The position numbers were made by a program, and so were the translations under genes. This document shows positions 1 to 64,000 of a DNA stretch of 64,000 bases, piece after piece. Below the pieces are notes generated by a model, which searched no databases, was not told the origin of the DNA, and saw nothing but the letters and a program-made list of their open reading frames with translations. Numbering within the stretch: position 1 is the first letter of the stretch; every line of letters begins with the position of its first letter. The stretch comes from Croceivirga radicis (GTDB lineage: Bacteria; Bacteroidota; Bacteroidia; Flavobacteriales; Flavobacteriaceae): contig NZ_MTBC01000003.1 of NCBI RefSeq assembly GCF_002072105.2, forward strand, positions 310,001 through 374,000, given 5' to 3'.

Positions 1-252
1 AAATGGATTGAAGCATTGGGCGACTATATTAAATTGGTTACCGATGAAGCCAATATTGTAATTTTATCTACGATGAAATCTTTTGAAAAGCAATTACCGG
101 CTGATAAATTCTTAAGAATTCATAAATCCTACATCGTGAATTTGGAGAAGATTGAAAAGTTCAACAGTAAAAATGTTGAAGTGGGGGGAAGACAAATTCC
201 ATTAAGTAGAAACAAAAAAACTGAACTAGCGGAAGCATTAGCTAACGTGTAA
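1..252 (+). CDS. LytTR-family response regulator, C-terminal part (cut by window edge)
   Basis: The reading frame is open from base 1 and ends with TAA at 250-252, so the 5' part lies outside the window. The visible 83 residues form a LytTR DNA-binding domain: an EALGDYIKLV-type first strand, then FEKQLPADKFLRIHKSYIVN, then a PLSRNKK end. In LytR/AgrA-type regulators this domain follows a receiver domain and binds direct repeats upstream of targets. A receiver is expected upstream but cannot be seen. The gene is convergent with priA, with only 3 nt between the two stop codons. Its probable terminator lies inside the priA coding region at 307-346. Confidence 0.88.
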   Translation, partial: KWIEALGDYIKLVTDEANIVILSTMKSFEKQLPADKFLRIHKSYIVNLEKIEKFNSKNVEVGGRQIPLSRNKKTELAEALANV

Positions 253-255
253 GCC

Positions 256-2712
256 TTAAATGTGGTCTACATTGTAAACCACTTTAACGCTTCTATACCT
301 ACTAATAGCATCAAAAGATTGTTGTATTCTTTTGATGCTTTTTTTTGTGGCATGCACAGAACCTTTCTTCGGGAATTTTACAATAATATTTTTTAAATAT
401 TCATTACGTATCCTGGCTACCGCAGGATACTCTGGCCCCAAAACCTGACCTCTAATACTATTTCTTAAAGAAGCGGCAAACCATTCTGCCGCTTCGTTTA
501 ATTTATTATAATCCCTATCTTTTAAAGTAATCTTTACTATGCGTATTGCTGGCGGGTAATTAAACTGTTCTCTTTCATACACCTGTTCCGCAAACATTTT
601 TTCGTAATCATATGTAGATACTTGCTGCAATATTTGATGGTACGGATTATAGGTCTGTATAAGCACGTTACCTCTTTTATGTGTACGCCCTGCCCTACCG
701 GCAACTTGTACCATTAATTGAAAACTTTTTTCATGAGCCCTATAATCAGGAAAATTTAAAAGGGTATCTGCATTCATAATACCTACCAAACCAACATTCC
801 TAAAATCCAAACCTTTGGTTATCATTTGCGTACCCACCAGAATATCAATTTCCTTATTCTCAAAAGCAGCAATTAATTTAGCATATCCGTGCTTACCCCT
901 AGTGGTATCCAAATCCATCCGGGCGGTATTATGGCTTGGAAAAATAGCTTTTAATTCTTGTTCTATTTGTTCGGTTCCAAAACCCTTGGTATCTAATGTT
1001 GTATTTCCGCATGCCTCACATGTTTTGGGTTGCAACACATGGTAACCACAATAATGACAACGCATTTGCCCCCTGCGTTGATGATAGGTAAGGCTTACAT
1101 CGCAATTTGGGCATTGCATAGCATGCCCACAGGTAGTACATTCTACAATTGGAGCAAACCCCCTCCTGTTTTGAAAAAGAATAATTTGTTCTTTTTCTTC
1201 CAATGCCTCCGTCATTGCCTTAATTAAGCGCTCAGAAAAATGACCATTCATCCTTTTTTTACGGGTAGCCTCTTTTATATCTACCAATTCTATAGTTGGC
1301 ATAAAAACATTGCCAAACCTACGCTCTATTTTTGCTAGACCGTACTTACCTTTAATTGCATTGAAATAACTTTCTAAGCTAGGTGTTGCGCTACCCAATA
1401 AGCAATCTGCTTTATGCAATTGGGCCAAAACAATACCCGCATCTCTTGCGTGGTAACGTGGTGCGGGATCAAATTGCTTAAAAGAAGTTTCGTGTTCCTC
1501 ATCTATAACTAATAGACCAAGATTAGAAAAAGGCAAGTATAATGCGGAACGTGCTCCTATAACTACTTGGGCTGAATCTTTTTGGTTAAGTACGTTATTC
1601 CAAACCTCTACCCTTTCATTACTATTGTATTTTGAATGGTAAACTGCAACTTTATTACCAAAGTATTTTTTTAACCGATTTATTAATTGTGTAGTAAGTG
1701 CTATTTCTGGCAATAGATACAATACTTGTTGCCCTTTTGCTATAGCAGTTGCTATTAGTTTTAAGTAAACCTCTGTTTTTCCCGAAGCGGTAACCCCGTA
1801 CAGCAAACTAATCTTATGCTCATTAAAAGTATCGATTATGGTATTGAGGGCATTTTGCTGTAAATCGTTTAAGGTAACCGCGGCTATATCTTTCTCCTTA
1901 TCACCAAAAGACACACGGTCTTCTTCTACATGATAAAAATCGAAAATACCTTTATCTACAAGCGCACGTATAACCGCCTTGGAAACATTACCCTCTTTTT
2001 CTAGTTGACTTTCTTTTATAGGTTTCTTTGTTTCACTAAATAGCTGAAAATAACTAAGAATTGCTTTACTCTGCTTTGGCGCACGGGATAATTGAGTTAA
2101 TACGGCTTCTAATTTCTCTTCTGCCTCGTAAGCCGCATTGAGTTTTACATATTTACTGGTTTTGGGTGAGTATTTTTCTCTGATTTCTTCCTTTAAGGAA
2201 ACTATATCTTTGGCAACCAACCGTTGTATTACCGGTAAAACGGTCTTCTTGCCCAAAATAGCTATCAAATCCTTGATCTGTAAAGAAGATTGATTGGATA
2301 ATGCCTCTACCACCAAAAACTCATCATCATCTAATAGGGTATCTTCCAAGTTTTCTATTTGTTTAGGAAGAATAAGGGTTTCACTTTCTAACAATAGCCC
2401 ACTTGGCAAACCACTGCGTACCACCTCACCTAATGTACACATGTAATAAGACGAAATCCACTGCCAATGTTCAAGTTGTTGTTGGGTTACAACAGGAGCT
2501 TCATCTAGAATAGCTTCAATCTCTTTTGCCTCATAAGCGGTTGGTTTGTTATTGTGTACTGAATAAGCCAACGCAGTATAGATTTTAGCTTTACCAAAGG
2601 GTACGGCAACGCGCATTCCTTTTTTCAGAAATTTAGCTTCTTCTTCCGTAATACTATAGGTAAACAAGCGCTCTACCGGTATTGGCAGAATCACATCCAA
2701 GAAAAATTGCAT
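256..2712 (-). CDS. priA: Primosomal protein N' (replication restart helicase PriA)
   Basis: PriA is a 3'-5' DNA helicase that recognises stalled forks and reloads the replicative helicase. The 818-residue length is normal for Bacteroidetes. It shows an N-terminal 3' DNA-binding region, a Walker A GVTASGKTE near residue 305, a DEEH box near 402, and a zinc-binding insert with eight cysteines at about 524-565 (CTTCGHAMQCPNC, CHYCG, CEACG). A C-terminal helicase lobe follows, with GTQMITKGLDF and QVAGRAGR motifs. It is the last gene of the nadC-yihY-DUF2147-priA run, 9 nt after DUF2147. Its last roughly 30 codons also encode the terminator of the opposite gene. Confidence 0.97.
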   Translation of the reverse strand: MQFFLDVILPIPVERLFTYSITEEEAKFLKKGMRVAVPFGKAKIYTALAYSVHNNKPTAYEAKEIEAILDEAPVVTQQQLEHWQWISSYYMCTLGEVVRSGLPSGLLLESETLILPKQIENLEDTLLDDDEFLVVEALSNQSSLQIKDLIAILGKKTVLPVIQRLVAKDIVSLKEEIREKYSPKTSKYVKLNAAYEAEEKLEAVLTQLSRAPKQSKAILSYFQLFSETKKPIKESQLEKEGNVSKAVIRALVDKGIFDFYHVEEDRVSFGDKEKDIAAVTLNDLQQNALNTIIDTFNEHKISLLYGVTASGKTEVYLKLIATAIAKGQQVLYLLPEIALTTQLINRLKKYFGNKVAVYHSKYNSNERVEVWNNVLNQKDSAQVVIGARSALYLPFSNLGLLVIDEEHETSFKQFDPAPRYHARDAGIVLAQLHKADCLLGSATPSLESYFNAIKGKYGLAKIERRFGNVFMPTIELVDIKEATRKKRMNGHFSERLIKAMTEALEEKEQIILFQNRRGFAPIVECTTCGHAMQCPNCDVSLTYHQRRGQMRCHYCGYHVLQPKTCEACGNTTLDTKGFGTEQIEQELKAIFPSHNTARMDLDTTRGKHGYAKLIAAFENKEIDILVGTQMITKGLDFRNVGLVGIMNADTLLNFPDYRAHEKSFQLMVQVAGRAGRTHKRGNVLIQTYNPYHQILQQVSTYDYEKMFAEQVYEREQFNYPPAIRIVKITLKDRDYNKLNEAAEWFAASLRNSIRGQVLGPEYPAVARIRNEYLKNIIVKFPKKGSVHATKKSIKRIQQSFDAISRYRSVKVVYNVDHI
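307..346 (+). terminator. Intrinsic terminator of the LytTR gene, inside priA
   Basis: A perfect 12-bp stem (307-318 with 328-339) encloses a 9-nt loop and runs into eight T residues (339-346). The T-run orientation suits transcription from the upstream LytTR gene. The element lies wholly within the 3' coding end of the oppositely oriented priA gene. Confidence 0.8.
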
Positions 2713-2721
2713 CGTACTTTT

Positions 2722-3153
2722 TTAATCTTCTACACGCTCCCAGGTCTGTGTTCTATGCAAAAACGCTAGATAACCCCTAACTTTTAACTTAGACTCATCG
2801 TCTGGGTCTAACCAAATCTTACCTCTAAAAGTCATACCCTGTTCTGGGTCAAACAATCGCTTACCCTTATAAACCCCATCGTCATCTGCCTCAAAATGGG
2901 TTATAATTTCCATTCCCAAGATAGGTTTGTCCTTTAAATCGCCATCACATTTTTCGCACAGCGCACCTTGCTTATCTTTCTGCAACACTTTTACAATCTT
3001 GCCGTATAGGGCATCACCCTTTTTATATAATTGTATAATAGCTTTAGAATCACCATTGCGGTCATCTATTGTTTTCCATTTACCAACAATCTGCCCCTGT
3101 GTTAAAAACGGCAATACAATTAAAATGATTATTAGTCCTATATTTTTAAACAT
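2722..3153 (-). CDS. DUF2147 domain secreted protein
   Basis: The product (143 residues from the chosen ATG) has a signal peptide (MFKNIGLIIILIVLPFLTQG). A DUF2147 domain follows, beginning IVGKWKTIDDRNGDSKAIIQ, with the conserved GMEII, two-Cys CEKC and a C-terminal FLHRTQTWERV. DUF2147 proteins are small periplasmic or secreted beta-rich proteins of unknown function. I chose the ATG at 3153 because it directly precedes the signal peptide; the frame extends to 3201 but would add a charged, unlikely N-terminus. The start overlaps the end of the YihY gene by 8 nt, which suggests translational coupling. Confidence 0.85.
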   Translation of the reverse strand: MFKNIGLIIILIVLPFLTQGQIVGKWKTIDDRNGDSKAIIQLYKKGDALYGKIVKVLQKDKQGALCEKCDGDLKDKPILGMEIITHFEADDDGVYKGKRLFDPEQGMTFRGKIWLDPDDESKLKVRGYLAFLHRTQTWERVED

Positions 3154-4126
3154 TTTCTTTGGCTCTATTAACATTTTTTCTAAGTGAGTTAAGTGTTGCA
3201 TTTAGCTCAAACCCCAACAATAATATATTGGCATTTAGCCATATAAAAACCATGAGGATTAATAAGCCTCCTAAAGCACCATACAACTCATTATAGCGTG
3301 CAAACTTTTCTACATAAAACCCAAATAGGTAGGAGGTTAAGATAAACAAAATAGTAGTGACCAAGGCCCCAACAGAAAAAAAACGGGCATGTCTGCCTTC
3401 TACCGTTCCAAAATAGTACAATATAGCTGTAAACAAATACGTAAGAATCAAGAAGAAAAATATCTTACCAATTTGTACACCCAACGCGTCACCAGCTTCT
3501 ACATTGTACCCAAATCTTCTGCCAAAATATTCCGTAGTATATTCTATGATGTAAAATTCAAAATAGACAAAAGCTACAGCCCCTATAATCAATAATATGG
3601 ACAAAATTATGCCAACCATTAGGGCATATGCATATTGCCTAAAAAAGTTTCGGGTTAATTCTACATGATACGAATTTTCAAATCCACTGAAAATACTGTT
3701 AACGCCGTTAGCCACCAAGAAAATACTTAATAGAAAGGCAGAAGAAAGTAATCCGCCTCTTTTTTGGTCTTTTATCTGTTGGTATATCTCACTAAAATAA
3801 TCGCCCGTAGCGGTTGGCAAAAAAGATTCTAGAAACAATAAAAATTGCGTATCAAAATTCTCATTTCCTACACTTACGTAAGGTATTAAGAATGGCACCA
3901 GGGTAACCAAAAAAATAAGTAGCGGAAATAGCGCCATAAACAAACTAAAGGCAATGGAACCCGCCCTGCTACTTAATGCACCTTTTACTACCCCTACAAT
4001 GTAAATTTCTGCTAAGTCATAGATAGAAAGTCCTTCAAAACCAGGCAACCTAATTTGCTTTAAGGCTTTAACACCCCAATTTACTATGGGGATTTTTTCT
4101 AACTGTTCTTCTATTTCTTTAGACAT
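3146..4126 (-). CDS. YihY/BrkB family inner-membrane protein
   Basis: This 326-residue polytopic protein has about six hydrophobic segments. The family-typical SRAGSIAFSLFMALFPLLIF comes near residue 55, and LYGALGGLLILMVFIWLNAN comes near the C-terminus. YihY/BrkB proteins (once misnamed ribonuclease BN) are membrane proteins of unresolved function, possibly transporters. It abuts nadC with no spacer and overlaps the DUF2147 gene, so it sits in the middle of the four-gene reverse operon. Confidence 0.93.
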   Translation of the reverse strand: MSKEIEEQLEKIPIVNWGVKALKQIRLPGFEGLSIYDLAEIYIVGVVKGALSSRAGSIAFSLFMALFPLLIFLVTLVPFLIPYVSVGNENFDTQFLLFLESFLPTATGDYFSEIYQQIKDQKRGGLLSSAFLLSIFLVANGVNSIFSGFENSYHVELTRNFFRQYAYALMVGIILSILLIIGAVAFVYFEFYIIEYTTEYFGRRFGYNVEAGDALGVQIGKIFFFLILTYLFTAILYYFGTVEGRHARFFSVGALVTTILFILTSYLFGFYVEKFARYNELYGALGGLLILMVFIWLNANILLLGFELNATLNSLRKNVNRAKENV

Positions 4127-4984
4127 TTAAACAGCCTTTAAGCTCAAATCCATATTGTAAACAGAATGGGTTAGTGCGCCAGAAGAAATGTAATTAACAC
4201 CACATTCTGCATAATTTCTTATAGTGTCCTCATTAATACCTCCAGAAGATTCCGTTAGACATGTATCTCCAATTAGCGCAACCGCTTTTCTGGTATCTGC
4301 ATAATTAAAATTATCCAAGAGAATTCTATAAACACCAGGTGTTTTTAAAATAGTTTGCACTTCTTCTAAATCCCTAGCTTCTACTATAATTTTAAGGTTT
4401 CTATTTGTTTGCTCCAAGTAAGCCTTGGTTTTTTCAATGGCTTGGGTAATGCCACCGGCAAAATCTATATGATTGTCTTTTAGCATAACCATGTCATATA
4501 AAGCAAATCTATGATTTTCGCCTCCACCAATTTTAACCGCCCATTTCTCTAATGCCCTTATACCTGGAGTAGTTTTTCTGGTATCTAATATTTTTGTCTT
4601 GGTACCTTTTAAAAGATCTACAAAAAAGGCTGTTTTTGTAGCAATGGCACTCATACGCTGCATGGCATTTAAAACCAAGCGCTCTGCTTTTAAAATATTT
4701 TGCGAACTACCGCTTACGTAAAAAGCAATATCGCCATACTTTACCTGCGCACCATCTTCTAATAAGGTTTCAACTTCTAAGTTTGGGTCTACATAATTAA
4801 ACACCATCTTTGCAAATGCCACACCGGCCAAGACACCTTTGTCTTTTACCAATAACTTGGCTTTTCCGGTTGCCGTATCTGGTATACAGGCCAACGAGCT
4901 GTGGTCTCCATCTCCTACATCCTCTCTAATAGCATTACTTATTATATAATCTAACTCTTTTTTAAATTGTTCTTCAGAAATCAT
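4127..4984 (-). CDS. nadC: Nicotinate-nucleotide pyrophosphorylase, carboxylating
   Basis: NadC converts quinolinate and phosphoribosyl pyrophosphate to nicotinate mononucleotide in de novo NAD synthesis. Recognisable blocks are REDVGDGDHSS near the N-terminus, LNAMQRMSAIAT, the substrate-binding DTRKTTPGIRALEKWAVKIG, KDNHI, and the barrel-end TESSGGI and GVNYISSGALTHS. I prefer the ATG at 4984 (MISEEQFKKEL) because the 13-residue extension to 5023 is not family-like. It is the first gene of the nadC-yihY-DUF2147-priA operon. No nadA or nadB is nearby. Confidence 0.96.
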   Translation of the reverse strand: MISEEQFKKELDYIISNAIREDVGDGDHSSLACIPDTATGKAKLLVKDKGVLAGVAFAKMVFNYVDPNLEVETLLEDGAQVKYGDIAFYVSGSSQNILKAERLVLNAMQRMSAIATKTAFFVDLLKGTKTKILDTRKTTPGIRALEKWAVKIGGGENHRFALYDMVMLKDNHIDFAGGITQAIEKTKAYLEQTNRNLKIIVEARDLEEVQTILKTPGVYRILLDNFNYADTRKAVALIGDTCLTESSGGINEDTIRNYAECGVNYISSGALTHSVYNMDLSLKAV

Positions 4985-5046
4985 GCAAAGGCTTTTGGCT
5001 AATTTAATAAAAATGGCAACCAAAAAAAGCGCTCAACTACAAATGG

Positions 5047-5054
5047 TACTTTTG
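5047..5054 (+). promoter_or_regulatory. Bacteroidetes -7 box upstream of rlmH
   Basis: TACTTTTG matches TAnnTTTG and ends 20 nt before the rlmH ATG. No good TTG element lies at the expected distance upstream, so this is a partial match only. Confidence 0.45.
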
Positions 5055-5074
5055 TAATTAATTATCTTGTGAAG

Positions 5075-5548
5075 ATGAAAATACAAGTAGTTGCCATAGG
5101 TAAAACAGATAAGAAAGAATTAAACACCCTTATTGAACACTACACCAATAGGTTAACACATTATGTTCCTTTTGATTTAATCATTATTCCCGACATTAAA
5201 AATGTTAAGAACCTTTCTGAAATGGAACAAAAAAAGAAAGAGGGCGAATTAATCTTGGCCAAACTACAACCTGCGGACCATCTTTGTCTTTTAGATGAAA
5301 ATGGTAAACAATTTTCTTCGGTAGGTTTTTCAGAAATACTTCAAAAACGAATGAATAGCGGTATTAAAAATCTAATTTTTGTTATTGGAGGACCCTACGG
5401 CTTTAGTGATGCACTCTATGCACGTGCCAATAGTAAGATTAGTTTATCCAAAATGACCTTCTCTCACCAAATGGTGCGCCTTTTTACTATTGAACAAATT
5501 TATCGAGCATTTACGATTCTACGGAACGAGCCTTATCACCATCGCTAA
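5075..5548 (+). CDS. rlmH: 23S rRNA pseudouridine-1915 N3-methyltransferase
   Basis: RlmH is a SPOUT-knot SAM methyltransferase that modifies helix 69 of 23S rRNA on the 70S ribosome. The 157-residue product starts MKIQVVAIGKTDKKEL and contains the SAM-binding knot (LLDENGKQFSS, FVIGGPYGFSDALYARA). It ends with the family-typical MTFSHQMVRLFTIEQIYRA and LRNEPYHHR. I use the ATG at 5075; an in-frame GTG lies two codons upstream. Its last 38 nt overlap the end of the opposite-strand gene at 5511. A weak 5-bp hairpin followed by a T-rich stretch (5544-5565) may end its transcript inside that gene. Confidence 0.97.
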   Translation: MKIQVVAIGKTDKKELNTLIEHYTNRLTHYVPFDLIIIPDIKNVKNLSEMEQKKKEGELILAKLQPADHLCLLDENGKQFSSVGFSEILQKRMNSGIKNLIFVIGGPYGFSDALYARANSKISLSKMTFSHQMVRLFTIEQIYRAFTILRNEPYHHR

Positions 5549-6428
5549 TTTTGTTAGCACTTTTTAATAAGGTCTTTATTTTAGAGGCAATAGAAGTGTC
5601 TGTATTTTTTGGTTTTTCCGTGGCAAAAGCTGCGGTCATATTCTCAGAAACCTTATTTAATTCTTCTAGCTCCTCACCAATAAAATGCATGATTTCTTGG
5701 CGACGTTCTACGTTCTTTTCTACTTTTAACACAAACTTTAAATCGTTGATATTGCGCATATGCGAACTAAAAGCATGGGTATGATGCCAGGCTAGTTTGG
5801 TTAGTTTCTGTTTGTGGTCCGCAAGCTTTGAAATAATTGGATTTACCACAAAAAATATTTCAAAAAGCAAGATTAAAATAGAAAAGATAGCCAATTCTAA
5901 CTCCAATATTTTTAAGGATTGAAATTCCTGTTCTGACTGAATTTGAAATTGCATGGTAATTTCGTCCATGATTTGAACAAAACGATTAACCCGAAACGTA
6001 ACGTCTGCTTCTGTTAATCTTGAAATACCTTCCCTATTAAAAAATTTAGATTTTAGCCATATAAAGTTTGGATGCAACCGCTCAAAGTTCGCCTCTATTT
6101 CTGAATTATCAAGTTGAGAAATATTCAAATTAGGACTTCCATCTTGCAGTAACTTAATGGAAGATTCTATCTTATTGAGCAAATACGTAATTTCACCATA
6201 ATTGCACTTATTTAAACGACAAGTATAGTATTCTGCCAATAATTTTTGCCCTAACATTCTTTGTTTACCAGAAAGGTTTACCACCTTGGCTCTACCTTGT
6301 TCTTTTTTAAAAGCGTACTGCGTTATGGATTGATTTACCACGGTAATCACTAGTATTGTTATTACTAATAGATAGTACGCTCTAAAACTTTGGTTCCAAG
6401 GTTTTTTCATAAAAAAAAGCTTAATCAT
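5511..6428 (-). CDS. Membrane sensor-like protein with PilJ/NarX-type N-terminal domain and no output domain
   Basis: The 305-residue protein has one membrane helix near residues 18-35, then an extracytoplasmic helical region, then a second helix (AIFSILILLFEIFFVVNP) near residue 185. The extracytoplasmic part contains VNLSGKQRMLGQKLLAEYYT, which matches the N-terminal domain of type IV pili methyl-accepting transducers and NarX-like sensors. The cytoplasmic tail, with HHTHAFSSHMRNI and ELEELNKVSENM, resembles a histidine-kinase dimerisation region. No ATP-binding domain follows. ATG codons at 6428 and 6410 are both possible; the second starts MKKPWN, just before the first membrane helix. Function is unknown. 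Confidence 0.75.
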   Translation of the reverse strand: MIKLFFMKKPWNQSFRAYYLLVITILVITVVNQSITQYAFKKEQGRAKVVNLSGKQRMLGQKLLAEYYTCRLNKCNYGEITYLLNKIESSIKLLQDGSPNLNISQLDNSEIEANFERLHPNFIWLKSKFFNREGISRLTEADVTFRVNRFVQIMDEITMQFQIQSEQEFQSLKILELELAIFSILILLFEIFFVVNPIISKLADHKQKLTKLAWHHTHAFSSHMRNINDLKFVLKVEKNVERRQEIMHFIGEELEELNKVSENMTAAFATEKPKNTDTSIASKIKTLLKSANKISDGDKARSVES

Positions 6429-6492
6429 AAGATATTTCTTACAAATTAAGCTTTGAAAATTAGTTGTAAAGAATATTTGTTGCGAACCGTTA

Positions 6493-6527
6493 AAAAGTAG
6501 CCACCAATATTAAATTACTAGTGGTGG
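6493..6527 (-). terminator. Possible terminator after serA
   Basis: On the minus strand a CCACCA/TGGTGG stem (6501-6506 with 6522-6527) with a 15-nt loop is followed by a T-rich tract, just after the serA stop codon. The large loop makes this moderate evidence only. Confidence 0.45.
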
Positions 6528-6535
6528 AACAATTT

Positions 6536-8428
6536 TTAATACAACACCCTAAATTTTAGGGTATGGTTAATTGCCTTAAGTTCTTGGATTACTTCCTTGT
6601 TATAGTCTTTATCTAAATCCGTAATAACATAACCAACATCTGGATCAGTTGATAAGTATTGCCCAGAAATATTCATTTCATATTTGGCCAAAATTTCATT
6701 GATTTTTGCCATTACACCAGGAACATTTTTATGGGTATGTAAAAAACGATGTGAATTTTGCTGTTTTGGCAATCTTATGTTTGGAAAATTAACCGCATCT
6801 ACAGTAGTACCAGAATTAATATACTCCATTATTTTATTGGGTACAAACTCTGCGATGTCTTTTTGGGCCTCTTCTGTACTTCCACCAATATGTGGGGTTA
6901 AAATCACATTTTCTAAACCGGCCAATTCTGTAAAGAACTCACCATTACTTCTTGGCTCCTCTGGATAAACATCTACTGCCGCACCACCTATTTTACCACT
7001 TTTTAGTGCCGCCGCCAAAGCAGAAATATCTACTACAAATCCCCTAGAAAGGTTAATAAGCATGGCACCATCCCTCATTTGGCTAATTTCTTTTTCGCCA
7101 ATAAAGTTTTCGTTGTCCTTATTGTCATCTATATGCAAAGTAACCACATCTGATAGTCCCAAAAGTTCTTCAAGTGAGTTGCATTTTACCGCATTACCCA
7201 AAGCCAATTGGTCAGAAACATCATAGTAATACACATGCATTCCTATTGCCTCTGCAAGTACGGAGAGTTGCTTACCAATATTACCATAACCAACAATACC
7301 TAAGTTTTTACCCCTAACCTCTTGAGAGTTCAAGGCTGTTTTAAACCATTTACCTTGGTGTATTTCTGTACTTCTAGCAAAAATACTTCGTTTAAGCATT
7401 ATTATTTGCCCTATAGCCAATTCTACCACAGAACGTGTGTTGCTATACGGTGCATTAAATACTACAACACCTTTCTTCTTAGCCGCATCCAAGTCTATTT
7501 GCGTGGTACCAATACAAAAAGCGCCCACTACCATTAAACGATCTGCTGCATCCAACACTTTCTGGGTAACCTGGGTTTTAGAACGTATACCCAAAACATG
7601 CACGCCCTTAATGCGCTCTATCAACTCTTCTTCTGGTAAAGCGTTTTTGATTAACTCTACAGAGAATCCTTCTTCTGATAAACGTTCTAACGCATCTGAA
7701 TGTACGTTCTCTAATAATAATATTTTAATCCTGTTCTTTGGGTAAGAAACTTTTCTTGGTAAATCGTTCACAAATAAAAATTCGTTTAGGTTAGGTGTTA
7801 CGTAATCGGCATTACTCGCCGCTTTTTCTCTATGTACATTTTCCGTATAGGCGAAAAATTTATCCGCTATGCCAGCTTCTCGCATTACATAGTCACTATA
7901 TCCATCTCCTATTACCTGTACTTCGCCCTCTAAATTTAAATCTTTAAGGCATTGTATTTTTCCATTGTGGGAAGACAAAACATTGTCTTCATCAAAGCCA
8001 ATAATATTACCATCCGCATCAAACTTAAAGGTATTTGCATACACACGTTCAGATGGAATATTTAGATCAGCCACTATAGGGTCTATAAATTCTTTAAATC
8101 CACAAGAAATAACATAAATATCCTCTGAATGATCATGAAAAAATGAGATGTTCTCCTCAATAGATTTAGACAACTTTTTTCTTAGCGCTGCAATTAAAGG
8201 TGCTAAATCTGCCTTATTGGCCTTTAACAATTTTATACGGCGCTCTAACGACTCTGTAAACGAAATATCACCATCTATTCCTAAATTGGTAATATTTTGA
8301 ATTTCTTCCAAAACCGCTTCCTTATCAGAACGGTCTTTAAGGGTCATTTCTGCCAAGACATCCAATGCCTCTACCCTAGTTAGGGTGCTATCAAAATCAA
8401 ATACGTATTTTCTTCCTGTTGCTATCAT
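6536..8428 (-). CDS. serA: SerB-SerA fusion: phosphoserine phosphatase domain + D-3-phosphoglycerate dehydrogenase + ACT
   Basis: The 630-residue protein joins two serine-pathway modules. Residues about 8-215 form a HAD phosphatase like SerB: DFDST at 11-15, Ser108 in VISCG, Lys157 in NGK, and GDGYSD at 174-179. Residues about 232-550 form phosphoglycerate dehydrogenase. Its NAD-binding GYGNIG motif is at 380-385, and the catalytic Arg462 (SRG), Glu491 (PEEP) and His513 (TPHIGG) are present. Residues about 560-630 form an ACT domain of the E. coli SerA kind (HKNVPGV, NISGQYL), which suggests serine feedback. SerA makes 3-phosphohydroxypyruvate and SerB uses phosphoserine, so a separate transaminase (SerC) must act between them; none is in the window. 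Confidence 0.93.
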   Translation of the reverse strand: MIATGRKYVFDFDSTLTRVEALDVLAEMTLKDRSDKEAVLEEIQNITNLGIDGDISFTESLERRIKLLKANKADLAPLIAALRKKLSKSIEENISFFHDHSEDIYVISCGFKEFIDPIVADLNIPSERVYANTFKFDADGNIIGFDEDNVLSSHNGKIQCLKDLNLEGEVQVIGDGYSDYVMREAGIADKFFAYTENVHREKAASNADYVTPNLNEFLFVNDLPRKVSYPKNRIKILLLENVHSDALERLSEEGFSVELIKNALPEEELIERIKGVHVLGIRSKTQVTQKVLDAADRLMVVGAFCIGTTQIDLDAAKKKGVVVFNAPYSNTRSVVELAIGQIIMLKRSIFARSTEIHQGKWFKTALNSQEVRGKNLGIVGYGNIGKQLSVLAEAIGMHVYYYDVSDQLALGNAVKCNSLEELLGLSDVVTLHIDDNKDNENFIGEKEISQMRDGAMLINLSRGFVVDISALAAALKSGKIGGAAVDVYPEEPRSNGEFFTELAGLENVILTPHIGGSTEEAQKDIAEFVPNKIMEYINSGTTVDAVNFPNIRLPKQQNSHRFLHTHKNVPGVMAKINEILAKYEMNISGQYLSTDPDVGYVITDLDKDYNKEVIQELKAINHTLKFRVLY

Positions 8429-8597
8429 GATAGGTTGTCAAAATAGAACTGTAAAATTATAGATTTTAAATGGCCAACCTACCTAAAAACGGATAAATCG
8501 AAGATTCTTATCTACTTATTAACAATTTGATTGTAAAATGTGCTTTGCATTACGTATAAATTAGCACGAAAGCGTTTTCTCTCAATTAAATCTGTAA

Positions 8598-9050
8598 TTA
8601 AAACCACCTTCTTACCGCTTTTAGGTACAACTTGTATTCTTGTCCAAATTTTTCTCCTAAAACGGCTTCTTCTGGAACTATTTGTGTTTTGTTCATTACC
8701 ATTACAAAAGCTGCCGCCAACAAAGTATTAAAAGCATTACCTAAAAATAGACCTAGTGCCAACAACAAAAGTAACATGGCTAAATACATAGGATTTCTAG
8801 AAAAACCATAAATACCATTGGTAACTAAATGTGTAGTTTTATTTGGATTTAAGGGGTCTACAGTGGTATTGTTTATCTTGAATAAGATTAAGGACCAAAA
8901 TGTTATTACAACGGCCAACCCAGATAGAAAATACATGAGGATTGTCCTACCAGTAAATTCAAACTGGCCAAAAGGCAAATACCTTGCCAACATGTACATG
9001 GCCAAAGCAAAAAAACTGAATACTAAAATAGGTACAACTTTGAACTTCAT
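8598..9050 (-). CDS. Isoprenylcysteine carboxyl methyltransferase-like membrane protein
   Basis: This 150-residue protein has about four hydrophobic segments. It carries the family's SAM-binding core motif, here TNGIYGFSRNPMYLAMLLLL, followed by VPEEAVLGEKFGQEYKLYLK near the C-terminus. Members of this superfamily (ICMT, phospholipid N-methyltransferase, NnrU-like) methylate small hydrophobic substrates at the membrane. In bacteria the substrate is usually unknown. It stands alone, divergent from rdgB. Confidence 0.85.
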   Translation of the reverse strand: MKFKVVPILVFSFFALAMYMLARYLPFGQFEFTGRTILMYFLSGLAVVITFWSLILFKINNTTVDPLNPNKTTHLVTNGIYGFSRNPMYLAMLLLLLALGLFLGNAFNTLLAAAFVMVMNKTQIVPEEAVLGEKFGQEYKLYLKAVRRWF

Positions 9051-9090
9051 TAGGTGGTATTGGTTATTTTTATGCTCCTAAATTACAACT

Positions 9091-9666
9091 ATGCAATTGG
9101 TTTTTGCCACACACAATAAAAATAAATTTAAGGAAGTAGCGGCCCTAATGCCCAATTCTATTGATTTGTTGTCTTTAGATATGATAGGGTGTTTTGAGGA
9201 TATAAAAGAAACCGGGACCACACTTGAAGAAAACGCCAAGCTAAAATCAGATTATATTTTTAGAAAGTATAAATTTCCTTGTTTTGCAGATGACACCGGA
9301 CTTTTGGTACCCGCATTAGATAGTGAGCCCGGTGTGTTTTCTGCCCGCTATGCCGGCCCACAAAAAAATGCAGAAGACAATATGGCCAAATTGCTAAAAA
9401 ATCTTGATGGCGTGGAAAATCGTTCTGCATATTTTAAAACCATAATTTCCTTACAATTACCCATTAAGCATCATTTTTTTGAAGGGAGAGTAAACGGTGT
9501 TATCAACAAGGAAAAAAGTGGAAATCAAGGTTTTGGTTATGACCCAATTTTTAGGCCAGATGGCCATTCCAAAACTTTTGCAGAGTTGCCCCTTAGCGTA
9601 AAAAATGAAATAGGACACCGAGGCAAAGCCATACAACAACTTATATCTTTTTTGCAACAATTATAG
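9091..9666 (+). CDS. rdgB: XTP/dITP diphosphatase (non-canonical purine NTP pyrophosphatase)
   Basis: This Ham1/RdgB housecleaning enzyme hydrolyses XTP, ITP and dITP to the monophosphates and so keeps deaminated purines out of nucleic acids. The 191 residues match the family length. Visible motifs are the N-terminal substrate loop ATHNKNKFKEV, the metal site CFADDTGL with SARYAG, the GFGYDPIF loop and a C-terminal SHR-like GHRGKAIQQL. It is divergent from the methyltransferase gene, with 40 nt between starts. Confidence 0.97.
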   Translation: MQLVFATHNKNKFKEVAALMPNSIDLLSLDMIGCFEDIKETGTTLEENAKLKSDYIFRKYKFPCFADDTGLLVPALDSEPGVFSARYAGPQKNAEDNMAKLLKNLDGVENRSAYFKTIISLQLPIKHHFFEGRVNGVINKEKSGNQGFGYDPIFRPDGHSKTFAELPLSVKNEIGHRGKAIQQLISFLQQL

Positions 9667-9683
9667 CTTTTTGCATTAAATGC

Positions 9684-9712
9684 TTGCATGTTAAAATTTA
9701 AGCGTACCTTTG
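9684..9712 (+). promoter_or_regulatory. Promoter of the DEAD-box helicase gene
   Basis: TTG (9684-9686) and TACCTTTG (9705-9712) are separated by 18 nt, a full match to the Bacteroidetes sigma-A promoter. Transcription would start near 9718, leaving a leader of about 115 nt before the ATG at 9833. Confidence 0.75.
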
Positions 9713-9732
9713 CCGCTTAATTTACGCCGATG

Positions 9733-9803
9733 GCCCTTAAAAATATAGGGCAAGGGTGTTGCAAAGGGCTTATTTGGTTATAGGTAAAACGCTCAAGCAA
9801 CAC
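9733..9803 (+). promoter_or_regulatory. Structured 5' leader of the helicase mRNA
   Basis: The leader can form GCCCT/AGGGC (9733-9737 with 9747-9751) and a perfect 7-bp long-range stem GTGTTGC/GCAACAC (9756-9762 with 9797-9803). The AAGGGCT at 9764-9770 could compete for the first stem, so two folds are possible. It matches no riboswitch class that I recognise. Confidence 0.4.
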
Positions 9804-9832
9804 ACGTATTTGCGATTACTTATAACATATTT

Positions 9833-11599
9833 ATGTCTAAATTTGAAAATTTAGGACTTAATGAGTCCTTATTGTCTGCTATTACAGACATGGGTTTTGA
9901 AACCCCTTCTGAAGTACAAGAAAAAGCCATCCCAATTTTATTGGAAGACGAGACCGACTTGGTTGCCCTTGCGCAAACAGGAACTGGTAAGACTGCTGCA
10001 TTTGGCTTTCCGCTTATTCAAAAAATTGATGTTGCCAGCAGAACCACACAGGCACTTATCCTATCACCAACAAGGGAACTTTGTTTACAAATAGCAAAAG
10101 AAATGGAAGCCTATTCCAAATATGAAAAAGGGCTAAACATAGTTGCTATTTATGGTGGTGCAAGCATTACCGATCAAGCAAGACAAATAAAGAGAGGTGC
10201 ACAGATTGTTGTGGCTACCCCTGGAAGAATGAAAGATATGATCGGCCGTGGTATGGTAGACATTACCAAAATAGATTATTGTGTTTTGGATGAAGCCGAT
10301 GAGATGTTGAACATGGGCTTCTATGAAGATATCAAAGACATCCTATCTAACACACCTAAAGAGAAATCTACTTGGTTGTTTTCTGCAACCATGCCAAAAG
10401 AAGTAGCCACCATTGCCAAAAAATTTATGCACCAACCCAAAGAAATTACGGTTGGTTCTAAAAACAGTGGGGCAAATACCGTACAGCACGAGTATTATGT
10501 GGTTGGCGGTAGAGACCGTTATGCCGCATTAAAACGATTGGCAGATGCTAATCCAGGAATCTTTTCTGTAATCTTTTGTAGAACCAAAAGAGATACGCAG
10601 AAAATTGCTGAAAAACTTATTGAAGATGGTTATAATGCCGGTGCGCTTCATGGCGATTTAAGTCAGAACCAACGAGATTTGGCCATGAACGCGTTTCGTA
10701 AGAAACAAATTCAAATGTTGGTTGCAACAGATGTTGCTGCTCGTGGTATAGACGTAGATGATGTAACCCACGTAATTAACTACCAATTACCAGACGAAAT
10801 TGAAACCTACACACATAGAAGTGGACGTACAGGTAGAGCTGGTAAAAGTGGTATTTCAATGGTTATAATAACACGTAGTGAGATTAGAAAAATACGTGCC
10901 ATTGAAAAGAAAATCCAAACAAAATTCTTGGAAAAGAATATCCCTTCCGGAATGGAAATTTGCGAAATTCAATTATACCACTTGGCAAACAGTATTAAAG
11001 AAACTAAAATCAATTCTGAAATAGAATCTTATTTACCAGCTATTAATGATGTTTTAGAAGGCATAGACCGTGAGGAGCTTATTAAAAAGATTGTTTCTGT
11101 AGAATTTACACGTTTCTTCAACTATTACAATAAAACCAAAGACATTAATGCTGGTGGTGGATCAGAAAGATCGTCAAACACAGAGCAAGGAGAAATCCCA
11201 AGTGATGGGTCTGTACGTTTCTTCATCAATATAGGAGAGCGTGATGGTTACGATTGGATGTCCTTAAAAGATTTCTTAAGAGATAACCTAAGTTTAGATA
11301 GGGAAGATTTATTTAAGGTAGACACCAAAGACACCTTCTCTTTCTTTAATACAGATGCAAAAGTTGCACCTTTAGTATTAGAAACGTTTAAAGACTTTAA
11401 ACTAGAAGGCAGGTTCGTTAATGTAGAAATCTCTAAAAATCCTGGCCGTGGCGGTGGTGGTAAAAGAAAAAGAGACCGTAACCGCGGCGGTGGTGGCGGT
11501 GGTGGCCGTCGCAAGGGTGGAAATTCCAAAGATGGTTTTAGAGGCTCTAGAGGCGGCTCTAAAAACAAAAAAGGCAAAAAAAACAAAGGCTTCTTTTAG
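9833..11599 (+). CDS. DEAD-box RNA helicase with DbpA-type RNA-binding domain and Gly/Arg-rich tail
   Basis: This ATP-dependent RNA helicase of the DeaD/CsdA group probably acts in ribosome assembly or mRNA turnover. The 588 residues carry a Q motif, AQTGTGKTAAFGF (Walker A), PTRELCLQI, VLDEADEML (DEAD), FSATMP, ATDVAARGIDVDDV and HRSGRTGRAG. A DbpA-like RNA-binding fold follows at about 460-540 (VRFFINIGERDGYDWMSLKD). The last 50 residues are almost only Gly, Arg, Lys, Asn and Ser, an RGG-like RNA-binding tail. It is preceded by a strong promoter and a long leader. A small hairpin at 11608-11623 follows the stop codon. Confidence 0.95.
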   Translation: MSKFENLGLNESLLSAITDMGFETPSEVQEKAIPILLEDETDLVALAQTGTGKTAAFGFPLIQKIDVASRTTQALILSPTRELCLQIAKEMEAYSKYEKGLNIVAIYGGASITDQARQIKRGAQIVVATPGRMKDMIGRGMVDITKIDYCVLDEADEMLNMGFYEDIKDILSNTPKEKSTWLFSATMPKEVATIAKKFMHQPKEITVGSKNSGANTVQHEYYVVGGRDRYAALKRLADANPGIFSVIFCRTKRDTQKIAEKLIEDGYNAGALHGDLSQNQRDLAMNAFRKKQIQMLVATDVAARGIDVDDVTHVINYQLPDEIETYTHRSGRTGRAGKSGISMVIITRSEIRKIRAIEKKIQTKFLEKNIPSGMEICEIQLYHLANSIKETKINSEIESYLPAINDVLEGIDREELIKKIVSVEFTRFFNYYNKTKDINAGGGSERSSNTEQGEIPSDGSVRFFINIGERDGYDWMSLKDFLRDNLSLDREDLFKVDTKDTFSFFNTDAKVAPLVLETFKDFKLEGRFVNVEISKNPGRGGGGKRKRDRNRGGGGGGGRRKGGNSKDGFRGSRGGSKNKKGKKNKGFF

Positions 11600-11607
11600 T
11601 TAAGTAC

Positions 11608-11623
11608 TTCCTAAAGTTAGGAA
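11608..11623 (+). terminator. Possible weak terminator after the helicase gene
   Basis: TTCCTA/TAGGAA stem with a 4-nt loop (11608-11623). It begins 8 nt after the stop codon and is followed by AT-rich but not purely T sequence. Confidence 0.35.
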
Positions 11624-11633
11624 TTACCTCATT

Positions 11634-11641
11634 TATTTTTG
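11634..11641 (+). promoter_or_regulatory. Bacteroidetes -7 box upstream of the 11676 gene
   Basis: TATTTTTG fits TAnnTTTG and lies 34 nt before the ATG. The upstream TTG element is not convincing. Confidence 0.35.
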
Positions 11642-11675
11642 TTGTTTTGTACTTTTAGTATAGAATTTATTATTG

Positions 11676-12452
11676 ATGAAAAATTTTCTTTGGGTTACGC
11701 TTTTCTTATTAGGTGGTAGTATTTTGGCACAAGATGCAGAAGAGAATTTACCCGTAGAGAACCTAAAGGCAAATGTGGTAAATGCGCAATCAGACATGCC
11801 ACTAGAAAGCGTACACGTCATCAATCTAAATAAAGTTATTGGTACCATTACGGATGCAGAAGGTGAATTTAACATCAATGCATCCGTTAATGATACGTTA
11901 TACTTTACCTTTCTTGGTTTTAAACCCCAAAAAATTAGGGTCACCAATGACATGTTCAAATTTGGAGGCACCAAAATTGCACTTACAGAATTGGCCTATG
12001 CATTAGAAGAAGTTGTGGTTAGGCCTTATGAACTGACTGGCTATCTAGAAATTGACGTTAAGAACCTACCTGTAAATTCTGCCTACCAATATAGTATCTC
12101 TGGTTTAAACAAAAGCTATGAAGCTGGTAATAAGAACCCCGGTGCCGTTACCAAGGTGTTAGGCGCTATAATGAACCCAGCAGACTTACTCCGTAATTTG
12201 TTTGGCAAAAAACCACAACAGATGCGCAAATTGCGTCAAATGAAAGAAGATGATAATATCCGCGATTTATTGGCTTCTAAATTTGATCGCGAAACCCTTA
12301 CACAATTATTGCAATTGACTAAAATGGATATTGAAGACATCCTTAGTAACTGTAACTACTCTACTTCTTTTATTCAAACCGCGAACGATTTGCAAATACT
12401 TGACGCAATTAGTGGTTGCTATGAAGAATACAAAGTTTTAAATAGGCGTTAG
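11676..12452 (+). CDS. Carboxypeptidase-like regulatory domain exported protein
   Basis: The 258-residue product has a signal peptide (MKNFLWVTLFLLGGSILAQ). A CarboxypepD_reg-like beta-sandwich follows at about 30-105, with PLESVHVINLNKVIGTITDA, GEFNINASVNDTLYFTFLGF and EVVV. This resembles the N-terminal domain of SusC-like receptors, but no barrel follows. The C-terminal half is helical and charged (MRKLRQMKEDDNIRDLLASK). Similar short proteins are common in Flavobacteriaceae with unknown role, possibly in the outer membrane or periplasm. I chose the ATG at 11676 over the TTG one codon upstream. Confidence 0.8.
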   Translation: MKNFLWVTLFLLGGSILAQDAEENLPVENLKANVVNAQSDMPLESVHVINLNKVIGTITDAEGEFNINASVNDTLYFTFLGFKPQKIRVTNDMFKFGGTKIALTELAYALEEVVVRPYELTGYLEIDVKNLPVNSAYQYSISGLNKSYEAGNKNPGAVTKVLGAIMNPADLLRNLFGKKPQQMRKLRQMKEDDNIRDLLASKFDRETLTQLLQLTKMDIEDILSNCNYSTSFIQTANDLQILDAISGCYEEYKVLNRR

Positions 12453-12540
12453 GTTTTCAACTTATAACTTGACACCCCTAGTCCATTAATTTTTTTTTTA
12501 ATCTGAAAGGCATTTTATAGCTTAGCCAAAATCCTCAACT

Positions 12541-14232
12541 ATGAGAAAACTGCTTTTGGCTATTACAACTGGGGCACTTTGCTTTGTCAACTGTAAAAAA
12601 GTCGATTCTAAACTAGCTAACCAACCCCAAACCGATACTATTGTGGAAGAAGAGATAAAACATCCGCCATTTGCTTGGGAAGGGGCCAATATCTATTTTT
12701 TGCTTACCGATCGTTTTAAAAACGGTAACCCAGAAAACGACATTACATTTAATCGTAAAGATAGCACCGCTGTTTTAAGAGGGTTTAAGGGAGGTGATCT
12801 TAATGGAATTGTGCAGAAAATTGAGGAGGGTTATTTTAATGATTTGGGAGTTAACGCCATATGGTTTACCCCAATTGTAGAACAAATTCACGGCAGTACG
12901 GATGAAGGTACGGGGCCAACATATGCTTTTCACGGGTATTGGACCAAGGATTGGACTGCTATTGACCCAAACTTTGGCACCAAACAAGACTTACATAGGC
13001 TGGTAAAAAGTGCTCATAAAAAGGGAATCCGTGTTATTCTAGATGTAGTAATGAACCATACGGGCCCGGTGACGGAATTGGACCCAGTTTGGCCAGAAGA
13101 ATGGGTTAGAACAAGTCCTAAATGTGATTTTAGTACCTATGAAGGCACAACTGCCTGCACCTTAGTGGCTAATTTACCAGACATTTTAACTGAATCTGAT
13201 GAAGCGGTAGAACTACCGGATGCCCTTTTATCTAAATGGAAGCAAGAAGGTAGGTTAAGCCAAGAATTAGATGAATTGAATCGTTTTTTTGAACGCACTG
13301 GTTACCCAAGGGCGCCACGATTTTATATTATAAAATGGTTAACGGATTATATACACGAATTTGGGGTAGATGGCTTTAGGGTAGATACGGTAAAACATGT
13401 AAACGAAAATGCCTGGGCAGAATTAGAAAAAGAAGCACAACACGCCTTTGAGCTATGGAAAAAGAAACACCCAGAAGAAGTAATGGACCAACTGCCCTTT
13501 TATATGGTTGGAGAAGTGTACAACTATGGCATATCTGCTGGTAGAAAATATGATTTTGGCGATAAACAAGTAGATTATTTTAATCACGGTTTTAAAGCAT
13601 TGATAAACTTTGAATTAAAGTATGATGCCGAAAGAGACTATGAATCGGTTTTTAGAAAATATAGCTACTTGTTAAACACCAAATTTGCCGGTAAGAGCAT
13701 CTTAAATTATTTAAGTAGCCATGATGATGGGCAACCATTTGATCCTGACCGAAAAAAACCTTACAAAACGGCAAACATGCTATTGCTAACGCCCGGTGCA
13801 TCTCAAATTTATTATGGAGATGAAACCATGAGACCGCTAAAAGTAGAAGGAGCTATTGGTGATGCCAATCTACGTTCCACCATGAATTGGTCAGATTTAG
13901 ATAGTGTAGATACCATAAAGAAGATACACCAACATTGGCAAAAATTGGGGCAATTTAGGAGAAACCATATGGCGGTAGGTGCTGGTAAACACAGTAGGTT
14001 ATCCAAATACCCATATGTATTCTCTAGAAGTTATGTTCAAGATGATATACGGGACAAGGTGGTCATTGGATTGGATTTACCAGAAGGCAAGAAAGATTTA
14101 AATGTAAAAGGCTTCTTTGGTGATGGTACAACCCTTTGGGATGCCTATTCTGAAACTGAAGTTTTAGTGAAGAAAGGCAAAGTAACTTTAGACAACCCTT
14201 ATTCAACTGCCTTGTTAGAAGTAAAAGAATAA
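12541..14232 (+). CDS. GH13 alpha-amylase family lipoprotein
   Basis: This 563-residue glycoside hydrolase acts on alpha-glucans. A lipoprotein signal ends at FVNC, which suggests anchoring in the envelope. The GH13 regions are clear: DVVMNHTG near residue 168, the nucleophile Asp282 in GFRVDTVKHV, the acid/base Glu325 in VGEVYN, and the transition-state stabiliser Asp395 in SSHDDGQPF. A small C-terminal beta domain follows (KVVIGLDLPEGKKDLN). No susC, susD or other glucan gene is adjacent. It may be co-transcribed with the metal-binding lipoprotein 6 nt downstream. Exact substrate is unknown. Confidence 0.93.
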   Translation: MRKLLLAITTGALCFVNCKKVDSKLANQPQTDTIVEEEIKHPPFAWEGANIYFLLTDRFKNGNPENDITFNRKDSTAVLRGFKGGDLNGIVQKIEEGYFNDLGVNAIWFTPIVEQIHGSTDEGTGPTYAFHGYWTKDWTAIDPNFGTKQDLHRLVKSAHKKGIRVILDVVMNHTGPVTELDPVWPEEWVRTSPKCDFSTYEGTTACTLVANLPDILTESDEAVELPDALLSKWKQEGRLSQELDELNRFFERTGYPRAPRFYIIKWLTDYIHEFGVDGFRVDTVKHVNENAWAELEKEAQHAFELWKKKHPEEVMDQLPFYMVGEVYNYGISAGRKYDFGDKQVDYFNHGFKALINFELKYDAERDYESVFRKYSYLLNTKFAGKSILNYLSSHDDGQPFDPDRKKPYKTANMLLLTPGASQIYYGDETMRPLKVEGAIGDANLRSTMNWSDLDSVDTIKKIHQHWQKLGQFRRNHMAVGAGKHSRLSKYPYVFSRSYVQDDIRDKVVIGLDLPEGKKDLNVKGFFGDGTTLWDAYSETEVLVKKGKVTLDNPYSTALLEVKE

Positions 14233-14238
14233 AACATT

Positions 14239-14601
14239 ATGAAAACAAAATTTATCTATTTTGCAATAATTACTTTGTTGGTATTAAGTTGCAAACAAAA
14301 ACAAGCAGAAAATACTACGGAAGCTTTACAGGAGACCGTAGAAAAAAATATTTCTATTGTAAAAGATTCTGTAGAAAATAAAAGCACGGCATATGCCTGC
14401 CCCATGGATTGTGAGGAAGGTAAAAACTATACAGATAAAGGTAAATGCCCAGTTTGTAAGATGGATTTAGTAGTACAAGCCAATCACCACCAAGACAAAG
14501 ACCATAAACTATGCCAGTGCAAAGAAGGAGAATGTACCTGTAAAAAAGGAGAATGCAAATGCGGAACGCCCGGGTATGACAACTTCGGCAATAAAATTTA
14601 G
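14239..14601 (+). CDS. Small lipoprotein with heavy-metal-binding domain and metallothionein-like tail
   Basis: The 120-residue protein has a lipobox (LVLSC, Cys18). A heavy-metal-binding HMBD-type domain follows at about 51-79 (YACPMDCEEGK, GKCPVCKMDL; Cys54, 58, 70, 73). In place of the usual domain's CPMHP it reads CPMDC. It is followed by HHQDKDH and a repeated Cys tail, CxCKxGE three times (Cys92, 94, 99, 101, 106, 108), resembling a metallothionein. HMBD domains occur in copper and other metal efflux proteins; here it is probably a periplasmic metal buffer. It lies 6 nt after the GH13 gene, probably in the same transcript, though no functional link is obvious. Confidence 0.8.
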   Translation: MKTKFIYFAIITLLVLSCKQKQAENTTEALQETVEKNISIVKDSVENKSTAYACPMDCEEGKNYTDKGKCPVCKMDLVVQANHHQDKDHKLCQCKEGECTCKKGECKCGTPGYDNFGNKI

Positions 14602-14606
14602 TTCTT

Positions 14607-14975
14607 TTAATTTATAGAACGCAAGCCAATTCTATTCCCTTCCGAGTCTAGAAATAATCCCATAAAACCAAGTTCCTCGTTAATTTGGGCTTTTGGTCTC
14701 AATATGGTACCTCCGCTCTTCTCAATTAAATTCATTTCTTTTTGCAAGTTAGAGGATTGGAAAAAAATTAGAATTCCTTCAGAACTATTAGGAAAGTAAT
14801 GTTCTTTGTTTAAAACTAAAGCCCCTATATCTTTTAGTTTTTCATCTTTTTTTGAAATCAGTGCCATTTCTGTAGTTCCAAAATTGTGGTGTTTTATGTG
14901 AAATGCAAAGACCGATTCATAAAAAGCAATAGCCCTTTTCATATCAATTACTGGAATTTCAAACCAACATATCAT
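14607..14975 (-). CDS. VOC family (glyoxalase/bleomycin-resistance fold) protein
   Basis: The 122-residue single-domain protein opens MICWFEIPVIDMKRAIAFYE, the first beta-alpha unit of the vicinal oxygen chelate fold. It closes with GFMGLFLDSEGNRIGLRS, the family's C-terminal metal-side strand. These proteins bind divalent metals and act as lyases, dioxygenases or drug-binding proteins; the substrate cannot be read from sequence. It is last in the trmH-SRPBCC-VOC run, 6 nt after the SRPBCC gene. Confidence 0.88.
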   Translation of the reverse strand: MICWFEIPVIDMKRAIAFYESVFAFHIKHHNFGTTEMALISKKDEKLKDIGALVLNKEHYFPNSSEGILIFFQSSNLQKEMNLIEKSGGTILRPKAQINEELGFMGLFLDSEGNRIGLRSIN

Positions 14976-14981
14976 AATTTA

Positions 14982-15512
14982 TTAAGATTTGTTTTCAAGA
15001 TTTGCTTTTAATGTGCTCAAACCTTCTTCAAAATCCTTACCCACCATTTTGTCCATACTCATAAACAACATCATAATATTCATCGGAAATTTATTTTCAC
15101 CTGTAAAACCCCATACAACTTTGGTTTTCCCTGCTTCCTCTGTAATTAAAAAATAGCAATTAGAAGTTGATTTAAATGGTTTTAAAAAGCGTAGTTCGCC
15201 CTCAATTCTTTCCATTGGTACTATTTTGGTAATTTCCTGTTCCCCCTCTCCTACGTCTTTATTGCCCAACCAATAACTAACCGAACCTACTTCACCATCT
15301 ACACCACGAAATTCTTTCTTCATATTTGGGTCTTTTTTGGCCCATGGAGACCATGTATCTTGGTATTTTAAAGATTTTAAGACCTCAAAAACCTCGCTTT
15401 TAGGCCTATTTATTAAAACAGACCTAGATACATCATAGTTCTTTGGAGCAATCAAAGAAAGTAACAATAGCATACCTATTAACGCCAGAAAAATGTATAG
15501 AATTATAATCAT
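14982..15512 (-). CDS. SRPBCC family protein with N-terminal membrane helix
   Basis: The 176-residue protein has an N-terminal hydrophobic helix (IIILYIFLALIGMLLLLSLI). A START/polyketide-cyclase-like fold follows: SRSVLINRPKSEVFEVLKSL, WSPWAKKDPNMKKEFRGVDG, and a C-terminal long helix with MVGKDFEEGLSTLKANLE. The fold binds hydrophobic ligands, but the ligand and role are unknown. It sits between trmH and the VOC gene in the same direction. Confidence 0.88.
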   Translation of the reverse strand: MIIILYIFLALIGMLLLLSLIAPKNYDVSRSVLINRPKSEVFEVLKSLKYQDTWSPWAKKDPNMKKEFRGVDGEVGSVSYWLGNKDVGEGEQEITKIVPMERIEGELRFLKPFKSTSNCYFLITEEAGKTKVVWGFTGENKFPMNIMMLFMSMDKMVGKDFEEGLSTLKANLENKS

Positions 15513-15547
15513 GATTTAATTATTGGTTGTAATTAAAGTTAAGCTTT

Positions 15548-16204
15548 TTATTTATCCTTTAAGTACCTATCTATTATTAAATCAACACTTTTGATAGACT
15601 TCTTAGACCAATCCAAACGTTTATCCAATAATTCTTGTGCACTTAATTGCCATGGCATATCGCTTCTGCGCAATTTATCTGCTAAAACCTGAACTAGTAT
15701 TGCCGCACATACAGAAACATTTAAACTCTCTGAAAAGCCAACCATAGGTACTTTAAGAAAACCATCTGCTTGATCTAGAACCTCTTGGCTTAGTCCTGTT
15801 CTTTCCGTACCAAAAAAAAGTGCTGTTTTCTGAGTAAAATTAAAATCTGGTAAATCCACACAGTTACCATGGGGCGTAGTAGCCCAGATTTGATAGCCTT
15901 TTTGCTTTAATTGTGTAATACAATCTTTTGTATTGGCATAACGCTCTACATCTACCCATTGCTGCGCCCCCATTGCTATGTTTTTATCCAATCTTTTACC
16001 AAAACGGTCTTCTACCACATGTACCGTTTGCACACCAAATGCATCGCAACTTCTTATAACGGCACTGGTGTTGTGTAACTGGTAAACATCTTCAATAGCA
16101 ACGGTTAAATAATTGGTTCGATTACTCAATATCTCAAGAAAACGAACCTTTCTTTCCTCCGTTAAGTAACTCTCTAGATAAGCTAATAAATCAAAATTGA
16201 ACAT
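15548..16204 (-). CDS. trmH: tRNA (guanosine-18 2'-O)-methyltransferase
   Basis: This SPOUT-class enzyme methylates G18 in the tRNA D-loop. The 218 residues show an early Arg in LSNRTNYLTVAIEDVYQLHN, the motif 1 region AVIRSCDAFGV, motif 2 in FFGTERTGLS, and the motif 3 knot VPMVGFSESLNVSVCAAI. TrmH is favoured over the related RlmB because no extra N-terminal domain is present and the C-terminal extension is short. It is divergent from the sirtuin gene, with 35 nt between starts. Confidence 0.92.
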   Translation of the reverse strand: MFNFDLLAYLESYLTEERKVRFLEILSNRTNYLTVAIEDVYQLHNTSAVIRSCDAFGVQTVHVVEDRFGKRLDKNIAMGAQQWVDVERYANTKDCITQLKQKGYQIWATTPHGNCVDLPDFNFTQKTALFFGTERTGLSQEVLDQADGFLKVPMVGFSESLNVSVCAAILVQVLADKLRRSDMPWQLSAQELLDKRLDWSKKSIKSVDLIIDRYLKDK

Positions 16205-16239
16205 ACTGGGAAAGATAAGGAAAATGCTATTTTTATGCT

Positions 16240-16944
16240 ATGAAAAAGGAGAAAGTAGTAGTGCTTACCGGAGCAGGCATGAGCGCTGAAAGTGGGCTAA
16301 AAACGTTTAGGGATGCCAATGGCCTCTGGGAAGGTCATGATGTAATGCAAGTAGCTTCACCGGAAGGGTTTGCCAGAAACCCCGAACTAGTATTGGAATT
16401 TTACAACCAACGTAGAAGGCAGTTAAAAGAGGTAAGTCCAAACGCAGGCCATTTAGCCTTAGTTAAATTGGAGCAGCAATACGAGGTGGAAATAATAACA
16501 CAAAACGTAGATAACTTGCACGAGGCTGCTGGTAGTAGTAGCGTTCTACACTTACATGGTGAACTGTTTAAAGTAAGAAGCACGGTAAACGAGGACTATA
16601 TTTTAGACTGGACCGATGATTTGCTATTGGGAAACCTTGACCAAGAAGGCAATCAATTAAGGCCTCATATAGTATGGTTTGGAGAGATGGTACCATTAAT
16701 GGATAGAGCCGTTAACGTAATAAGAAAAGCCAACAAGGTAATTATTGTAGGCACTTCTATGCAAGTATACCCCGCGGCCGGTTTGCTAAACTATGCGCCA
16801 GCTGGAATTCCAAAATATTTTATTGACCCTAAACCGAGTATTACTAGTAATGATTACAGTAATCTAAAAATTTTAAACGGCACAGCAGCCAGAGGATTAC
16901 CGGTATTAGTTAACCAGCTTTTGAGCCAAACAAATGAACGCTAA
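16240..16944 (+). CDS. cobB: NAD-dependent protein deacylase (class III sirtuin)
   Basis: This sirtuin removes acyl groups from protein lysines with NAD. The 234 residues show GAGMSAESG at 11-19, FRDANGLW, TQNVDNLHEAAG near 87-98, the catalytic His106 in HLHGEL, and RPHIVWFGEMVP. The Tyr55-x-x-Arg58 pair in EFYNQRRR is the class III signature for succinyl- and malonyl-lysine. The four zinc-binding cysteines expected between HGEL and RPHIVWFGE are all missing. It overlaps the next gene by 11 nt. Confidence 0.95.
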   Translation: MKKEKVVVLTGAGMSAESGLKTFRDANGLWEGHDVMQVASPEGFARNPELVLEFYNQRRRQLKEVSPNAGHLALVKLEQQYEVEIITQNVDNLHEAAGSSSVLHLHGELFKVRSTVNEDYILDWTDDLLLGNLDQEGNQLRPHIVWFGEMVPLMDRAVNVIRKANKVIIVGTSMQVYPAAGLLNYAPAGIPKYFIDPKPSITSNDYSNLKILNGTAARGLPVLVNQLLSQTNER

Positions 16945-17500
16945 AGAACTTAAAACCGAATTAAACGATAAAAGAATTCGTAAACCAGAGATAGAGCGGT
17001 TGGTAACAGAAATAACCTCTAAACCTGATTTAGTGAATACTTTATTGGAAGAAATGTTCTTAGCAGATGCCAAAGGAAACAATTTTAATGCCAGTTGGGT
17101 TTTAGATCATGTACTTAGAAAAGAGCTAGCATTAATTTACCCTTACCTTCATTTATTTTGTAAAAGCATATCAAGCTTAAAAAACGAATCTAACTTAAGA
17201 CCTGTTGCACACATCATAGAAATGTTGGTGCTCCAATACTATGTTAAAAGAGACAAAAAACTTATTACCATCCTAAAAAAAATACAGCTAGAACAATTGA
17301 CCACAACTTCTTTTGATTGGTTAATTGGGGACCATAAAATTGCCACCCAGGTTTTTTGTACAACAGCATTATACCATTTAGGTACTACGTTTAATTGGGT
17401 ACACCCAGAATTAATTGGAATTCTAGAAAATAAAATGGATAAAGGTTCTACTGGTTTTAAAAATAGGGCAGAAAAAACATTGAATCTACTATACAAATAA
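16934..17500 (+). CDS. Helical protein of unknown function between cobB and purB
   Basis: I do not recognise a named family. The 188 residues are mostly amphipathic helices with regular spacing, like a short HEAT/armadillo-type solenoid (for example RPVAHIIEMLVLQYYVKRD and WLIGDHKIATQVFCTTALYH). No signal peptide or membrane helix is seen, so it is probably cytoplasmic. Its start overlaps the sirtuin stop by 11 nt and purB follows after 53 nt. Proteins in this position in Flavobacteriaceae are sometimes labelled adenylosuccinate lyase by neighbour transfer, but the sequence has none of the lyase motifs. Confidence 0.8.
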   Translation: MNAKELKTELNDKRIRKPEIERLVTEITSKPDLVNTLLEEMFLADAKGNNFNASWVLDHVLRKELALIYPYLHLFCKSISSLKNESNLRPVAHIIEMLVLQYYVKRDKKLITILKKIQLEQLTTTSFDWLIGDHKIATQVFCTTALYHLGTTFNWVHPELIGILENKMDKGSTGFKNRAEKTLNLLYK

Positions 17501-17524
17501 AGACTTTAGGCCATTAAGTTTGGC

Positions 17525-17532
17525 TATATTTG
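17525..17532 (+). promoter_or_regulatory. Bacteroidetes -7 box upstream of purB
   Basis: TATATTTG matches TAnnTTTG and ends 21 nt before the purB ATG. A weak TTTA lies at -33 distance. This would give purB a promoter separate from cobB. Confidence 0.45.
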
Positions 17533-17553
17533 GCTTTTTAAAATCAAATTACA

Positions 17554-18897
17554 ATGTCTTTGAGTCCGTTAAATGCCATTTCTCCTATAGATGGTAGATA
17601 TAGAAGTAAAACTGAAAGTTTAGGTAACTACTTTTCTGAAGAAGCATTAATTAAATATCGTGTTCAAGTAGAAATTGAATACTTTATAGCGTTGTGTGAA
17701 GTGCCTTTACCACAACTTGCCGATTTTGACACAACAAAATTTGAGGCTTTACGAGCTATTTATACCAACTTTACTACTGAGGATGCCCTGGCCATTAAGG
17801 AAATTGAAAAGACCACCAACCACGATGTAAAAGCCGTAGAATATTTTATTAAATCTAAATTCGATGCTTTAGGGTTAGAAAAAGCAAAAGAATTTATTCA
17901 TTTTGGATTAACCTCCCAAGATATTAACAATACGGCCGTTCCGCTTTCTATTAAAGAAGCCATGAACGATGTTTACGTGCCGCAATATTTTGAAGTATTT
18001 AAAAAACTGAACTTGCTGGCAGAAGAATGGGAAAACGTTCCTATGTTGGCAAGAACACATGGGCAACCGGCTTCACCAACAAGATTGGGCAAAGAAATAG
18101 CTGTTTTTACCGAGCGTTTAAAACAACAATTCGATTTACTCAACGATATTCCTTCTGCGGCAAAATTTGGTGGCGCAACTGGTAATTATAATGCACATAA
18201 AGTAGCTTACCCCACTATTGATTGGAAAGCGTTTGGACAAAAGTTTGTTCAGGAAAAATTAGGTCTACACCACTCTTTTCCTACTACGCAAATAGAACAT
18301 TATGATCATATGGCTGCTTTGTTTGATGGTTTAAAGCGTATAAATACCATATTAATAGATTTGGACCGCGACATCTGGACCTATATTTCCATGGATTACT
18401 TTAAACAGAAAATTAAAGCGGGCGAAGTTGGCTCTTCTGCCATGCCACATAAAGTAAACCCAATAGATTTTGAGAATTCTGAAGGTAATTTAGGCATTGC
18501 TAACGCACTTTTTGAACACCTATCCGGTAAATTACCAGTGTCTAGATTGCAACGAGACCTTACGGACAGTACTGTTCTGCGCAACGTAGGTGTTCCGTTT
18601 GGACATACTATAATCGCATTCAAAGCCACCTTAAAAGGGTTAAACAAATTGGTTTTGAACCAAGCAAAATTCGATGCTGATTTAGAAGCTAACTGGGCTG
18701 TTGTTGCAGAAGCTATACAAACTATCTTACGTAGAGAAAGCTACCCAAATCCTTATGAGGCTTTAAAGGCATTGACAAGAACAAACGAAAAAATAACCCA
18801 ACAATCTATTGCAAATTTTATAGATACCCTTGATGTGTCTGAAACAATAAAAACAGAATTAAAACAAGTTACCCCGGCCAATTACACCGGTATCTAA
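17554..18897 (+). CDS. purB: Adenylosuccinate lyase
   Basis: PurB cleaves SAICAR and adenylosuccinate in purine synthesis, releasing fumarate. The 447 residues begin SPLNAISPIDGRYRSKTESL and carry FGLTSQDINNTAVPLSIKEA, ARTHGQPASPTRLGKEIAVF and the superfamily signature GSSAMPHKVNPIDFEN near residue 293. It resembles the E. coli-type subgroup. A good terminator follows at 18918-18949. Confidence 0.98.
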   Translation: MSLSPLNAISPIDGRYRSKTESLGNYFSEEALIKYRVQVEIEYFIALCEVPLPQLADFDTTKFEALRAIYTNFTTEDALAIKEIEKTTNHDVKAVEYFIKSKFDALGLEKAKEFIHFGLTSQDINNTAVPLSIKEAMNDVYVPQYFEVFKKLNLLAEEWENVPMLARTHGQPASPTRLGKEIAVFTERLKQQFDLLNDIPSAAKFGGATGNYNAHKVAYPTIDWKAFGQKFVQEKLGLHHSFPTTQIEHYDHMAALFDGLKRINTILIDLDRDIWTYISMDYFKQKIKAGEVGSSAMPHKVNPIDFENSEGNLGIANALFEHLSGKLPVSRLQRDLTDSTVLRNVGVPFGHTIIAFKATLKGLNKLVLNQAKFDADLEANWAVVAEAIQTILRRESYPNPYEALKALTRTNEKITQQSIANFIDTLDVSETIKTELKQVTPANYTGI

Positions 18898-18917
18898 TTC
18901 AAAAAATAAAATTCGTA

Positions 18918-18949
18918 AAAAAAGCCGCTCTATATGAAGCGGCTTTTTT
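18918..18949. terminator. Bidirectional terminator between purB and mscS
   Basis: A GCCGCT/AGCGGC stem extended by six A-T pairs (18918-18929 with 18938-18949) has an 8-nt loop and poly-A/poly-T flanks, so it can work on both strands between convergent genes. Confidence 0.9.
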
Positions 18950-18972
18950 AGTACAACTGAGGATCGTGTTAA

Positions 18973-19782
18973 TTATCCTTCTTTATGAATTTCCACACTA
19001 TGTGGGTAAGGAATTTCAATACCAGCTTTATCAAGGGCTATTTTACAATTTTCATATGTAGCAAAATACACATCCCAATAATCTTCTGGTTTACAAAACG
19101 GTCTAACAGCAAAATTTACAGAGCTATCTGCCAATTCCATAACATTTACAGAAGGTGCTGGATCTTGTAATACTTTTGGGTTAGACGTAAGCACCTCTAA
19201 CAACACTTCTTTGGTCTTTTTAATATCCTCATCATAACCAACACCAATAACCGTATCTACACGTATTTTACCCTCTGCGGTATAATTAACAATATTGCCA
19301 TTAGCCATGGCTCCGTTGGGTACAATAATGAGTTTGTTTTCTGGAGATACCATTTTAGTAGTAAAAATTTCAATCTCTTTTACAACGCCTAAAACACCCT
19401 GCGCTTCTATTAAATCGCCAATTTTATACGGTTTAAAAATCATGATTAAAACACCTCCAGCAAAATTACTTAAAGACCCCTGCAATGCTAAACCAACCGC
19501 TAAACCAGCTGCAGCAATTACCGCTGCTAAACTTGTAGTTTCTACCCCTAAGGTGGAAATAACGGTAATAATCAAGAATATTTTAAGTCCCCATGTAACC
19601 AGGTTTAATAAAAACTTTTGAAGCGATATATCATAGCTACCTTTTGCCATGACTTTTTTAATCATTCCAGTTAATTTTTTAATTACCCAAGAACCGATGA
19701 TGTAAATTAAAATAGCCTTAAGTACCGGAACACCATAGGTTTCTACATAACCTATTAATGTTTCCATTGAAAGATTTTCCAT
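18973..19782 (-). CDS. mscS: Small-conductance mechanosensitive channel (MscS family)
   Basis: The 269-residue length fits E. coli MscS. It has three N-terminal membrane helices; the third is the pore-lining GLAVGLALQGSLSNFAGGVL near residue 90. A beta domain follows (FKPYKIGDLIEAQGVLGVVK, IVPNGAMANGNIVNYT) and then an alpha/beta cytoplasmic end. MscS opens under membrane tension during hypo-osmotic shock. The gene stands alone on the reverse strand between two terminators. Confidence 0.95.
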   Translation of the reverse strand: MENLSMETLIGYVETYGVPVLKAILIYIIGSWVIKKLTGMIKKVMAKGSYDISLQKFLLNLVTWGLKIFLIITVISTLGVETTSLAAVIAAAGLAVGLALQGSLSNFAGGVLIMIFKPYKIGDLIEAQGVLGVVKEIEIFTTKMVSPENKLIIVPNGAMANGNIVNYTAEGKIRVDTVIGVGYDEDIKKTKEVLLEVLTSNPKVLQDPAPSVNVMELADSSVNFAVRPFCKPEDYWDVYFATYENCKIALDKAGIEIPYPHSVEIHKEG

Positions 19783-19870
19783 AATGTTAGGTTTTTAAGT
19801 GTTTAGAAAATTAGAAACCAAAACAGTAAGAAAGTCACATGGAACTTTATTTTTTTATGATTTTTGTGCA

Positions 19871-19904
19871 AAAAAAATCTCGAAGTGTTGATACTTCGAG
19901 ATTT
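19871..19904 (-). terminator. Terminator of the sigma factor-DUF4252 operon
   Basis: A perfect 12-bp stem (19875-19886 with 19893-19904) and a 6-nt loop are followed on the minus strand by a run of seven T. It lies 21 nt beyond the last DUF4252 gene. Confidence 0.88.
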
Positions 19905-19925
19905 ATTCTTGAAAAGGTATTGGAT

Positions 19926-20474
19926 TTATCCTTTTAGAAATTTGCCAATTTCCCCTAGCTCGTTTCCTTTGTAATCCGATTTTTGAATGGCTTGTATTAG
20001 TTGTATCAAATGCGCAGGATTCATATTATTGCCCAGTACACGTACCAAAGCAAATCCTTTATCCTTGCTATGGCCAAAGACGATAACCTCATCAATGGCA
20101 TTTTCATCACCTAGATATTTTACCACGCCTTTACCGTATTGCGTATTTATTTTCATTAATTCGGTAAAATCATCATTATCCAGAATCCGTGAAACTTGAG
20201 CCTGTTCTTGACTAAATTCTTCTATATTATCCTCATTCACTTTAAATGCCAGTAAATTAAATTTCCGTAAAGAAGAAACTGCTTCCTTTTGTGTAGGCGT
20301 TAAATCTACCTGATCCATTTTTAGAATACTAGCAGGAATATCTACCACTATAAAATTGGGGTCCTCTTGATTTGTCACAAAGTACTCTTGTAAACTCGGC
20401 TCGCTAGAACATGCCGTTAAGAGCAAAACTATGAGTAGTAGCAAGCTAAAATTATTTTTCATATTTTTTTTCAT
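19926..20474 (-). CDS. DUF4252 lipoprotein (third of three)
   Basis: The 182-residue protein has a lipobox (LLLLTACSSEP). A DUF4252 domain follows, with VDLTPTQKEAVSSLRKFNLLAF, FTELMKINTQYGKGVVKYLG and VLGNNMNPAHLIQLIQ. It differs from its two upstream paralogs in being a lipoprotein and in lacking most of their middle sequence. DUF4252 has no known biochemical activity. It is the last gene of the sigma factor operon, 26 nt after the second paralog. Confidence 0.87.
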   Translation of the reverse strand: MKKNMKNNFSLLLLIVLLLTACSSEPSLQEYFVTNQEDPNFIVVDIPASILKMDQVDLTPTQKEAVSSLRKFNLLAFKVNEDNIEEFSQEQAQVSRILDNDDFTELMKINTQYGKGVVKYLGDENAIDEVIVFGHSKDKGFALVRVLGNNMNPAHLIQLIQAIQKSDYKGNELGEIGKFLKG

Positions 20475-20500
20475 GATTAGTGATTCTTTGAGTCTAAAAT

Positions 20501-21025
20501 TTATCTCCTACCCTTTTGGGCATGCTTAACCTCTTCTGGTAAGTTAAACTTATTTACCAGTGCTCCTACCTTACTTAATTCTATTTTACCGGTGATACTA
20601 ACTACTACGGTTTCCCTTTTAACATCCTTACTGTCTACCAATAAAAATAACTCTTTAACCACCTCGTCATTATTAGTACTCTTAACGTAAATATTAACGG
20701 TAGCATCTTTATCTTTTACCTTCATTAATTCTTGTAAACGTCGCTTTTTTAAATGTACCTCAGCGGTTCTTTTTAAATCGGTGGCTGCGTCAGGCTTGTG
20801 GGTCATATACACCTCAATACCTTCAATATTCTTTGCTATATCTAAAAAATCGTTCAAATCTTCATCGTCTGTTTCTATATCTATATGGGCCGCAAGGTTT
20901 AGTAAGCCTTTGCTAACCGTTACGGAACCTACGTCTTTAGAGTTTTCAAATTTGTTAAATACAGATTGTGCGTTAGTAAGAATTGGCAAAGCCATTAAAC
21001 TAAGTAATAAAACTAATTTTTTCAT
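20501..21025 (-). CDS. DUF4252 exported protein (second of three)
   Basis: The 174-residue protein has a signal peptide (MKKLVLLLSLMALPILTNAQ). DUF4252 follows: SVFNKFENSKDVGSVTVSKG, then DLNDFLDIAKNIEGIEVYMT, KVKDKDATVNIYVKS and a C-terminal SITGKIELSKVGALVNKFNL. It is clearly paralogous to the gene at 21095, with the same block order and a shared LPEE near the C-terminus. It probably acts in the periplasm or at the outer membrane. The 69-nt gap to the upstream paralog contains a strong hairpin, so its expression may differ from that gene's. Confidence 0.88.
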   Translation of the reverse strand: MKKLVLLLSLMALPILTNAQSVFNKFENSKDVGSVTVSKGLLNLAAHIDIETDDEDLNDFLDIAKNIEGIEVYMTHKPDAATDLKRTAEVHLKKRRLQELMKVKDKDATVNIYVKSTNNDEVVKELFLLVDSKDVKRETVVVSITGKIELSKVGALVNKFNLPEEVKHAQKGRR

Positions 21026-21067
21026 GATTGCTTTTGATTTTTGATTGATTTTAGATTGATGAAAGTA

Positions 21068-21092
21068 CCGGGCCAGTTGGCCCGGGTTTTTT
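21068..21092 (+). terminator. Strong hairpin with T-run on the plus strand, inside the reverse DUF4252 operon
   Basis: A CCGGGCC/GGCCCGG stem (21068-21074 with 21079-21085) and a 4-nt loop are followed by six T residues on the plus strand only. It lies between two minus-strand genes. It is therefore oriented to stop antisense transcription; on the sense mRNA it would be a stable hairpin without a U-tract. Confidence 0.7.
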
Positions 21093-21094
21093 AA

Positions 21095-21631
21095 TTATTT
21101 GTTTCCTGCCTTATTCAATTCTTCTGGCAAGTTCATTTTCTTGGTTAAAGAACTAATCTTGTTTAGGTCTATGTCTCCTGTCAAGGAAAGCAAAACAGTT
21201 TCGAACTTTCGGCCATTGGCCTCTACGTCTTTTATACCTGTAATAAACATAAGCAACTCGCTAACATGATCACTATCCTTACCCTCTTTAATATAAAATT
21301 TTACGTTTGCGTCTTTATCCTTTATACGCATCAATTCTGTTAAAGAAGCCGTTTTAAGGTATTTATCTACATTGTTTTTCATATCGGCTCCTATGGCCTT
21401 ATCTTCAGTGGTAAATACTTTTAAACTTTTAAGACTGGTAGCAATATCTACAAAGTCTTTGGCTTCTGGGTCATTAACTTCAACATCCAGTTTTGCCAAT
21501 AGGTTAAACATGCTTTGGTTTACCACTACAGAAGTAACCGCATCTTCTTCTTCGTATTTATCAAATAAAGATTGTGAAATACCAAATAAGGGTAACAATG
21601 CTATTAAAGCAATTACAATATTCTTTCTCAT
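21095..21631 (-). CDS. DUF4252 exported protein (first of three)
   Basis: The 178-residue protein has a signal peptide (MRKNIVIALIALLPLFGISQ). DUF4252 follows: SLFDKYEEEDAVTSVVVNQS, KDFVDIATSLKSLKVFTTED, LTELMRIKDKDANVKFYIKE, SLTGDIDLNKISSLTKKMNL. It lies 12 nt downstream of the anti-sigma-like gene. Placement directly behind an ECF sigma factor suggests an envelope role, perhaps as effector or sensor of the circuit; this is inference from position. Confidence 0.88.
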   Translation of the reverse strand: MRKNIVIALIALLPLFGISQSLFDKYEEEDAVTSVVVNQSMFNLLAKLDVEVNDPEAKDFVDIATSLKSLKVFTTEDKAIGADMKNNVDKYLKTASLTELMRIKDKDANVKFYIKEGKDSDHVSELLMFITGIKDVEANGRKFETVLLSLTGDIDLNKISSLTKKMNLPEELNKAGNK

Positions 21632-21643
21632 TTTAAATTAAAT

Positions 21644-22096
21644 TTAATTTTCGTTATAAATTTTGTCTTTTGAAACTTCAAAGGTCTTTAGATAAGCCAT
21701 CTTCTGGGTACCCTTACCAAAATTCTCTGCCAACAGATTTAATGCTTTTTTGGTTTGTTGGTAGGCATACCTAGCCTGTTCTTGTTCTAATTGTTTCTGT
21801 TCTTGGTAATTACGATAACCAAGTTGACCAAAATATAGGCCTATGACTACTATTACCGATGCTGCAACGGATAACCATCTAAAGTTTACGTTTCTTCTAG
21901 GTTTTAATGGTACCTGCTTGGTATACACATCTACTTTAGCCTTATTAAAATACCCGAACATGCTTCTATAGGCTTCTAAATGTTCGGCTATCGTATCTTG
22001 TGCAAAATAGTCTCGTAATAGTTTTTCTTCTGCCAATGTAGTATTGGCTTCAAAATATTTTTCTAGTAATACTTCTATTTTCTTATCCAATTCCAT
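21644..22096 (-). CDS. Single-pass membrane protein, probable anti-sigma factor
   Basis: The 150-residue protein has an N-terminal cytoplasmic helical part (LDKKIEVLLEKYFEANTTLA, EEKLLRDYFAQ), one membrane helix near residue 75-92 (WLSVAASVIVVIGLYFGQLG) and a charged extracytoplasmic coiled region. This is the layout of anti-sigma factors. It overlaps the sigma gene by 14 nt, the usual coupling of sigma/anti-sigma pairs. No zinc ZAS motif is present, so its role rests on topology and position. Confidence 0.78.
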   Translation of the reverse strand: MELDKKIEVLLEKYFEANTTLAEEKLLRDYFAQDTIAEHLEAYRSMFGYFNKAKVDVYTKQVPLKPRRNVNFRWLSVAASVIVVIGLYFGQLGYRNYQEQKQLEQEQARYAYQQTKKALNLLAENFGKGTQKMAYLKTFEVSKDKIYNEN

Positions 22097-22592
22097 AGCT
22101 ATGTTTTTGTATTAATTTTTCACGTACCGCCTTTCTTGCCCTAGAGAGGGTTACACGTACGGCGGTAGCCTTCATTCCTAACATTTCTTCTATTTCCTCA
22201 AAGTCATAGTCTTCTACATCTCTTAATTGTAATACCATTTTTTGTTGCTCGGGCAATTCTTCCATAATTTTCTCTACCCAACTTACGCTATCGGCTTGCT
22301 CTACACTACGTTGCAAATTATGTTGGCCATCTTCATAATTGCTATGTACCAATTTTAAATTGCCTGCCTGCTTAGATTTTAAACGGTCTAGGCAAAAGTT
22401 TTTTGTCATGGTCATAGCAAAAGCTTCAACACTTTTATAACTTCCCATCTTGTCACTTTTGTTCCATAATTTCAAAAGTACTTCTTGGGTGGCGTCTTCG
22501 GCTTCTTCTTTAGATACCAACAACCTTTTAGCCATTCTGTAAAGCTTATCCTTAAAAGGCATTACGGTTGCTAAAAATTCGTTTTGTTTCAT
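22083..22592 (-). CDS. ECF-type RNA polymerase sigma factor
   Basis: The 169 residues have region 2 at about 10-75 (LYRMAKRLLVSKEEAEDATQ, EVLLKLWNK, AFAMTMTKNFCLDRLKS). Region 4 follows at about 110-160 (MEELPEQQKMVLQLRDVEDY, FEEIEEMLGMKATAVRVTLS). It overlaps the anti-sigma-like gene and leads an operon of five genes. A promoter of ECF type lies about 50 nt upstream (22642-22671), which suggests that the factor activates its own operon. Confidence 0.93.
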   Translation of the reverse strand: MKQNEFLATVMPFKDKLYRMAKRLLVSKEEAEDATQEVLLKLWNKSDKMGSYKSVEAFAMTMTKNFCLDRLKSKQAGNLKLVHSNYEDGQHNLQRSVEQADSVSWVEKIMEELPEQQKMVLQLRDVEDYDFEEIEEMLGMKATAVRVTLSRARKAVREKLIQKHSYGIG

Positions 22593-22641
22593 TTGGTTGT
22601 CTAGTTGGTGTACCCCACATTAAAGTGCGTTACAAAAGGGA

Positions 22642-22671
22642 GACGAGTTAAAATAATATTTGTTACAAAAG
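22642..22671 (-). promoter_or_regulatory. ECF-type promoter of the sigma-DUF4252 operon
   Basis: On the minus strand CTTTTGTAAC (22671 to 22662) is followed after 16 nt by CGTC (22645-22642). GTAAC-N16-CGTC is the arrangement used by many ECF sigma factors. A second copy of CTTTTGTAAC (22638-22629) lies between this site and the gene, without a CGTC partner. The start of transcription would be near 22635. Confidence 0.65.
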
Positions 22672-22776
22672 ATTTAAAATTTATTAAAAATCCTTGGCAC
22701 GCTTTTAGCTACTTTCTCTATAATAGTGATGCTTTTTTTAAGATTTATCATTAATTTTCATTTTTAAAATTAAACT

Positions 22777-24315
22777 ATGAAAGAGATTAAAATGTTCCCC
22801 ATTTTCCTATTGGGACTGCTATTTATTGGCTGTAATAACAATGACGATGGACCCACGCTTACAGAAGAACCCCAGACAGAAGAACCGGTAGCTGAAGAAT
22901 CAGTACAATTGAATAGTGAGGTTAACGACTTTATTTGGAAAGGGCTCAACTACTGGTATTTTTGGCAAAACGACGTAACGGATCTAGCCGATTCCAAGGA
23001 CGATGATACAAATGCATATCATACGTATTTAAATAATTACAACTCTTCTAAAGATTTATTTGACGACTTAATTTATACCCAAGCAGATGATTTTTCTTGG
23101 TATATAGAAGATGTAGATGAACAGTTAAATAGTTTTAGGGGCATTACCAAATCATACGGCTTAAACTTAGGTTATTTGTTACGGGTATCTGACACTTCTG
23201 ACGACGTTATTATCTACGTTACCTATGTTACACCAGATTCTCCTGCGGACCAAGCTGGTATAAAAAGAGGCGATTTTATATATAAAGTAGATGGTGTAGC
23301 TATGACTATTAACAACTATGATGTGGTAAACAATATTTTTAGAAACGAAAATGTTTCTATTGGTTTAGCAACTGTAGAAAATGGTTCTGTGGTACCACAA
23401 GGAAATGACATTGCCCTTTCTGCGGTAGAATTGACTACCAACCCTATTCATCATGCCGAAGTTTTAGAAGTTAGTGGCACAAAAATTGGCTACTTAATGT
23501 ATACTGGATTTAAAGCCACCTTCCATAGCGAATTAAATGCTGTTTTTGGAGATTTTAAAAGCCAAGGAATAACAGAATTAGTTTTGGATTTACGTTACAA
23601 TGGCGGTGGTTCAATTTTAAGCTCGGCATTACTTGCAAGCATGATTTATGGTGAAGCTGGTGCCGAACAAGACATATTTGCTACCCTACGGTATAACAAT
23701 AAAAGAAACGCGGAAAATGGGGTTAGCTACCCTTTCTTTGAAGACGTATTTTTATATGACAAAACCTCTAGTGCCTATCTAGGTTCAGAACCAATGAATA
23801 GATTAAACGGTATAACTACCTTATATGTTTTGGCCAGTGAAAGAACGGCTTCGGCAAGTGAAATGATTATTAATGGTTTGCTACCTTATATTAACGTTGT
23901 GATTATTGGTGAAAAAACGGTTGGTAAAAACGAAGGGTCAATTACCGTTGTAGATTCACCGGGTACTGGTGATTCTCCGTATTCTGATTTGGACAATAGA
24001 AATCCTAATCATACCATAGGTATGCAACCTATTGTACTGCAAGTGTACAATAGTAATAACTCAAGTGATTATGCTGATGGCTTTGAACCAGATGTCACGG
24101 TAGTTGAGAGTCAATTTGCTTCAAATTTACTACCTTTTGGAGACCCTAATGAGGTTATGTTAAGTGCCGCATTAGATTTAATCGTTGGTTCTTCTGCAAA
24201 AGGTGAGGTTTTTGAAAAATTACCAGAAAACTTTAAATTGAAAGCTGAGTTGCAAAGACCAAAATTCGCTAATGAAATGTATATAGGTCCAAATGAAGAA
24301 ATTCACTTACAATAA
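22777..24315 (+). CDS. S41 family peptidase lipoprotein (first of two)
   Basis: The 512-residue tail-specific-protease-like enzyme has a lipobox ending in IGC, followed by NNNDDG, a pattern typical of surface-exported Bacteroidetes lipoproteins. A PDZ-like segment is near 145-185 (YVTPDSPADQAGIKRGDFIY). The S41 core carries LVLDLRYNGGGSILSSALLA, the catalytic Ser in RTASASEMIING and Lys in EKTVGKNEGS. S41 peptidases cut near protein C-termini using a Ser-Lys dyad. The gene is divergent from the sigma operon; the next gene is a paralog 4 nt downstream. Confidence 0.92.
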   Translation: MKEIKMFPIFLLGLLFIGCNNNDDGPTLTEEPQTEEPVAEESVQLNSEVNDFIWKGLNYWYFWQNDVTDLADSKDDDTNAYHTYLNNYNSSKDLFDDLIYTQADDFSWYIEDVDEQLNSFRGITKSYGLNLGYLLRVSDTSDDVIIYVTYVTPDSPADQAGIKRGDFIYKVDGVAMTINNYDVVNNIFRNENVSIGLATVENGSVVPQGNDIALSAVELTTNPIHHAEVLEVSGTKIGYLMYTGFKATFHSELNAVFGDFKSQGITELVLDLRYNGGGSILSSALLASMIYGEAGAEQDIFATLRYNNKRNAENGVSYPFFEDVFLYDKTSSAYLGSEPMNRLNGITTLYVLASERTASASEMIINGLLPYINVVIIGEKTVGKNEGSITVVDSPGTGDSPYSDLDNRNPNHTIGMQPIVLQVYNSNNSSDYADGFEPDVTVVESQFASNLLPFGDPNEVMLSAALDLIVGSSAKGEVFEKLPENFKLKAELQRPKFANEMYIGPNEEIHLQ

Positions 24316-24319
24316 CAAG

Positions 24320-25768
24320 ATGCATAAAAGAAAATATAAAACAAGCTACAGCATTATTGGTGTAGCTTTTCTTTTTTTATACGGTTGCAACAATGATGAT
24401 GATTTTACCGTAAAAGAAGATATAGTTGTTCAAAACTTTATGTGGCGTGCCATGAACCTATGGTATTTTTGGCAACAAGATGTAGAAGATTTAGCAGACA
24501 ATCGCTTTAATAGTGAGAAAGAATACCAAGACTATCTAGCAGAAACAAGCGACCCTGACTTGTTTTATAAAAGCTTGCAAGTAGAAGAAGACCGTTTTAG
24601 CTTTTCTAATGAAGATTATACCACTTTGGTTAACAATTTAAGCGGTGTTTCTAAAAGCAATGGCTTAGAATTTGGTTTGGTACGTTACCCATCGGGCCAA
24701 AATATTTTTGGCTATGTACGCTACATAATCCCTAATTCTGATGCTGCTGGCAAAGACATAGAAAGGGGCGATGTTTTTAACCGTGTAAATGGTGTACAAC
24801 TTACTTTAGATAATTATGTGTCTTTGCTTTTTGGTGACAATGATACCTATACCTTGGGTCTAGGTACTTTTTCTAATGGTAGCGTAATGGATACCAATGA
24901 AGAAGTAACCCTTACCAAATTTGAAGGATTGGCAGAAAACCCCATATTTATTGCAAAAACACTTGATGTACAAGGAACCAAAGTAGCCTACTTAATGTAC
25001 AATGGCTTTACTAATGAATATGACGAACAATTGAATAATGCTTTCGGCGAATTTAAAGCAAACGGTGCCACGGAATTGGTTTTAGATTTTAGATATAACC
25101 CGGGTGGCAGCGTAAATTCTTCCAGACTTTTAGCAAGCATGGTATACGGCACTAATACAAATGACCTTTATATAAAGCAACGCTGGAATAATAAAATACA
25201 AGAACAATTTGATCCGTCTGATTTAGAAGATTATTTTGCCAACACAGTAGACGATAAACCCTTGAACACCTTAAACCTTTCAAAAGCATACGTAATAACT
25301 TCTGCCAGAACTGCTTCTGCAAGCGAACTATTAATAAATGGGCTAGACCCTTATGTTAATATGATAAAGGTTGGTGATACTACCACCGGCAAAAACGAAT
25401 TTTCTATTACTATGGTAGATGATCCGGATAATAGCTATGTGTATAGGTCTTCAAGAGAAGAAAACATTAATCCGGATAATAGTTGGGCCATACAACCCCT
25501 AGTTGGCCGTAATGAAAACTCTGTAGGTTTTTCGGACTATACCGATGGTATAGCACCAAATATTTACCAGAGAGAAGATTATGGTAACCTCGGTGTATTG
25601 GGCGAAGAAACAGAGCCTCTGTTGGCACGCTGTTTAGAAGAAATTACGGGCGCTACGGCTAAAGGTTTTACTCCGGTGATTTACAACAAAAAAGAACTTA
25701 CAGGCTCAGAAATGTTTACGGCAGTCAAAAACAATATGTGGTTAGACAATCCTCCTAGATTAAAATAA
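24320..25768 (+). CDS. S41 family peptidase lipoprotein (second of two)
   Basis: The 482-residue paralog of the upstream gene has the lipobox YGC followed by NNDDD. It has a PDZ-like region with RGDVFNRVNGVQL and the S41 core: LVLDFRYNPGGSVNSSRLLA, Ser in RTASASELLING and Lys in GKNEFSIT. Both dyad residues are kept, so both copies should be active. I chose the ATG at 24320, four bases after the preceding stop; the frame extends to 24293 but that start would lie inside the first gene. A strong terminator follows. Confidence 0.9.
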   Translation: MHKRKYKTSYSIIGVAFLFLYGCNNDDDFTVKEDIVVQNFMWRAMNLWYFWQQDVEDLADNRFNSEKEYQDYLAETSDPDLFYKSLQVEEDRFSFSNEDYTTLVNNLSGVSKSNGLEFGLVRYPSGQNIFGYVRYIIPNSDAAGKDIERGDVFNRVNGVQLTLDNYVSLLFGDNDTYTLGLGTFSNGSVMDTNEEVTLTKFEGLAENPIFIAKTLDVQGTKVAYLMYNGFTNEYDEQLNNAFGEFKANGATELVLDFRYNPGGSVNSSRLLASMVYGTNTNDLYIKQRWNNKIQEQFDPSDLEDYFANTVDDKPLNTLNLSKAYVITSARTASASELLINGLDPYVNMIKVGDTTTGKNEFSITMVDDPDNSYVYRSSREENINPDNSWAIQPLVGRNENSVGFSDYTDGIAPNIYQREDYGNLGVLGEETEPLLARCLEEITGATAKGFTPVIYNKKELTGSEMFTAVKNNMWLDNPPRLK

Positions 25769-25794
25769 AAAAAGCAGCCATTAGGCTGCTTTTT
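25769..25794. terminator. Bidirectional terminator between S41 peptidase and btuG-like gene
   Basis: A GCAGCC/GGCTGC stem is extended by A-T pairs (25769-25779 with 25784-25794), with a 4-nt loop and T-runs on both strands. It serves the two convergent genes. Confidence 0.9.
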
Positions 25795-25813
25795 ACTTTA
25801 AGCACTTCTTTAT

Positions 25814-27220
25814 TTAGTTAGAAGAGACATTCTCATAAACGGCAGCTGGAATAACGCCAACATCTAGGGTTGAAATCAAGGAAATATCTATTAAATCATA
25901 AACTTCCACTGCTCCATTACTTACATAATCTTTAGCATCAGAACCGTAAAGGGTTGTACCAATTATATCTATACCATACCAGAACTTGCCGGTAAGAATG
26001 GGATTTGTTGGCAAATCGGTAGCGTCTACATTCAAGGTAAACAAATTACCAGCTACCATATAATATAACTCACCGTCTGCATCAACTTCTAGACTACCTG
26101 GATGCTCCGTTTCTGCAAATTCTAGTGTCCTAGCAACTGTATTATCCGCTGTTTCAATAACAATTAAAGACCCGCCAGATTCAGTACCTGCCCAAGATGG
26201 TACACCTCCGCACAACACAAATAATTCTCCCTCTGCTGTAAGCTGCATGGAATTTGGAGAATCGTCTACAGTTATTTCAACAACAGCACTATTTGTAGTA
26301 TTGATTGCGGAAACAATATTATTTTGTCCAAAACCACCTTTATGCGCAACATATACCGTTTCTCCATTGGCTAAAATAGCTTCTGGACCTTCAGCAACAG
26401 CAATATTACTTTCTATACTATTGGTGGTTAAATTTACAACAGCAACATAATCATCGTCAGGATTGGTACCGTCTCCCCAATTAGTAACATATCCTTTTTC
26501 CCCTACAATTGCCATGAATCTAGGGTTTAGCAATCCACTATCAATAGTAGTAATTGACTCAAATGTAAAACGATTTACTACTTCTATTTTCTGTGAATTA
26601 TTTAAAACGATATAAGCCACATCTCCACTAAATGCAATGCTTTGTCCCGTATCCCCTAATGGTCTCCCATTTACCTCAGAAAAAATTGAAGTTTGATTTG
26701 TTTGTAAATCATTAGATAAGAAATCTATTCTGGCGTTTCCTTGGCCAAAATTACCTTCATGCAACAACAATAATCCATTTTCGTAAGGATAACTATCATT
26801 ATCAACTAGGGTTATGGTCAATTCTTCATCAACAAATTCCGCCATGTCATCACCAGTAATACCGGTAATTGCTATGGTGATTGTTTCCTCTAATTCTACC
26901 GTTTCATCATCAATTATTGATAGGGTAATATTAACGGTAGTTGCATCTGCTGTTAAGGTTACGGGGCTAGTAGCAATAGTGTAATCCTCATTAATGGTAG
27001 CGGTACCCGATAATTCGTATGCAATTTCTACATCAGTCAAAAATGGATTATTAGTATTTAATGTAATTTCCACATCTCCGTCTTCTTCATTAACGGTAGT
27101 AGTAGTAGATAAAGAAATACTTACAGTACCTTCTGGTAAGGTTACATCGTCATCATCAGAACAAGAGACCAATAGTACACCTGCTGTGATAATACTTAAA
27201 AAGATTTTTTTCATATTCAT
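25814..27220 (-). CDS. BtuG-like surface lipoprotein with Calx-beta domain and beta-propeller
   Basis: The 468-residue lipoprotein has Cys20 followed by SDDDD, a typical surface-export signal. Residues about 28-135 form a Calx-beta-like domain (VSISLSTTTTVNEEDGDVEI, GTATINEDYTI, TLVDND). Residues about 140-460 form a DUF5074/YncE-like propeller with repeated strands such as FSGDVAYIVLNNSQKIEVVN and NGETVYVAHKG. It follows a BtuB-type receptor under a cobalamin riboswitch. The propeller and context match BtuG, the surface B12-binding partner of BtuB in Bacteroides. The Calx-beta domain is an addition. ATG codons at 27220 and 27214 are both possible. Confidence 0.85.
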   Translation of the reverse strand: MNMKKIFLSIITAGVLLVSCSDDDDVTLPEGTVSISLSTTTTVNEEDGDVEITLNTNNPFLTDVEIAYELSGTATINEDYTIATSPVTLTADATTVNITLSIIDDETVELEETITIAITGITGDDMAEFVDEELTITLVDNDSYPYENGLLLLHEGNFGQGNARIDFLSNDLQTNQTSIFSEVNGRPLGDTGQSIAFSGDVAYIVLNNSQKIEVVNRFTFESITTIDSGLLNPRFMAIVGEKGYVTNWGDGTNPDDDYVAVVNLTTNSIESNIAVAEGPEAILANGETVYVAHKGGFGQNNIVSAINTTNSAVVEITVDDSPNSMQLTAEGELFVLCGGVPSWAGTESGGSLIVIETADNTVARTLEFAETEHPGSLEVDADGELYYMVAGNLFTLNVDATDLPTNPILTGKFWYGIDIIGTTLYGSDAKDYVSNGAVEVYDLIDISLISTLDVGVIPAAVYENVSSN

Positions 27221-27222
27221 AT

Positions 27223-29049
27223 TTAAAAGTTAAGTGTTAGTAAAAAATTATAGTTTCTATTTGGCATCGGCCTAAAAGCAACATTTTCGTAATAGGTGTT
27301 ATACAAATTTTGCACTCTTATTCCCAGCGTAGTTTGGAGCGCCTTTTTATTGACTAACGGGATTGAAAGACTTGCATTGGCTACAGTATAATCTTCTAAC
27401 TCATTCCCAATTACCCTAACAGCTCCGTTATACAATTGCTGGTAAGAAAAACGAACGCCTCCATAGTAAAAATCAATATTTACATTACCTCTATGTTTGG
27501 GCACGTAAAATAATTGCAAGTCTGTTGTATCATCTATAGAACGTGTAAAACTATAATTAAGGCTAGAAGAGAATTGTAGTTTTTGAAAAAACGCTGCAGC
27601 ATAATTAAGTTTATATTCTAAGCCATAAATGGTAACACTATCTTCATTAACAGGGGACCAAATGCCATTAGAGTTTGGCAACCACCGTATCATATCTTTT
27701 GTTTTTATCAAAAAACCATGCAAAGCTGTTTCGAGATTATTAAAATCCAAAGCATTACCAATATCTATTTGATACGAATTTTCTGGAATCAACTCTAAAT
27801 TACCACCGGGCTGCCAATACAAATCATTAAACGTAGGCAGATTATAATTACGAGATGCATTCCACCTTAGTGCATAGTTGTTAGATATTTGCCATTCTCC
27901 GTTTGTTCCAAAAATTAAAGGAGAACTAAATTCTGAATTGAAATCTTTTCTTGCTTGTAAAGTAACATTTAGGCGGTCTAAATTTTTATATTTTACTAAA
28001 AATGTACCTCCACCATTACTCCTGTTTGGTTTTTCTATGGAAGAACCTTCACCTACCAAATGAGTTGCTTCTAAAAATGAATTTAACGTCCATTTCTGGC
28101 TTATATTTTTTTCCCATTCATATCTTGCTAGCAACGTATTCACTTGTCCAAAAGAAAAAAAATCGCTTTGCTTGTTTTCAAAATACTTGTACTTTTCAAA
28201 CAAGTGGACCAAACGTATTTGAGAAGTCGCTTTCTGATGCTTCCAATGCAAGTGCAGCTGAGTTTTTAAGTTTAAATCTTTATACTTACTTCTGGATGGT
28301 GCTGTAAGCGTGCCGCTAAATTCACGTTCTCCTAGTTGCGTTTGATGGTATATTTTTAAAATTTGATTCTCACGCAAACGGTGAGCTGCATTCATATTTA
28401 TTCCCGTACGGGAGAACGCTCCATTTTCATTTATTTGATTTGTATTTAAATATTTATAGTCATTGTCTGACTGTAATTGATTAACCGCTAAGGAAAAAGC
28501 CCATTTATCTGAACTAAGATGGTGTTTAGCACTGGTATTAAGGGTGTTAAAACTACCGTAACCAGCAAACAATTTAGTATGTGTTTTTGCATTAAATCTG
28601 AGTTCATTACCTAAATGTACACTGCCTCCAATAGCACCTGTTCCATATTGAGCGCTAGCACCACCGCTTTTAACAGTAATAGCATCGTAGTTTATTGCAT
28701 TAATGGTATTAAAATCTATTTGTCCATTTAAAGGGCTGTTCACGTTTATACCATTCCATACAACTGCAGTATGAGATGCATTGGTCCCCCTAAATGAAGG
28801 TGACGCCACCATACCATAACCATTTTGTTTAAAGTAAATTGGAGTATTGAAACCCAAAACATTGGCCAACAATGGGTCATTTTTCTTTAAAATAGAATCT
28901 TTAAGTTCCGTTTTTTGATGTCCATCACTAAATTTTTGCAAGCGACTATCTGCAACTACAACTTCCTTCAATTGGGTTATAGGCACATCCTGTGCTTGAA
29001 GGCAACTAGTACCTAATAAAAAAAGAATGAAAGAGTAAATAGTTTTCAT
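27223..29049 (-). CDS. btuB: TonB-dependent vitamin B12 receptor (BtuB-type)
   Basis: The 608-residue outer-membrane receptor has a signal peptide (ILFLLGTSCLQAQ), a TonB-box-like ITQLKEVVV, and a plug domain with VASPSFRGTNASHTAVVWNG and GGASAQYGTGAIGGSVHLGN. A 22-strand-type barrel follows, ending RNYNFLLTLNF with a terminal Phe. The plug RGT and NGI patterns match BtuB. B12 specificity is supported by the cobalamin riboswitch directly upstream and by the BtuG-like gene 2 nt downstream. The divergent btuFCD genes complete the uptake path. Confidence 0.93.
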   Translation of the reverse strand: MKTIYSFILFLLGTSCLQAQDVPITQLKEVVVADSRLQKFSDGHQKTELKDSILKKNDPLLANVLGFNTPIYFKQNGYGMVASPSFRGTNASHTAVVWNGINVNSPLNGQIDFNTINAINYDAITVKSGGASAQYGTGAIGGSVHLGNELRFNAKTHTKLFAGYGSFNTLNTSAKHHLSSDKWAFSLAVNQLQSDNDYKYLNTNQINENGAFSRTGINMNAAHRLRENQILKIYHQTQLGEREFSGTLTAPSRSKYKDLNLKTQLHLHWKHQKATSQIRLVHLFEKYKYFENKQSDFFSFGQVNTLLARYEWEKNISQKWTLNSFLEATHLVGEGSSIEKPNRSNGGGTFLVKYKNLDRLNVTLQARKDFNSEFSSPLIFGTNGEWQISNNYALRWNASRNYNLPTFNDLYWQPGGNLELIPENSYQIDIGNALDFNNLETALHGFLIKTKDMIRWLPNSNGIWSPVNEDSVTIYGLEYKLNYAAAFFQKLQFSSSLNYSFTRSIDDTTDLQLFYVPKHRGNVNIDFYYGGVRFSYQQLYNGAVRVIGNELEDYTVANASLSIPLVNKKALQTTLGIRVQNLYNTYYENVAFRPMPNRNYNFLLTLNF

Positions 29050-29097
29050 AACTCTAAAACCTTTATCCCGAAGGCTTTTCTAGTTTAATTAATGAAT

Positions 29098-29285
29098 TTT
29101 GGCAGGTCTCCTGACTTGTTTTATGCTATTTTACCTTCCCATCCTAAAAACCGGACAGTGGTTTTGTAGAAAACAGCATCCCTTTTTGGGAACCAAACTC
29201 TAGTTTGGTATAAACTTACAGTTGCGGGAACAGTTCTGGAGTTGCACCAGATTCCCTTTTAATCAATTGCACTAGACAACTGAAC
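29098..29285 (-). promoter_or_regulatory. Cobalamin riboswitch upstream of btuB
   Basis: Read on the minus strand, the element shows the conserved core GGGAAT-CT-GGTGCAACTCC, then CTGTTCCCGCAACTGTAAG, then CCACTGT and GGGAAGG. It ends with the B12-box-like AGTCAGGAGACCTGCC at 29117-29101. An 8-bp hairpin (29192-29209) lies in the variable arm. The btuB start is 52 nt beyond. No U-tract follows, but a partial stem (AAAAGCC/GGTTTT) sits just before the ATG, so control is more likely at translation than termination. High B12 should switch btuB-btuG off. Confidence 0.95.
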
Positions 29286-29298
29286 CAAAAAATCCGGG

Positions 29299-29306
29299 CA
29301 AAACTA
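29299..29306 (-). promoter_or_regulatory. -7 box for the riboswitch-btuB transcript
   Basis: On the minus strand TAGTTTTG matches TAnnTTTG, and its predicted start near 29293 lies just before the riboswitch aptamer. The -33 element is weak. Confidence 0.5.
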
Positions 29307-29347
29307 CATATTTTGTTTAAGGTTATTTCATAAAAATTAAATTCATT

Positions 29348-29355
29348 TACTTTTG
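29348..29355 (+). promoter_or_regulatory. -7 box directly before btuF
   Basis: TACTTTTG matches TAnnTTTG and ends 4 nt before the btuF ATG at 29360, so the transcript would be leaderless or nearly so. No riboswitch is present in this direction and no clear TTG element is seen. Confidence 0.45.
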
Positions 29356-29359
29356 ATGC

Positions 29360-30526
29360 ATGAAACAGACCTTTACCATACCACTTTTTGCGCTTGCAAT
29401 TGTGTTATTTTTTAATGCTTGTAAGAGCGATGTAAAAAAAGAGCAACTACCCACCAACTCAAAATCACAACAATCATTTTTAAAAGTTGCGTATGCTGAT
29501 GGATTTTCTATAGATATAAATGGCAATTATCCTATCATAAAAGTTAACAAACCTTGGCCGGGTGCCGAACAAGCATTTACCTATGCGGTAATTCCAGATT
29601 CTATTTTACCAACTATTACATACCCTGCAGACGCATATGATGCGGTAATTACCACACCTATTAAAAAACTAGTTGTAACCTCTACCACCCATATTCCTGC
29701 TTTAGAAAGTTTGGGCGAATTGGACAAGTTGGTTGGTTTTCCAGATACGAAATACATTTCTTCTATGCCGGCTAGAGAGCGAATTAAAAAAGGGCTAATA
29801 AAAGAACTTGGGCAGAATGAAAAGTTAAACACAGAAATGACCATTGCCTTACAGCCCGATGTTATCATAGGTTTCAGTATAGATAACCAAAATAGTACCT
29901 ACTCCACTTTAGAACAAGCCAATATTCCAGTTGTATACAATGGTGATTGGGCGGAAACACATCCGTTAGGAAAAGCGGAATGGATAAAATTCTTTGGTGT
30001 ACTATTAGGGAAAGAAAAACAAGCAGACAGTATCTTTACCCACATCGCCAAAGACTATAACGCTACTAAAAAACTAGCGCAGAATAAAACCAATAATCCT
30101 ACGGTAATATCTGGTGCATTGTACAAAGACGTTTGGTATATGCCTACCGGAGAAAGTTGGGCCGCCAAGTTTATAGCGGACGCTGGCGGTAATTATTTAT
30201 ATAAAGATACTAAAGGCAATGGTAGCTTGGCCTTAAGTATAGAAGCCGTTTTACAAAAAGGAACCCAAGCAGATTATTGGATTGGACCTGCGCAATTTAC
30301 CGCTTACCAAGAAATGAATGCTGCTAACCCACATTACCAACAATTTAAAGCATTTACAGATAAAAAAGTATATACCTTTTCTAACACCAAAGGGCTTACC
30401 GGCGGTTTGTTATATTACGAATTAGCCCCACAGAGACCAGATTTGGTCTTAAAAGATTTGGTACATTGGCTTCATCCAGACCTTTTACCTAATTATAGCC
30501 CGTATTTTTTTACACCTTTGCGGTAA
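29360..30526 (+). CDS. btuF: ABC transporter substrate-binding lipoprotein, probable B12-binding BtuF
   Basis: The 388-residue lipoprotein has the lipobox FFNAC. It has the class III binding-protein fold: KKLVVTSTTHIPALESLGEL, DVIIGFSIDNQ, NIPVVYNGDWAETHPLGKAE, then a long helix and a second lobe with GESWAAKFIADAGGNYLYKD. The family covers siderophore, haem and B12 binders. B12 is inferred from the adjacent permease and ATPase and the divergent riboswitch-btuB-btuG. It overlaps btuC by one base (TAATG). Confidence 0.85.
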   Translation: MKQTFTIPLFALAIVLFFNACKSDVKKEQLPTNSKSQQSFLKVAYADGFSIDINGNYPIIKVNKPWPGAEQAFTYAVIPDSILPTITYPADAYDAVITTPIKKLVVTSTTHIPALESLGELDKLVGFPDTKYISSMPARERIKKGLIKELGQNEKLNTEMTIALQPDVIIGFSIDNQNSTYSTLEQANIPVVYNGDWAETHPLGKAEWIKFFGVLLGKEKQADSIFTHIAKDYNATKKLAQNKTNNPTVISGALYKDVWYMPTGESWAAKFIADAGGNYLYKDTKGNGSLALSIEAVLQKGTQADYWIGPAQFTAYQEMNAANPHYQQFKAFTDKKVYTFSNTKGLTGGLLYYELAPQRPDLVLKDLVHWLHPDLLPNYSPYFFTPLR

Positions 30527-31554
30527 TGACAAAACCATCGTCTTACAAATTAGGCTTTATTGGGCTAACCCTACTTTTACTGTTGTGTATGCTTATTAGC
30601 ATAAGCTTAGGTTCTGTTTCCATTCCATTAGGCGATACCTTTAGTATTTTATTGGGGCAACCAAGAACCGAAATGGGCTGGGAGTATATTATCTGGAATT
30701 ATCGCTTACCCAAAACTATTGCAGCAGTTCTAATAGGTGGTGGGCTAGCAGTGAGCGGACTCTTGATGCAAACCTTATTCAGAAATCCTTTAGCAGGTCC
30801 TTTTGTATTGGGTATTAGCTCTGGAGCAAGTTTAGGGGCAGCCTTACTACTACTGGGTGGTACTAGTTTGGGCCTAACCCAATTATTTTGGTTAAATGAT
30901 GTAGCTATTGCCATCGCTGCAAGTTTAGGTAGTTTTTTGATACTTTTAATTGTTATAGTGGTTGCCAATAGCGTAAAAGATACTATGGCCTTACTTATTA
31001 TCGGTTTAATGTTCGGTAGTATAACTTCTGCTGTAGTTAGTATTCTGTCCTACTTTTCCAAAGCTGAACAATTACAACGGTTTATTTTTTGGTCTTATGG
31101 TTCTGTGGGCAATCTATCTTGGCAAAAAGTAGGTGTTTTGGCACTGCTATTACTCGTAGGGCTTACCATTTGCCTATTTTGTATAAAATCGTTAAACGCC
31201 TTTCTTTTAGGCGAACAATACGCGCAAAGCATGGGTATTCCAGTAAAAAAGACAAAATTCTTTATAATTATTGCCACAGGAATAGTTGCTGGTGCCATTA
31301 CAGCTTTTGCCGGACCAATTGCTTTTATAGGGCTAGCCGTTCCACACTTAACCAGGCAATGGTTCAAAACTATGGACCACAAAATATTATTGCCTGCGGT
31401 ATTTTTATACGGTGCCTTGTTGTTACTTATTTGCGATACTATTGCACAATTGCCTACTGCTGCCACTGTATTACCTATTAATGCAATTACTTCTATTGTT
31501 GGTGCGCCTGTTGTAATTTGGCTATTGGTAAGAAAACGAAAAATGCTGTTTTAA
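30526..31554 (+). CDS. btuC: FecCD-family ABC transporter permease, probable BtuC
   Basis: The 342-residue permease has about ten membrane helices. It carries the family blocks RLPKTIAAVLIGGGLAVSG, FRNPLAGPFVLGISSGASLG, FWSYGSVGNLSWQKVG and GPIAFIGLAVPHLTRQWF; the last is the ATPase-coupling region. It imports the ligand delivered by the binding protein. Both ends show one-base TAATG overlaps, with btuF upstream and the ATPase downstream, so the three proteins are made in a coupled way. Confidence 0.93.
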   Translation: MTKPSSYKLGFIGLTLLLLLCMLISISLGSVSIPLGDTFSILLGQPRTEMGWEYIIWNYRLPKTIAAVLIGGGLAVSGLLMQTLFRNPLAGPFVLGISSGASLGAALLLLGGTSLGLTQLFWLNDVAIAIAASLGSFLILLIVIVVANSVKDTMALLIIGLMFGSITSAVVSILSYFSKAEQLQRFIFWSYGSVGNLSWQKVGVLALLLLVGLTICLFCIKSLNAFLLGEQYAQSMGIPVKKTKFFIIIATGIVAGAITAFAGPIAFIGLAVPHLTRQWFKTMDHKILLPAVFLYGALLLLICDTIAQLPTAATVLPINAITSIVGAPVVIWLLVRKRKMLF

Positions 31555-32321
31555 TGGAAAAATACATCCAAGTAGAGGATTTAAATATAGGCTACGGTAA
31601 AACCAGCATTGCCAACAAAATAAACTTTAGTATACCAAAGGGATCCTTAACCGCAATTGTTGGCATTAATGGAATAGGAAAATCTACACTTTTACGTACG
31701 CTGTCTGGTATGCAACCTCCATTGTCCGGCACTATAAACTTAGACGGTAAACAGATAGCAGACTATACATCTTCAAGCTTGGCACAAAAACAGGCAATGG
31801 TTTTAACTACCCCCATAGCAACCAAAAATTTAAAAGTTGCAGAGCTAATAGCAATGGGTCGGCATCCGTATACCAACTGGCTAGGCACATTGGGTAGCTA
31901 TGATAAAGAAATTATCAAACAACAGCTACATATCTTTTCTTTAGAAGACCTGAAAGACAAATATTGTTTTGAGTTGAGTGATGGGCAAATGCAACGCGTA
32001 CTCATTGCACGTGCTATGGCGCAAGAAACCCCTTTGGTATATTTAGATGAACCTACTACGCATCTAGACTTATCGCACAAAGTGCATATTTTAAAACTCT
32101 TACATCGTTTTGCAACAAAACACCAACGCACCATTGTTTTTACAACCCATGAGGTAGAGCTAGCCATTCAATTATGCGATTATATGTTGCTTTTAGATGG
32201 GAAAGAAAATGCCTTTGCAGCTCCATGCGAACTTATAGAAAAAGGAAGTTTTGAAACGCTGTTCCCAAAAGATTTAATACAATTTGATGCCCGGACGGGT
32301 AGCTTTAAAATCACAAAATAG
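31554..32321 (+). CDS. btuD: ABC transporter ATP-binding protein, probable BtuD
   Basis: The 255-residue ATPase has Walker A GINGIGKSTLLR, a Q-loop region near MVLTTPIATKNLKVAELIAM, a signature ELSDGQMQRVLIARAMAQ (in place of LSGGQ), Walker B LVYLDEPTTHLD and the switch His in TTHEVE. It powers the BtuC permease. I chose the ATG at 31554, which overlaps the btuC stop codon by one base; the frame is open further upstream inside btuC. Confidence 0.93.
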   Translation: MEKYIQVEDLNIGYGKTSIANKINFSIPKGSLTAIVGINGIGKSTLLRTLSGMQPPLSGTINLDGKQIADYTSSSLAQKQAMVLTTPIATKNLKVAELIAMGRHPYTNWLGTLGSYDKEIIKQQLHIFSLEDLKDKYCFELSDGQMQRVLIARAMAQETPLVYLDEPTTHLDLSHKVHILKLLHRFATKHQRTIVFTTHEVELAIQLCDYMLLLDGKENAFAAPCELIEKGSFETLFPKDLIQFDARTGSFKITK

Positions 32322-32384
32322 ATAACCTTGTTGCCCCCTACTTGGCGCAGATTATTTTATCTTTATCCGAAGTTTTTTATTTCC

Positions 32385-33752
32385 ATGGACACTACTATTA
32401 TTTACATTATCCTGGCTTTGGTTTGCTTGGGATTAGGCATTTTTTTAGGGCTTTATATTCAAAAGCTAAAAACAAAGTCGAGCACCGATGTATGGCAGGA
32501 GCGAGAAAATCAATTGAACGCCACATTAACTAGTTTAAATCAAAAACTGGTAGCCTCAGATGACGAAAAGCGTCAAATTCTGCAAGAAAAAGAACTTTTA
32601 GGTAATAAAATTGTTCGGTACCAAGCAGATTTAGAACACTTGCAACAGGTAAATCAAGAACAAAAAGATGAAGTAGAAAAGCTTCAAGAAAAATTCACCA
32701 AGGATTTTGAAAATTTGGCCAATAAGATTTTAGACGAAAAGAGTTCGAAATTCACAGAACAAAATCAGAAGAACATTAAATTAATCTTGAGTCCGTTACA
32801 AGAAAAAATTCAGCTGTTTGAGCGTAAGGTAGAACAAACACAAAAAGAGAACATCAGCATACATTCAGCTTTAAAAGAGCAACTGATTCATTTACAAAGC
32901 CAAAACTTAAAAATTACGCAAGAAGCAGAAAACTTGACCAAAGCATTAAAAGGCGATAGTAAAATGCAAGGTAATTGGGGGGAACTTGTGCTAGAGCGCG
33001 TGTTGGAGAAATCTGGATTGGAAAAAGACCGTGAATATAGCGTACAACAAAGTTTTAAAAGGGAAGATGGTAGTAGGGTAATGCCAGATGTAATCATCCA
33101 TTTACCAGATGGCAAAAAAATGGTAGTAGATTCTAAGGTCTCTTTAACAGATTACGAACGTTTTACCAATGCGGAAGAAATAGACAAACCCAGGTTTTTA
33201 AAAGACCACATAAATTCTTTAAGACGCCATGTAGAACAACTTTCTGCTAAAAAATATGAAGATTTATATGAAATGGAGAGTCCGGATTTTGTACTTATGT
33301 TCGTACCTATAGAGCCTGCATTCGCCATTGCTATTAACGAGGATAGTACGCTGTATAATAAAGCTTTTGAGCAAAATATTGTCATAGTTACCCCTTCTAC
33401 CCTTTTGGCCACCTTACGTACCATAGACACCATGTGGAACAATGAAAAGCAACAAAAAAATGCTATTGAAATTGCAAGACAAGCGGGTGCTTTATATGAT
33501 AAGTTTGAAGGTTTTATGAATGATTTGACCAAGGTGGGCAAAAAAATGGACGAGGCTAAAAGCGAATATAAAGGTGCCATGAACAAGCTGTTTGAAGGTC
33601 GAGGCAACATCATTACCAGCATAGAGAAACTTAAAAAAATGGGGGCTAAAGCGAAAAAATCGTTACCAGAACCTATTTTAAAACGCGCTAAGGAAGATTT
33701 AGAAGACGAAACCCCTGAACAATTAGAAGAACAATCTAAATTAAAGTTATAA
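32385..33752 (+). CDS. rmuC: RmuC-type DNA recombination protein
   Basis: The 455-residue protein starts with a membrane anchor (TIIYIILALVCLGLGIFLGL). A long coiled coil follows at about 40-190. The RmuC nuclease-like core comes next (MQGNWGELVLERVLEKSGLE, GSRVMPDVIIHLPDGKKMVV, DSKVSLTDYERF). RmuC limits inversions and replication-linked rearrangements, and its core belongs to the restriction-endonuclease-like fold. I chose the ATG at 32385, which directly precedes the membrane helix. It follows btuD after 63 nt and overlaps the next gene by one base. Confidence 0.93.
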   Translation: MDTTIIYIILALVCLGLGIFLGLYIQKLKTKSSTDVWQERENQLNATLTSLNQKLVASDDEKRQILQEKELLGNKIVRYQADLEHLQQVNQEQKDEVEKLQEKFTKDFENLANKILDEKSSKFTEQNQKNIKLILSPLQEKIQLFERKVEQTQKENISIHSALKEQLIHLQSQNLKITQEAENLTKALKGDSKMQGNWGELVLERVLEKSGLEKDREYSVQQSFKREDGSRVMPDVIIHLPDGKKMVVDSKVSLTDYERFTNAEEIDKPRFLKDHINSLRRHVEQLSAKKYEDLYEMESPDFVLMFVPIEPAFAIAINEDSTLYNKAFEQNIVIVTPSTLLATLRTIDTMWNNEKQQKNAIEIARQAGALYDKFEGFMNDLTKVGKKMDEAKSEYKGAMNKLFEGRGNIITSIEKLKKMGAKAKKSLPEPILKRAKEDLEDETPEQLEEQSKLKL

Positions 33753-34117
33753 TGAGAAAAGTTTTATTCATAGTCATTGCCGCTATTGTAGTAGGATTGG
33801 CCAGTTATTTTGCATTCATCTATTATGTTCCGTTTAGCGAGGGGTACCGCTCTGGAGAGTTGATCAAATTTAGTAGAAAAGGCGTAATGGTAAAAACTTG
33901 GGAAGGCGAAATAAGTCAGGGTATCTCTGGTGCGCAAATCTTTTCGTTTTCCGTGCAAGATTCTGAAAAAGAGGTAATTCAAAAATTAAAAGATTACCAA
34001 GGAGAATACGTGAAAGTTTCCTACATAGAGCGTTATTCAACATTCTTTTGGTTGGGAGATACCAAATACTTTATAACCGACGTAAAACAGGAAAAATCAC
34101 CTCATTTTAATAATTAG
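33752..34117 (+). CDS. Small membrane-anchored protein of unknown function
   Basis: The 121-residue protein has one N-terminal membrane helix (VLFIVIAAIVVGLASYFAFI). A compact beta-rich domain follows (SGELIKFSRKGVMVKTWEGE, FSFSVQDSEKEVIQKLKDY, GEYVKVSYIERYSTFFWLGD). I recognise no characterised family; related proteins in Flavobacteriaceae are sometimes labelled 6-phosphogluconate dehydrogenase because of nearby gnd, which the sequence does not support. It overlaps rmuC by one base (ATAATGA) and is followed after one base by the thioesterase gene. Confidence 0.85.
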   Translation: MRKVLFIVIAAIVVGLASYFAFIYYVPFSEGYRSGELIKFSRKGVMVKTWEGEISQGISGAQIFSFSVQDSEKEVIQKLKDYQGEYVKVSYIERYSTFFWLGDTKYFITDVKQEKSPHFNN

Positions 34118-34118
34118 G

Positions 34119-34664
34119 ATGAAAAAGTATAAATCGGCCAAAGAATCTCAAGTTTCCATAACGGAACTAATGTTGCCTTCTCATTCTAACTTTGGAGGTA
34201 AGGTACATGGTGGTCACATTCTTAACTTAATGGACCAAATAGCCTTTGCGTGTGCCAGTAAACACTCTCAAGCCTATTGTGTAACCGCAAGTGTTAACAG
34301 AGTAGATTTTTTACAACCCGTAGAAGTAGGTGAATTACTTACCCTAAAAGCCTCTATTAACTATACAGGAAATACCAGTATGGTGGTTGGGGTACGTGTA
34401 GAAGCAGAAAATGTAACTACGGGAGTAGTAAAACATTGTAACTCGTCCTATTTTACCATGGTTGCAAAGGGTGATAATGGAAAAAATTTAAAAGTTCCGG
34501 GACTCATAATCAAAGATAAACAAGCATTACGCCGTTTTGCACGTAGTATTGAACGTAAAATGGCCATGTTTCAACGCGATACAAAATTTGATGATAAAAA
34601 CTTTAAGGTAGAAGACTACTTGGGTCAACTTAAAAAAGAGAATATAAAGCTAGCGCTGGACTAA
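34119..34664 (+). CDS. Acyl-CoA thioesterase (hotdog fold)
   Basis: The 181-residue protein of the YciA/BACH type opens with ESQVSITELMLPSHSNFGGK VHGGHILNLMDQ, where the Asn and Asp-containing HGG-x6-D region forms the catalytic site. It continues with ASVNRVDFLQPVEVGELLTL. The enzyme hydrolyses acyl-CoA to free acid and CoA; chain-length preference cannot be read. The stop codon sits in a hairpin loop shared with the convergent pgl stop codon. Confidence 0.92.
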   Translation: MKKYKSAKESQVSITELMLPSHSNFGGKVHGGHILNLMDQIAFACASKHSQAYCVTASVNRVDFLQPVEVGELLTLKASINYTGNTSMVVGVRVEAENVTTGVVKHCNSSYFTMVAKGDNGKNLKVPGLIIKDKQALRRFARSIERKMAMFQRDTKFDDKNFKVEDYLGQLKKENIKLALD

Positions 34665-34672
34665 AGTCCAGC
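34655..34672. terminator. Hairpin spanning both stop codons of thioesterase and pgl
   Basis: GCTGGAC/GTCCAGC (34655-34661 with 34666-34672) forms a perfect 7-bp stem with a TAAA loop. The loop region holds the thioesterase TAA and, on the other strand, the pgl TAG. There is no clean T-run on either side, so the terminator call is tentative. Confidence 0.55.
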
Positions 34673-35371
34673 TGCTGCTTCTTTATCTAAAAACCAAAGT
34701 AAATTACCCGATTTGGGTTTTACCAACGCAGCAGGATACTGTTTAAAGCCCTCCTTTTCTTGATGTATAATGGCTACTTTTTCTTCTTTAGCTGCTCCCG
34801 TAACCAAAAAGGCAACTTCTTTAGCAGTATTTATTACAGCCCCGTTTAAGGATACTCTTTTTTGACCAGAATCTGGATGTGTAGCTACCACGCAATGGTC
34901 CTCTGCATCCCAAAGTTCTATCTCGTGCGGAAATATAGACGCAGTGTGGCCATCGTCTCCCATACCTAAGATAATTAAATCGAATTGCGGTACGCCTTCT
35001 ACTCTATCTAGATTTATCTCTAACAAGTTGGCGTAGCGCATGGCTTCACCTTTAGGGTCATTTTCGCCCAAAATGCGATGTATATTTTCTTCAGGAACAT
35101 CAATTCTATCGAATAAATGTTCCTTTGTCATCTTATAATTGCTTTGTTCATCTGTTGGCGGCACACAACGTTCATCTCCCCAATAAAAGTGAACATTTTT
35201 CCAATTTATATTGTCGCCATAAGCATCTGCAAGCGTGTCAAAAACAATTCTAGGCGTACTACCACCAGATAATGCTACATTAAAAGGTTTATCTTGCCTT
35301 GTTTGTTCTGCAAAATAGGCCGAAAATTCGGTCGCTACCGTTTGTTTATCCTCGTATACTTTAACTTCCAT
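34661..35371 (-). CDS. pgl: 6-phosphogluconolactonase
   Basis: Pgl hydrolyses 6-phosphogluconolactone in the oxidative pentose phosphate pathway. The 236 residues carry the SugarP-isomerase-type motifs ALSGGSTPRIVFDTLAD, FYWGDERCVPPTDEQSNYKM and LGMGDDGHTASIFP. It lies 13 nt downstream of zwf, in the same direction, so the two consecutive steps are co-expressed. It overlaps the convergent thioesterase gene by 4 nt. Confidence 0.97.
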   Translation of the reverse strand: MEVKVYEDKQTVATEFSAYFAEQTRQDKPFNVALSGGSTPRIVFDTLADAYGDNINWKNVHFYWGDERCVPPTDEQSNYKMTKEHLFDRIDVPEENIHRILGENDPKGEAMRYANLLEINLDRVEGVPQFDLIILGMGDDGHTASIFPHEIELWDAEDHCVVATHPDSGQKRVSLNGAVINTAKEVAFLVTGAAKEEKVAIIHQEKEGFKQYPAALVKPKSGNLLWFLDKEAAAGL

Positions 35372-35384
35372 TTTCTTTTAATCC

Positions 35385-36920
35385 TTAACAAATTACACAA
35401 TAACCGGGATCGTCCGTTAAATGCGGACCGGGATTACGCCATTCTCCAATACCATCTATTAAGTCATGAGAATTCTCTGGGCCCCAAACACCAGCAGCAT
35501 AACCATACATGCGTACATCCTTACCTTTTTCCCAATAGTCCAAAATTGGATCTACAAACTCCCAGGCCGCTTCTACTTCATCGGCGCGGGCATATAAAGT
35601 AGCATCGCCTTGCATCGCGTCTAAAATTAAACGTTCGTACGCTTCCATAACGTAGGTCTCTGCCAAACTGGAATAGTAAAAATCAAGATTGGCACGTTCT
35701 ACTTTAAAACCTTGCCCTGGAACTTTAACCCCAAATTTTATTAATATCCCTTCGTCTGGCTGTATACGAATAATCAGCTTATTATCCCTATTTTCCATTC
35801 CAGAATCCTTGAAGATTTGATGGTGCGGCGTTTTAAAATGAATTACCACTTCCGTTACCTTGGTAGGCATACGCTTAGCCGTACGCACATAAAATGGTAC
35901 ATCTTTCCAGCGCCAGTTATCTACAAAAAACTTAACTGCGGCAAAGGTTTCAGTAGTAGAATTTGCATCTACACCCTCCTCTTCTCGGTAGCCTTTTACT
36001 TTATCTCCGTCTATAGTAGACGCTACATATTGTGCTCTTATGGTGTTTTCATATAATTCTTCCTCGGATTTCATTACCCGAATAGATTTTATAGCTTTCA
36101 CCTTTTCATTTCTAATATCTTCTGGGGCGTCGCTAATTGGCGGTTCCATAACCACTAAGGATACAATTTGTAACAAATGGTTTTGAAACATATCACGTAA
36201 CGCACCAGATTTATCATAATATCCACCTCGTTTTTCTACCCCAACACTTTCGGCATTAGTTATTTCTACATGGTGAATATAATTTCGGTTCCAAAGTGGT
36301 TCAAAAATACTATTGGCAAAACGCGTTACCAATAAATTTTGTACCGTTTCTTTACCCAAATAATGATCTATACGGTAAATTTGATGCTCTTTAAAAAATT
36401 GCTGTAATCCCTTATTTAATTGCTTGGCGGTTTCTAAGCTGTAGCCAAATGGTTTTTCTACTATTAAGCGTTTCCAACCGTTATTTTGAGTGTTCATACC
36501 CGCATCCGCTAAGCGTTGGGCTATGGTTTCGTATAAAGTTGGGGGCGTGGACAAATAATAGATAATATTGCCAGAGGTATTGTATTTGTTCTTTAAGTCT
36601 TCTACTCTTTTACGTAATCGTGTATAGTCCGTGTCATAAGAACCTCCCAAATCCTCATAAAAAAACTTATTGGAAAAAGCCTCAATTTTTTCCTTATCTA
36701 ATTTTTCCAATTTCTTTTCTAGATAAGTGCTTTCGGTCACCACTTTTTTCCTAAAAGCAGTGTCTGTCATATCACTTCTACTGGCACCTAAAACCACAAA
36801 GTTTTCTGGTAAATGCCCGGATATAAATAAATTAAAAAGGGAAGGGACTAATTTTCTGGCCGTTAGGTCGCCAGACGCCCCAAATATTACAAGAATTTGA
36901 TTTTCTGTTTTTTTCGCCAT
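35385..36920 (-). CDS. zwf: Glucose-6-phosphate dehydrogenase
   Basis: Zwf oxidises glucose-6-phosphate to the lactone and makes NADPH. The 511-residue protein begins with the nucleotide-binding VIFGASGDLTARKLVPSLFN. It has the substrate-binding RIDHYLGKETVQNLL near residue 185, EKPFGYSLETAK, and a C-terminal RWKDVPFYVRTAKRMPTKVT. It is first in zwf-pgl and divergent from gnd, with 109 nt between starts. I saw no clear consensus promoter in that gap. Confidence 0.98.
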   Translation of the reverse strand: MAKKTENQILVIFGASGDLTARKLVPSLFNLFISGHLPENFVVLGASRSDMTDTAFRKKVVTESTYLEKKLEKLDKEKIEAFSNKFFYEDLGGSYDTDYTRLRKRVEDLKNKYNTSGNIIYYLSTPPTLYETIAQRLADAGMNTQNNGWKRLIVEKPFGYSLETAKQLNKGLQQFFKEHQIYRIDHYLGKETVQNLLVTRFANSIFEPLWNRNYIHHVEITNAESVGVEKRGGYYDKSGALRDMFQNHLLQIVSLVVMEPPISDAPEDIRNEKVKAIKSIRVMKSEEELYENTIRAQYVASTIDGDKVKGYREEEGVDANSTTETFAAVKFFVDNWRWKDVPFYVRTAKRMPTKVTEVVIHFKTPHHQIFKDSGMENRDNKLIIRIQPDEGILIKFGVKVPGQGFKVERANLDFYYSSLAETYVMEAYERLILDAMQGDATLYARADEVEAAWEFVDPILDYWEKGKDVRMYGYAAGVWGPENSHDLIDGIGEWRNPGPHLTDDPGYCVIC

Positions 36921-37029
36921 TACATTTACCCTTTATTTGAGGGAGACGAATATAACGTTTATTTTAGGTAAAGATTTATAGAATTCACTTACTTAGCAAT
37001 GTCTTAACAGACACAATAAGATATGTAAT

Positions 37030-38439
37030 ATGACAAACAAGTATGATTTTGGGCTGGTGGGCTTAGGTGTAATGGGACGAAATTTTATCCTTAATGTTGC
37101 CGATAATGGTTTTACCGCTTACGGAAACGATTTGGATAAAGAAAAAGTAGAAGCGTTAAAGCAAGAAGGTGGAGATACGGCAAAAGTTGATGCCAGTACT
37201 GACGCCAAAACTTTTGTTGCCGCTTTAAAGACTCCTAGAAAAATAATGCTGTTGGTGCCTGCAGGTAAAATTGTGGACAATGTAATTGAAAGCCTTTTAC
37301 CTTTATTGGACAAGGGAGATATTATAATTGATGGTGGAAATTCTTTTTTCACGGATACGGACCGTAGGGAGGCCTATTTAAAAGAAAAAGGCATTAACTT
37401 TTTTGGTGCTGGGGTTTCTGGTGGTGCCAAAGGAGCACGTAAAGGACCAAGCATTATGCCAGGTGGTAGCCAAGATGCCTACCAGCATGTAAAACCTATT
37501 TTTGAAGCCGTATCTGCCAAATACAATAACGAACCATGTGTTGCCTATTTAGGACCTAAATCTGCAGGGAACTACGTAAAAATGGTTCATAATGGTATTG
37601 AATATGGCCTAATGCAACTGACTTCTGAGATTTATGACCTACTAAAAAAAGCAGGTAATCTAACCAATGAAGAGTTGCACCATACTTATGCCAAATGGAA
37701 TAGCGGTAGACTACAATCTTTCTTGGTAGAAATTACCTCAGAAATATTTGCAAAAAAAGACACCGAGACCGATGGGGATTTGGTAGACAAGATTTTAGAT
37801 AAAGCAAAGCAAAAAGGAACTGGCAAATGGACCTCTCAAAATGCAATGGATTTGGGTATTCCCGTACCTACGATTGATATTGCCGTGAGTATGAGGGAGA
37901 TTTCCGCATTAAAGGCAGAACGTACCAAAGCAGACGAACTTTACGATAGACCAAACCCTGAGGAGGTTATGAAAAAAGCTTTGATCGAGAAGGCAGAAAA
38001 CGCATTATATTTTGCCTTTATCATGGCTTATGCCCAAGGCATGCACCAATTAGCAGATGCTAGTAAAGAATATGGTTATAACCTTAACCTTGGCGAAATT
38101 GCTAAAATTTGGAGAGCAGGGTGTATTATACGCGCTGGTTTATTAGCAGATATTACGGAGGCGTTCCAAGCCAATCCAGAACTACAAAACCTATTGTTGG
38201 CACCAAGTTTTGTAGAGAAAGTAAAAGGATCCGTGAAAGCTACAAGAGAATTGGTAGCCTATGGTGCAACTAATGGTATTCCTTTACCTGGTTTATCCAA
38301 TTCACTTACCTATTTTGATGCCTACACCTCTGAACGTTTGCCATTGAATTTAATACAAGCCCAGCGCGATTTTTTTGGTTCTCATACGTATGAAAGAGTA
38401 GATAAAGATGGTATTTTTCACACTGAGTGGGAAGCATAA
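37030..38439 (+). CDS. gnd: 6-phosphogluconate dehydrogenase, decarboxylating
   Basis: The enzyme makes ribulose-5-phosphate, CO2 and NADPH from 6-phosphogluconate. The 469 residues are the full-length form. It has the NADP-binding GLGVMGRNF, IIDGGNSFFTDTDRR, the substrate site GAGVSGGAKGARKGPSIMPG, the catalytic Lys in KMVHNGIEYGLMQL, and a C-terminal RDFFGSHTYERVDK. With divergent zwf-pgl it completes the oxidative pentose phosphate branch. A strong terminator follows. Confidence 0.98.
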   Translation: MTNKYDFGLVGLGVMGRNFILNVADNGFTAYGNDLDKEKVEALKQEGGDTAKVDASTDAKTFVAALKTPRKIMLLVPAGKIVDNVIESLLPLLDKGDIIIDGGNSFFTDTDRREAYLKEKGINFFGAGVSGGAKGARKGPSIMPGGSQDAYQHVKPIFEAVSAKYNNEPCVAYLGPKSAGNYVKMVHNGIEYGLMQLTSEIYDLLKKAGNLTNEELHHTYAKWNSGRLQSFLVEITSEIFAKKDTETDGDLVDKILDKAKQKGTGKWTSQNAMDLGIPVPTIDIAVSMREISALKAERTKADELYDRPNPEEVMKKALIEKAENALYFAFIMAYAQGMHQLADASKEYGYNLNLGEIAKIWRAGCIIRAGLLADITEAFQANPELQNLLLAPSFVEKVKGSVKATRELVAYGATNGIPLPGLSNSLTYFDAYTSERLPLNLIQAQRDFFGSHTYERVDKDGIFHTEWEA

Positions 38440-38457
38440 GCCCTCTATCATAAAACT

Positions 38458-38492
38458 AAAAATGCCCCGTAAATCTACGGGGCATTTTTTTT
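38458..38492. terminator. Bidirectional terminator between gnd and carB
   Basis: A stem of at least 11 bp with a CCCC/GGGG core (38458-38471 with 38476-38489) and a 4-nt loop is flanked by A- and T-runs. It serves the convergent genes on both strands. Confidence 0.92.
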
Positions 38493-38510
38493 ATATCAAC
38501 ATTGTTCTTG

Positions 38511-41363
38511 TTACTTGCTCAAGTACATTTTTCTTCTAGAATATAAGTTGTAGAATTCATCATCCTTTAAACTATCTATAAACAAGATGCTTTCTCCCGT
38601 ACTTTTCATTTCTGGGCCAAGGTTCTTGTTTACATTAGGGAATTTATTAAAAGAGAATACCGGTTGCTTAATGGCATACCCTTCTAGCTTTGGATTAAAG
38701 TTAAAGTCTTTCACTTTTTTATCGCCAAGCATCACTTTAGTAGCATAATTTACATAAGGTTCTCCGTAGGCTTTTGCAATAAACGGTACCGTTCTAGAGG
38801 CTCTAGGATTTGCTTCGATAATGTATACCGTATCGTCTTTAATTGCAAATTGAATATTGATTAAACCAACCGTATTCAAAGCCAAGGCTATTTTCTTGGT
38901 ATGATCTTTAATTTGTTGAATTACAAACTCACCCAAATTAAAAGGTGGTAAGGTGGCATTAGAATCCCCAGAGTGGATACCACAAGGTTCTATGTGCTCC
39001 ATTATACCAATAATGTATACGTCTTCACCATCACAAATGGCATCTGCTTCTGCTTCAATGGCCCCGTCTAAATAATGGTCTAACAATAACTTATTATTTG
39101 GAATTTTACGAAGTAAGTCTACCACGTGTTGCTCCAAATCTTCCTTGTTAATTACAATCTTCATGCCCTGGCCACCCAACACATAAGAAGGCCTTACCAA
39201 TAATGGAAAGCCTAATTCATCTGCCAAGTCCAAAGCTTCATCTGCTGTTTCTGCCGTACCAAATCTTGGGTAAGGAATATCATTGTCTTTTAGTAGGGTA
39301 GAAAAGCTACCTCTATCTTCTGCCAAATCTAAAGACTGGTAACTTGTACCAATGATATTAACACCGTACCGGTCTAATTTTTCTGCCAATTTTAATGCGG
39401 TTTGTCCGCCTAATTGTACAATTACACCTTCTGGTTTTTCGTGTAAGATAATATCGTAGATATGCTCCCAAAAAACAGGTTCAAAATACAGCTTGTCCGC
39501 AGTATCAAAATCTGTAGAAACCGTCTCTGGATTACAGTTGATCATTATAGTCTCATAATCACACTCTGCCGCGGCAAGTACCCCGTGTACACAACAATAA
39601 TCAAACTCTATACCCTGCCCAATACGGTTTGGTCCAGAACCAAGAACCACAATTTTTTTACGGTTGGTAACCTCACTATCATTGGCTACATAACGCAGCC
39701 CATCTTTAGATTGGATTTCTTCTTCAAAAGTAGAGTAATAATAAGGTGTCATAGCCGTAAATTCTGCTGCACAGGTATCTACCAACTTATAAACCCTATT
39801 AATATTTAGTTCCATTCGCTTTTTATGCACTTCACTTTCGTAACAATCTAGCATGTGGGCTATTTGCCTATCTGCAAAACCTTTTTGCTTTGCCTCTAAT
39901 AAAAGTGATTTTGGTAAACTTGCAATAGTATACTGAGCTATTTCTTGCTCTAATTGATGTAGCTCTTCATATTGCTTTAAGAACCACATGTCTATTTTGG
40001 TAATTTCATGTATGCGCTTAAGTGGAATGCCCAACTGTATGGCATCATAAATAACAAACACACGGTCCCAACTAGGAACCGTAAGTTTTTGGATTATAGT
40101 TTCATAATCTTTGTAACCTTTACCATCTGCTCCAAGACCATTTCTCTTGATTTCTAATGATTGTGTGGCCTTATGCAATGCCTCTTGGAAAGAACGACCA
40201 ATGCCCATTACCTCTCCCACAGATTTCATCTGTAGCCCCAATGTTCTATCAGAACCTTCGAATTTATCAAAATTCCATCTAGGTATTTTTACGATTACAT
40301 AATCTAAAGTTGGCTCAAACAAGGCAGAAGTAGACTTTGTAATTTGGTTGTCCAACTCGTCTAAAGTATAACCAATTGCCAATTTAGCGGCTATTTTAGC
40401 AATAGGATAACCGGTTGCCTTAGAAGCCAATGCTGAAGATCGGGAAACCCTTGGATTGATCTCAATAGCAATAATCTCTTCTTCTTCATCCGGGCTTACG
40501 GCAAACTGAACATTACAACCACCTGCAAAATCGCCAATGCTTCGCATCATTTTAATGGCCATATCTCGCATTTTCTGGAACGTACGGTCAGATAACGTCA
40601 TGGCAGGCGCAACAGTTATGGAATCTCCTGTATGGATACCCATTGGGTCCATATTTTCTATGGTACAGATAATAACAACATTATCGTTTTTATCCCTTAA
40701 AAGCTCTAGTTCGTATTCTTTCCACCCCATCATGGCCTTATCTATCATAACCTCATGAATTGGAGATACTTCTAGACCATGACTTAAAAGACCATCAAAT
40801 TTTTCTGGTTCGTACACAATGGACGCACCTGCACCACCAAGGGTAAAAGAAGCCCTAATCACCAAAGGAAAACCAAATTCTTGGGCAATTTCTTTACCTT
40901 TTAAAAAGGAGGTTGCCGTTGCCTGTGGAGCCATGCCTACGCCTATTTTAAGCATTAACTCACGGAATTTTTCACGGTCTTCCGTAATGTTTATCGCATC
41001 AATATCTACACCTATGATTTCTACATTAAAATCCTCCCAAATGCCTTTTTCATCTGCCTCAATACAAAGGTTAAGCGCGGTTTGGCCTCCCATTGTTGGC
41101 AAAACAGCATCAATATTTGGGTGTTTTTTTAATATTTCAACTATTGATTTGGTATTCAACGGTTTTAAATAGACATGATCTGCCATTGAGGGATCTGTCA
41201 TAATAGTAGCAGGATTACTATTGATCAAAATCGTTTCTATACCATCCTCTCTTAAAGAACGTAAAGCTTGCGAACCAGAATAATCGAACTCACATGCTTG
41301 TCCAATAATGATGGGACCTGAACCAATAATTAAAATGGATTTTAAATCTTTTCTTTTAGGCAT
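38511..41363 (-). CDS. carB: Carbamoyl phosphate synthase large subunit, lacking the C-terminal allosteric domain
   Basis: CarB makes carbamoyl phosphate from glutamine-derived ammonia, bicarbonate and two ATP, for arginine and pyrimidines. Both ATP-grasp halves are present: the first with SGPIIIGQACEFDYSGSQAL and EINPRVSRSSALASKATGYP, the second with GSGPNRIGQGIEFDYCCVHG and EANPRASRTVPFIAKAYGEP. E. coli CarB has about 1073 residues. This one ends at 950, shortly after GPEMKSTGESILFIDSLKDD, so the MGS-like domain that binds UMP and ornithine is missing. carA is not adjacent. Confidence 0.97.
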   Translation of the reverse strand: MPKRKDLKSILIIGSGPIIIGQACEFDYSGSQALRSLREDGIETILINSNPATIMTDPSMADHVYLKPLNTKSIVEILKKHPNIDAVLPTMGGQTALNLCIEADEKGIWEDFNVEIIGVDIDAINITEDREKFRELMLKIGVGMAPQATATSFLKGKEIAQEFGFPLVIRASFTLGGAGASIVYEPEKFDGLLSHGLEVSPIHEVMIDKAMMGWKEYELELLRDKNDNVVIICTIENMDPMGIHTGDSITVAPAMTLSDRTFQKMRDMAIKMMRSIGDFAGGCNVQFAVSPDEEEEIIAIEINPRVSRSSALASKATGYPIAKIAAKLAIGYTLDELDNQITKSTSALFEPTLDYVIVKIPRWNFDKFEGSDRTLGLQMKSVGEVMGIGRSFQEALHKATQSLEIKRNGLGADGKGYKDYETIIQKLTVPSWDRVFVIYDAIQLGIPLKRIHEITKIDMWFLKQYEELHQLEQEIAQYTIASLPKSLLLEAKQKGFADRQIAHMLDCYESEVHKKRMELNINRVYKLVDTCAAEFTAMTPYYYSTFEEEIQSKDGLRYVANDSEVTNRKKIVVLGSGPNRIGQGIEFDYCCVHGVLAAAECDYETIMINCNPETVSTDFDTADKLYFEPVFWEHIYDIILHEKPEGVIVQLGGQTALKLAEKLDRYGVNIIGTSYQSLDLAEDRGSFSTLLKDNDIPYPRFGTAETADEALDLADELGFPLLVRPSYVLGGQGMKIVINKEDLEQHVVDLLRKIPNNKLLLDHYLDGAIEAEADAICDGEDVYIIGIMEHIEPCGIHSGDSNATLPPFNLGEFVIQQIKDHTKKIALALNTVGLINIQFAIKDDTVYIIEANPRASRTVPFIAKAYGEPYVNYATKVMLGDKKVKDFNFNPKLEGYAIKQPVFSFNKFPNVNKNLGPEMKSTGESILFIDSLKDDEFYNLYSRRKMYLSK

Positions 41364-41398
41364 TCTTCTAAGGGTATTTTTTAATCGTTAAATATAGG

Positions 41399-41434
41399 TC
41401 AAAAAAAAGGTGCTAAACTGAAACAGTAGCACCT
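41399..41434 (-). terminator. Terminator of rpmH
   Basis: On the minus strand an AGGTGCTA/TAGCACCT stem (41408-41415 with 41427-41434) with a small inner stem is followed by eight T. It lies between rpmH and carB and separates their transcripts. Confidence 0.88.
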
Positions 41435-41462
41435 AATAATTTATAAGTTATCGACAAACATA

Positions 41463-41621
41463 TTATTTCTTGTGTCGAGGTTCTGAAGAAACAGTTAATT
41501 TTTTTCTTCCTTTGGCTCTTCTTCTAGCAAGTACTTTCCTACCGTTAGCTGTAGCCATACGCTCTCTAAAACCGTGTTTATTTCTTCTTTTTCGCTTTGA
41601 AGGCTGAAATGTTCTTTTCAT
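41463..41621 (-). CDS. rpmH: 50S ribosomal protein L34 (bL34)
   Basis: This 52-codon gene encodes [20 protein letters not shown] and then [32 protein letters not shown]. The protein is very basic and matches bL34 over its whole length, with the invariant KRTFQPS start and HGFRERM and GRKVL(A)RRRAKGRK blocks. bL34 is a small structural protein of the large subunit that contacts 23S rRNA. The gene has its own promoter (41666-41696) and terminator (41399-41434), so it forms a single-gene unit. No dnaA or rnpA lies next to it. Confidence 0.97.
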
Positions 41622-41665
41622 TTTATCTTTATTTTAAACCAAAGGCGTCTTAAAAATTCTGGGCG

Positions 41666-41696
41666 CAAATATACAAAGACTTTTTGCTCTTGCAAA
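41666..41696 (-). promoter_or_regulatory. Promoter of rpmH
   Basis: On the minus strand TTTG (41696-41693) and TATATTTG (41673-41666) are separated by 19 nt, a near-perfect Bacteroidetes housekeeping promoter. Transcription would start near 41660, giving a leader of about 39 nt. Confidence 0.85.
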
Positions 41697-41720
41697 CCCT
41701 TTCTAAAAAATGTTTGTATT

Positions 41721-41728
41721 AGTTTTGC
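41721..41728 (+). promoter_or_regulatory. -7 box upstream of the DUF6263 gene
   Basis: TAGTTTTG matches TAnnTTTG and ends 25 nt before the ATG at 41754. The nearest TTG upstream is too distant (28 nt), so this is a partial match. Confidence 0.4.
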
Positions 41729-41753
41729 CGTACTAACCGCATAACCAAATACG

Positions 41754-42644
41754 ATGCTAAAACGCCAATTATTCTTTTGCTTATTAGGAGTACTAACTTG
41801 TATAACAGCAACTTACAGTCAAACACTTTTAGAATACTCGTTAAAACCAGGCCAAATTTATAAAATCAAACAAGTGGCCAAACAGCAAATGGAGCAAAAA
41901 ATTGAAGGTACAACACATGAAATTTCGAATGAGTTGGGCGGTATTTTCCAATTTAAAATTGAAGAAAAACTAGCGTCTTCCTATAAAATTGAAATGCAAT
42001 TTTTAGAATTTAAGATGAAGTCTACCTCTAACCTACAAGGGGTTTTGATGGAAGTTGATACTAAAAACCCTTCTGTAAGTGATGAAATGACGACCAAAAT
42101 TTTTGGCGCCCTTATTGGCACACCATTACAAATGGAGATGACAACAGCCGGAAAAATTACAAGTGTAACCGGAGGTGATGCCCTAATAGATAAAATGGCC
42201 GCGGCTACTGGCTTGGACGAAGCTACACAAGAAATCATGAAAGGTTCTTTAAGAAAAGAATTTAGTTCTGAGGGCTTAGCACAAAGCTTTGAACAAATGA
42301 CCTTTATATATCCTGGACAGAAAAAAGCACAGGGAGAACAATGGAACACCCAGTTTAACGGTAAAATTAATGCAGATAATTTATGGACCTTGGAGAAGGT
42401 ATCCGGTAAAATAGCATCCATAACAGGAACGGCAGAAATTACCATGCAAAACCAAGATGCCAATTTAATTTTAGAATTAACAGGTAACCAAGAAATTGCC
42501 TTAGAATCCGATTTAAATAGTGGATTTTTAACCAAGATGATGGTACAGGGTACTGGTGAAGGTAAATCAATTATGGCCAGTATGGGTATGGAAATACCCA
42601 CTACATTAACGCAAACAATTACTTACGAATTAATTACAGATTAA
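41754..42644 (+). CDS. DUF6263-type exported protein
   Basis: The 296-residue protein has a signal peptide (LFFCLLGVLTCITATYSQ). A beta-rich domain follows with YSLKPGQIYKIKQVAKQQME, FQFKIEEKLASSYKIEMQFL, EMTTAGKITSVTGGDALIDK, and a repeat of the strand pattern in the second half (EITMQNQDANLILELTGNQE). Proteins with this arrangement are placed in DUF6263, of unknown function, possibly binding hydrophobic ligands in the periplasm. It lies 4 nt before the TPR gene, so the two form an operon. Confidence 0.78.
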   Translation: MLKRQLFFCLLGVLTCITATYSQTLLEYSLKPGQIYKIKQVAKQQMEQKIEGTTHEISNELGGIFQFKIEEKLASSYKIEMQFLEFKMKSTSNLQGVLMEVDTKNPSVSDEMTTKIFGALIGTPLQMEMTTAGKITSVTGGDALIDKMAAATGLDEATQEIMKGSLRKEFSSEGLAQSFEQMTFIYPGQKKAQGEQWNTQFNGKINADNLWTLEKVSGKIASITGTAEITMQNQDANLILELTGNQEIALESDLNSGFLTKMMVQGTGEGKSIMASMGMEIPTTLTQTITYELITD

Positions 42645-42648
42645 ATCT

Positions 42649-43164
42649 ATGTTCAACAAAAACATCAAACTTGTTTTAGCCGCATTGGTTATTGCCTATG
42701 CAGTGTATCAATTTATAGAAGGAAATATTGGAAACGGAATTGCTTTGCTACTCCTTTCTTCCATGTTTATATTCCTATATTTTAGAAATGAAATTATATT
42801 GATGTCTTTTCTAAAGATGCGAAAGCAAGACTTGGAAGGAACAGAAAAATGGTTGTCTAAAATAAAAAATCCAGAAGCTGCCTTGGTTACCAAGCAACAA
42901 GGTTATTATAATTATTTACATGGAATAATCTATTCCCAGAGAAATCTTACCCAAGCAGAAAAATATTTTAAAAAGGCCCTTAAGCTTGGTTTAAACATGG
43001 ATTATGATGTTGCCATGGCCAAATTAAGCCTTGCCGGTATTGCTATGCAAAAAAGAAGAAAAAGAGAGGCTACTACCTTACTACAGGAGGCAAAGCGATT
43101 GGATAAAAACAATATGCTTACAGAACAGATAAAAATGATGCAACAACAAATGAAGAAGATTTAA
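42649..43164 (+). CDS. Membrane protein with TPR-like tail
   Basis: The 171-residue protein begins with two membrane helices (LVLAALVIAYAVYQFIEGNI; GIALLLLSSMFIFLYF). A cytoplasmic helical part with TPR-like repeats follows at about 80-160 (GYYNYLHGIIYSQRNLTQAE KYFKKALKLG; AKLSLAGIAMQKRRKREATT LLQEAKRLD). TPRs bind partner proteins, but no partner is evident. It is the second gene after DUF6263. Its final codons form a perfect hairpin with the sequence after the stop. Confidence 0.8.
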   Translation: MFNKNIKLVLAALVIAYAVYQFIEGNIGNGIALLLLSSMFIFLYFRNEIILMSFLKMRKQDLEGTEKWLSKIKNPEAALVTKQQGYYNYLHGIIYSQRNLTQAEKYFKKALKLGLNMDYDVAMAKLSLAGIAMQKRRKREATTLLQEAKRLDKNNMLTEQIKMMQQQMKKI

Positions 43165-43176
43165 TCTTCTTCATTT
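43148..43176. terminator. Perfect palindromic hairpin at the TPR gene stop codon
   Basis: A 13-bp stem (43148-43160 with 43164-43176) has a 3-nt loop, with the TAA stop codon at the loop. The left arm encodes the last codons. Short T or A ends flank it, so it may act as a terminator or 3'-end stabiliser for either strand. Confidence 0.6.
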
Positions 43177-43193
43177 GTGATAGCCATCTAATC

Positions 43194-44150
43194 TTAGTTT
43201 AGTTCTCGATAATACCCTTTATTGGGAATTTCTATAATATATTTCTTTCTAGAAGAATTGTTTAAATGCGATTCTCTTAACCATGGATTATGGCGCTTTA
43301 AAATCTTATAATTTATTTCATAAAGACCTGCAAAATCTGCCCAATTGGTTACCGCCGTATCCACCTCTACTTTAAAAGTAGGAACTTGCGTGTAATAATC
43401 CTCCTTTTCTAATTGAAAACCGTATTTTTCTGGACTAGACAAGATTTCTTTGATAGCCATAATTCTAAACACATACCTACCGGTTTCTTGTCCTAACAAC
43501 AAATCATAATAATTATCTACTTGTTGCATTTTCAAATATTTTTGAATTGCCCCTGGCCCCGCGTTGTAGGCAGCAGCCGTTAAGGTCCAAGACCCAAAAC
43601 GATCTTTCCACTTTTTAAGGTAATCACAAGCAACCTGAGTACTCTTCTCTACGTGATAACGCTCATCTACATTATCATTAACTTCAAGACCGTACTCCCT
43701 ACCCGTTGCTCTCATAATTTGCCAAAAACCAGTTGCACCAGCTGGGCTTACCACATTTTGCAGGCCGCTTTCTGCAACCGCTAAGTATTTAAAATCATCC
43801 GGAACACCGTTTTTAGCCAATATAGGTTCTATTATAGGAAAATACTTTTTGGCTCTTTTCATTAACAACACGGCATTGCTCTGCCAATAGGTATTTACCA
43901 AGAATTCCCTATCCACACGTTCCATAACTTCTGGATCCAAAAGGGGAGCGGCTTCACCCGCAAAGTTTAAATCATCTGGAATATCAATGGCCGTAATTTG
44001 ATAGGTTTCCGCGACATTTTTGTCATTCTCTTTTACAACAGATTTTTCTGGTGACAATGGATCCTCTTGCTGTTGTTGTACCGCATAGACCAAGGTACCC
44101 AAAACGAATACAAAACCAATAATCGCCAATACATTTTTCAAATACTTCAT
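43194..44150 (-). CDS. Membrane-anchored lytic transglycosylase (SLT domain)
   Basis: The 318-residue enzyme cleaves the peptidoglycan glycan strand. It has an N-terminal membrane anchor or signal (VLAIIGFVFVLGTLVYAVQQ). The SLT domain spans about 100-240 with the catalytic Glu in LAVAESGLQNVVSPAGATGF, then WQIMRATGREYGLEV, and AAAYNAGPGAIQKYL. A C-terminal 60-residue segment (INYKILKRHNPWLRESHLNN) resembles a LysM-like binding unit but is short. It is MltD-like and follows the alpha/beta hydrolase gene by 44 nt. Confidence 0.92.
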   Translation of the reverse strand: MKYLKNVLAIIGFVFVLGTLVYAVQQQQEDPLSPEKSVVKENDKNVAETYQITAIDIPDDLNFAGEAAPLLDPEVMERVDREFLVNTYWQSNAVLLMKRAKKYFPIIEPILAKNGVPDDFKYLAVAESGLQNVVSPAGATGFWQIMRATGREYGLEVNDNVDERYHVEKSTQVACDYLKKWKDRFGSWTLTAAAYNAGPGAIQKYLKMQQVDNYYDLLLGQETGRYVFRIMAIKEILSSPEKYGFQLEKEDYYTQVPTFKVEVDTAVTNWADFAGLYEINYKILKRHNPWLRESHLNNSSRKKYIIEIPNKGYYRELN

Positions 44151-44194
44151 AAGCTGTTTTAAATTTTGAGGAAAGATACTATGAAATCAATTAT

Positions 44195-44857
44195 TTATTC
44201 CAAAATTAACTTAGGCAAATGCTCGTTAAACCATTTAGCCCTATAGATAATCATGGTGTGTTTACCTTTATTAACTGTAATACAACCTTTTATATTGTTT
44301 ATTGGAAATACATTATCTAATTCACCATGAATATGTATTACGTTCTTGGGTGGCTGGGTCTGCTTCCAATTAACAATTTGATGTATGGCCCAATCAATAT
44401 AAACCTTATCCCTAACATCTAGGTAAATTTCATACAAGGCCAAACGTTTATTTACCTTTTCACCAAAAGCATATTTTGCCAATAATTCTACATTATTTAC
44501 CAAGCCGGTTGGCAAAAGTTTATGTATTCTAGTGTATCTGGCAAAATGCATTCTTTTAGGCATTTCAAATTTACTTTTGATACTAGATATTATAATAACT
44601 TTTTTAAACCGCCTGTGCCTAGCCATTTCTTGCACCAACATACCACCAAAAGAAACACCAATTAAAACAGGATTATCATGAATTATTGATTCATTTACCA
44701 TTTTGGCATAGTCTGCTAGCGTATCATTAGGTCTTGGTACGTGCCATTTTAAGTAATGAAGAATAAATACTGTTGGGTCTAGTTTTAAATTTTCGAAAAT
44801 TGCAGGGCTTGCAGCCATGCCAGGCATCAAATAAACGTGAATTTTAGTAGGGCTCAA
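44195..44857 (-). CDS. Alpha/beta hydrolase
   Basis: The 220-residue single-domain hydrolase has the nucleophile Ser in LIGVSFGGMLVQEMA near residue 69, an acid residue in IHGELDNVFP, and a late His in KGKHTMII. It therefore has a complete catalytic triad. The oxyanion region is HVPRPNDTLADYAKM. The substrate is unknown; carboxylesterase or lipase-like activity is likely. It precedes the lytic transglycosylase gene in the same direction. Confidence 0.88.
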   Translation of the reverse strand: MSPTKIHVYLMPGMAASPAIFENLKLDPTVFILHYLKWHVPRPNDTLADYAKMVNESIIHDNPVLIGVSFGGMLVQEMARHRRFKKVIIISSIKSKFEMPKRMHFARYTRIHKLLPTGLVNNVELLAKYAFGEKVNKRLALYEIYLDVRDKVYIDWAIHQIVNWKQTQPPKNVIHIHGELDNVFPINNIKGCITVNKGKHTMIIYRAKWFNEHLPKLILE

Positions 44858-44964
44858 ATGGTCTAAGTACTGTATTTACTAGGAATTTAATGATAATTTA
44901 ACTAACTTTACACTTTGTTCCTTAAGACTTTAAATAACTATTAAAGTAGGAATTTTATAAACAT

Positions 44965-45004
44965 AAGACAATTCTTACGATGTTTTTTTTCGATTAATTG
45001 TCTT
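44965..45004. repeat. 9-bp inverted repeat upstream of the small GNAT gene
   Basis: AAGACAATT (44965-44973) and AATTGTCTT (44996-45004) are perfect inverted copies with a 22-nt spacer containing eight T. An inner CGA/TCG pair is possible. It lies 25 nt before the ATG at 45029 and may be an operator or an mRNA hairpin. Confidence 0.55.
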
Positions 45005-45028
45005 TAACAAACGTAAACCAATAACTAC

Positions 45029-45322
45029 ATGATGGAAATGGAGATTAATGACAACAGTTTCTTACGTCAGTTTGAAACTACGGTTGATGGACACCTTGCC
45101 AAAATTGAGTATTCTTCTCAAGAAAGAAAAGTTTTCTTGACAAAATTAGTGATACCAGAAGGGGTAACTCAAGAAGGCTTTAAGGAAAACTTCATCAAAG
45201 CCGTTTTGCACCATTTACAAGAACAAAATCTCCGTGTGGTGCCAACTAGCCCACATATTGCCGGGTTTCTAAGAAAAAATAGGCAATACAAAGAAATGCT
45301 TCCAGTAGGCATTAGAATATAA
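45029..45322 (+). CDS. Short GNAT-family N-acetyltransferase (YjdJ/PF14542 type)
   Basis: The 97-residue protein belongs to the minimal GNAT group. RQFETTVDGHLAKIEYSSQ at the start, the KLVIPEGVTQEGFKENFIKA middle and the VVPTSPHIAGFLRKNRQYKE end match the family blocks. These proteins bind acetyl-CoA, and their acceptors are mostly unknown. The usual HTEVPpeleGkGig loop is changed here to KLVIPEGVTQEGF, without the usual Gly-rich pyrophosphate loop, so activity is uncertain. A strong terminator follows directly. Confidence 0.8.
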   Translation: MMEMEINDNSFLRQFETTVDGHLAKIEYSSQERKVFLTKLVIPEGVTQEGFKENFIKAVLHHLQEQNLRVVPTSPHIAGFLRKNRQYKEMLPVGIRI

Positions 45323-45330
45323 AAAGATTT

Positions 45331-45356
45331 AACCCGGCTCTTCTGCCGGGTTTTTT
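45331..45356 (+). terminator. Terminator of the small GNAT gene
   Basis: An AACCCGGC/GCCGGGTT stem (45331-45338 with 45345-45352) and a 6-nt loop run into six T. The T-run overlaps the stop codon of the convergent mtaB gene. Confidence 0.9.
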
Positions 45357-46683
45357 ATGCTGTTTCTTTTTGCTCTACAAATTCAAATCGCACCAAACCA
45401 TCATCGTCTATATTTTCTAAAACCACTTGATGTAACTGATTTACCAAGGCTGGGTTCCATGGCGCCTTTACCTTTATATAGTTCTCTGTAAAGCCATGTA
45501 TATAACCCGCTTTATTTTCACTTTCGAACAAAACGGTTCTTTCTGTTCCTAACTGACTTTCATAAAAAGCCCTGCGTTTTTTAGCGGATAAACCCCTGAG
45601 CATCTTACTACGCTTACTTCTTACTTTTTTGGGCACAACACCGGTCATTTCCGCAGCCACCGTATTATCCCTTTCAGAATAGGTAAATACGTGTAGATAA
45701 GAGATATCCAAATCATTTAAAAAATGATAGGTTTCTAAAAAGTCTTCATCCGTTTCCCCAGGAAAACCAACGATAACATCTACACCAATACAAGCATGTG
45801 GCATAACCGATTTAATCTTATGAATCCGTTCTTGATATAAATTGGTTAAATATCGCCTACGCATCAATTTTAAAACCTTATCGCTCCCACTCTGCAGCGG
45901 TATGTGAAAGTGAGGTACAAATGCATCGCTTTCCGCAACAAAATCAATTGTTTCGTTTTTTAATAAATTGGGTTCTATAGAAGATATACGCAGCCTATGT
46001 ATACCATCTACTTGATCCAAGGCTTGTACCAATTCAAAAAAAGTATGCTCGTGTTTTTTATTACCAAACTCGCCCTTACCGTAATCGCCAATATTTACAC
46101 CTGTTAATACGATTTCTTTAATGTCTTTTGAAGCTATTTCTGCAGCGTTGTTCAATACGTTCTCCAGCCTATCGCTTCTAGAGATACCTCTTGCCAGTGG
46201 TATGGTACAATACGTGCATTTATAATCACAACCGTCTTGTACTTTTAAAAATGCACGGGTTCTATCGCCAATAGCATAACTACCCACATAAAAGTCGGCC
46301 TCATTAATTTCACATGAATGCACCTCACCTTTATCATTCTTGGACAAGTCATTTAGGTAGTCCGTAATCTTGAATTTCTCCGTAGCACCAAGTACCAAAT
46401 CAACCCCGTCTACTGCAGCCAATTCCTCTGGTTTTAACTGTGCATAACAACCAACAGCAACCACAAAAGCTTCTTGGTTAACTTTCTGCGCTTGTTTTAC
46501 AATTGTCTTGAATCGTTTATCGGCATTTTCGGTAACAGAACAGGTATTTACCACATAGATATCTGCCTTTTCCGTAAAATCTACCCTGTCAAAACCTTCT
46601 TCCTGAAAATTTCTAGCAATTGTAGAAGTTTCTGAAAAATTCAATTTGCATCCAAGTGTATAAAAAGCTACTTTCTTCTTCAT
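45355..46683 (-). CDS. mtaB: tRNA t6A37 methylthiotransferase MtaB
   Basis: This radical-SAM enzyme adds a methylthio group to t6A37 of tRNA. The 442 residues begin with the N-terminal MTTase domain and its three iron-sulfur cysteines (TLGCKLNFSE, VNTCSVTE, AVGCYAQ). The radical-SAM cluster GCDYKCTYCTIPLARG follows near residue 150, then SGSDKVLKLMRRRYL, and a C-terminal TRAM-like RNA-binding region. MtaB is preferred over MiaB and RimO because of the GCKLN start motif. Confidence 0.95.
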   Translation of the reverse strand: MKKKVAFYTLGCKLNFSETSTIARNFQEEGFDRVDFTEKADIYVVNTCSVTENADKRFKTIVKQAQKVNQEAFVVAVGCYAQLKPEELAAVDGVDLVLGATEKFKITDYLNDLSKNDKGEVHSCEINEADFYVGSYAIGDRTRAFLKVQDGCDYKCTYCTIPLARGISRSDRLENVLNNAAEIASKDIKEIVLTGVNIGDYGKGEFGNKKHEHTFFELVQALDQVDGIHRLRISSIEPNLLKNETIDFVAESDAFVPHFHIPLQSGSDKVLKLMRRRYLTNLYQERIHKIKSVMPHACIGVDVIVGFPGETDEDFLETYHFLNDLDISYLHVFTYSERDNTVAAEMTGVVPKKVRSKRSKMLRGLSAKKRRAFYESQLGTERTVLFESENKAGYIHGFTENYIKVKAPWNPALVNQLHQVVLENIDDDGLVRFEFVEQKETA

Positions 46684-46705
46684 TAACGGTCTAAAAATTG
46701 GGCTG

Positions 46706-46713
46706 CAAAGTTA
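46706..46713 (-). promoter_or_regulatory. -7 box upstream of mtaB
   Basis: On the minus strand TAACTTTG matches TAnnTTTG, 22 nt before the mtaB ATG. No -33 TTG is seen at the right distance. Confidence 0.4.
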
Positions 46714-46758
46714 CAATTTTAGCTTTAAAACGTAGTGTAGAATAAAATAGCCCGGTGA

Positions 46759-47934
46759 TTATTCCTTTCTCCATTTTTTTGTCTGTTCAAAAATGTACTC
46801 ATACATATCTTGCTCAACCTTATCAAAAGGAATATTTCTTCTCCCCATCATAGCCTTGGCCGTTTCAAAAGCCTTGTTGGTTCTATAGGTAGTAAAACCA
46901 GCCGCACCGCCCCAACTATAACTGGGTACAAAATTTCTTGGAAAACCCGTGCCAAATATATTGGCATGCACACCTACTACTGTTCCTGTATTAAACATGG
47001 TGTTTATACCAGACTTACTATGGTCTCCCATCATTAAACCACAAAATTGGAGCCCTGTATGTGCAAAGCCTTCAGTTTTGTAATCCCATAATCTTACAGG
47101 AGCATAGTTATTTTTTAAGTTACTGGTATTGGTATCTGCACCCAAATTGCACCATTCCCCCAAGACAGAATTTCCTAGATAACCCTCGTGCCCTTTATTA
47201 GAATAAGCAAAAAGCACCGCATTGTTTACCTCTCCTCCTACTTTGCAGTAAGGCCCAAATGTGCTGGGGCCATAAATTTTAGCTCCCATCTTAAGAACGG
47301 CACCTTCTCCTAGGGCTAAACCTCCACGTATGAGACAACCTTCTAATATAGTTGCATTTTTTCCGATATAAATGGGCCCTGTAGAAGCATTTAACACACT
47401 ACATTCTACCGAAGCACCATCTTCTAAAAATATCTGCTCCGGATTAATTACCGTATTTGTACTTGAAATAGGCTGGCTAACCCTGTTTTTGGTAAGCAAA
47501 TCAAAATCTTGTTGTATAGCTTCTGCGTTCTTGGAGAAAATATCCCAAGTATTTTTTACGGTTATCGCTACTCCTTTAGCGGCAATAGAAGTATAATTGG
47601 ATAAACTAAACGGTTGCTCCAAACTTTTAGTAGCATAAGCTACAACTGCACCTTCTAAAAATAATGCCTGCCCTATCTCCAGATTTTTAACCGCATTTAC
47701 CAACGCTGGTGTTGGTAAGTAGCTTGCTGTAATTACTACGTTATAATCTGTTTTGGTTAAGGGAAATTTTTCTGAAAGGTAATTATCTGTTAGATAACTT
47801 ACCTCCTGCCCCAAGTGTTTCTCCCATTTTTCTGCTATGGTAAGAATACCTATGCGTATACCAGCAACTGGGCGTGTATAGGTAAATGGCAACAAGGCAT
47901 CCTTGTATTCGCCATCGGTTAAAATAAAGTTCAT
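46759..47934 (-). CDS. GlmU-like putative sugar nucleotidyltransferase
   Basis: The 391-residue protein has an N-terminal region of GlmU/nucleotidyltransferase type (MNFILTDGEYKDALLPFTYT, RPVAGIRIGILTIAEKWE). A left-handed beta-helix follows, with hexapeptide repeats from about 180 to 340 (VECSVLNASTGPIYIGKNAT, KNATILEGCLIRGGLALGEG). These proteins are widespread in Bacteroidetes under the name GlmU family. The N-terminal domain lacks a clear GxGTRM-type nucleotide loop, so transferase activity is not assured; acetyltransferase-like function is possible. Confidence 0.88.
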   Translation of the reverse strand: MNFILTDGEYKDALLPFTYTRPVAGIRIGILTIAEKWEKHLGQEVSYLTDNYLSEKFPLTKTDYNVVITASYLPTPALVNAVKNLEIGQALFLEGAVVAYATKSLEQPFSLSNYTSIAAKGVAITVKNTWDIFSKNAEAIQQDFDLLTKNRVSQPISSTNTVINPEQIFLEDGASVECSVLNASTGPIYIGKNATILEGCLIRGGLALGEGAVLKMGAKIYGPSTFGPYCKVGGEVNNAVLFAYSNKGHEGYLGNSVLGEWCNLGADTNTSNLKNNYAPVRLWDYKTEGFAHTGLQFCGLMMGDHSKSGINTMFNTGTVVGVHANIFGTGFPRNFVPSYSWGGAAGFTTYRTNKAFETAKAMMGRRNIPFDKVEQDMYEYIFEQTKKWRKE

Positions 47935-47967
47935 GTTATGTTAGTAGTTTAATTCTGCGTAAAAATA

Positions 47968-48002
47968 AAAAACGCTTCCGTTAAGTTAACGAAAGCGTCT
48001 TT
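47968..48002 (-). terminator. Terminator of rpmE2
   Basis: An imperfect 11-bp stem (47972-47982 with 47988-47998, one mismatch) has a 5-nt loop, and on the minus strand a T-rich run follows. It lies 24 nt beyond the rpmE2 stop. Confidence 0.75.
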
Positions 48003-48025
48003 ACTATATTTTCAACAAAATTGGT

Positions 48026-48277
48026 TTACTTCTTGAACTTCTTGTATTTGTTCTTGAACTTATCAATTCTACCAGCAGTATCCAATAACTTGGTTTTACC
48101 AGTGTAGAAAGGATGAGAAGTTCTTGAGATTTCCAACTTGATCAAAGGATATTCAACACCATCAACTGTAATGGTTTCCTTTGCCTGTGCGGTTGATTTT
48201 GTGATAAAAACATCCTCGTTAGACATGTCTTTAAAAGCAACCAATCTATAGTCTTCTGGGTGTATTCCTGTTTTCAT
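48026..48277 (-). CDS. rpmE2: 50S ribosomal protein L31 type B
   Basis: The 83-residue protein [20 protein letters not shown] matches bL31 of the type B (zinc-free) kind: no CxxC pair is present, and [20 protein letters not shown] is conserved. bL31 bridges the large subunit and the 30S head. The gene is a single unit with its own promoter (48314-48343) and terminator. Type B L31 is commonly the only form in Bacteroidetes, so a zinc-starvation role should not be assumed. Confidence 0.96.
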
Positions 48278-48313
48278 TGCTATCTACTTTTACAATCTCA
48301 ATTTTTCAGGCTG

Positions 48314-48343
48314 CAAATTTAGATAAATTTTACAGACTTACAA
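48314..48343 (-). promoter_or_regulatory. Promoter of rpmE2
   Basis: On the minus strand TTG (48343-48341) and TAAATTTG (48321-48314) are separated by 19 nt. This matches the Bacteroidetes housekeeping promoter and starts the transcript near 48308, 31 nt before the ATG. Confidence 0.82.
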
Positions 48344-48439
48344 TGGTTAATCATTTTTTTTCAAAAATATATTTTTTTCTTGTAACAATAATGTCAAGAC
48401 AGCTACCTATATTGCCGTAATCAACTAAATCAATTTAAA

Positions 48440-48967
48440 ATGGAAGAAAACAAACCGAAAACCGGTAGTTTCGCTTTAAAATTTGGCGGAATTTTAGGCC
48501 TAGTGGGCATTGTATTTGCTGTAATGCTATATCTAGCCGGCATGCAATACGAACAAGGTTGGCAAATATCTGTAATTAACGTAATTATAACGATAGGCGT
48601 TATTACCTGGGGGATGTTCGAGTTTAGAAAAGCCAATAATGGCTACTTAAAATTAGGCGAAGCAATGAAAATTGGTATTGGTATCGCTTTAATTGGATTT
48701 ATTATCTCTATGGCTTATCAAATGATTTTCATCTATGTGATTGAGCCAGATTTTATGACGAACGTTCTTGAAGTGAGAAAAAATGAAATGATCGCAAAAA
48801 ATCCGAACATGACACAGGAGCAGGTAGACCAATCTGTTGAGATGATGAAAAAATTCTCTGGCCCAGGAATGATGCTTGCATTTGGTGCAATTGGTAGCAT
48901 TTTTATAAGCGCCATTATTTCTTTAATTACGGGCTTAATCTTAAAAAAAGATGAGCCTGCTTATTAA
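48440..48967 (+). CDS. DUF4199 membrane protein
   Basis: The 175-residue protein has four membrane helices in the DUF4199 pattern: FALKFGGILGLVGIVFAVML, ISVINVIITIGVITWGMFEF, then YLKLGEAMKIGIGIALIGFI, then a loop with NMTQEQVDQSVEMMKKFSGP, and the last helix GSIFISAIISLITGLIL. The function of DUF4199 is unknown. In Flavobacteriaceae it often lies directly before a GT2 glycosyltransferase, as here (40 nt), so a role near lipid-linked sugars is plausible but inferred from position only. Confidence 0.9.
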   Translation: MEENKPKTGSFALKFGGILGLVGIVFAVMLYLAGMQYEQGWQISVINVIITIGVITWGMFEFRKANNGYLKLGEAMKIGIGIALIGFIISMAYQMIFIYVIEPDFMTNVLEVRKNEMIAKNPNMTQEQVDQSVEMMKKFSGPGMMLAFGAIGSIFISAIISLITGLILKKDEPAY

Positions 48968-48979
48968 AAGCAAAAACAC

Positions 48980-48987
48980 TACTTTTG
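48980..48987 (+). promoter_or_regulatory. -7 box upstream of the GT2 gene
   Basis: TACTTTTG matches TAnnTTTG and ends 20 nt before the ATG at 49008; the -33 element is not evident. Confidence 0.4.
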
Positions 48988-49007
48988 GGGAATTACAGTA
49001 AAAATCA

Positions 49008-49976
49008 ATGCAATTATCTATTGTAATCCCACTTCTTAATGAAGAAGAATCCATAAAAGAATTATACGATTGGATTGCATCCGTTATGCAATCCAATCGT
49101 TTTTTGTATGAAATCATTTTTGTAGATGATGGTAGTACAGATCAATCTTGGAATATTATTGAAAATCTTTCTAAACGCAACCCCAATGTAAAAGGGATAC
49201 GGTTTTTTAAAAATTATGGTAAATCGCAAGCGTTACATGCCGGATTTAAAATGGCACAGGGTGATGTGGTGATTACCATGGATGCCGATTTACAAGACAA
49301 TCCAGAAGAAATACCAGAATTATACGGTTTAATAAAGAATGATGGCTACGATTTAATCAGCGGTTGGAAAAAGAAACGTTATGACTCGGTACTTGCCAAA
49401 AACCTTCCCTCTAAATTATTTAATTGGGCAGCAAGAAAAACTTCTAAAGTAAAGTTGCACGATTTTAATTGCGGACTTAAAGCTTACAACCATAACGTTA
49501 TCAAAGCTATTGAAGTTTCTGGAGAGATGCACCGTTACATTCCCGTACTGGCAAAAAATGCAGGATTTGACAAGATTGGTGAAAAAGTTGTGCAACATCA
49601 AGCAAGAAAATATGGTACTACTAAATTTGGTATGGAACGCTTTGTAAATGGTTTTTTGGATTTACTTACCATATGGTTTGTATCCAAATTTGGCAAACAA
49701 CCCATGCATCTCTTTGGTGCCCTAGGAGCACTGGTGTTTTTAATTGGGTTTAGTTTTTCTATTTATTTGGGCATAGATAAGCTTTTTCTTAACCCTACTG
49801 GCAGATTAATTACTAGCAGACCTCAATTTTACATTGCTCTAAGCTGTATGGTAATTGGTACCCAATTGTTTCTTGCAGGTTTTTTAGGCGAATTGTTTAT
49901 ACGAACTAAAAAAACGAGCGAAAATTATAAAATAGCCGAAATTCTAGCACAAAAGAATACAGAAGTAAGTGATTAA
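49008..49976 (+). CDS. GT2 family glycosyltransferase (polyprenyl-phosphate sugar transferase type)
   Basis: The 322-residue enzyme has a GT-A domain: LSIVIPLLNEEESIKELYDW, the VDDGSTD loop, the metal-binding DADLQDNPEEIP and DFNCGLKAY. Two C-terminal membrane helices follow at about 230-300. This layout is that of DPM1/ArnC/GtrB proteins, which move a sugar from a nucleotide donor to polyprenyl phosphate. The conserved QHQARKYGTTKFG block agrees. The exact sugar is unknown. Confidence 0.93.
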   Translation: MQLSIVIPLLNEEESIKELYDWIASVMQSNRFLYEIIFVDDGSTDQSWNIIENLSKRNPNVKGIRFFKNYGKSQALHAGFKMAQGDVVITMDADLQDNPEEIPELYGLIKNDGYDLISGWKKKRYDSVLAKNLPSKLFNWAARKTSKVKLHDFNCGLKAYNHNVIKAIEVSGEMHRYIPVLAKNAGFDKIGEKVVQHQARKYGTTKFGMERFVNGFLDLLTIWFVSKFGKQPMHLFGALGALVFLIGFSFSIYLGIDKLFLNPTGRLITSRPQFYIALSCMVIGTQLFLAGFLGELFIRTKKTSENYKIAEILAQKNTEVSD

Positions 49977-50078
49977 CCTAAACTTTAAGTCAACTACTGA
50001 TAGCTACACTAAATAATTTAATACTTTAGTCATTACATCTAATAATAAGAAAATTCTTAACAAAATATACGTATCAAT

Positions 50079-51785
50079 ATGGATTCTATCCTTGAAACCG
50101 CCAAATCTTGGTTAACCGATTTTTTTGACCCTGAAATAAAAACAGAAATTCAACGCCTTATAGACAAGGATCAAGACGAACTTCAAGATTCATTTTATAG
50201 AAATCTTGAATTTGGAACGGGTGGTATGCGCGGTATTATGGGGGTTGGCACCAATAGAATCAACAAATATACATTGGGTAAGAATACCCAAGGCCTAAGC
50301 AACTACCTTAAACAGGTTTACGGTGATACAGAAATTAAAGTAGTAATAGCTTATGACTGTAGACATAACAGTGATACACTTTCCCAAACCGTAGCAGAAG
50401 TACTATCTGCCAATGGTATAAAAGTATACCGCTTTTCTGAATTACGTACTACTCCTGAGTTATCTTTTGCCGTAAAACATCTAAACTGTCACGCAGGTAT
50501 TGTGTTAACAGCGTCTCATAATCCGCCAGAATATAATGGTTACAAAGTTTATTGGACAGACGGTGGCCAAATAGTACCACCACAGGATAAAGAGATTATA
50601 GCAGAAATTAATAAGTTAAGTTTTGAAGATATCAATTTCAGTGCAAATCCGGATTTAATTGAAGCTATAGATACTGAGGTAGACCAAGCGTTTTTTAAGG
50701 CCTCTGTGGAAAATGGAAACTTTAATGCCCAAGGCAAAGACGATTTTAAAATTGTTTTTACCTCTATACATGGCACATCTATAACAGCAATTCCAGACGT
50801 TTTAAAGATGGCCGGCTATAACAATGTAACCGTCATAGAAGAACAAGCAAAGCCAGACGGTAATTTCCCCACCGTAAAATCACCCAATCCTGAAGAGCCA
50901 GAAGCTTTGGCTATGGCTATTGCAAAAGCAGAAGAGATTGGAGCAGACATGGTTGTTGGTACAGACCCAGACAGTGACCGCCTAGGCATTGCCGTACGCA
51001 ATCTAGAAGGAAAATTGGAGCTACTCAATGGAAACCAAACTATGGTTTTGATGACTAAATTCTTACTAGACCAATACAAAGCCAAAGGTTTTAAAGGGAA
51101 CGAATTTGTAGCCACTACAATTGTTTCTACTCCAATGATGGAAAGAATGGCCAAGGAATATGGTGTAGAATGCAAAATTTCATTGACAGGCTTTAAATGG
51201 ATAGGCAAAATGATAAAAGACTTTCCAGAACAACACTTTATAGGTGGAGGTGAAGAAAGTTTTGGCTACATGGTGGGTGAATTTGTGCGCGATAAAGATG
51301 CCGTAACCTCTACCCTATTAGCCTGCGAAATTGCCGCGCAAGCAAAAGCAAATGGCAGCTCTTTTTATCAAGATTTAATTGATGCCTACGTGCAATTTGG
51401 TTTCTATAAGGAAAAGTTAATTTCCATAACTAAAAAAGGAATGAGCGGTGCTGAGGAAATTAAGCAAATGCTTAAAGACTTTAAAGACAACCCAGTAGAA
51501 ACAGTACAAGGTTCTAAATTGCTTTGGATAGAAGATTACAACACTTCTATTGCCAAGAACGTTCAAACTGGTGAAGAAAAAGCCATAGACATTCCAAAGT
51601 CCAACGTTTTGATTTACGAAACGGAAGATGGTACACGTATAGCAGCGAGACCTAGTGGTACTGAGCCAAAGGTTAAATTTTACATTAGCACAAACGCAAC
51701 TTTAGCAAGCGCTTCGGAATTTAAATCCGTAAATTCGCAGTTAGATTCTAAAATTGATGGAATCCTAGCTGAATTGAATTTATAG
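50079..51785 (+). CDS. Phosphoglucomutase/phosphomannomutase (alpha-D-phosphohexomutase)
   Basis: The 568-residue enzyme interconverts hexose 1- and 6-phosphates. The catalytic phosphoserine lies in TASHNPPEYNGYKVYW near residue 146. The metal loop is VGTDPDSDRLGIAV, the sugar-binding loop is GGGEESFGYMVG, and the phosphate loop is ARPSGTEPKVKFYI near the C-terminus. Length and an N-terminal EFGTGGMRGIMGVGTNRIN place it with PgcA-type enzymes. It precedes the ABC exporter by 3 nt. Confidence 0.95.
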   Translation: MDSILETAKSWLTDFFDPEIKTEIQRLIDKDQDELQDSFYRNLEFGTGGMRGIMGVGTNRINKYTLGKNTQGLSNYLKQVYGDTEIKVVIAYDCRHNSDTLSQTVAEVLSANGIKVYRFSELRTTPELSFAVKHLNCHAGIVLTASHNPPEYNGYKVYWTDGGQIVPPQDKEIIAEINKLSFEDINFSANPDLIEAIDTEVDQAFFKASVENGNFNAQGKDDFKIVFTSIHGTSITAIPDVLKMAGYNNVTVIEEQAKPDGNFPTVKSPNPEEPEALAMAIAKAEEIGADMVVGTDPDSDRLGIAVRNLEGKLELLNGNQTMVLMTKFLLDQYKAKGFKGNEFVATTIVSTPMMERMAKEYGVECKISLTGFKWIGKMIKDFPEQHFIGGGEESFGYMVGEFVRDKDAVTSTLLACEIAAQAKANGSSFYQDLIDAYVQFGFYKEKLISITKKGMSGAEEIKQMLKDFKDNPVETVQGSKLLWIEDYNTSIAKNVQTGEEKAIDIPKSNVLIYETEDGTRIAARPSGTEPKVKFYISTNATLASASEFKSVNSQLDSKIDGILAELNL

Positions 51786-51788
51786 TGA

Positions 51789-53618
51789 ATGAGCGTACTT
51801 GGTAAGATTTTAAGGTTTGCCAAACCTTATAAAACATATGGAGTATTGAATGTTATTTGCAACATTCTTTACTCCATTTTCAATGTATTATCTATCATCA
51901 TCTTTATTCCTACCTTAGGAATTTTGTTTGATAAACAAGAGGAAGTATTTGAAAAGCCAGTTTATACTGGATTTAGTGATTTAAAATCCTACGGAGAAGA
52001 TTCCTTAAACTACTTTTTAACCCAAAAAGTTGCTGATGATGGCCCCATGGCCGCACTAGCCTTTATCTGTATTGCAAGTATTCTCATCTTTTTTCTTAAA
52101 AACTTTTTTAGATACGCAGCCATGTATTTCTTGGCATTTCTACGAACCGGAATGGTAAAAGACATACAAGATTTACTCTACAAAAAAACGGTAAGTCTAC
52201 CCATATCCTTCTTTAGTGAAAAACGCAAAGGTGACCTCTTGGCCCGCATGACTACAGACGTAAAAGAAGTGGAATCATCTGTTATTAATTCTCTAGAAGG
52301 CCTGGTAAGAGAACCCATTACCATTGTCATAGTTTTAATTTCTATGTTAATGTTAAGTGCAAAATTGACTTTATTCGTGTTTTTATTTTTACCTGTTGCT
52401 GGATTTTTGATTTCTGCCGTTGGTAAAAAATTAAAAGCAAAATCACAGGCTGCACAAAAGGAAAATGGCATTTTCCTTTCGTTTTTAGAAGAAACCCTTT
52501 CTGGATTAAAAGTGATAAAAGGTTTTAATGCGGAAAAAATATTAGGCGATAAATTTACGGCCTCTACCGCCAGATATAAAGAAATTATGAAATCTGTACT
52601 GCATAGACAGGGAATGGCGTCGCCATTTAGCGAATTTTTAGGCGTAGCGGTGGTAATTACCGTTTTGTGGTACGGTGGTAGTTTGGTGTTTGCAGCGAAT
52701 AGCAACCTTAAACCACAAGACTTTATGGGGTATATTGGACTGTTCTATACTATAATTAACCCTGTTAAAGCAATAACCACTATTAATTACAACATTAAAA
52801 AAGGGAATGCGGCAACCGAACGTATTTACGAAATATTGGATTTAGAAAATCCAATAGCAGATGCTCCAAACGCCTTGCCTATTACCGATTTAAAACAACA
52901 AATTCAGTTTAAGAACATAGGTTTTAAATACCAGGAAGATTACGTTTTACAAGACTTTAATTTAACTGTAAAAAAAGGACAAACCGTGGCATTGGTTGGC
53001 CAATCTGGTAGTGGTAAAAGTACCGTGGCCAACCTAATTACTCGTTTTTATGATGTTAATGACGGAGAAATTTTAATAGACGGCACCAACATTAAAGCAT
53101 TTACCAAAAAATCTGTTCGTGGGCTTATGGGCTTAGTAACACAAGATTCTATTTTATTTAATGATAGTGTAAAGAATAACATTGCCCTAGGTAAAGAAAA
53201 TGCTACCGAAGAAGAAATTGTCGCTGCCGCAAAAATTGCCAATGCACATGATTTTATAATGGATTTACCAAACGGGTACAACACCAATATTGGAGATAGT
53301 GGCAACAAACTAAGTGGCGGTCAAAAACAACGTTTATCCATTGCTCGTGCCGTACTTAAAAATCCACCCATCATGGTGTTAGATGAGGCTACCTCTGCCC
53401 TAGATACCGAAAGTGAACGTTTGGTACAAGATGCCCTAGAGAAAATGATGCAAAATAGAACTTCCTTGGTTATTGCACATAGGCTTTCTACCATCCAAAA
53501 TGCAGACCTCATCGTGGTTATGCAGAAAGGTAAAATTTTGGAACAAGGCACACATGAAGAACTTCTAAATTCCAATAAAGGCTATAAAAGGTTGGTAGAA
53601 ATGCAAAATCTGGCCTAG
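51789..53618 (+). CDS. MsbA-like ABC exporter (fused permease-ATPase)
   Basis: The 609-residue half transporter has six membrane helices in the first 330 residues (including FICIASILIFFLKNFFRYAA and a cytoplasmic FFSEKRKGDLLARMTTDVKE coupling region). The ATPase follows with Walker A GQSGSGKSTVANL near 400, signature KLSGGQKQRLSIARA and Walker B MVLDEATSALD, and an IAHRLST switch. It acts as a homodimer and may flip lipid A or another envelope lipid. The starting ATG lies 3 nt after the mutase stop. Confidence 0.93.
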   Translation: MSVLGKILRFAKPYKTYGVLNVICNILYSIFNVLSIIIFIPTLGILFDKQEEVFEKPVYTGFSDLKSYGEDSLNYFLTQKVADDGPMAALAFICIASILIFFLKNFFRYAAMYFLAFLRTGMVKDIQDLLYKKTVSLPISFFSEKRKGDLLARMTTDVKEVESSVINSLEGLVREPITIVIVLISMLMLSAKLTLFVFLFLPVAGFLISAVGKKLKAKSQAAQKENGIFLSFLEETLSGLKVIKGFNAEKILGDKFTASTARYKEIMKSVLHRQGMASPFSEFLGVAVVITVLWYGGSLVFAANSNLKPQDFMGYIGLFYTIINPVKAITTINYNIKKGNAATERIYEILDLENPIADAPNALPITDLKQQIQFKNIGFKYQEDYVLQDFNLTVKKGQTVALVGQSGSGKSTVANLITRFYDVNDGEILIDGTNIKAFTKKSVRGLMGLVTQDSILFNDSVKNNIALGKENATEEEIVAAAKIANAHDFIMDLPNGYNTNIGDSGNKLSGGQKQRLSIARAVLKNPPIMVLDEATSALDTESERLVQDALEKMMQNRTSLVIAHRLSTIQNADLIVVMQKGKILEQGTHEELLNSNKGYKRLVEMQNLA

Positions 53619-53699
53619 TACAAACGTTCAACAAGAAATTTTAGACTTCGTTTTAAACCTTTTCCTAAATTTAAGGTCAAAGGGTAAAACATCATTTTT

Positions 53700-54242
53700 T
53701 TGGTTGTAGAAGAAACATTAGTTGCAGAGCTAAAAAACAAAGAAACCCAAGGTAAAGCCTTTGAGGTGTTGGTAGACCAATACAAAGAACGATTGTATTG
53801 GCACATTCGTAGAATTGTGTTAAATCATGATGATGCAGATGATGTGCTACAGAATACATTTATCAAAGTATACCGTAACATTGAGGGTTTTAAAGCCAAC
53901 AGCAAATTGTATTCTTGGATGTATCGCATAGCAACAAATGAATCGCTTACTTTTCTAGATAAAAAATCTAAAAAACTAGGAAAAAGCACAACAGAAATGC
54001 AAGAGTATTTGGTTGAGAATCTAGAGGCAGATGTCTATTTTGAGGGCGATGCTATTCAGCTTAAATTACAGGAAGCCTTGGCTACCCTGCCCGATAAGCA
54101 AAAGTTGGTTTTTAATATGAAGTATTTTCAAGAAATGAAATACGAAGAAATCTCGGAAATTTTAGAAACATCGGTAGGTGCCTTAAAAACATCGTACCAT
54201 TTGGCATCCAAAAAGATTGAAGCGTACCTTAAAGCGGATTAA
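53700..54242 (+). CDS. ECF-type RNA polymerase sigma factor (non-ATG start)
   Basis: The 180-residue sigma factor has region 2 (FEVLVDQYKERLYWHIRRIV, DDADDVLQNTFIKVYRNIEG, LYSWMYRIATNESLTFLDK). Region 4 follows (EALATLPDKQKLVFNMKYFQ, YEEISEILETSVGALKTSYH). An in-frame TAA at 53685-53687 and the absence of ATG or GTG before region 2 leave TTG at 53700 as the most likely start, with rare ATT or ATC as alternatives. It is followed by a membrane partner and a Spy-like protein. No GTAAC-CGTC promoter was seen upstream. Confidence 0.9.
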   Translation: MVVEETLVAELKNKETQGKAFEVLVDQYKERLYWHIRRIVLNHDDADDVLQNTFIKVYRNIEGFKANSKLYSWMYRIATNESLTFLDKKSKKLGKSTTEMQEYLVENLEADVYFEGDAIQLKLQEALATLPDKQKLVFNMKYFQEMKYEEISEILETSVGALKTSYHLASKKIEAYLKAD

Positions 54243-54275
54243 ACCAAAAGAATGGATAAGCGTCTATAAAGTATA

Positions 54276-54806
54276 ATGAAAAAAGATAGTAATAAATCGC
54301 ATAAATTACCAAAGGGCTACTTTGAAAACTTTAACCAGCGGTTAATGGATAGAATAGCAGCAGAAGATGCTACTACGGCTAGCACTCTAATTCCAAAAAC
54401 TGATGGTTTTACCGTTCCAGAAGGATATTTTGAAGCTGTACAACCAAAGGTTTCCAAGGCTGTTGCCACAAACAAAAAAACAAAGGTAATTCCGCTTTTA
54501 GGTTTAAAAAACTGGATGGCCATTGCCGCTTCTATTGCTATTGCCATAGTAACGTACTTGGGTATAAATAGAACTAATACCAATAGTATAGCGTTAGATA
54601 GCTTAAGTAATGCAGAAATTTTAGCTTATTTAAACAACCAAACAGATGTTACTACTTATGATTTGGCAGAGTTGGTAAATCCAGATAATATAAACACCAA
54701 TTTATTCTCAGAAACCCAATTGGAAGAAGAACTGATATTAGACTATTTTGATGAAAATTTAGACGACCTAGATACTATAGATTTTGAATATGAAGACTAT
54801 GAATAA
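54276..54806 (+). CDS. Single-pass membrane protein with P-x-G-Y-F-E repeats, probable sigma-factor partner
   Basis: The 176-residue protein carries two copies of a short motif in its cytoplasmic part: KLPKGYFENFNQRLMDRI at about 10-27 and TVPEGYFEAVQPKVSKAV at about 46-63. A membrane helix follows near 80-97 (NWMAIAASIAIAIVTYLGI), and the extracytoplasmic tail is very acidic, ending DTIDFEYEDYE. I recognise no named family with certainty. The position after an ECF sigma gene and the topology suggest an anti-sigma factor. It overlaps the next gene. Confidence 0.78.
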   Translation: MKKDSNKSHKLPKGYFENFNQRLMDRIAAEDATTASTLIPKTDGFTVPEGYFEAVQPKVSKAVATNKKTKVIPLLGLKNWMAIAASIAIAIVTYLGINRTNTNSIALDSLSNAEILAYLNNQTDVTTYDLAELVNPDNINTNLFSETQLEEELILDYFDENLDDLDTIDFEYEDYE

Positions 54807-55227
54807 GATATTATTGTTGATAACCGTGGTGCTTTTCTCTTTAACCTATACCAAAGCACAAGGACCAGGTAGAGAAAAGATTAAGGCGCTCAAGGTGGCC
54901 ATGATTACAGAAAAATTGAACCTTACACCGGATGAAGCAGAAAAATTTTGGCCGGTTTACAACAAGCATGACGAAGCCATGGATGATTTAAGGCACAAGG
55001 AACGAAAATACTTTGGCAAACGAAGCGAAGACGTTACCAATATTTCCGAGGCAGATGCTACCAAACTCTTGGCAGAGTTTGATATGGTAAACGAACAGCG
55101 TTATAAATTAGGTTCTAATTTTGTTAAAGAACTAAAGAAAATATTACCTAATAAAAAGATAGTGCTTCTATTTAAAGCTGAGGAAGAATTTAAGCGTAAG
55201 TTATTACAACGCATGCGTCAGCGCTAA
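54790..55227 (+). CDS. Spy/CpxP-like periplasmic protein
   Basis: The 145-residue protein has a signal peptide (ILLLITVVLFSLTYTKAQ). A helical domain follows with KVAMITEKLNLTPDEAEKFW, PVYNKHDEAMDDLRHKERKY and LLFKAEEEFKRKLLQRMRQR, resembling the LTxxQ-type periplasmic sensors and chaperones (Spy, CpxP, CnrX). A heavy-metal-sensor role would need metal ligands that I cannot see. It overlaps the membrane-protein gene by 17 nt from the ATG at 54790, or by 8 nt if the ATG at 54799 is used. It is last in the sigma factor operon. Confidence 0.82.
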   Translation: MKTMNKILLLITVVLFSLTYTKAQGPGREKIKALKVAMITEKLNLTPDEAEKFWPVYNKHDEAMDDLRHKERKYFGKRSEDVTNISEADATKLLAEFDMVNEQRYKLGSNFVKELKKILPNKKIVLLFKAEEEFKRKLLQRMRQR

Positions 55228-55250
55228 TTGCTATTTACTTGATATTATAG

Positions 55251-55277
55251 AAAAGGGGCCAAAAGCCCCTTTTTTTG
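55251..55277 (+). terminator. Terminator of the second sigma factor operon
   Basis: A 9-bp AAAAGGGGC/GCCCCTTTT stem (55251-55259 with 55265-55273) and a 5-nt loop are followed by T residues, 24 nt after the Spy-like gene. Confidence 0.9.
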
Positions 55278-55334
55278 ATTAAACCTTTTTACAGACTAGC
55301 GGTCTTACTAATACAAATCTTTAAAAAAACCGTT

Positions 55335-55688
55335 ATGAAACATTTTAAGAGTTTAATTTTTGTAGTCGTTTTTAGTCTTGGTCTAGCTGTAACACAGGCT
55401 CAAACCACGGTAGTCAAAAAAACCTACCCTAGAAAAGGTACCGTAGTAACCACAATACATAGACCTAATGTAGTGGTACATAAAAAAACCAATTATTACT
55501 TTTCTGATGGGGTTTGGTATACCGCCAGAGGTAAACAATACGTAGTAGCCAATGCACCAATTGGGGTTAGGGTTAGAAGACTACCCAGAACTAGGACCAT
55601 TGTTAAAAGAAACGGAGTTAAGTATTATAAATATAGAGGTGTTTGGTATACCAAAACCGGAAGATATTACACCGTGGTTAACGTGTAA
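55335..55688 (+). CDS. Small basic exported protein with repeated GVWYT units (DUF6515-like)
   Basis: The 117-residue protein has a signal peptide (SLIFVVVFSLGLAVTQAQ). The mature part is rich in Val, Arg, Lys and Tyr and carries two units of the form GVWYT-x2-G-x2-Y-x-VV: DGVWYTARGKQYVV and RGVWYTKTGRYYTVV. The pattern resembles DUF6515. I chose the ATG at 55335 because it directly precedes the signal peptide. It is a single-gene unit between two terminators. Function is unknown, perhaps in the envelope. Confidence 0.75.
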   Translation: MKHFKSLIFVVVFSLGLAVTQAQTTVVKKTYPRKGTVVTTIHRPNVVVHKKTNYYFSDGVWYTARGKQYVVANAPIGVRVRRLPRTRTIVKRNGVKYYKYRGVWYTKTGRYYTVVNV

Positions 55689-55718
55689 GATTATATATTT
55701 TTTGTTTGATTGATGATG

Positions 55719-55746
55719 AAAAAAGAGCCAACAAATTGGCTCTTTT

Positions 55747-55748
<2 letters not shown>
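55719..55748. terminator. Bidirectional terminator after the GVWYT gene
   Basis: A 12-bp AGAGCCA/TGGCTCT-centred stem (55719-55730 with 55737-55748) has a 6-nt loop and A- and T-runs on both sides. It overlaps the stop codon of the convergent GIY-YIG gene. Confidence 0.9.
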
Positions 55749-57080
<1,332 letters not shown>

Positions 57081-57095
57081 TAGAATGGTTTTGTT

Positions 57096-57103
57096 CAAAA
57101 GTA
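57096..57103 (-). promoter_or_regulatory. -7 box upstream of the BNR-repeat gene
   Basis: On the minus strand TACTTTTG matches TAnnTTTG, 15 nt before the ATG at 57080, giving a very short leader. The -33 element is unclear. Confidence 0.45.
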
Positions 57104-57155
57104 AAGGGAAAGAATGAATTAGCTACGGTTGTTATAACAAAAGAAACTTTAATGA

Positions 57156-57163
57156 TACCTTTG
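57156..57163 (+). promoter_or_regulatory. -7 box upstream of the RsmB-type gene
   Basis: TACCTTTG matches TAnnTTTG, 17 nt before the ATG at 57181. A TTG at 57129-57131 lies 24 nt upstream, slightly long for the usual spacing. Confidence 0.55.
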
Positions 57164-57180
57164 CACTCTTATAACTTAGT

Positions 57181-58395
57181 ATGCGTTTACACAGAAATTT
57201 GGTTTTTGCGGTTATAGATGCCTTAAACATGATTTTTAATGATGGGGAATATGCCGATAAGGTTATTGAAAAAGTTCTAAAATTCGATAAAAGATGGGGC
57301 GCAAGAGACCGTGGATTTATTGCGGAAACCACTTACGAAATTGTACGTTATAAAAGATTGTACACCCAAATTGCCGAAGTTCATGAGCCATACGCAAGAG
57401 AGGATTTATTTCGTGTATTCGCGGTTTGGGCCGTTCTTAGGGGAATAACCCTACCAGACTGGAAACAGATACAAAACACACCGGAAAGACGTATTAAAGG
57501 TAAATTTGATGAGCTTTCTAAAATTAGAAAAATAAGGGAATCCTATCCAGATTGGATAGATAGTTTAGGAGAATCCGCATTGGGAAAAGAACTTTGGGAC
57601 AAAGAATCCAAAGCTCTAAATGAGCAGGCCAATGTTATCTTAAGAACCAATACCCTAAAAATTTCAAGAGCCAATTTACAAAAACAACTAGCAGAAGAAG
57701 GCATTGCTACAAAAGCCCTTAAAGAATATCCTTTTGCCTTAGAACTACCCGAGCGTAAAAATGTATTTACAACGGTTGCTTTTAAAGAAGGGCTGTTTGA
57801 AGTGCAAGATGCAAGCTCCCAACTGGTGGCGCCTTTCCTTGAAGTTTCACCTGGCCAAAAAGTAGTAGATGCTTGTGCAGGGGCTGGTGGTAAAACGTTG
57901 CATTTAGCTACCCTAATGGAAAATAAAGGGCAACTTATTGCCATGGATATTTATGAAAGTAAATTAAAAAAACTTAAGGTGCGCACTAGAAGAAACGGCG
58001 TACATAACGTAGATACAAGGGTAATAGAAAATTCTAAAGCAATTAAAAAACTACATGGCAAGGCAGACCGGTTGCTCTTAGATGCCCCATGTTCTGGACT
58101 AGGGGTTATAAAACGTAACCCAGACAGCAAGTGGAAATTAGAGCCAGAGTTTTTAGAGCGTATAAAAGGTGTGCAACAAGATGTATTGCAACGTTATTCT
58201 AAAATGGTAAAACCTGGTGGTAAAATGGTATATGCCACTTGCTCTATATTACCAGAAGAAAATTATGACCAGGTAGCGGAATTTCTCGCGTCTGAAGCTG
58301 GGCAAGAATTTGAATTGGAGAAACAAAAAAATGTCTACGCATCGGCATCTGGTTACGATGGTTTTTATATGGCCTTAATGCACAAAAAAGGATAA
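57181..58395 (+). CDS. RsmB/NOP-family rRNA cytosine C5-methyltransferase
   Basis: The 404-residue SAM enzyme methylates cytosine C5 in RNA, probably 16S rRNA. An N-terminal helical region resembling NusB is present, although it is degenerate (FDKRWGARDRGFIAETTYEI). The catalytic domain carries FEVQDASSQLVAPFLEVSPG, the SAM site VVDACAGAGGKTLHLA, the Pro-Cys motif LLLDAPCSGLGVI and the catalytic Cys in YATCSILPEEN. Assignment to a particular rRNA position (C967 for RsmB, C1407 for RsmF) cannot be made here. Confidence 0.93.
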   Translation: MRLHRNLVFAVIDALNMIFNDGEYADKVIEKVLKFDKRWGARDRGFIAETTYEIVRYKRLYTQIAEVHEPYAREDLFRVFAVWAVLRGITLPDWKQIQNTPERRIKGKFDELSKIRKIRESYPDWIDSLGESALGKELWDKESKALNEQANVILRTNTLKISRANLQKQLAEEGIATKALKEYPFALELPERKNVFTTVAFKEGLFEVQDASSQLVAPFLEVSPGQKVVDACAGAGGKTLHLATLMENKGQLIAMDIYESKLKKLKVRTRRNGVHNVDTRVIENSKAIKKLHGKADRLLLDAPCSGLGVIKRNPDSKWKLEPEFLERIKGVQQDVLQRYSKMVKPGGKMVYATCSILPEENYDQVAEFLASEAGQEFELEKQKNVYASASGYDGFYMALMHKKG

Positions 58396-58467
58396 TTTGC
58401 ATTTATAACACAAAAAACTAAAATCTTAACAAAACCTCAAATTACTGGGATTGACCATATTGTTTGT

Positions 58468-58475
58468 TACCTTTG
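58468..58475 (+). promoter_or_regulatory. -7 box for the leader of GNAT-rpsU
   Basis: TACCTTTG is an exact TAnnTTTG match. A TTG at 58451-58453 is closer than usual (14 nt). The predicted start of transcription coincides with the ATG of the 33-codon frame. Confidence 0.55.
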
Positions 58476-58481
58476 TACTCT

Positions 58482-58583
58482 ATGGAGCCAAAATTACACG
58501 AACAACGTAATTCCAGAATATTAAGTTTCGGGTACACCGTATTCCGAAATCAATCCGAAAAGTTTATTCCACCAACTTTTTAG
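58482..58583 (+). CDS. Possible 33-residue leader peptide
   Basis: An ATG at 58482 opens a frame encoding MEPKLHEQRNSRILSFGYTV then FRNQSEKFIPPTF, ending at TAG (58581-58583). It begins about six bases after the -7 box, so it could be translated from a leaderless transcript. No family is recognised. Short frames arise by chance at this length, so coding status is unproven; the support is position only. Confidence 0.35.
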   Translation: MEPKLHEQRNSRILSFGYTVFRNQSEKFIPPTF

Positions 58584-58708
58584 TACGTCCCTACTAATTT
58601 AAGCGGACAAAACCCTAGCGTCCTTTTTCAATCTTGATTTAGGACCACACCCTATTGTACCTCATTTTAGGGTTCAAATGTATCTCTATTAATCCTTATT
58701 TCTTGTGA

Positions 58709-59143
58709 ATGAGAATAAACACCTTTGATGCCTACTCAAGGCTCTCACCTTTACAAATAAACAGATTAGTAAATTTTCTGTTCAGCAACCAAGATTGTAA
58801 CAAGCTATCTAAGAATAGTTTGCGCAAAGCCATACTATATGCGGCTAAGGAAAGACCTGGTTTTGGGGGATATATTTTTTGTTTGGAAGAGAAAGATACA
58901 ACGATAGGCGCTTTGGTGATAAATAGAACTGGGATGGAAGACTACATTCCTGAAAACATGCTGGTTACTATGGTGGTTGCCAAAGATTTTAAAAATCAAG
59001 GTTGGGAAGACAAGCTATTGGACTATGCCATTAGTTACTGTAAGGGAGATATAGGGGTGTACATAAAAGAGCCAAAGACCACGCAAACATTTAGGGAGCA
59101 TGGCTTTGAACACAATAATTTAGAAATGCGATTAAAACAATAA
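58709..59143 (+). CDS. GNAT-family N-acetyltransferase
   Basis: The 144-residue protein has the GNAT fold. The central strand and loop are GALVINRTGMEDYIPENMLV TMVVAKDFKNQGWEDKLLDY, where VVAKDFKNQGWEDKLL corresponds to the acetyl-CoA pyrophosphate loop (usually Q/RxxGxG/A), here N-Q-G-W-E-D. A C-terminal REHGFEHNNLEMRL matches the usual last strand. The acceptor is unknown. It lies 3 nt before rpsU, so the two are co-translated; acetylation of a ribosomal protein is possible but only inferred. Confidence 0.85.
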   Translation: MRINTFDAYSRLSPLQINRLVNFLFSNQDCNKLSKNSLRKAILYAAKERPGFGGYIFCLEEKDTTIGALVINRTGMEDYIPENMLVTMVVAKDFKNQGWEDKLLDYAISYCKGDIGVYIKEPKTTQTFREHGFEHNNLEMRLKQ

Positions 59144-59146
59144 AAA

Positions 59147-59344
59147 ATGCTAAAAGTAGAAGTAAAAGACGGAGAAAAGATAGAACGCGCATTAAAGCGT
59201 TACAAAAGAAAAGTTAGAAATGTAAAATTACATGACCAACTTAGAAACAACAGATACTTTACAAAACCATCTGTAGAAAGAAGAAAACAGTTAGAAAAAG
59301 CTGCCTATAAGGAGCAGTATTTAAACGAATTAGAGAACGATTAA
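59147..59344 (+). CDS. rpsU: 30S ribosomal protein S21 (bS21)
   Basis: The 65-residue basic protein MLKVEVKDGEKIERALKRYK and then RKVRNVKLHDQLRNNRYFTKPSVERRKQLEKAAYKEQ matches bS21: the initial strand, KDGE-x-IERALKR, the FTKPSxxRR and KAAYK blocks. bS21 sits by the anti-Shine-Dalgarno end of 16S rRNA, and in Flavobacteriia it helps to occlude it. No Shine-Dalgarno sequence precedes its ATG. It follows the GNAT gene by 3 nt and precedes proC by 48 nt. Confidence 0.93.
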   Translation: MLKVEVKDGEKIERALKRYKRKVRNVKLHDQLRNNRYFTKPSVERRKQLEKAAYKEQYLNELEND

Positions 59345-59392
59345 TTCTATATAATTTTTAAAAACACGGGTGCAAAAGGCATTCACAAAAAC

Positions 59393-60199
59393 ATGAGAGT
59401 ATTACTTATTGGTGCAGGAAACATGGGACTCACCTATGCAGAAGGAATGGTAAAATCCAAGCTGCTAAAAAAGAAAAACATAATGGTTTTGGACAAGTCT
59501 AAAGAGGCTTTGAACCGCGTAGACAAAATGCCAAATTTTGATACGTTTGACCGTTTGGAAGATTGTGTTCCCATTGCAGAAATCATCATGGTGGCCGTAA
59601 AGCCATACCATGCTGAAGAACTGTTCCAACGTATAAAACCTTTATTGAATAACGAGCAAATGGTAATTTCCATCATGGCTGGTGTTACCATAGACTACAT
59701 GAAAGAAGCATTGGGCATACAGAAAATTGTACGTGCCATGCCCAATTTACCTGCCAAGGTAGGTAAAGGACTTACCAGTTACGTGTCTTCTAAACAAGTT
59801 TCTAGGTTAGAACTTTTTATGGTAGAAGATTTGCTAAACACAACTGGTAAATCCATAAGGGTAGAAAACGAGAAATACATAGATGCTTCTACCGGAATTT
59901 CGGGTAGTGGGCCAGCCTACGTGTTCTATTTTATGCAAAGTATGATGGATGCCGCCCTACAGATGGGCTTTTCAGAAAACGTATCCAAAGTATTGGTAAG
60001 CCAAACATTTACTGGTGCGGTAGAGTTGTTTAATCAATCTAACCTTACACCAGATACATGGATGCAGCGTGTAGCATCTAAAGGGGGTACAACCCAAGCT
60101 GCCTTAGACTCCATGCAAGATAATAATGTAAACGAATTAATAAAAGACGCCGCTTTTGCCGCTTTTAACAGAGCTGTAGAATTGGGCGAAGAATACTAA
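59393..60199 (+). CDS. proC: Pyrroline-5-carboxylate reductase
   Basis: ProC carries out the last step of proline synthesis. The 268 residues begin MRVLLIGAGNMGLTYAEGMV with the Rossmann motif GxGxxG. It has MAGVTIDYMKEALG, VRAMPNLPAKVGKG, the signature SGSGPAYVFYFMQSMMDAAL and the late VASKGGTTQAALDSM. It is followed by proB after 3 nt and proA, so all three proline genes are together. Confidence 0.97.
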   Translation: MRVLLIGAGNMGLTYAEGMVKSKLLKKKNIMVLDKSKEALNRVDKMPNFDTFDRLEDCVPIAEIIMVAVKPYHAEELFQRIKPLLNNEQMVISIMAGVTIDYMKEALGIQKIVRAMPNLPAKVGKGLTSYVSSKQVSRLELFMVEDLLNTTGKSIRVENEKYIDASTGISGSGPAYVFYFMQSMMDAALQMGFSENVSKVLVSQTFTGAVELFNQSNLTPDTWMQRVASKGGTTQAALDSMQDNNVNELIKDAAFAAFNRAVELGEEY

Positions 60200-60202
60200 A
60201 TC

Positions 60203-60973
60203 ATGTATAAAAAATTAGTGGTCATCAAAGTTGGTACAAACGTAATGACCAATAAAGACAACAGAATAGTAAGACCTGTTTTAAACAATTTAGTTAGGCA
60301 AATTGCTGAATTGTATGAGCGAGATATCATGACCATTTTGGTTTCCTCAGGTTCCGTTATTGCAGGTAAAGAAGTTTTAGGAAAGGCAAAAATTGAAGAT
60401 ACTACCCAGCGCAGGCAGGTATATTCTGCTATTGGCCAACCTAGAATGATGCGCCTATACTATAACATTTTTAGGGATTATGGTATGAAATGTGCGCAGG
60501 TTTTACCAACAAAGCGAGATTTTAATCCTGGCATTCATAGGGACAATATGATTAATTGTATAGAGGGTTTATTGTCTGAAGGCGTAATACCAATTGCCAA
60601 TGAAGATGATGCGGTATCCGTTACCATGAGCATGTTTTCAGACAATGACGAATTAGCCACCCTAATTGCTGAGCTTATGAACGCAGACCGGTTAATCTTA
60701 TTAACAGATATAGATGGCCTGTATGATGGACATCCTGAAAATGAAGGCTCCAAGGTTATTAGCAATGTAGAACCAGAGGAAGATTTGGATAAATACATAG
60801 AAAATCCAGATAAACAAGAAGGTGAAGGCCGTGGTGGTATGGGCTCAAAATTAGGTTATGCGCAATTAGCAGCAAGCAAAGACATTCCTTGCTATATTGT
60901 AAACGGAAAAAAAGAGAACATAATAATTGATATTGTAAACGGCAAGACCGTGGGAACCAAGGTTTCACAATAA
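60203..60973 (+). CDS. proB: Glutamate 5-kinase
   Basis: ProB phosphorylates glutamate to gamma-glutamyl phosphate, the first step of proline synthesis. The 256 residues carry the amino-acid-kinase motifs VVIKVGTNVMTNKD at the start, VSSGSVIAGKEVLG, PIANEDDAVSVTMSMFSDND and a GGMGSKLGYAQLAASK loop. It lacks the C-terminal PUA domain of E. coli ProB, which makes the enzyme shorter. ProB is usually feedback-inhibited by proline. It lies between proC and proA (10 nt). Confidence 0.96.
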   Translation: MYKKLVVIKVGTNVMTNKDNRIVRPVLNNLVRQIAELYERDIMTILVSSGSVIAGKEVLGKAKIEDTTQRRQVYSAIGQPRMMRLYYNIFRDYGMKCAQVLPTKRDFNPGIHRDNMINCIEGLLSEGVIPIANEDDAVSVTMSMFSDNDELATLIAELMNADRLILLTDIDGLYDGHPENEGSKVISNVEPEEDLDKYIENPDKQEGEGRGGMGSKLGYAQLAASKDIPCYIVNGKKENIIIDIVNGKTVGTKVSQ

Positions 60974-60983
60974 AAACAGAAGA

Positions 60984-62183
60984 ATGAAATTATTAAAAAC
61001 AGCAGTAAAAAATGCTGTATTAGAAAGTATGGAGCGTATACTCCATGAACATAAAGACGAATTATTATTGGCCAATCAAAAAGATTTGGCCGCCTTTAAC
61101 AAAGATGATCAGGCCCTTTATGACCGTTTGGTAGTGGATGATAAAAAAGTAGGGCAAATGATACAAGCCGTTAAGGAGGTGCGTTTACAAGAAGATCCCG
61201 TAAACAAAGAAATTTCTAAGAAACATTTAGAAAATGGTTTGGAAATCACTAACAAAACAGCTCCTTTTGGTACCATTATGATTATCTATGAATCTAGACC
61301 AGATGTTACCGTAGAGGCCGCTGTTTTGGCCTTTAAAGCCAATAACAAAATTCTTTTAAAGGGTGGTAAGGAGGCTTATTACAGTAATAAGGCCTTAGTA
61401 AAATTTTGGCATATGGCCTTGGATGAACATAATCTTGGAAAGGATTATATTCAATTTTTAGAAATGGATAGAACCCAGACTCAAGCGTTTTTAAAAAATC
61501 CAGATCAGCCTTTAGATTTAATTGTACCAAGAGGTGGGGAGCGCTTAATTGCTTTTGTAAAGGAACATGCCAAATGTGCAGTTTTGGTAAGTGGTAGGGG
61601 TAACAATTTTTTATATGTACATCCCGAAGCAGATTGGCAAATGACCAAAAAAGTGATCATAAATGCCAAAACACATAAAATATCTGCTTGTAATGCCTTG
61701 GACAAGATACTTCTAGATATTAACCTTCCAGATTATGAAGGTAAGATTCAGGAGTTGGCAAGATTACTAAAAGAACATCAGGTAAGTTTGGTAGTAGATG
61801 AAAAAGTTTCCAAATCACTTCCTAATGAGGAAAGAATAAAGGAAAATAGCATATGGCAAGAAGAATTCCTTTCCATGAAATGTGTAATTGGTTCAGTTGC
61901 AAATCTAGAAGAGGCCGTGGTTCTAATAAATGAGAATAGTGGTGGACATTCTGCTGCAATTATGACCAGTAATAATCAAGTTGCCCAAGAATTTATGGAT
62001 GCTGTAGATTGTGCTGCCGTTTATCAGAATGCATCTACTAGATTTACAGATGGTGGCCAAATGGGAGTTGGTGCAGAGCTTGCAATTAGTACGGACAAAC
62101 TACACCATAGAGGGCCACTGGGCTTAAAACAGTTGGTTACCAACAAATATTATATTTTAGGTAACGGACAAATTAGAAATTAA
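60984..62183 (+). CDS. proA: Glutamate-5-semialdehyde dehydrogenase (gamma-glutamyl phosphate reductase)
   Basis: ProA reduces gamma-glutamyl phosphate to glutamate semialdehyde with NADPH. The 399 residues have APFGTIMIIYESRPDVTVEA, LKGGKEAYYSNKALVKF, VPRGGERLIAFVKEHAKCAV and the active-site NAKTHKISACNALDKI with the catalytic Cys. A C-terminal NASTRFTDGGQMGVGAELAI and HRGPLGLKQL follow. With proB and proC it forms the complete path from glutamate to proline. Confidence 0.97.
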   Translation: MKLLKTAVKNAVLESMERILHEHKDELLLANQKDLAAFNKDDQALYDRLVVDDKKVGQMIQAVKEVRLQEDPVNKEISKKHLENGLEITNKTAPFGTIMIIYESRPDVTVEAAVLAFKANNKILLKGGKEAYYSNKALVKFWHMALDEHNLGKDYIQFLEMDRTQTQAFLKNPDQPLDLIVPRGGERLIAFVKEHAKCAVLVSGRGNNFLYVHPEADWQMTKKVIINAKTHKISACNALDKILLDINLPDYEGKIQELARLLKEHQVSLVVDEKVSKSLPNEERIKENSIWQEEFLSMKCVIGSVANLEEAVVLINENSGGHSAAIMTSNNQVAQEFMDAVDCAAVYQNASTRFTDGGQMGVGAELAISTDKLHHRGPLGLKQLVTNKYYILGNGQIRN

Positions 62184-62208
62184 TCTACATCGTAATATTT
62201 AAATTTAG

Positions 62209-62232
62209 AAACCTGGTTTATCCAGGTTTTTT
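62209..62232 (+). terminator. Terminator of the proCBA operon
   Basis: An AAACCTGG/CCAGGTTT stem (62209-62216 with 62222-62229) and a 5-nt loop are followed by T residues, 25 nt after the proA stop codon. Confidence 0.88.
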
Positions 62233-62236
62233 TATG

Positions 62237-62263
62237 CCTACACACTAAAATGTAGGATTTTTC
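62237..62263 (+). terminator. Second hairpin behind the pro operon terminator
   Basis: A CCTACA/TGTAGG stem (62237-62242 with 62251-62256), an 8-nt loop and a short T-run follow the first terminator. It may be a backup terminator. Confidence 0.55.
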
Positions 62264-62306
62264 GTATTTATATATAAATTTTTTCTTTAACAAACATTTT
62301 TATATG

Positions 62307-62314
62307 TATCTTTG
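62307..62314 (+). promoter_or_regulatory. -7 box upstream of the sensor kinase gene
   Basis: TATCTTTG matches TAnnTTTG, about 100 nt before the ATG at 62415; a weak TTTA sits at the -33 position. Confidence 0.45.
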
Positions 62315-62414
62315 GATATCCCAGTATAGACTTCTCTTAAACCATAGAAAAAATTCCATTGGTGCCATATGTTATTTAATTGGCATTTAGGCCAACAACC
62401 AAAAAGAATGAAAT

Positions 62415-64000
62415 ATGGATTTTAATCAGCTTGGCATTTTTTTTCTACAAACTACCCTAGTTTCTGGATTAATACTTACGCTATTTAGGGTTAGAAAAAC
62501 CATGGGTTTGGGTATGGTTTACATTTGTCTAGGCCTCTTTCAATTTATTCAAGTATTTCTGCCTACAAACTTCTATATGAAAATTACTGGGGTATTGGCG
62601 GTATCTTTTGCTTCTGTAGTATTCACTACCGTATTATTTACCATGCTATTGGTCTACATTAAAGAAGATGCCAATGAGACCAAAAAGGTTATCTATGCCT
62701 TGCTATTATCTAATTTGGTAATTGCCCTTACCCTTTTAATATTAAATTTCAATTTGGGCTCTCAAAACTACACCAACCCTTATGGCATTAGTATGATTGA
62801 GTCTCCCTTGAAGTTTAAAATTCTGCTGTTGGGCACCTTGGTATTACTGGCAGATATGATATTTGCCATTTTTTTATATGAGTTTATTTCTAAATATATC
62901 AACAAGCTTTTCTTTAGAATATTCTTGACCATGGTCCTTGTGCTAGCCTTTGATTCTTTTGTATTCAACTTAATAACGTTTTGGGATCGAGATAACTTAT
63001 CAGAATTAATTTCGTCATCCATAATCGCAAAAGTATTTACGGCCACATTTCTGTCATTTTTGTATACCATATATCTTGCATATTTTGAAAAAGATAACAA
63101 GGCTGAAGAATTGTTAAAGATTCAAGACATTTTTCAAAAATTGTCTTACAAGCAAAAATTTGAACTTGCCTCTAAGGATATAATTAAAACTTCCACGGAA
63201 TTACAGATAAAAGAAGACCGTTACAAAACACTAACAGATACGGCTCCTGTAGGTGTTTTTCATACAACACCAACTGGTGAAACCACTTATGTAAACCCAA
63301 AGTGGTGTGAAATAACCGGTATTTCTGCCGAAGATGCCATTAAGGACGGTTGGAAAAATTATATTCATCCAGATGATGTGGATAGAATTTCCCATTGTTG
63401 GAACGAAGCTGTAAATAAAAAGATGAGTTCTTCCGCAGCCTATAGATTTATTCGTAAAGATGGTACCCTACGTTGGGTTTTAGGCAACGCTGTGCCAGAA
63501 TTAAATAAGAAGAATGAAATTATAGGTTTTATTGGTACAACTACAGACATTACCGAAATTAAAAAATACCAAGAGCAATTAATACAATTAAAGAACAAGG
63601 CCGAAGAGGCCAACAGATTAAAATCGGCTTTTTTGGCTAATGTTAGTCATGAAATACGTACGCCAATGAACGGTATATTGGGTTTTACCAATCTATTAAA
63701 AAACCAACAATTAACTAGTGACGATAGATTGGAGTATTTAGATATAATAGAAGATAGCGGTAGAAGGATGTTGCATATTATGAACGATATTATCAACATT
63801 TCTAGAATAGAGGCAGGTAGTGTAGAATTGCACAAAGAAACATTTGACCTTTTAAACCTACTCACCTATAAATTAGATTTTTTCACCCCAATAGCGCAAA
63901 AGAAAAATCTCGAATTGATTTACGAGAAAAATGAACCGGACCATCCTATCATAATGCATACGGACAAAGATAAAGTATGTTCTATTGTAAGTAATTTTAT
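62415..64000 (+). CDS. Membrane sensor histidine kinase with PAS domain (cut by window edge)
   Basis: The frame is open from the ATG at 62415 to the window end, 528 codons. The first 225 residues are polytopic (about six to seven membrane helices). They include GMVYICLGLFQFIQVFLP, LAVSFASVVFTTVLFTMLLV, YALLLSNLVIALTLLILNF and a helix with LVLLADMIFAIFLYEF; this pattern recalls the Vut_1/YhhQ transporter-like modules, tentatively. A coiled linker and a PAS domain at about 270-375 follow (TAPVGVFHTTPTGETTYVNP, YIHPDDVDRISHCWNEAV). A HisKA domain has His412 in FLANVSHEIRTPMNGIL. The ATPase domain starts at the end and is cut. Later domains cannot be seen. Confidence 0.9.
   Translation, partial: MDFNQLGIFFLQTTLVSGLILTLFRVRKTMGLGMVYICLGLFQFIQVFLPTNFYMKITGVLAVSFASVVFTTVLFTMLLVYIKEDANETKKVIYALLLSNLVIALTLLILNFNLGSQNYTNPYGISMIESPLKFKILLLGTLVLLADMIFAIFLYEFISKYINKLFFRIFLTMVLVLAFDSFVFNLITFWDRDNLSELISSSIIAKVFTATFLSFLYTIYLAYFEKDNKAEELLKIQDIFQKLSYKQKFELASKDIIKTSTELQIKEDRYKTLTDTAPVGVFHTTPTGETTYVNPKWCEITGISAEDAIKDGWKNYIHPDDVDRISHCWNEAVNKKMSSSAAYRFIRKDGTLRWVLGNAVPELNKKNEIIGFIGTTTDITEIKKYQEQLIQLKNKAEEANRLKSAFLANVSHEIRTPMNGILGFTNLLKNQQLTSDDRLEYLDIIEDSGRRMLHIMNDIINISRIEAGSVELHKETFDLLNLLTYKLDFFTPIAQKKNLELIYEKNEPDHPIIMHTDKDKVCSIVSNF

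Follow-up and report, generated by a model that had tools for sequence, protein, structure and literature searches.

A conserved non-ATG start and a second predicted promoter in a flavobacterial ECF sigma/anti-sigma/Spy-like operon: a candidate autoregulated envelope-stress circuit

Introduction

Operons that combine a sigma factor, an anti-sigma factor and a Spy-like protein are an already known kind. In Phocaeicola vulgatus, the sigma/anti-sigma/Spy operon cirY/cirZ/spy, reported in 2026, is strongly induced in colitis; removal of cirZ raises the sigma factor, spy, and two neighbours, and a second spy follows another sigma pair (PMC13114119). In Streptomyces, sigR starts with GTC in 32 of 34 species, and the sigR–rsrA pair is a tested precedent for the logic of holding an anti-sigma factor in excess (PMC5472188). 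Only 6% of the ECF factors of Bacteroidota have the usual class I anti-sigma factor adjoining (PMC7406223).

Sensing of envelope damage in Bacteroidota is poorly known, and the loci considered here give a partner, a promoter motif, and likely targets. Our reading, to which we assign a probability of roughly 0.6, is that the operon forms an autoregulated envelope-stress circuit, in which a second promoter and a non-AUG start of the sigma gene hold the anti-sigma factor above the sigma factor. The promoter copies P1, P2, and P3, the candidate regulon, and the shortage of ATG starts among ECF genes at large are additions to the preliminary description of this locus. We found no published report of a flavobacterial non-AUG sigma start, of a P2-like promoter over the stop codon, of this motif and regulon, or of the class-wide reach of this sigma factor, in a search of openly accessible journal papers.

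Results

Organization of the Operon

The window (the whole stretch of DNA analysed, 64,000 nucleotides) comes from Croceivirga radicis, a marine-type flavobacterium with a genome of 3.6 Mb. The three-gene operon with a terminator described earlier, comprising an ECF sigma factor, a single-pass partner, and a Spy-like protein, is real, and the ORFs match that description; the unit does not end at position 55227 but also takes in P3 and the gene for the DUF6515 protein (Table 1).

Table 1. Features of the operon and its downstream flank (positions within the window).
Feature	Position	Strand	Basis or remark
P1, predicted ECF-type promoter of the sigma gene, TTAAACCTTT-N13-GTC	53653..53678	+	Conservation in orthologs and own-genome site
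Leader predicted for the P1 transcript, 12 nt	53688..53699	+	GTC taken as -12 to -10
ECF sigma factor of 180 aa, starting at TTG	53700..54242	+	ORF, Pfam, orthologs
P2, second promoter copy, over the sigma stop codon (T-TAA-ACC)	54239..54264	+	Conservation in orthologs
Putative anti-sigma factor	54276..54806	+	P-x-x-YF conservation, modelled membrane helix
Spy/CnrX-like exported helical protein, FWPxYN motif	54799..55227	+	Overlaps the 3' end of the anti-sigma gene
Intrinsic terminator, stem and T7	55251..55276	+	Sequence reading and fold
P3, third promoter copy, right behind the terminator	55279..55304	+	Motif search of own genome
DUF6515 exported protein, predicted regulon member	55335..55688	+	Pfam PF20125, E 5.6e-16

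The sigma protein contains Sigma70 regions 2 (PF04542, 52.8 bits) and 4 (PF08281, 54.1 bits) only, both above the Pfam cut-offs, which is the ECF architecture, and its best matches among solved structures are SigW, SigH, and RpoE. Closest among the named records listed are proteins of Croceivirga, Muricauda, and Flagellimonas (84–81%). The sigma factor looks near-core in the class, since a match below E 1e-50 is present in 87 of the 119 genomes sampled (in 95 at E 1e-25, a level that starts to admit paralogs). A further ECF gene lies in the window at 22368–22559 on the minus strand, and an in-frame ATG precedes its region 2.

The terminator folds at −15.8 kcal/mol (z −4.4) and is not among the results of a consensus terminator scan. 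It abuts P3, the end of the operon and the next sigma-type promoter falling within about 50 bases (55251–55304). A scan for sigma-70-type promoters yielded seven, with 7.1 expected.

Start Codon of the Sigma Gene

The in-frame stop codon TAA at 53685–53687 is followed only by the codons AAC, ATC, ATT, and TTT ahead of TTG 53700, and the Pfam match to region 2 begins at residue 24. Of the earlier statement that neither ATG nor GTG precedes region 2, the part on ATG holds and the part on GTG does not strictly hold, as GTG 53766 lies one codon before the Pfam match; this GTG is an unlikely start because 22 residues common to the orthologs would be lost. We concur with the choice of TTG 53700 as the best start, it being the first usable codon after TAA, with TTG or GTG in most orthologs. 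A sequencing error behind the missing ATG was ruled out, as TTG or GTG is likewise present in L010, the nearest relative at 96% identity, and in most orthologs. The RNA fold around the TTG start has a z-score of −0.04 and thus gives no hint of a start concealed in RNA structure.

The ortholog set comprised 110 loci (30 including the own genome, and 80 from named records), 108 of them distinct after removal of the duplicates L073 and L134. With an ATG called whenever the frame contained one from −12 to +6 relative to the aligned start, the sigma gene starts with TTG in 68 orthologs, GTG in 27, and ATG in 13, so that a non-ATG start is conserved in 95 out of 108; a fourteenth ortholog has an ATG at −57. 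TTG or GTG occupies exactly the aligned codon in 80 of the 108. Four of the 13 ATG cases are Prolixibacteraceae or unplaced Bacteroidota records that cluster together on the tree, and among four extra loci of the own family outside the set, two have GTG and two have ATG. The anti-sigma gene starts with ATG in 100 and with GTG in six of 106 distinct loci (L082 and L151 have no anti-sigma ORF under the length rule), and the Spy-like gene starts with ATG in 106 out of 106, the first ATG being taken in both counts whenever one was present.

Outside the family, the sigma gene of the operon starts with ATG in 23 and with GTG in four of the 27 such loci in the class sample (counted among the best 29 loci besides the own one), and ATG is also found in seven out of nine loci from other families of the order. 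With ATG so dominant outside the family, a non-ATG start appears to be a Flavobacteriaceae trait. On the tree of the 108 sigma proteins, at least 20 changes among TTG, GTG, and ATG are required, with ATG needing at least nine, six of which are forced by well-supported branches. By these counts, ATG appears to arise repeatedly yet to remain rare, while TTG and GTG interchange. Retention of the non-ATG start by most relatives suggests that the imbalance between sigma and anti-sigma is deliberate.

Start Codons of Other ECF Genes

A non-ATG start is not specific to this operon, since other ECF genes of the family often do without ATG: 16 out of 40 ECF paralogs have no in-frame ATG before region 2. 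This sample consists of 17 genes from the own genome and 23 hand-picked from the top of the list in other genomes, several of them mutually orthologous; in the own genome, nine out of 17 other ECF genes (L153–L169) lack such an ATG, with an inclination to TTG or GTG. In two further genomes of the family, 11 out of 30 sampled sigma genes have no ATG, two of these being orthologs of the 53700 gene, and three of the 30 resemble primary sigma factors and have ATG. In two genomes outside the family, three out of 29 sampled sigma genes have only TTG or GTG, and one has none of the three codons. Of 41 sampled response regulators whose receiver domain is N-terminal, two lack ATG. The genes scored were the best 30 of 46 and best 30 of 48 sigma matches and the best 30 of 49 and best 30 of 54 response regulator matches, from which we dropped response regulators whose domain is internal (seven and 12) and a single ECF frame that has a long N-terminus. 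The sigma gene L346 (genome G168, outside the family) has no ATG, GTG, or TTG in 45 open codons before region 2, possibly reflecting a non-canonical start or a frame problem.

These counts bear on the alternative that the operon is as described and TTG/GTG is merely common, in a neutral way, among flavobacterial ECF genes or weakly expressed genes, with no role in the sigma/anti-sigma ratio. The frequency of missing ATGs among the paralogs and in the two other genomes of the family, and the repeated codon switches on the tree, speak for this alternative; however, response regulators rarely lack ATG, TTG and GTG exchange with one another and ATG remains uncommon, and the ortholog of the 53700 gene stands well above its paralogs (95/108 against 16/40, Fisher p 1e-8, a value made too small by relatedness of the rows). 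We consider neutrality unlikely, though deserving of attention. Flavobacterial ECF genes in general seem to lean to non-AUG starts, the ortholog of the 53700 gene most of all.

Translation Context of the Sigma and Anti-Sigma Starts

In F. johnsoniae, which initiates translation without Shine–Dalgarno sequences, adenine at −3 and −6 aids initiation, and positions −12 and −13 also matter (PMC6847099). Adenine is found at −3 in 25 out of 80 sigma genes against 63 out of 100 anti-sigma genes, and at −6 in 27/80 against 69/100; the direction is opposite at −12 (63/80 against 19/100) and −13 (40/80 against 21/100). The Kozak-like context is poorer for sigma than for anti-sigma at −3/−6, and richer at −12/−13. 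Moreover, the TTG of the sigma gene may not be weak, because in Streptomyces sigR a TTG start gave more SigR than ATG (PMC5472188). The proposal that the start codon keeps the sigma factor scarce relative to its partner hence survives in part: the conserved TTG/GTG, the −3/−6 context, and the predicted P2 agree with it, and the sigR precedent and the −12/−13 context do not.

Predicted Promoters

P1, as NTAAAC-N17-GTC, is present in 97 of the 108 distinct orthologs, in 90 of them as TTAAAC, and ends 10–52 nt (mostly 17–28 nt) before the start. The GTC box of E. coli sigma-E promoters occupies positions −12 to −10. If GTC has the same placement here, the sigma leader in the window would be 12 nt long, with no Shine–Dalgarno sequence in it, and the P2 transcript would be nearly leaderless.

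P2 starts one base 5' of the sigma stop codon, and TAA forms part of its −35-like box. It was found in at least 84 of the 108 distinct orthologs, a lower bound as L087 and L088 carry a copy further downstream; 80 copies are in the same register, each over a TAA stop, and 24 orthologs have no P2 match in the scanned stretch. The distance from the P2 GTC to the anti-sigma ATG is 11 nt in 37 out of 82 measured cases, and 6–14 nt in 70 out of 82. Judging by position, P2 should drive the anti-sigma and Spy-like genes. The GTC of P3 lies 30 nt from the ATG of the DUF6515 gene, and a P3-like copy is located 51–206 nt behind the Spy-like frame in 15 out of 80 loci of the named records. The base preceding GTC is A or G in 83 out of 97 P1 and 68 out of 84 P2 sites.

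In the 80 loci of the named records (583,356 bases), 128 copies of TTAAAC-N17-GTC are P1 or P2 sites; of the remaining copies, 19 are downstream (two of them P2 copies at a greater distance from the stop), three upstream, one inside, and two on the minus strand. The 40 ECF-paralog loci and the 30 response-regulator loci have no copy, and in 30 further sigma loci the motif is found solely at the two orthologs of the 53700 gene. Gene order, start codon, P1, and P2 are conserved, and the motif is specific. ECF sigma factors typically read autoregulatory promoters that have AAC at −35 and a GTC-like −10 box, and we infer that the sigma factor here reads the motif. In the class sample outside the family, P1 is present in two and P2 in ten of the 27 loci, and a looser search found P1 in five out of nine loci from other families of the order. 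As P2 is also found outside the family, it may be older than the change of the start codon.

Candidate Regulon

The strict motif matches the own genome five times and 11 genomes of the genus 52 times, against zero and 12 matches, respectively, for the reversed control. The relaxed motif gave seven matches in the own genome against six for the control, and since it hardly differs from the control, we drew the regulon claims from the strict motif alone. A search with a variable gap was set aside: of its seven sites, the five with the 13-base gap turned up again in the strict search, and one of the two others has no ORF behind it. In most of 34 fetched loci (matches of the strict motif and of the variable-gap search), the box lies 11–30 nt ahead of a gene for a sigma factor, an anti-sigma factor, or an exported protein.

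Nine further motif-linked proteins were scanned against Pfam: two DUF6515 proteins, a second Spy-like protein that weakly matches Metal_resist and LTXXQ, a Porph_ging protein (GLPGLI-like), an exported DUF3089 protein, a member of the beta-lactamase family, a BD-FAE hydrolase, and two lipoprotein-like proteins that match no family; none of the nine matched a metal transporter family. The second Spy-like exported protein, with the same promoter, is encoded elsewhere in the genome (L039:1501-2001, C2:37818), and similar proteins follow the motif in five more loci of the genus (L047, L052, L060, L061, L063). A lipoprotein-like family of about 290 aa is located behind the motif in L050, L055, L057, L064, L068, L070, and L071, and the two members scanned (L050 and L057) had no Pfam match.

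Putative Anti-Sigma Factor and Spy-Like Protein

The partner protein belongs to no Pfam family. Its orthologs share two P-x-x-Y-F repeats, each ahead of a predicted short helix (15–31 and 51–65), and the model (of low confidence overall, pTM 0.22) has one long hydrophobic helix, 75–102, predicted to cross the membrane and followed by an acidic tail. A neighbour with P-x-x-YF is present in 104 out of 106 distinct loci and, class-wide, in 27 of the best 29. The partner gene is thus adjacent to the sigma gene and its product has a single predicted membrane helix, as in a membrane anti-sigma factor; we infer that it binds and inhibits the sigma factor.

The Spy-like protein has a signal-peptide-like N-terminus, and its start is more likely ATG 54790 or 54799 than TTG 54784; an FWxxY protein occurs in 26 of the best 29 class-wide loci. 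Its Metal_resist match scores 15.0 bits against a cut-off of 29.2, and an LTXXQ match is not listed, so neither of these Spy/CpxP/CnrX families is above its cut-off in the window protein. Among 44 family members, 17 match Metal_resist and eight match LTXXQ at E 0.1 or better (best E 5e-5). CnrX and CpxP fold as a helical hairpin. The model of the window protein is all-helical (pLDDT 90), and structure comparison places CnrX at rank 1 (Z 8.1) and also at ranks 3–5, 9, 10, and 12, with ZraP at Z 7.2 and CpxP at Z 6.9, where a Z of about 8 is within the chance range for helical bundles. Foldseek returned nothing at E 0.001 or better. A comparison of the Spy-like profile with sequences of solved structures gave an unconvincing best hit (glutamate dehydrogenase, E 0.14).

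The metal ligands of CnrX are conserved and include histidines, and the 44 Spy-like sequences have no histidine in invariant or nearly invariant columns, which tells against the metal-sensing idea. A sensor of the CnrYXH type, in which the exported protein would bind metal and act on the anti-sigma factor as CnrX does, is quite improbable for this reason, given also the chance-level Z and the lack of metal transporter families among the nine regulon proteins scanned, although CnrX chains lead the structure comparison and the two-helix anti-sigma factor resembles class II CnrY (PMC7406223).

Discussion

We return to the preferred reading, an autoregulated envelope-stress circuit. The membrane protein would hold the ECF sigma factor via its two short cytoplasmic helices, and periplasmic stress, sensed by its periplasmic tail, would free the sigma factor. 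The Spy-like protein is probably a client-binding brake that reports the state of the envelope. Freed sigma factor would fire P1, and with it the operon that encodes it, P2, which serves just the anti-sigma and Spy-like genes, and P3 (DUF6515), and probably also the few promoters of exported proteins at which the sites are found. As the sigma gene depends on P1 and a UUG/GUG start only, and the anti-sigma gene on P1 plus P2 with AUG, each round of activation would make more brake than accelerator, and the response would be self-limiting, as the anatomy of the operon and its conservation suggest.

A broader and tentative proposition, which may well be wrong, is that Flavobacteriaceae as a whole permanently throttle the translation of their ECF sigma genes by UUG/GUG starts, most strictly that of the class-wide envelope-stress sigma factor. 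There the throttle would go together with an anti-sigma promoter that is sigma-dependent, gives a nearly leaderless transcript, and has its −35 box over the sigma stop codon. It may also respond to the state of the initiation machinery, on ribosomes that work without Shine–Dalgarno pairing. Swapping the start codon offers a one-base test of stoichiometric control in bacteria with such ribosomes.

The least probable alternative is that the true start is a rarer codon, as in infC, i.e., ATC 53691 or ATT 53694, with TTG 53700 internal: both codons are in frame just upstream, and a GTC start is known from Streptomyces sigR (PMC5472188), but they are not kept in relatives, where the frame opens only at −6 (L027), −9 (L023), or 0 (L036), and in most orthologs the aligned codon itself is TTG or GTG.

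By composition, the operon is like cirY/cirZ/spy of P. vulgatus (Bacteroidales), with the same gene order, whereas the regulon described there includes a carbohydrate-binding hydrolase and a LysM/glucosaminidase protein (PMC13114119). It is like sigR–rsrA of Streptomyces in having an odd sigma start and an extra anti-sigma promoter (here a predicted one), which there keep the anti-sigma factor in excess; however, the GTC of sigR is non-canonical and repressed by IF3, while TTG and GTG are canonical start codons, it is probably the main sigma factor that reads the rsrA promoter, while P2 looks sigma-dependent, and RsrA is a redox zinc anti-sigma factor, unlike the partner here (PMC5472188).

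With CnrH/CnrY/CnrX of Cupriavidus, the locus shares an ECF sigma factor with a two-helix anti-sigma factor, here a putative one (PMC7406223), and an exported helical protein whose fold, judged by the model, may be similar; it differs in that the exported protein has no conserved histidine and the anti-sigma factor has the twin P-x-x-YF motif and no Pfam family. Finally, F. psychrophilum SM6 has a flavobacterial ECF promoter with a CGT box, which precedes one sigma/anti-sigma pair, and the genes with ECF promoters there include components of type IX secretion, unlike here (PMC9723704); in contrast to that CGT box, the base before GTC in the promoters predicted here is mostly A or G.
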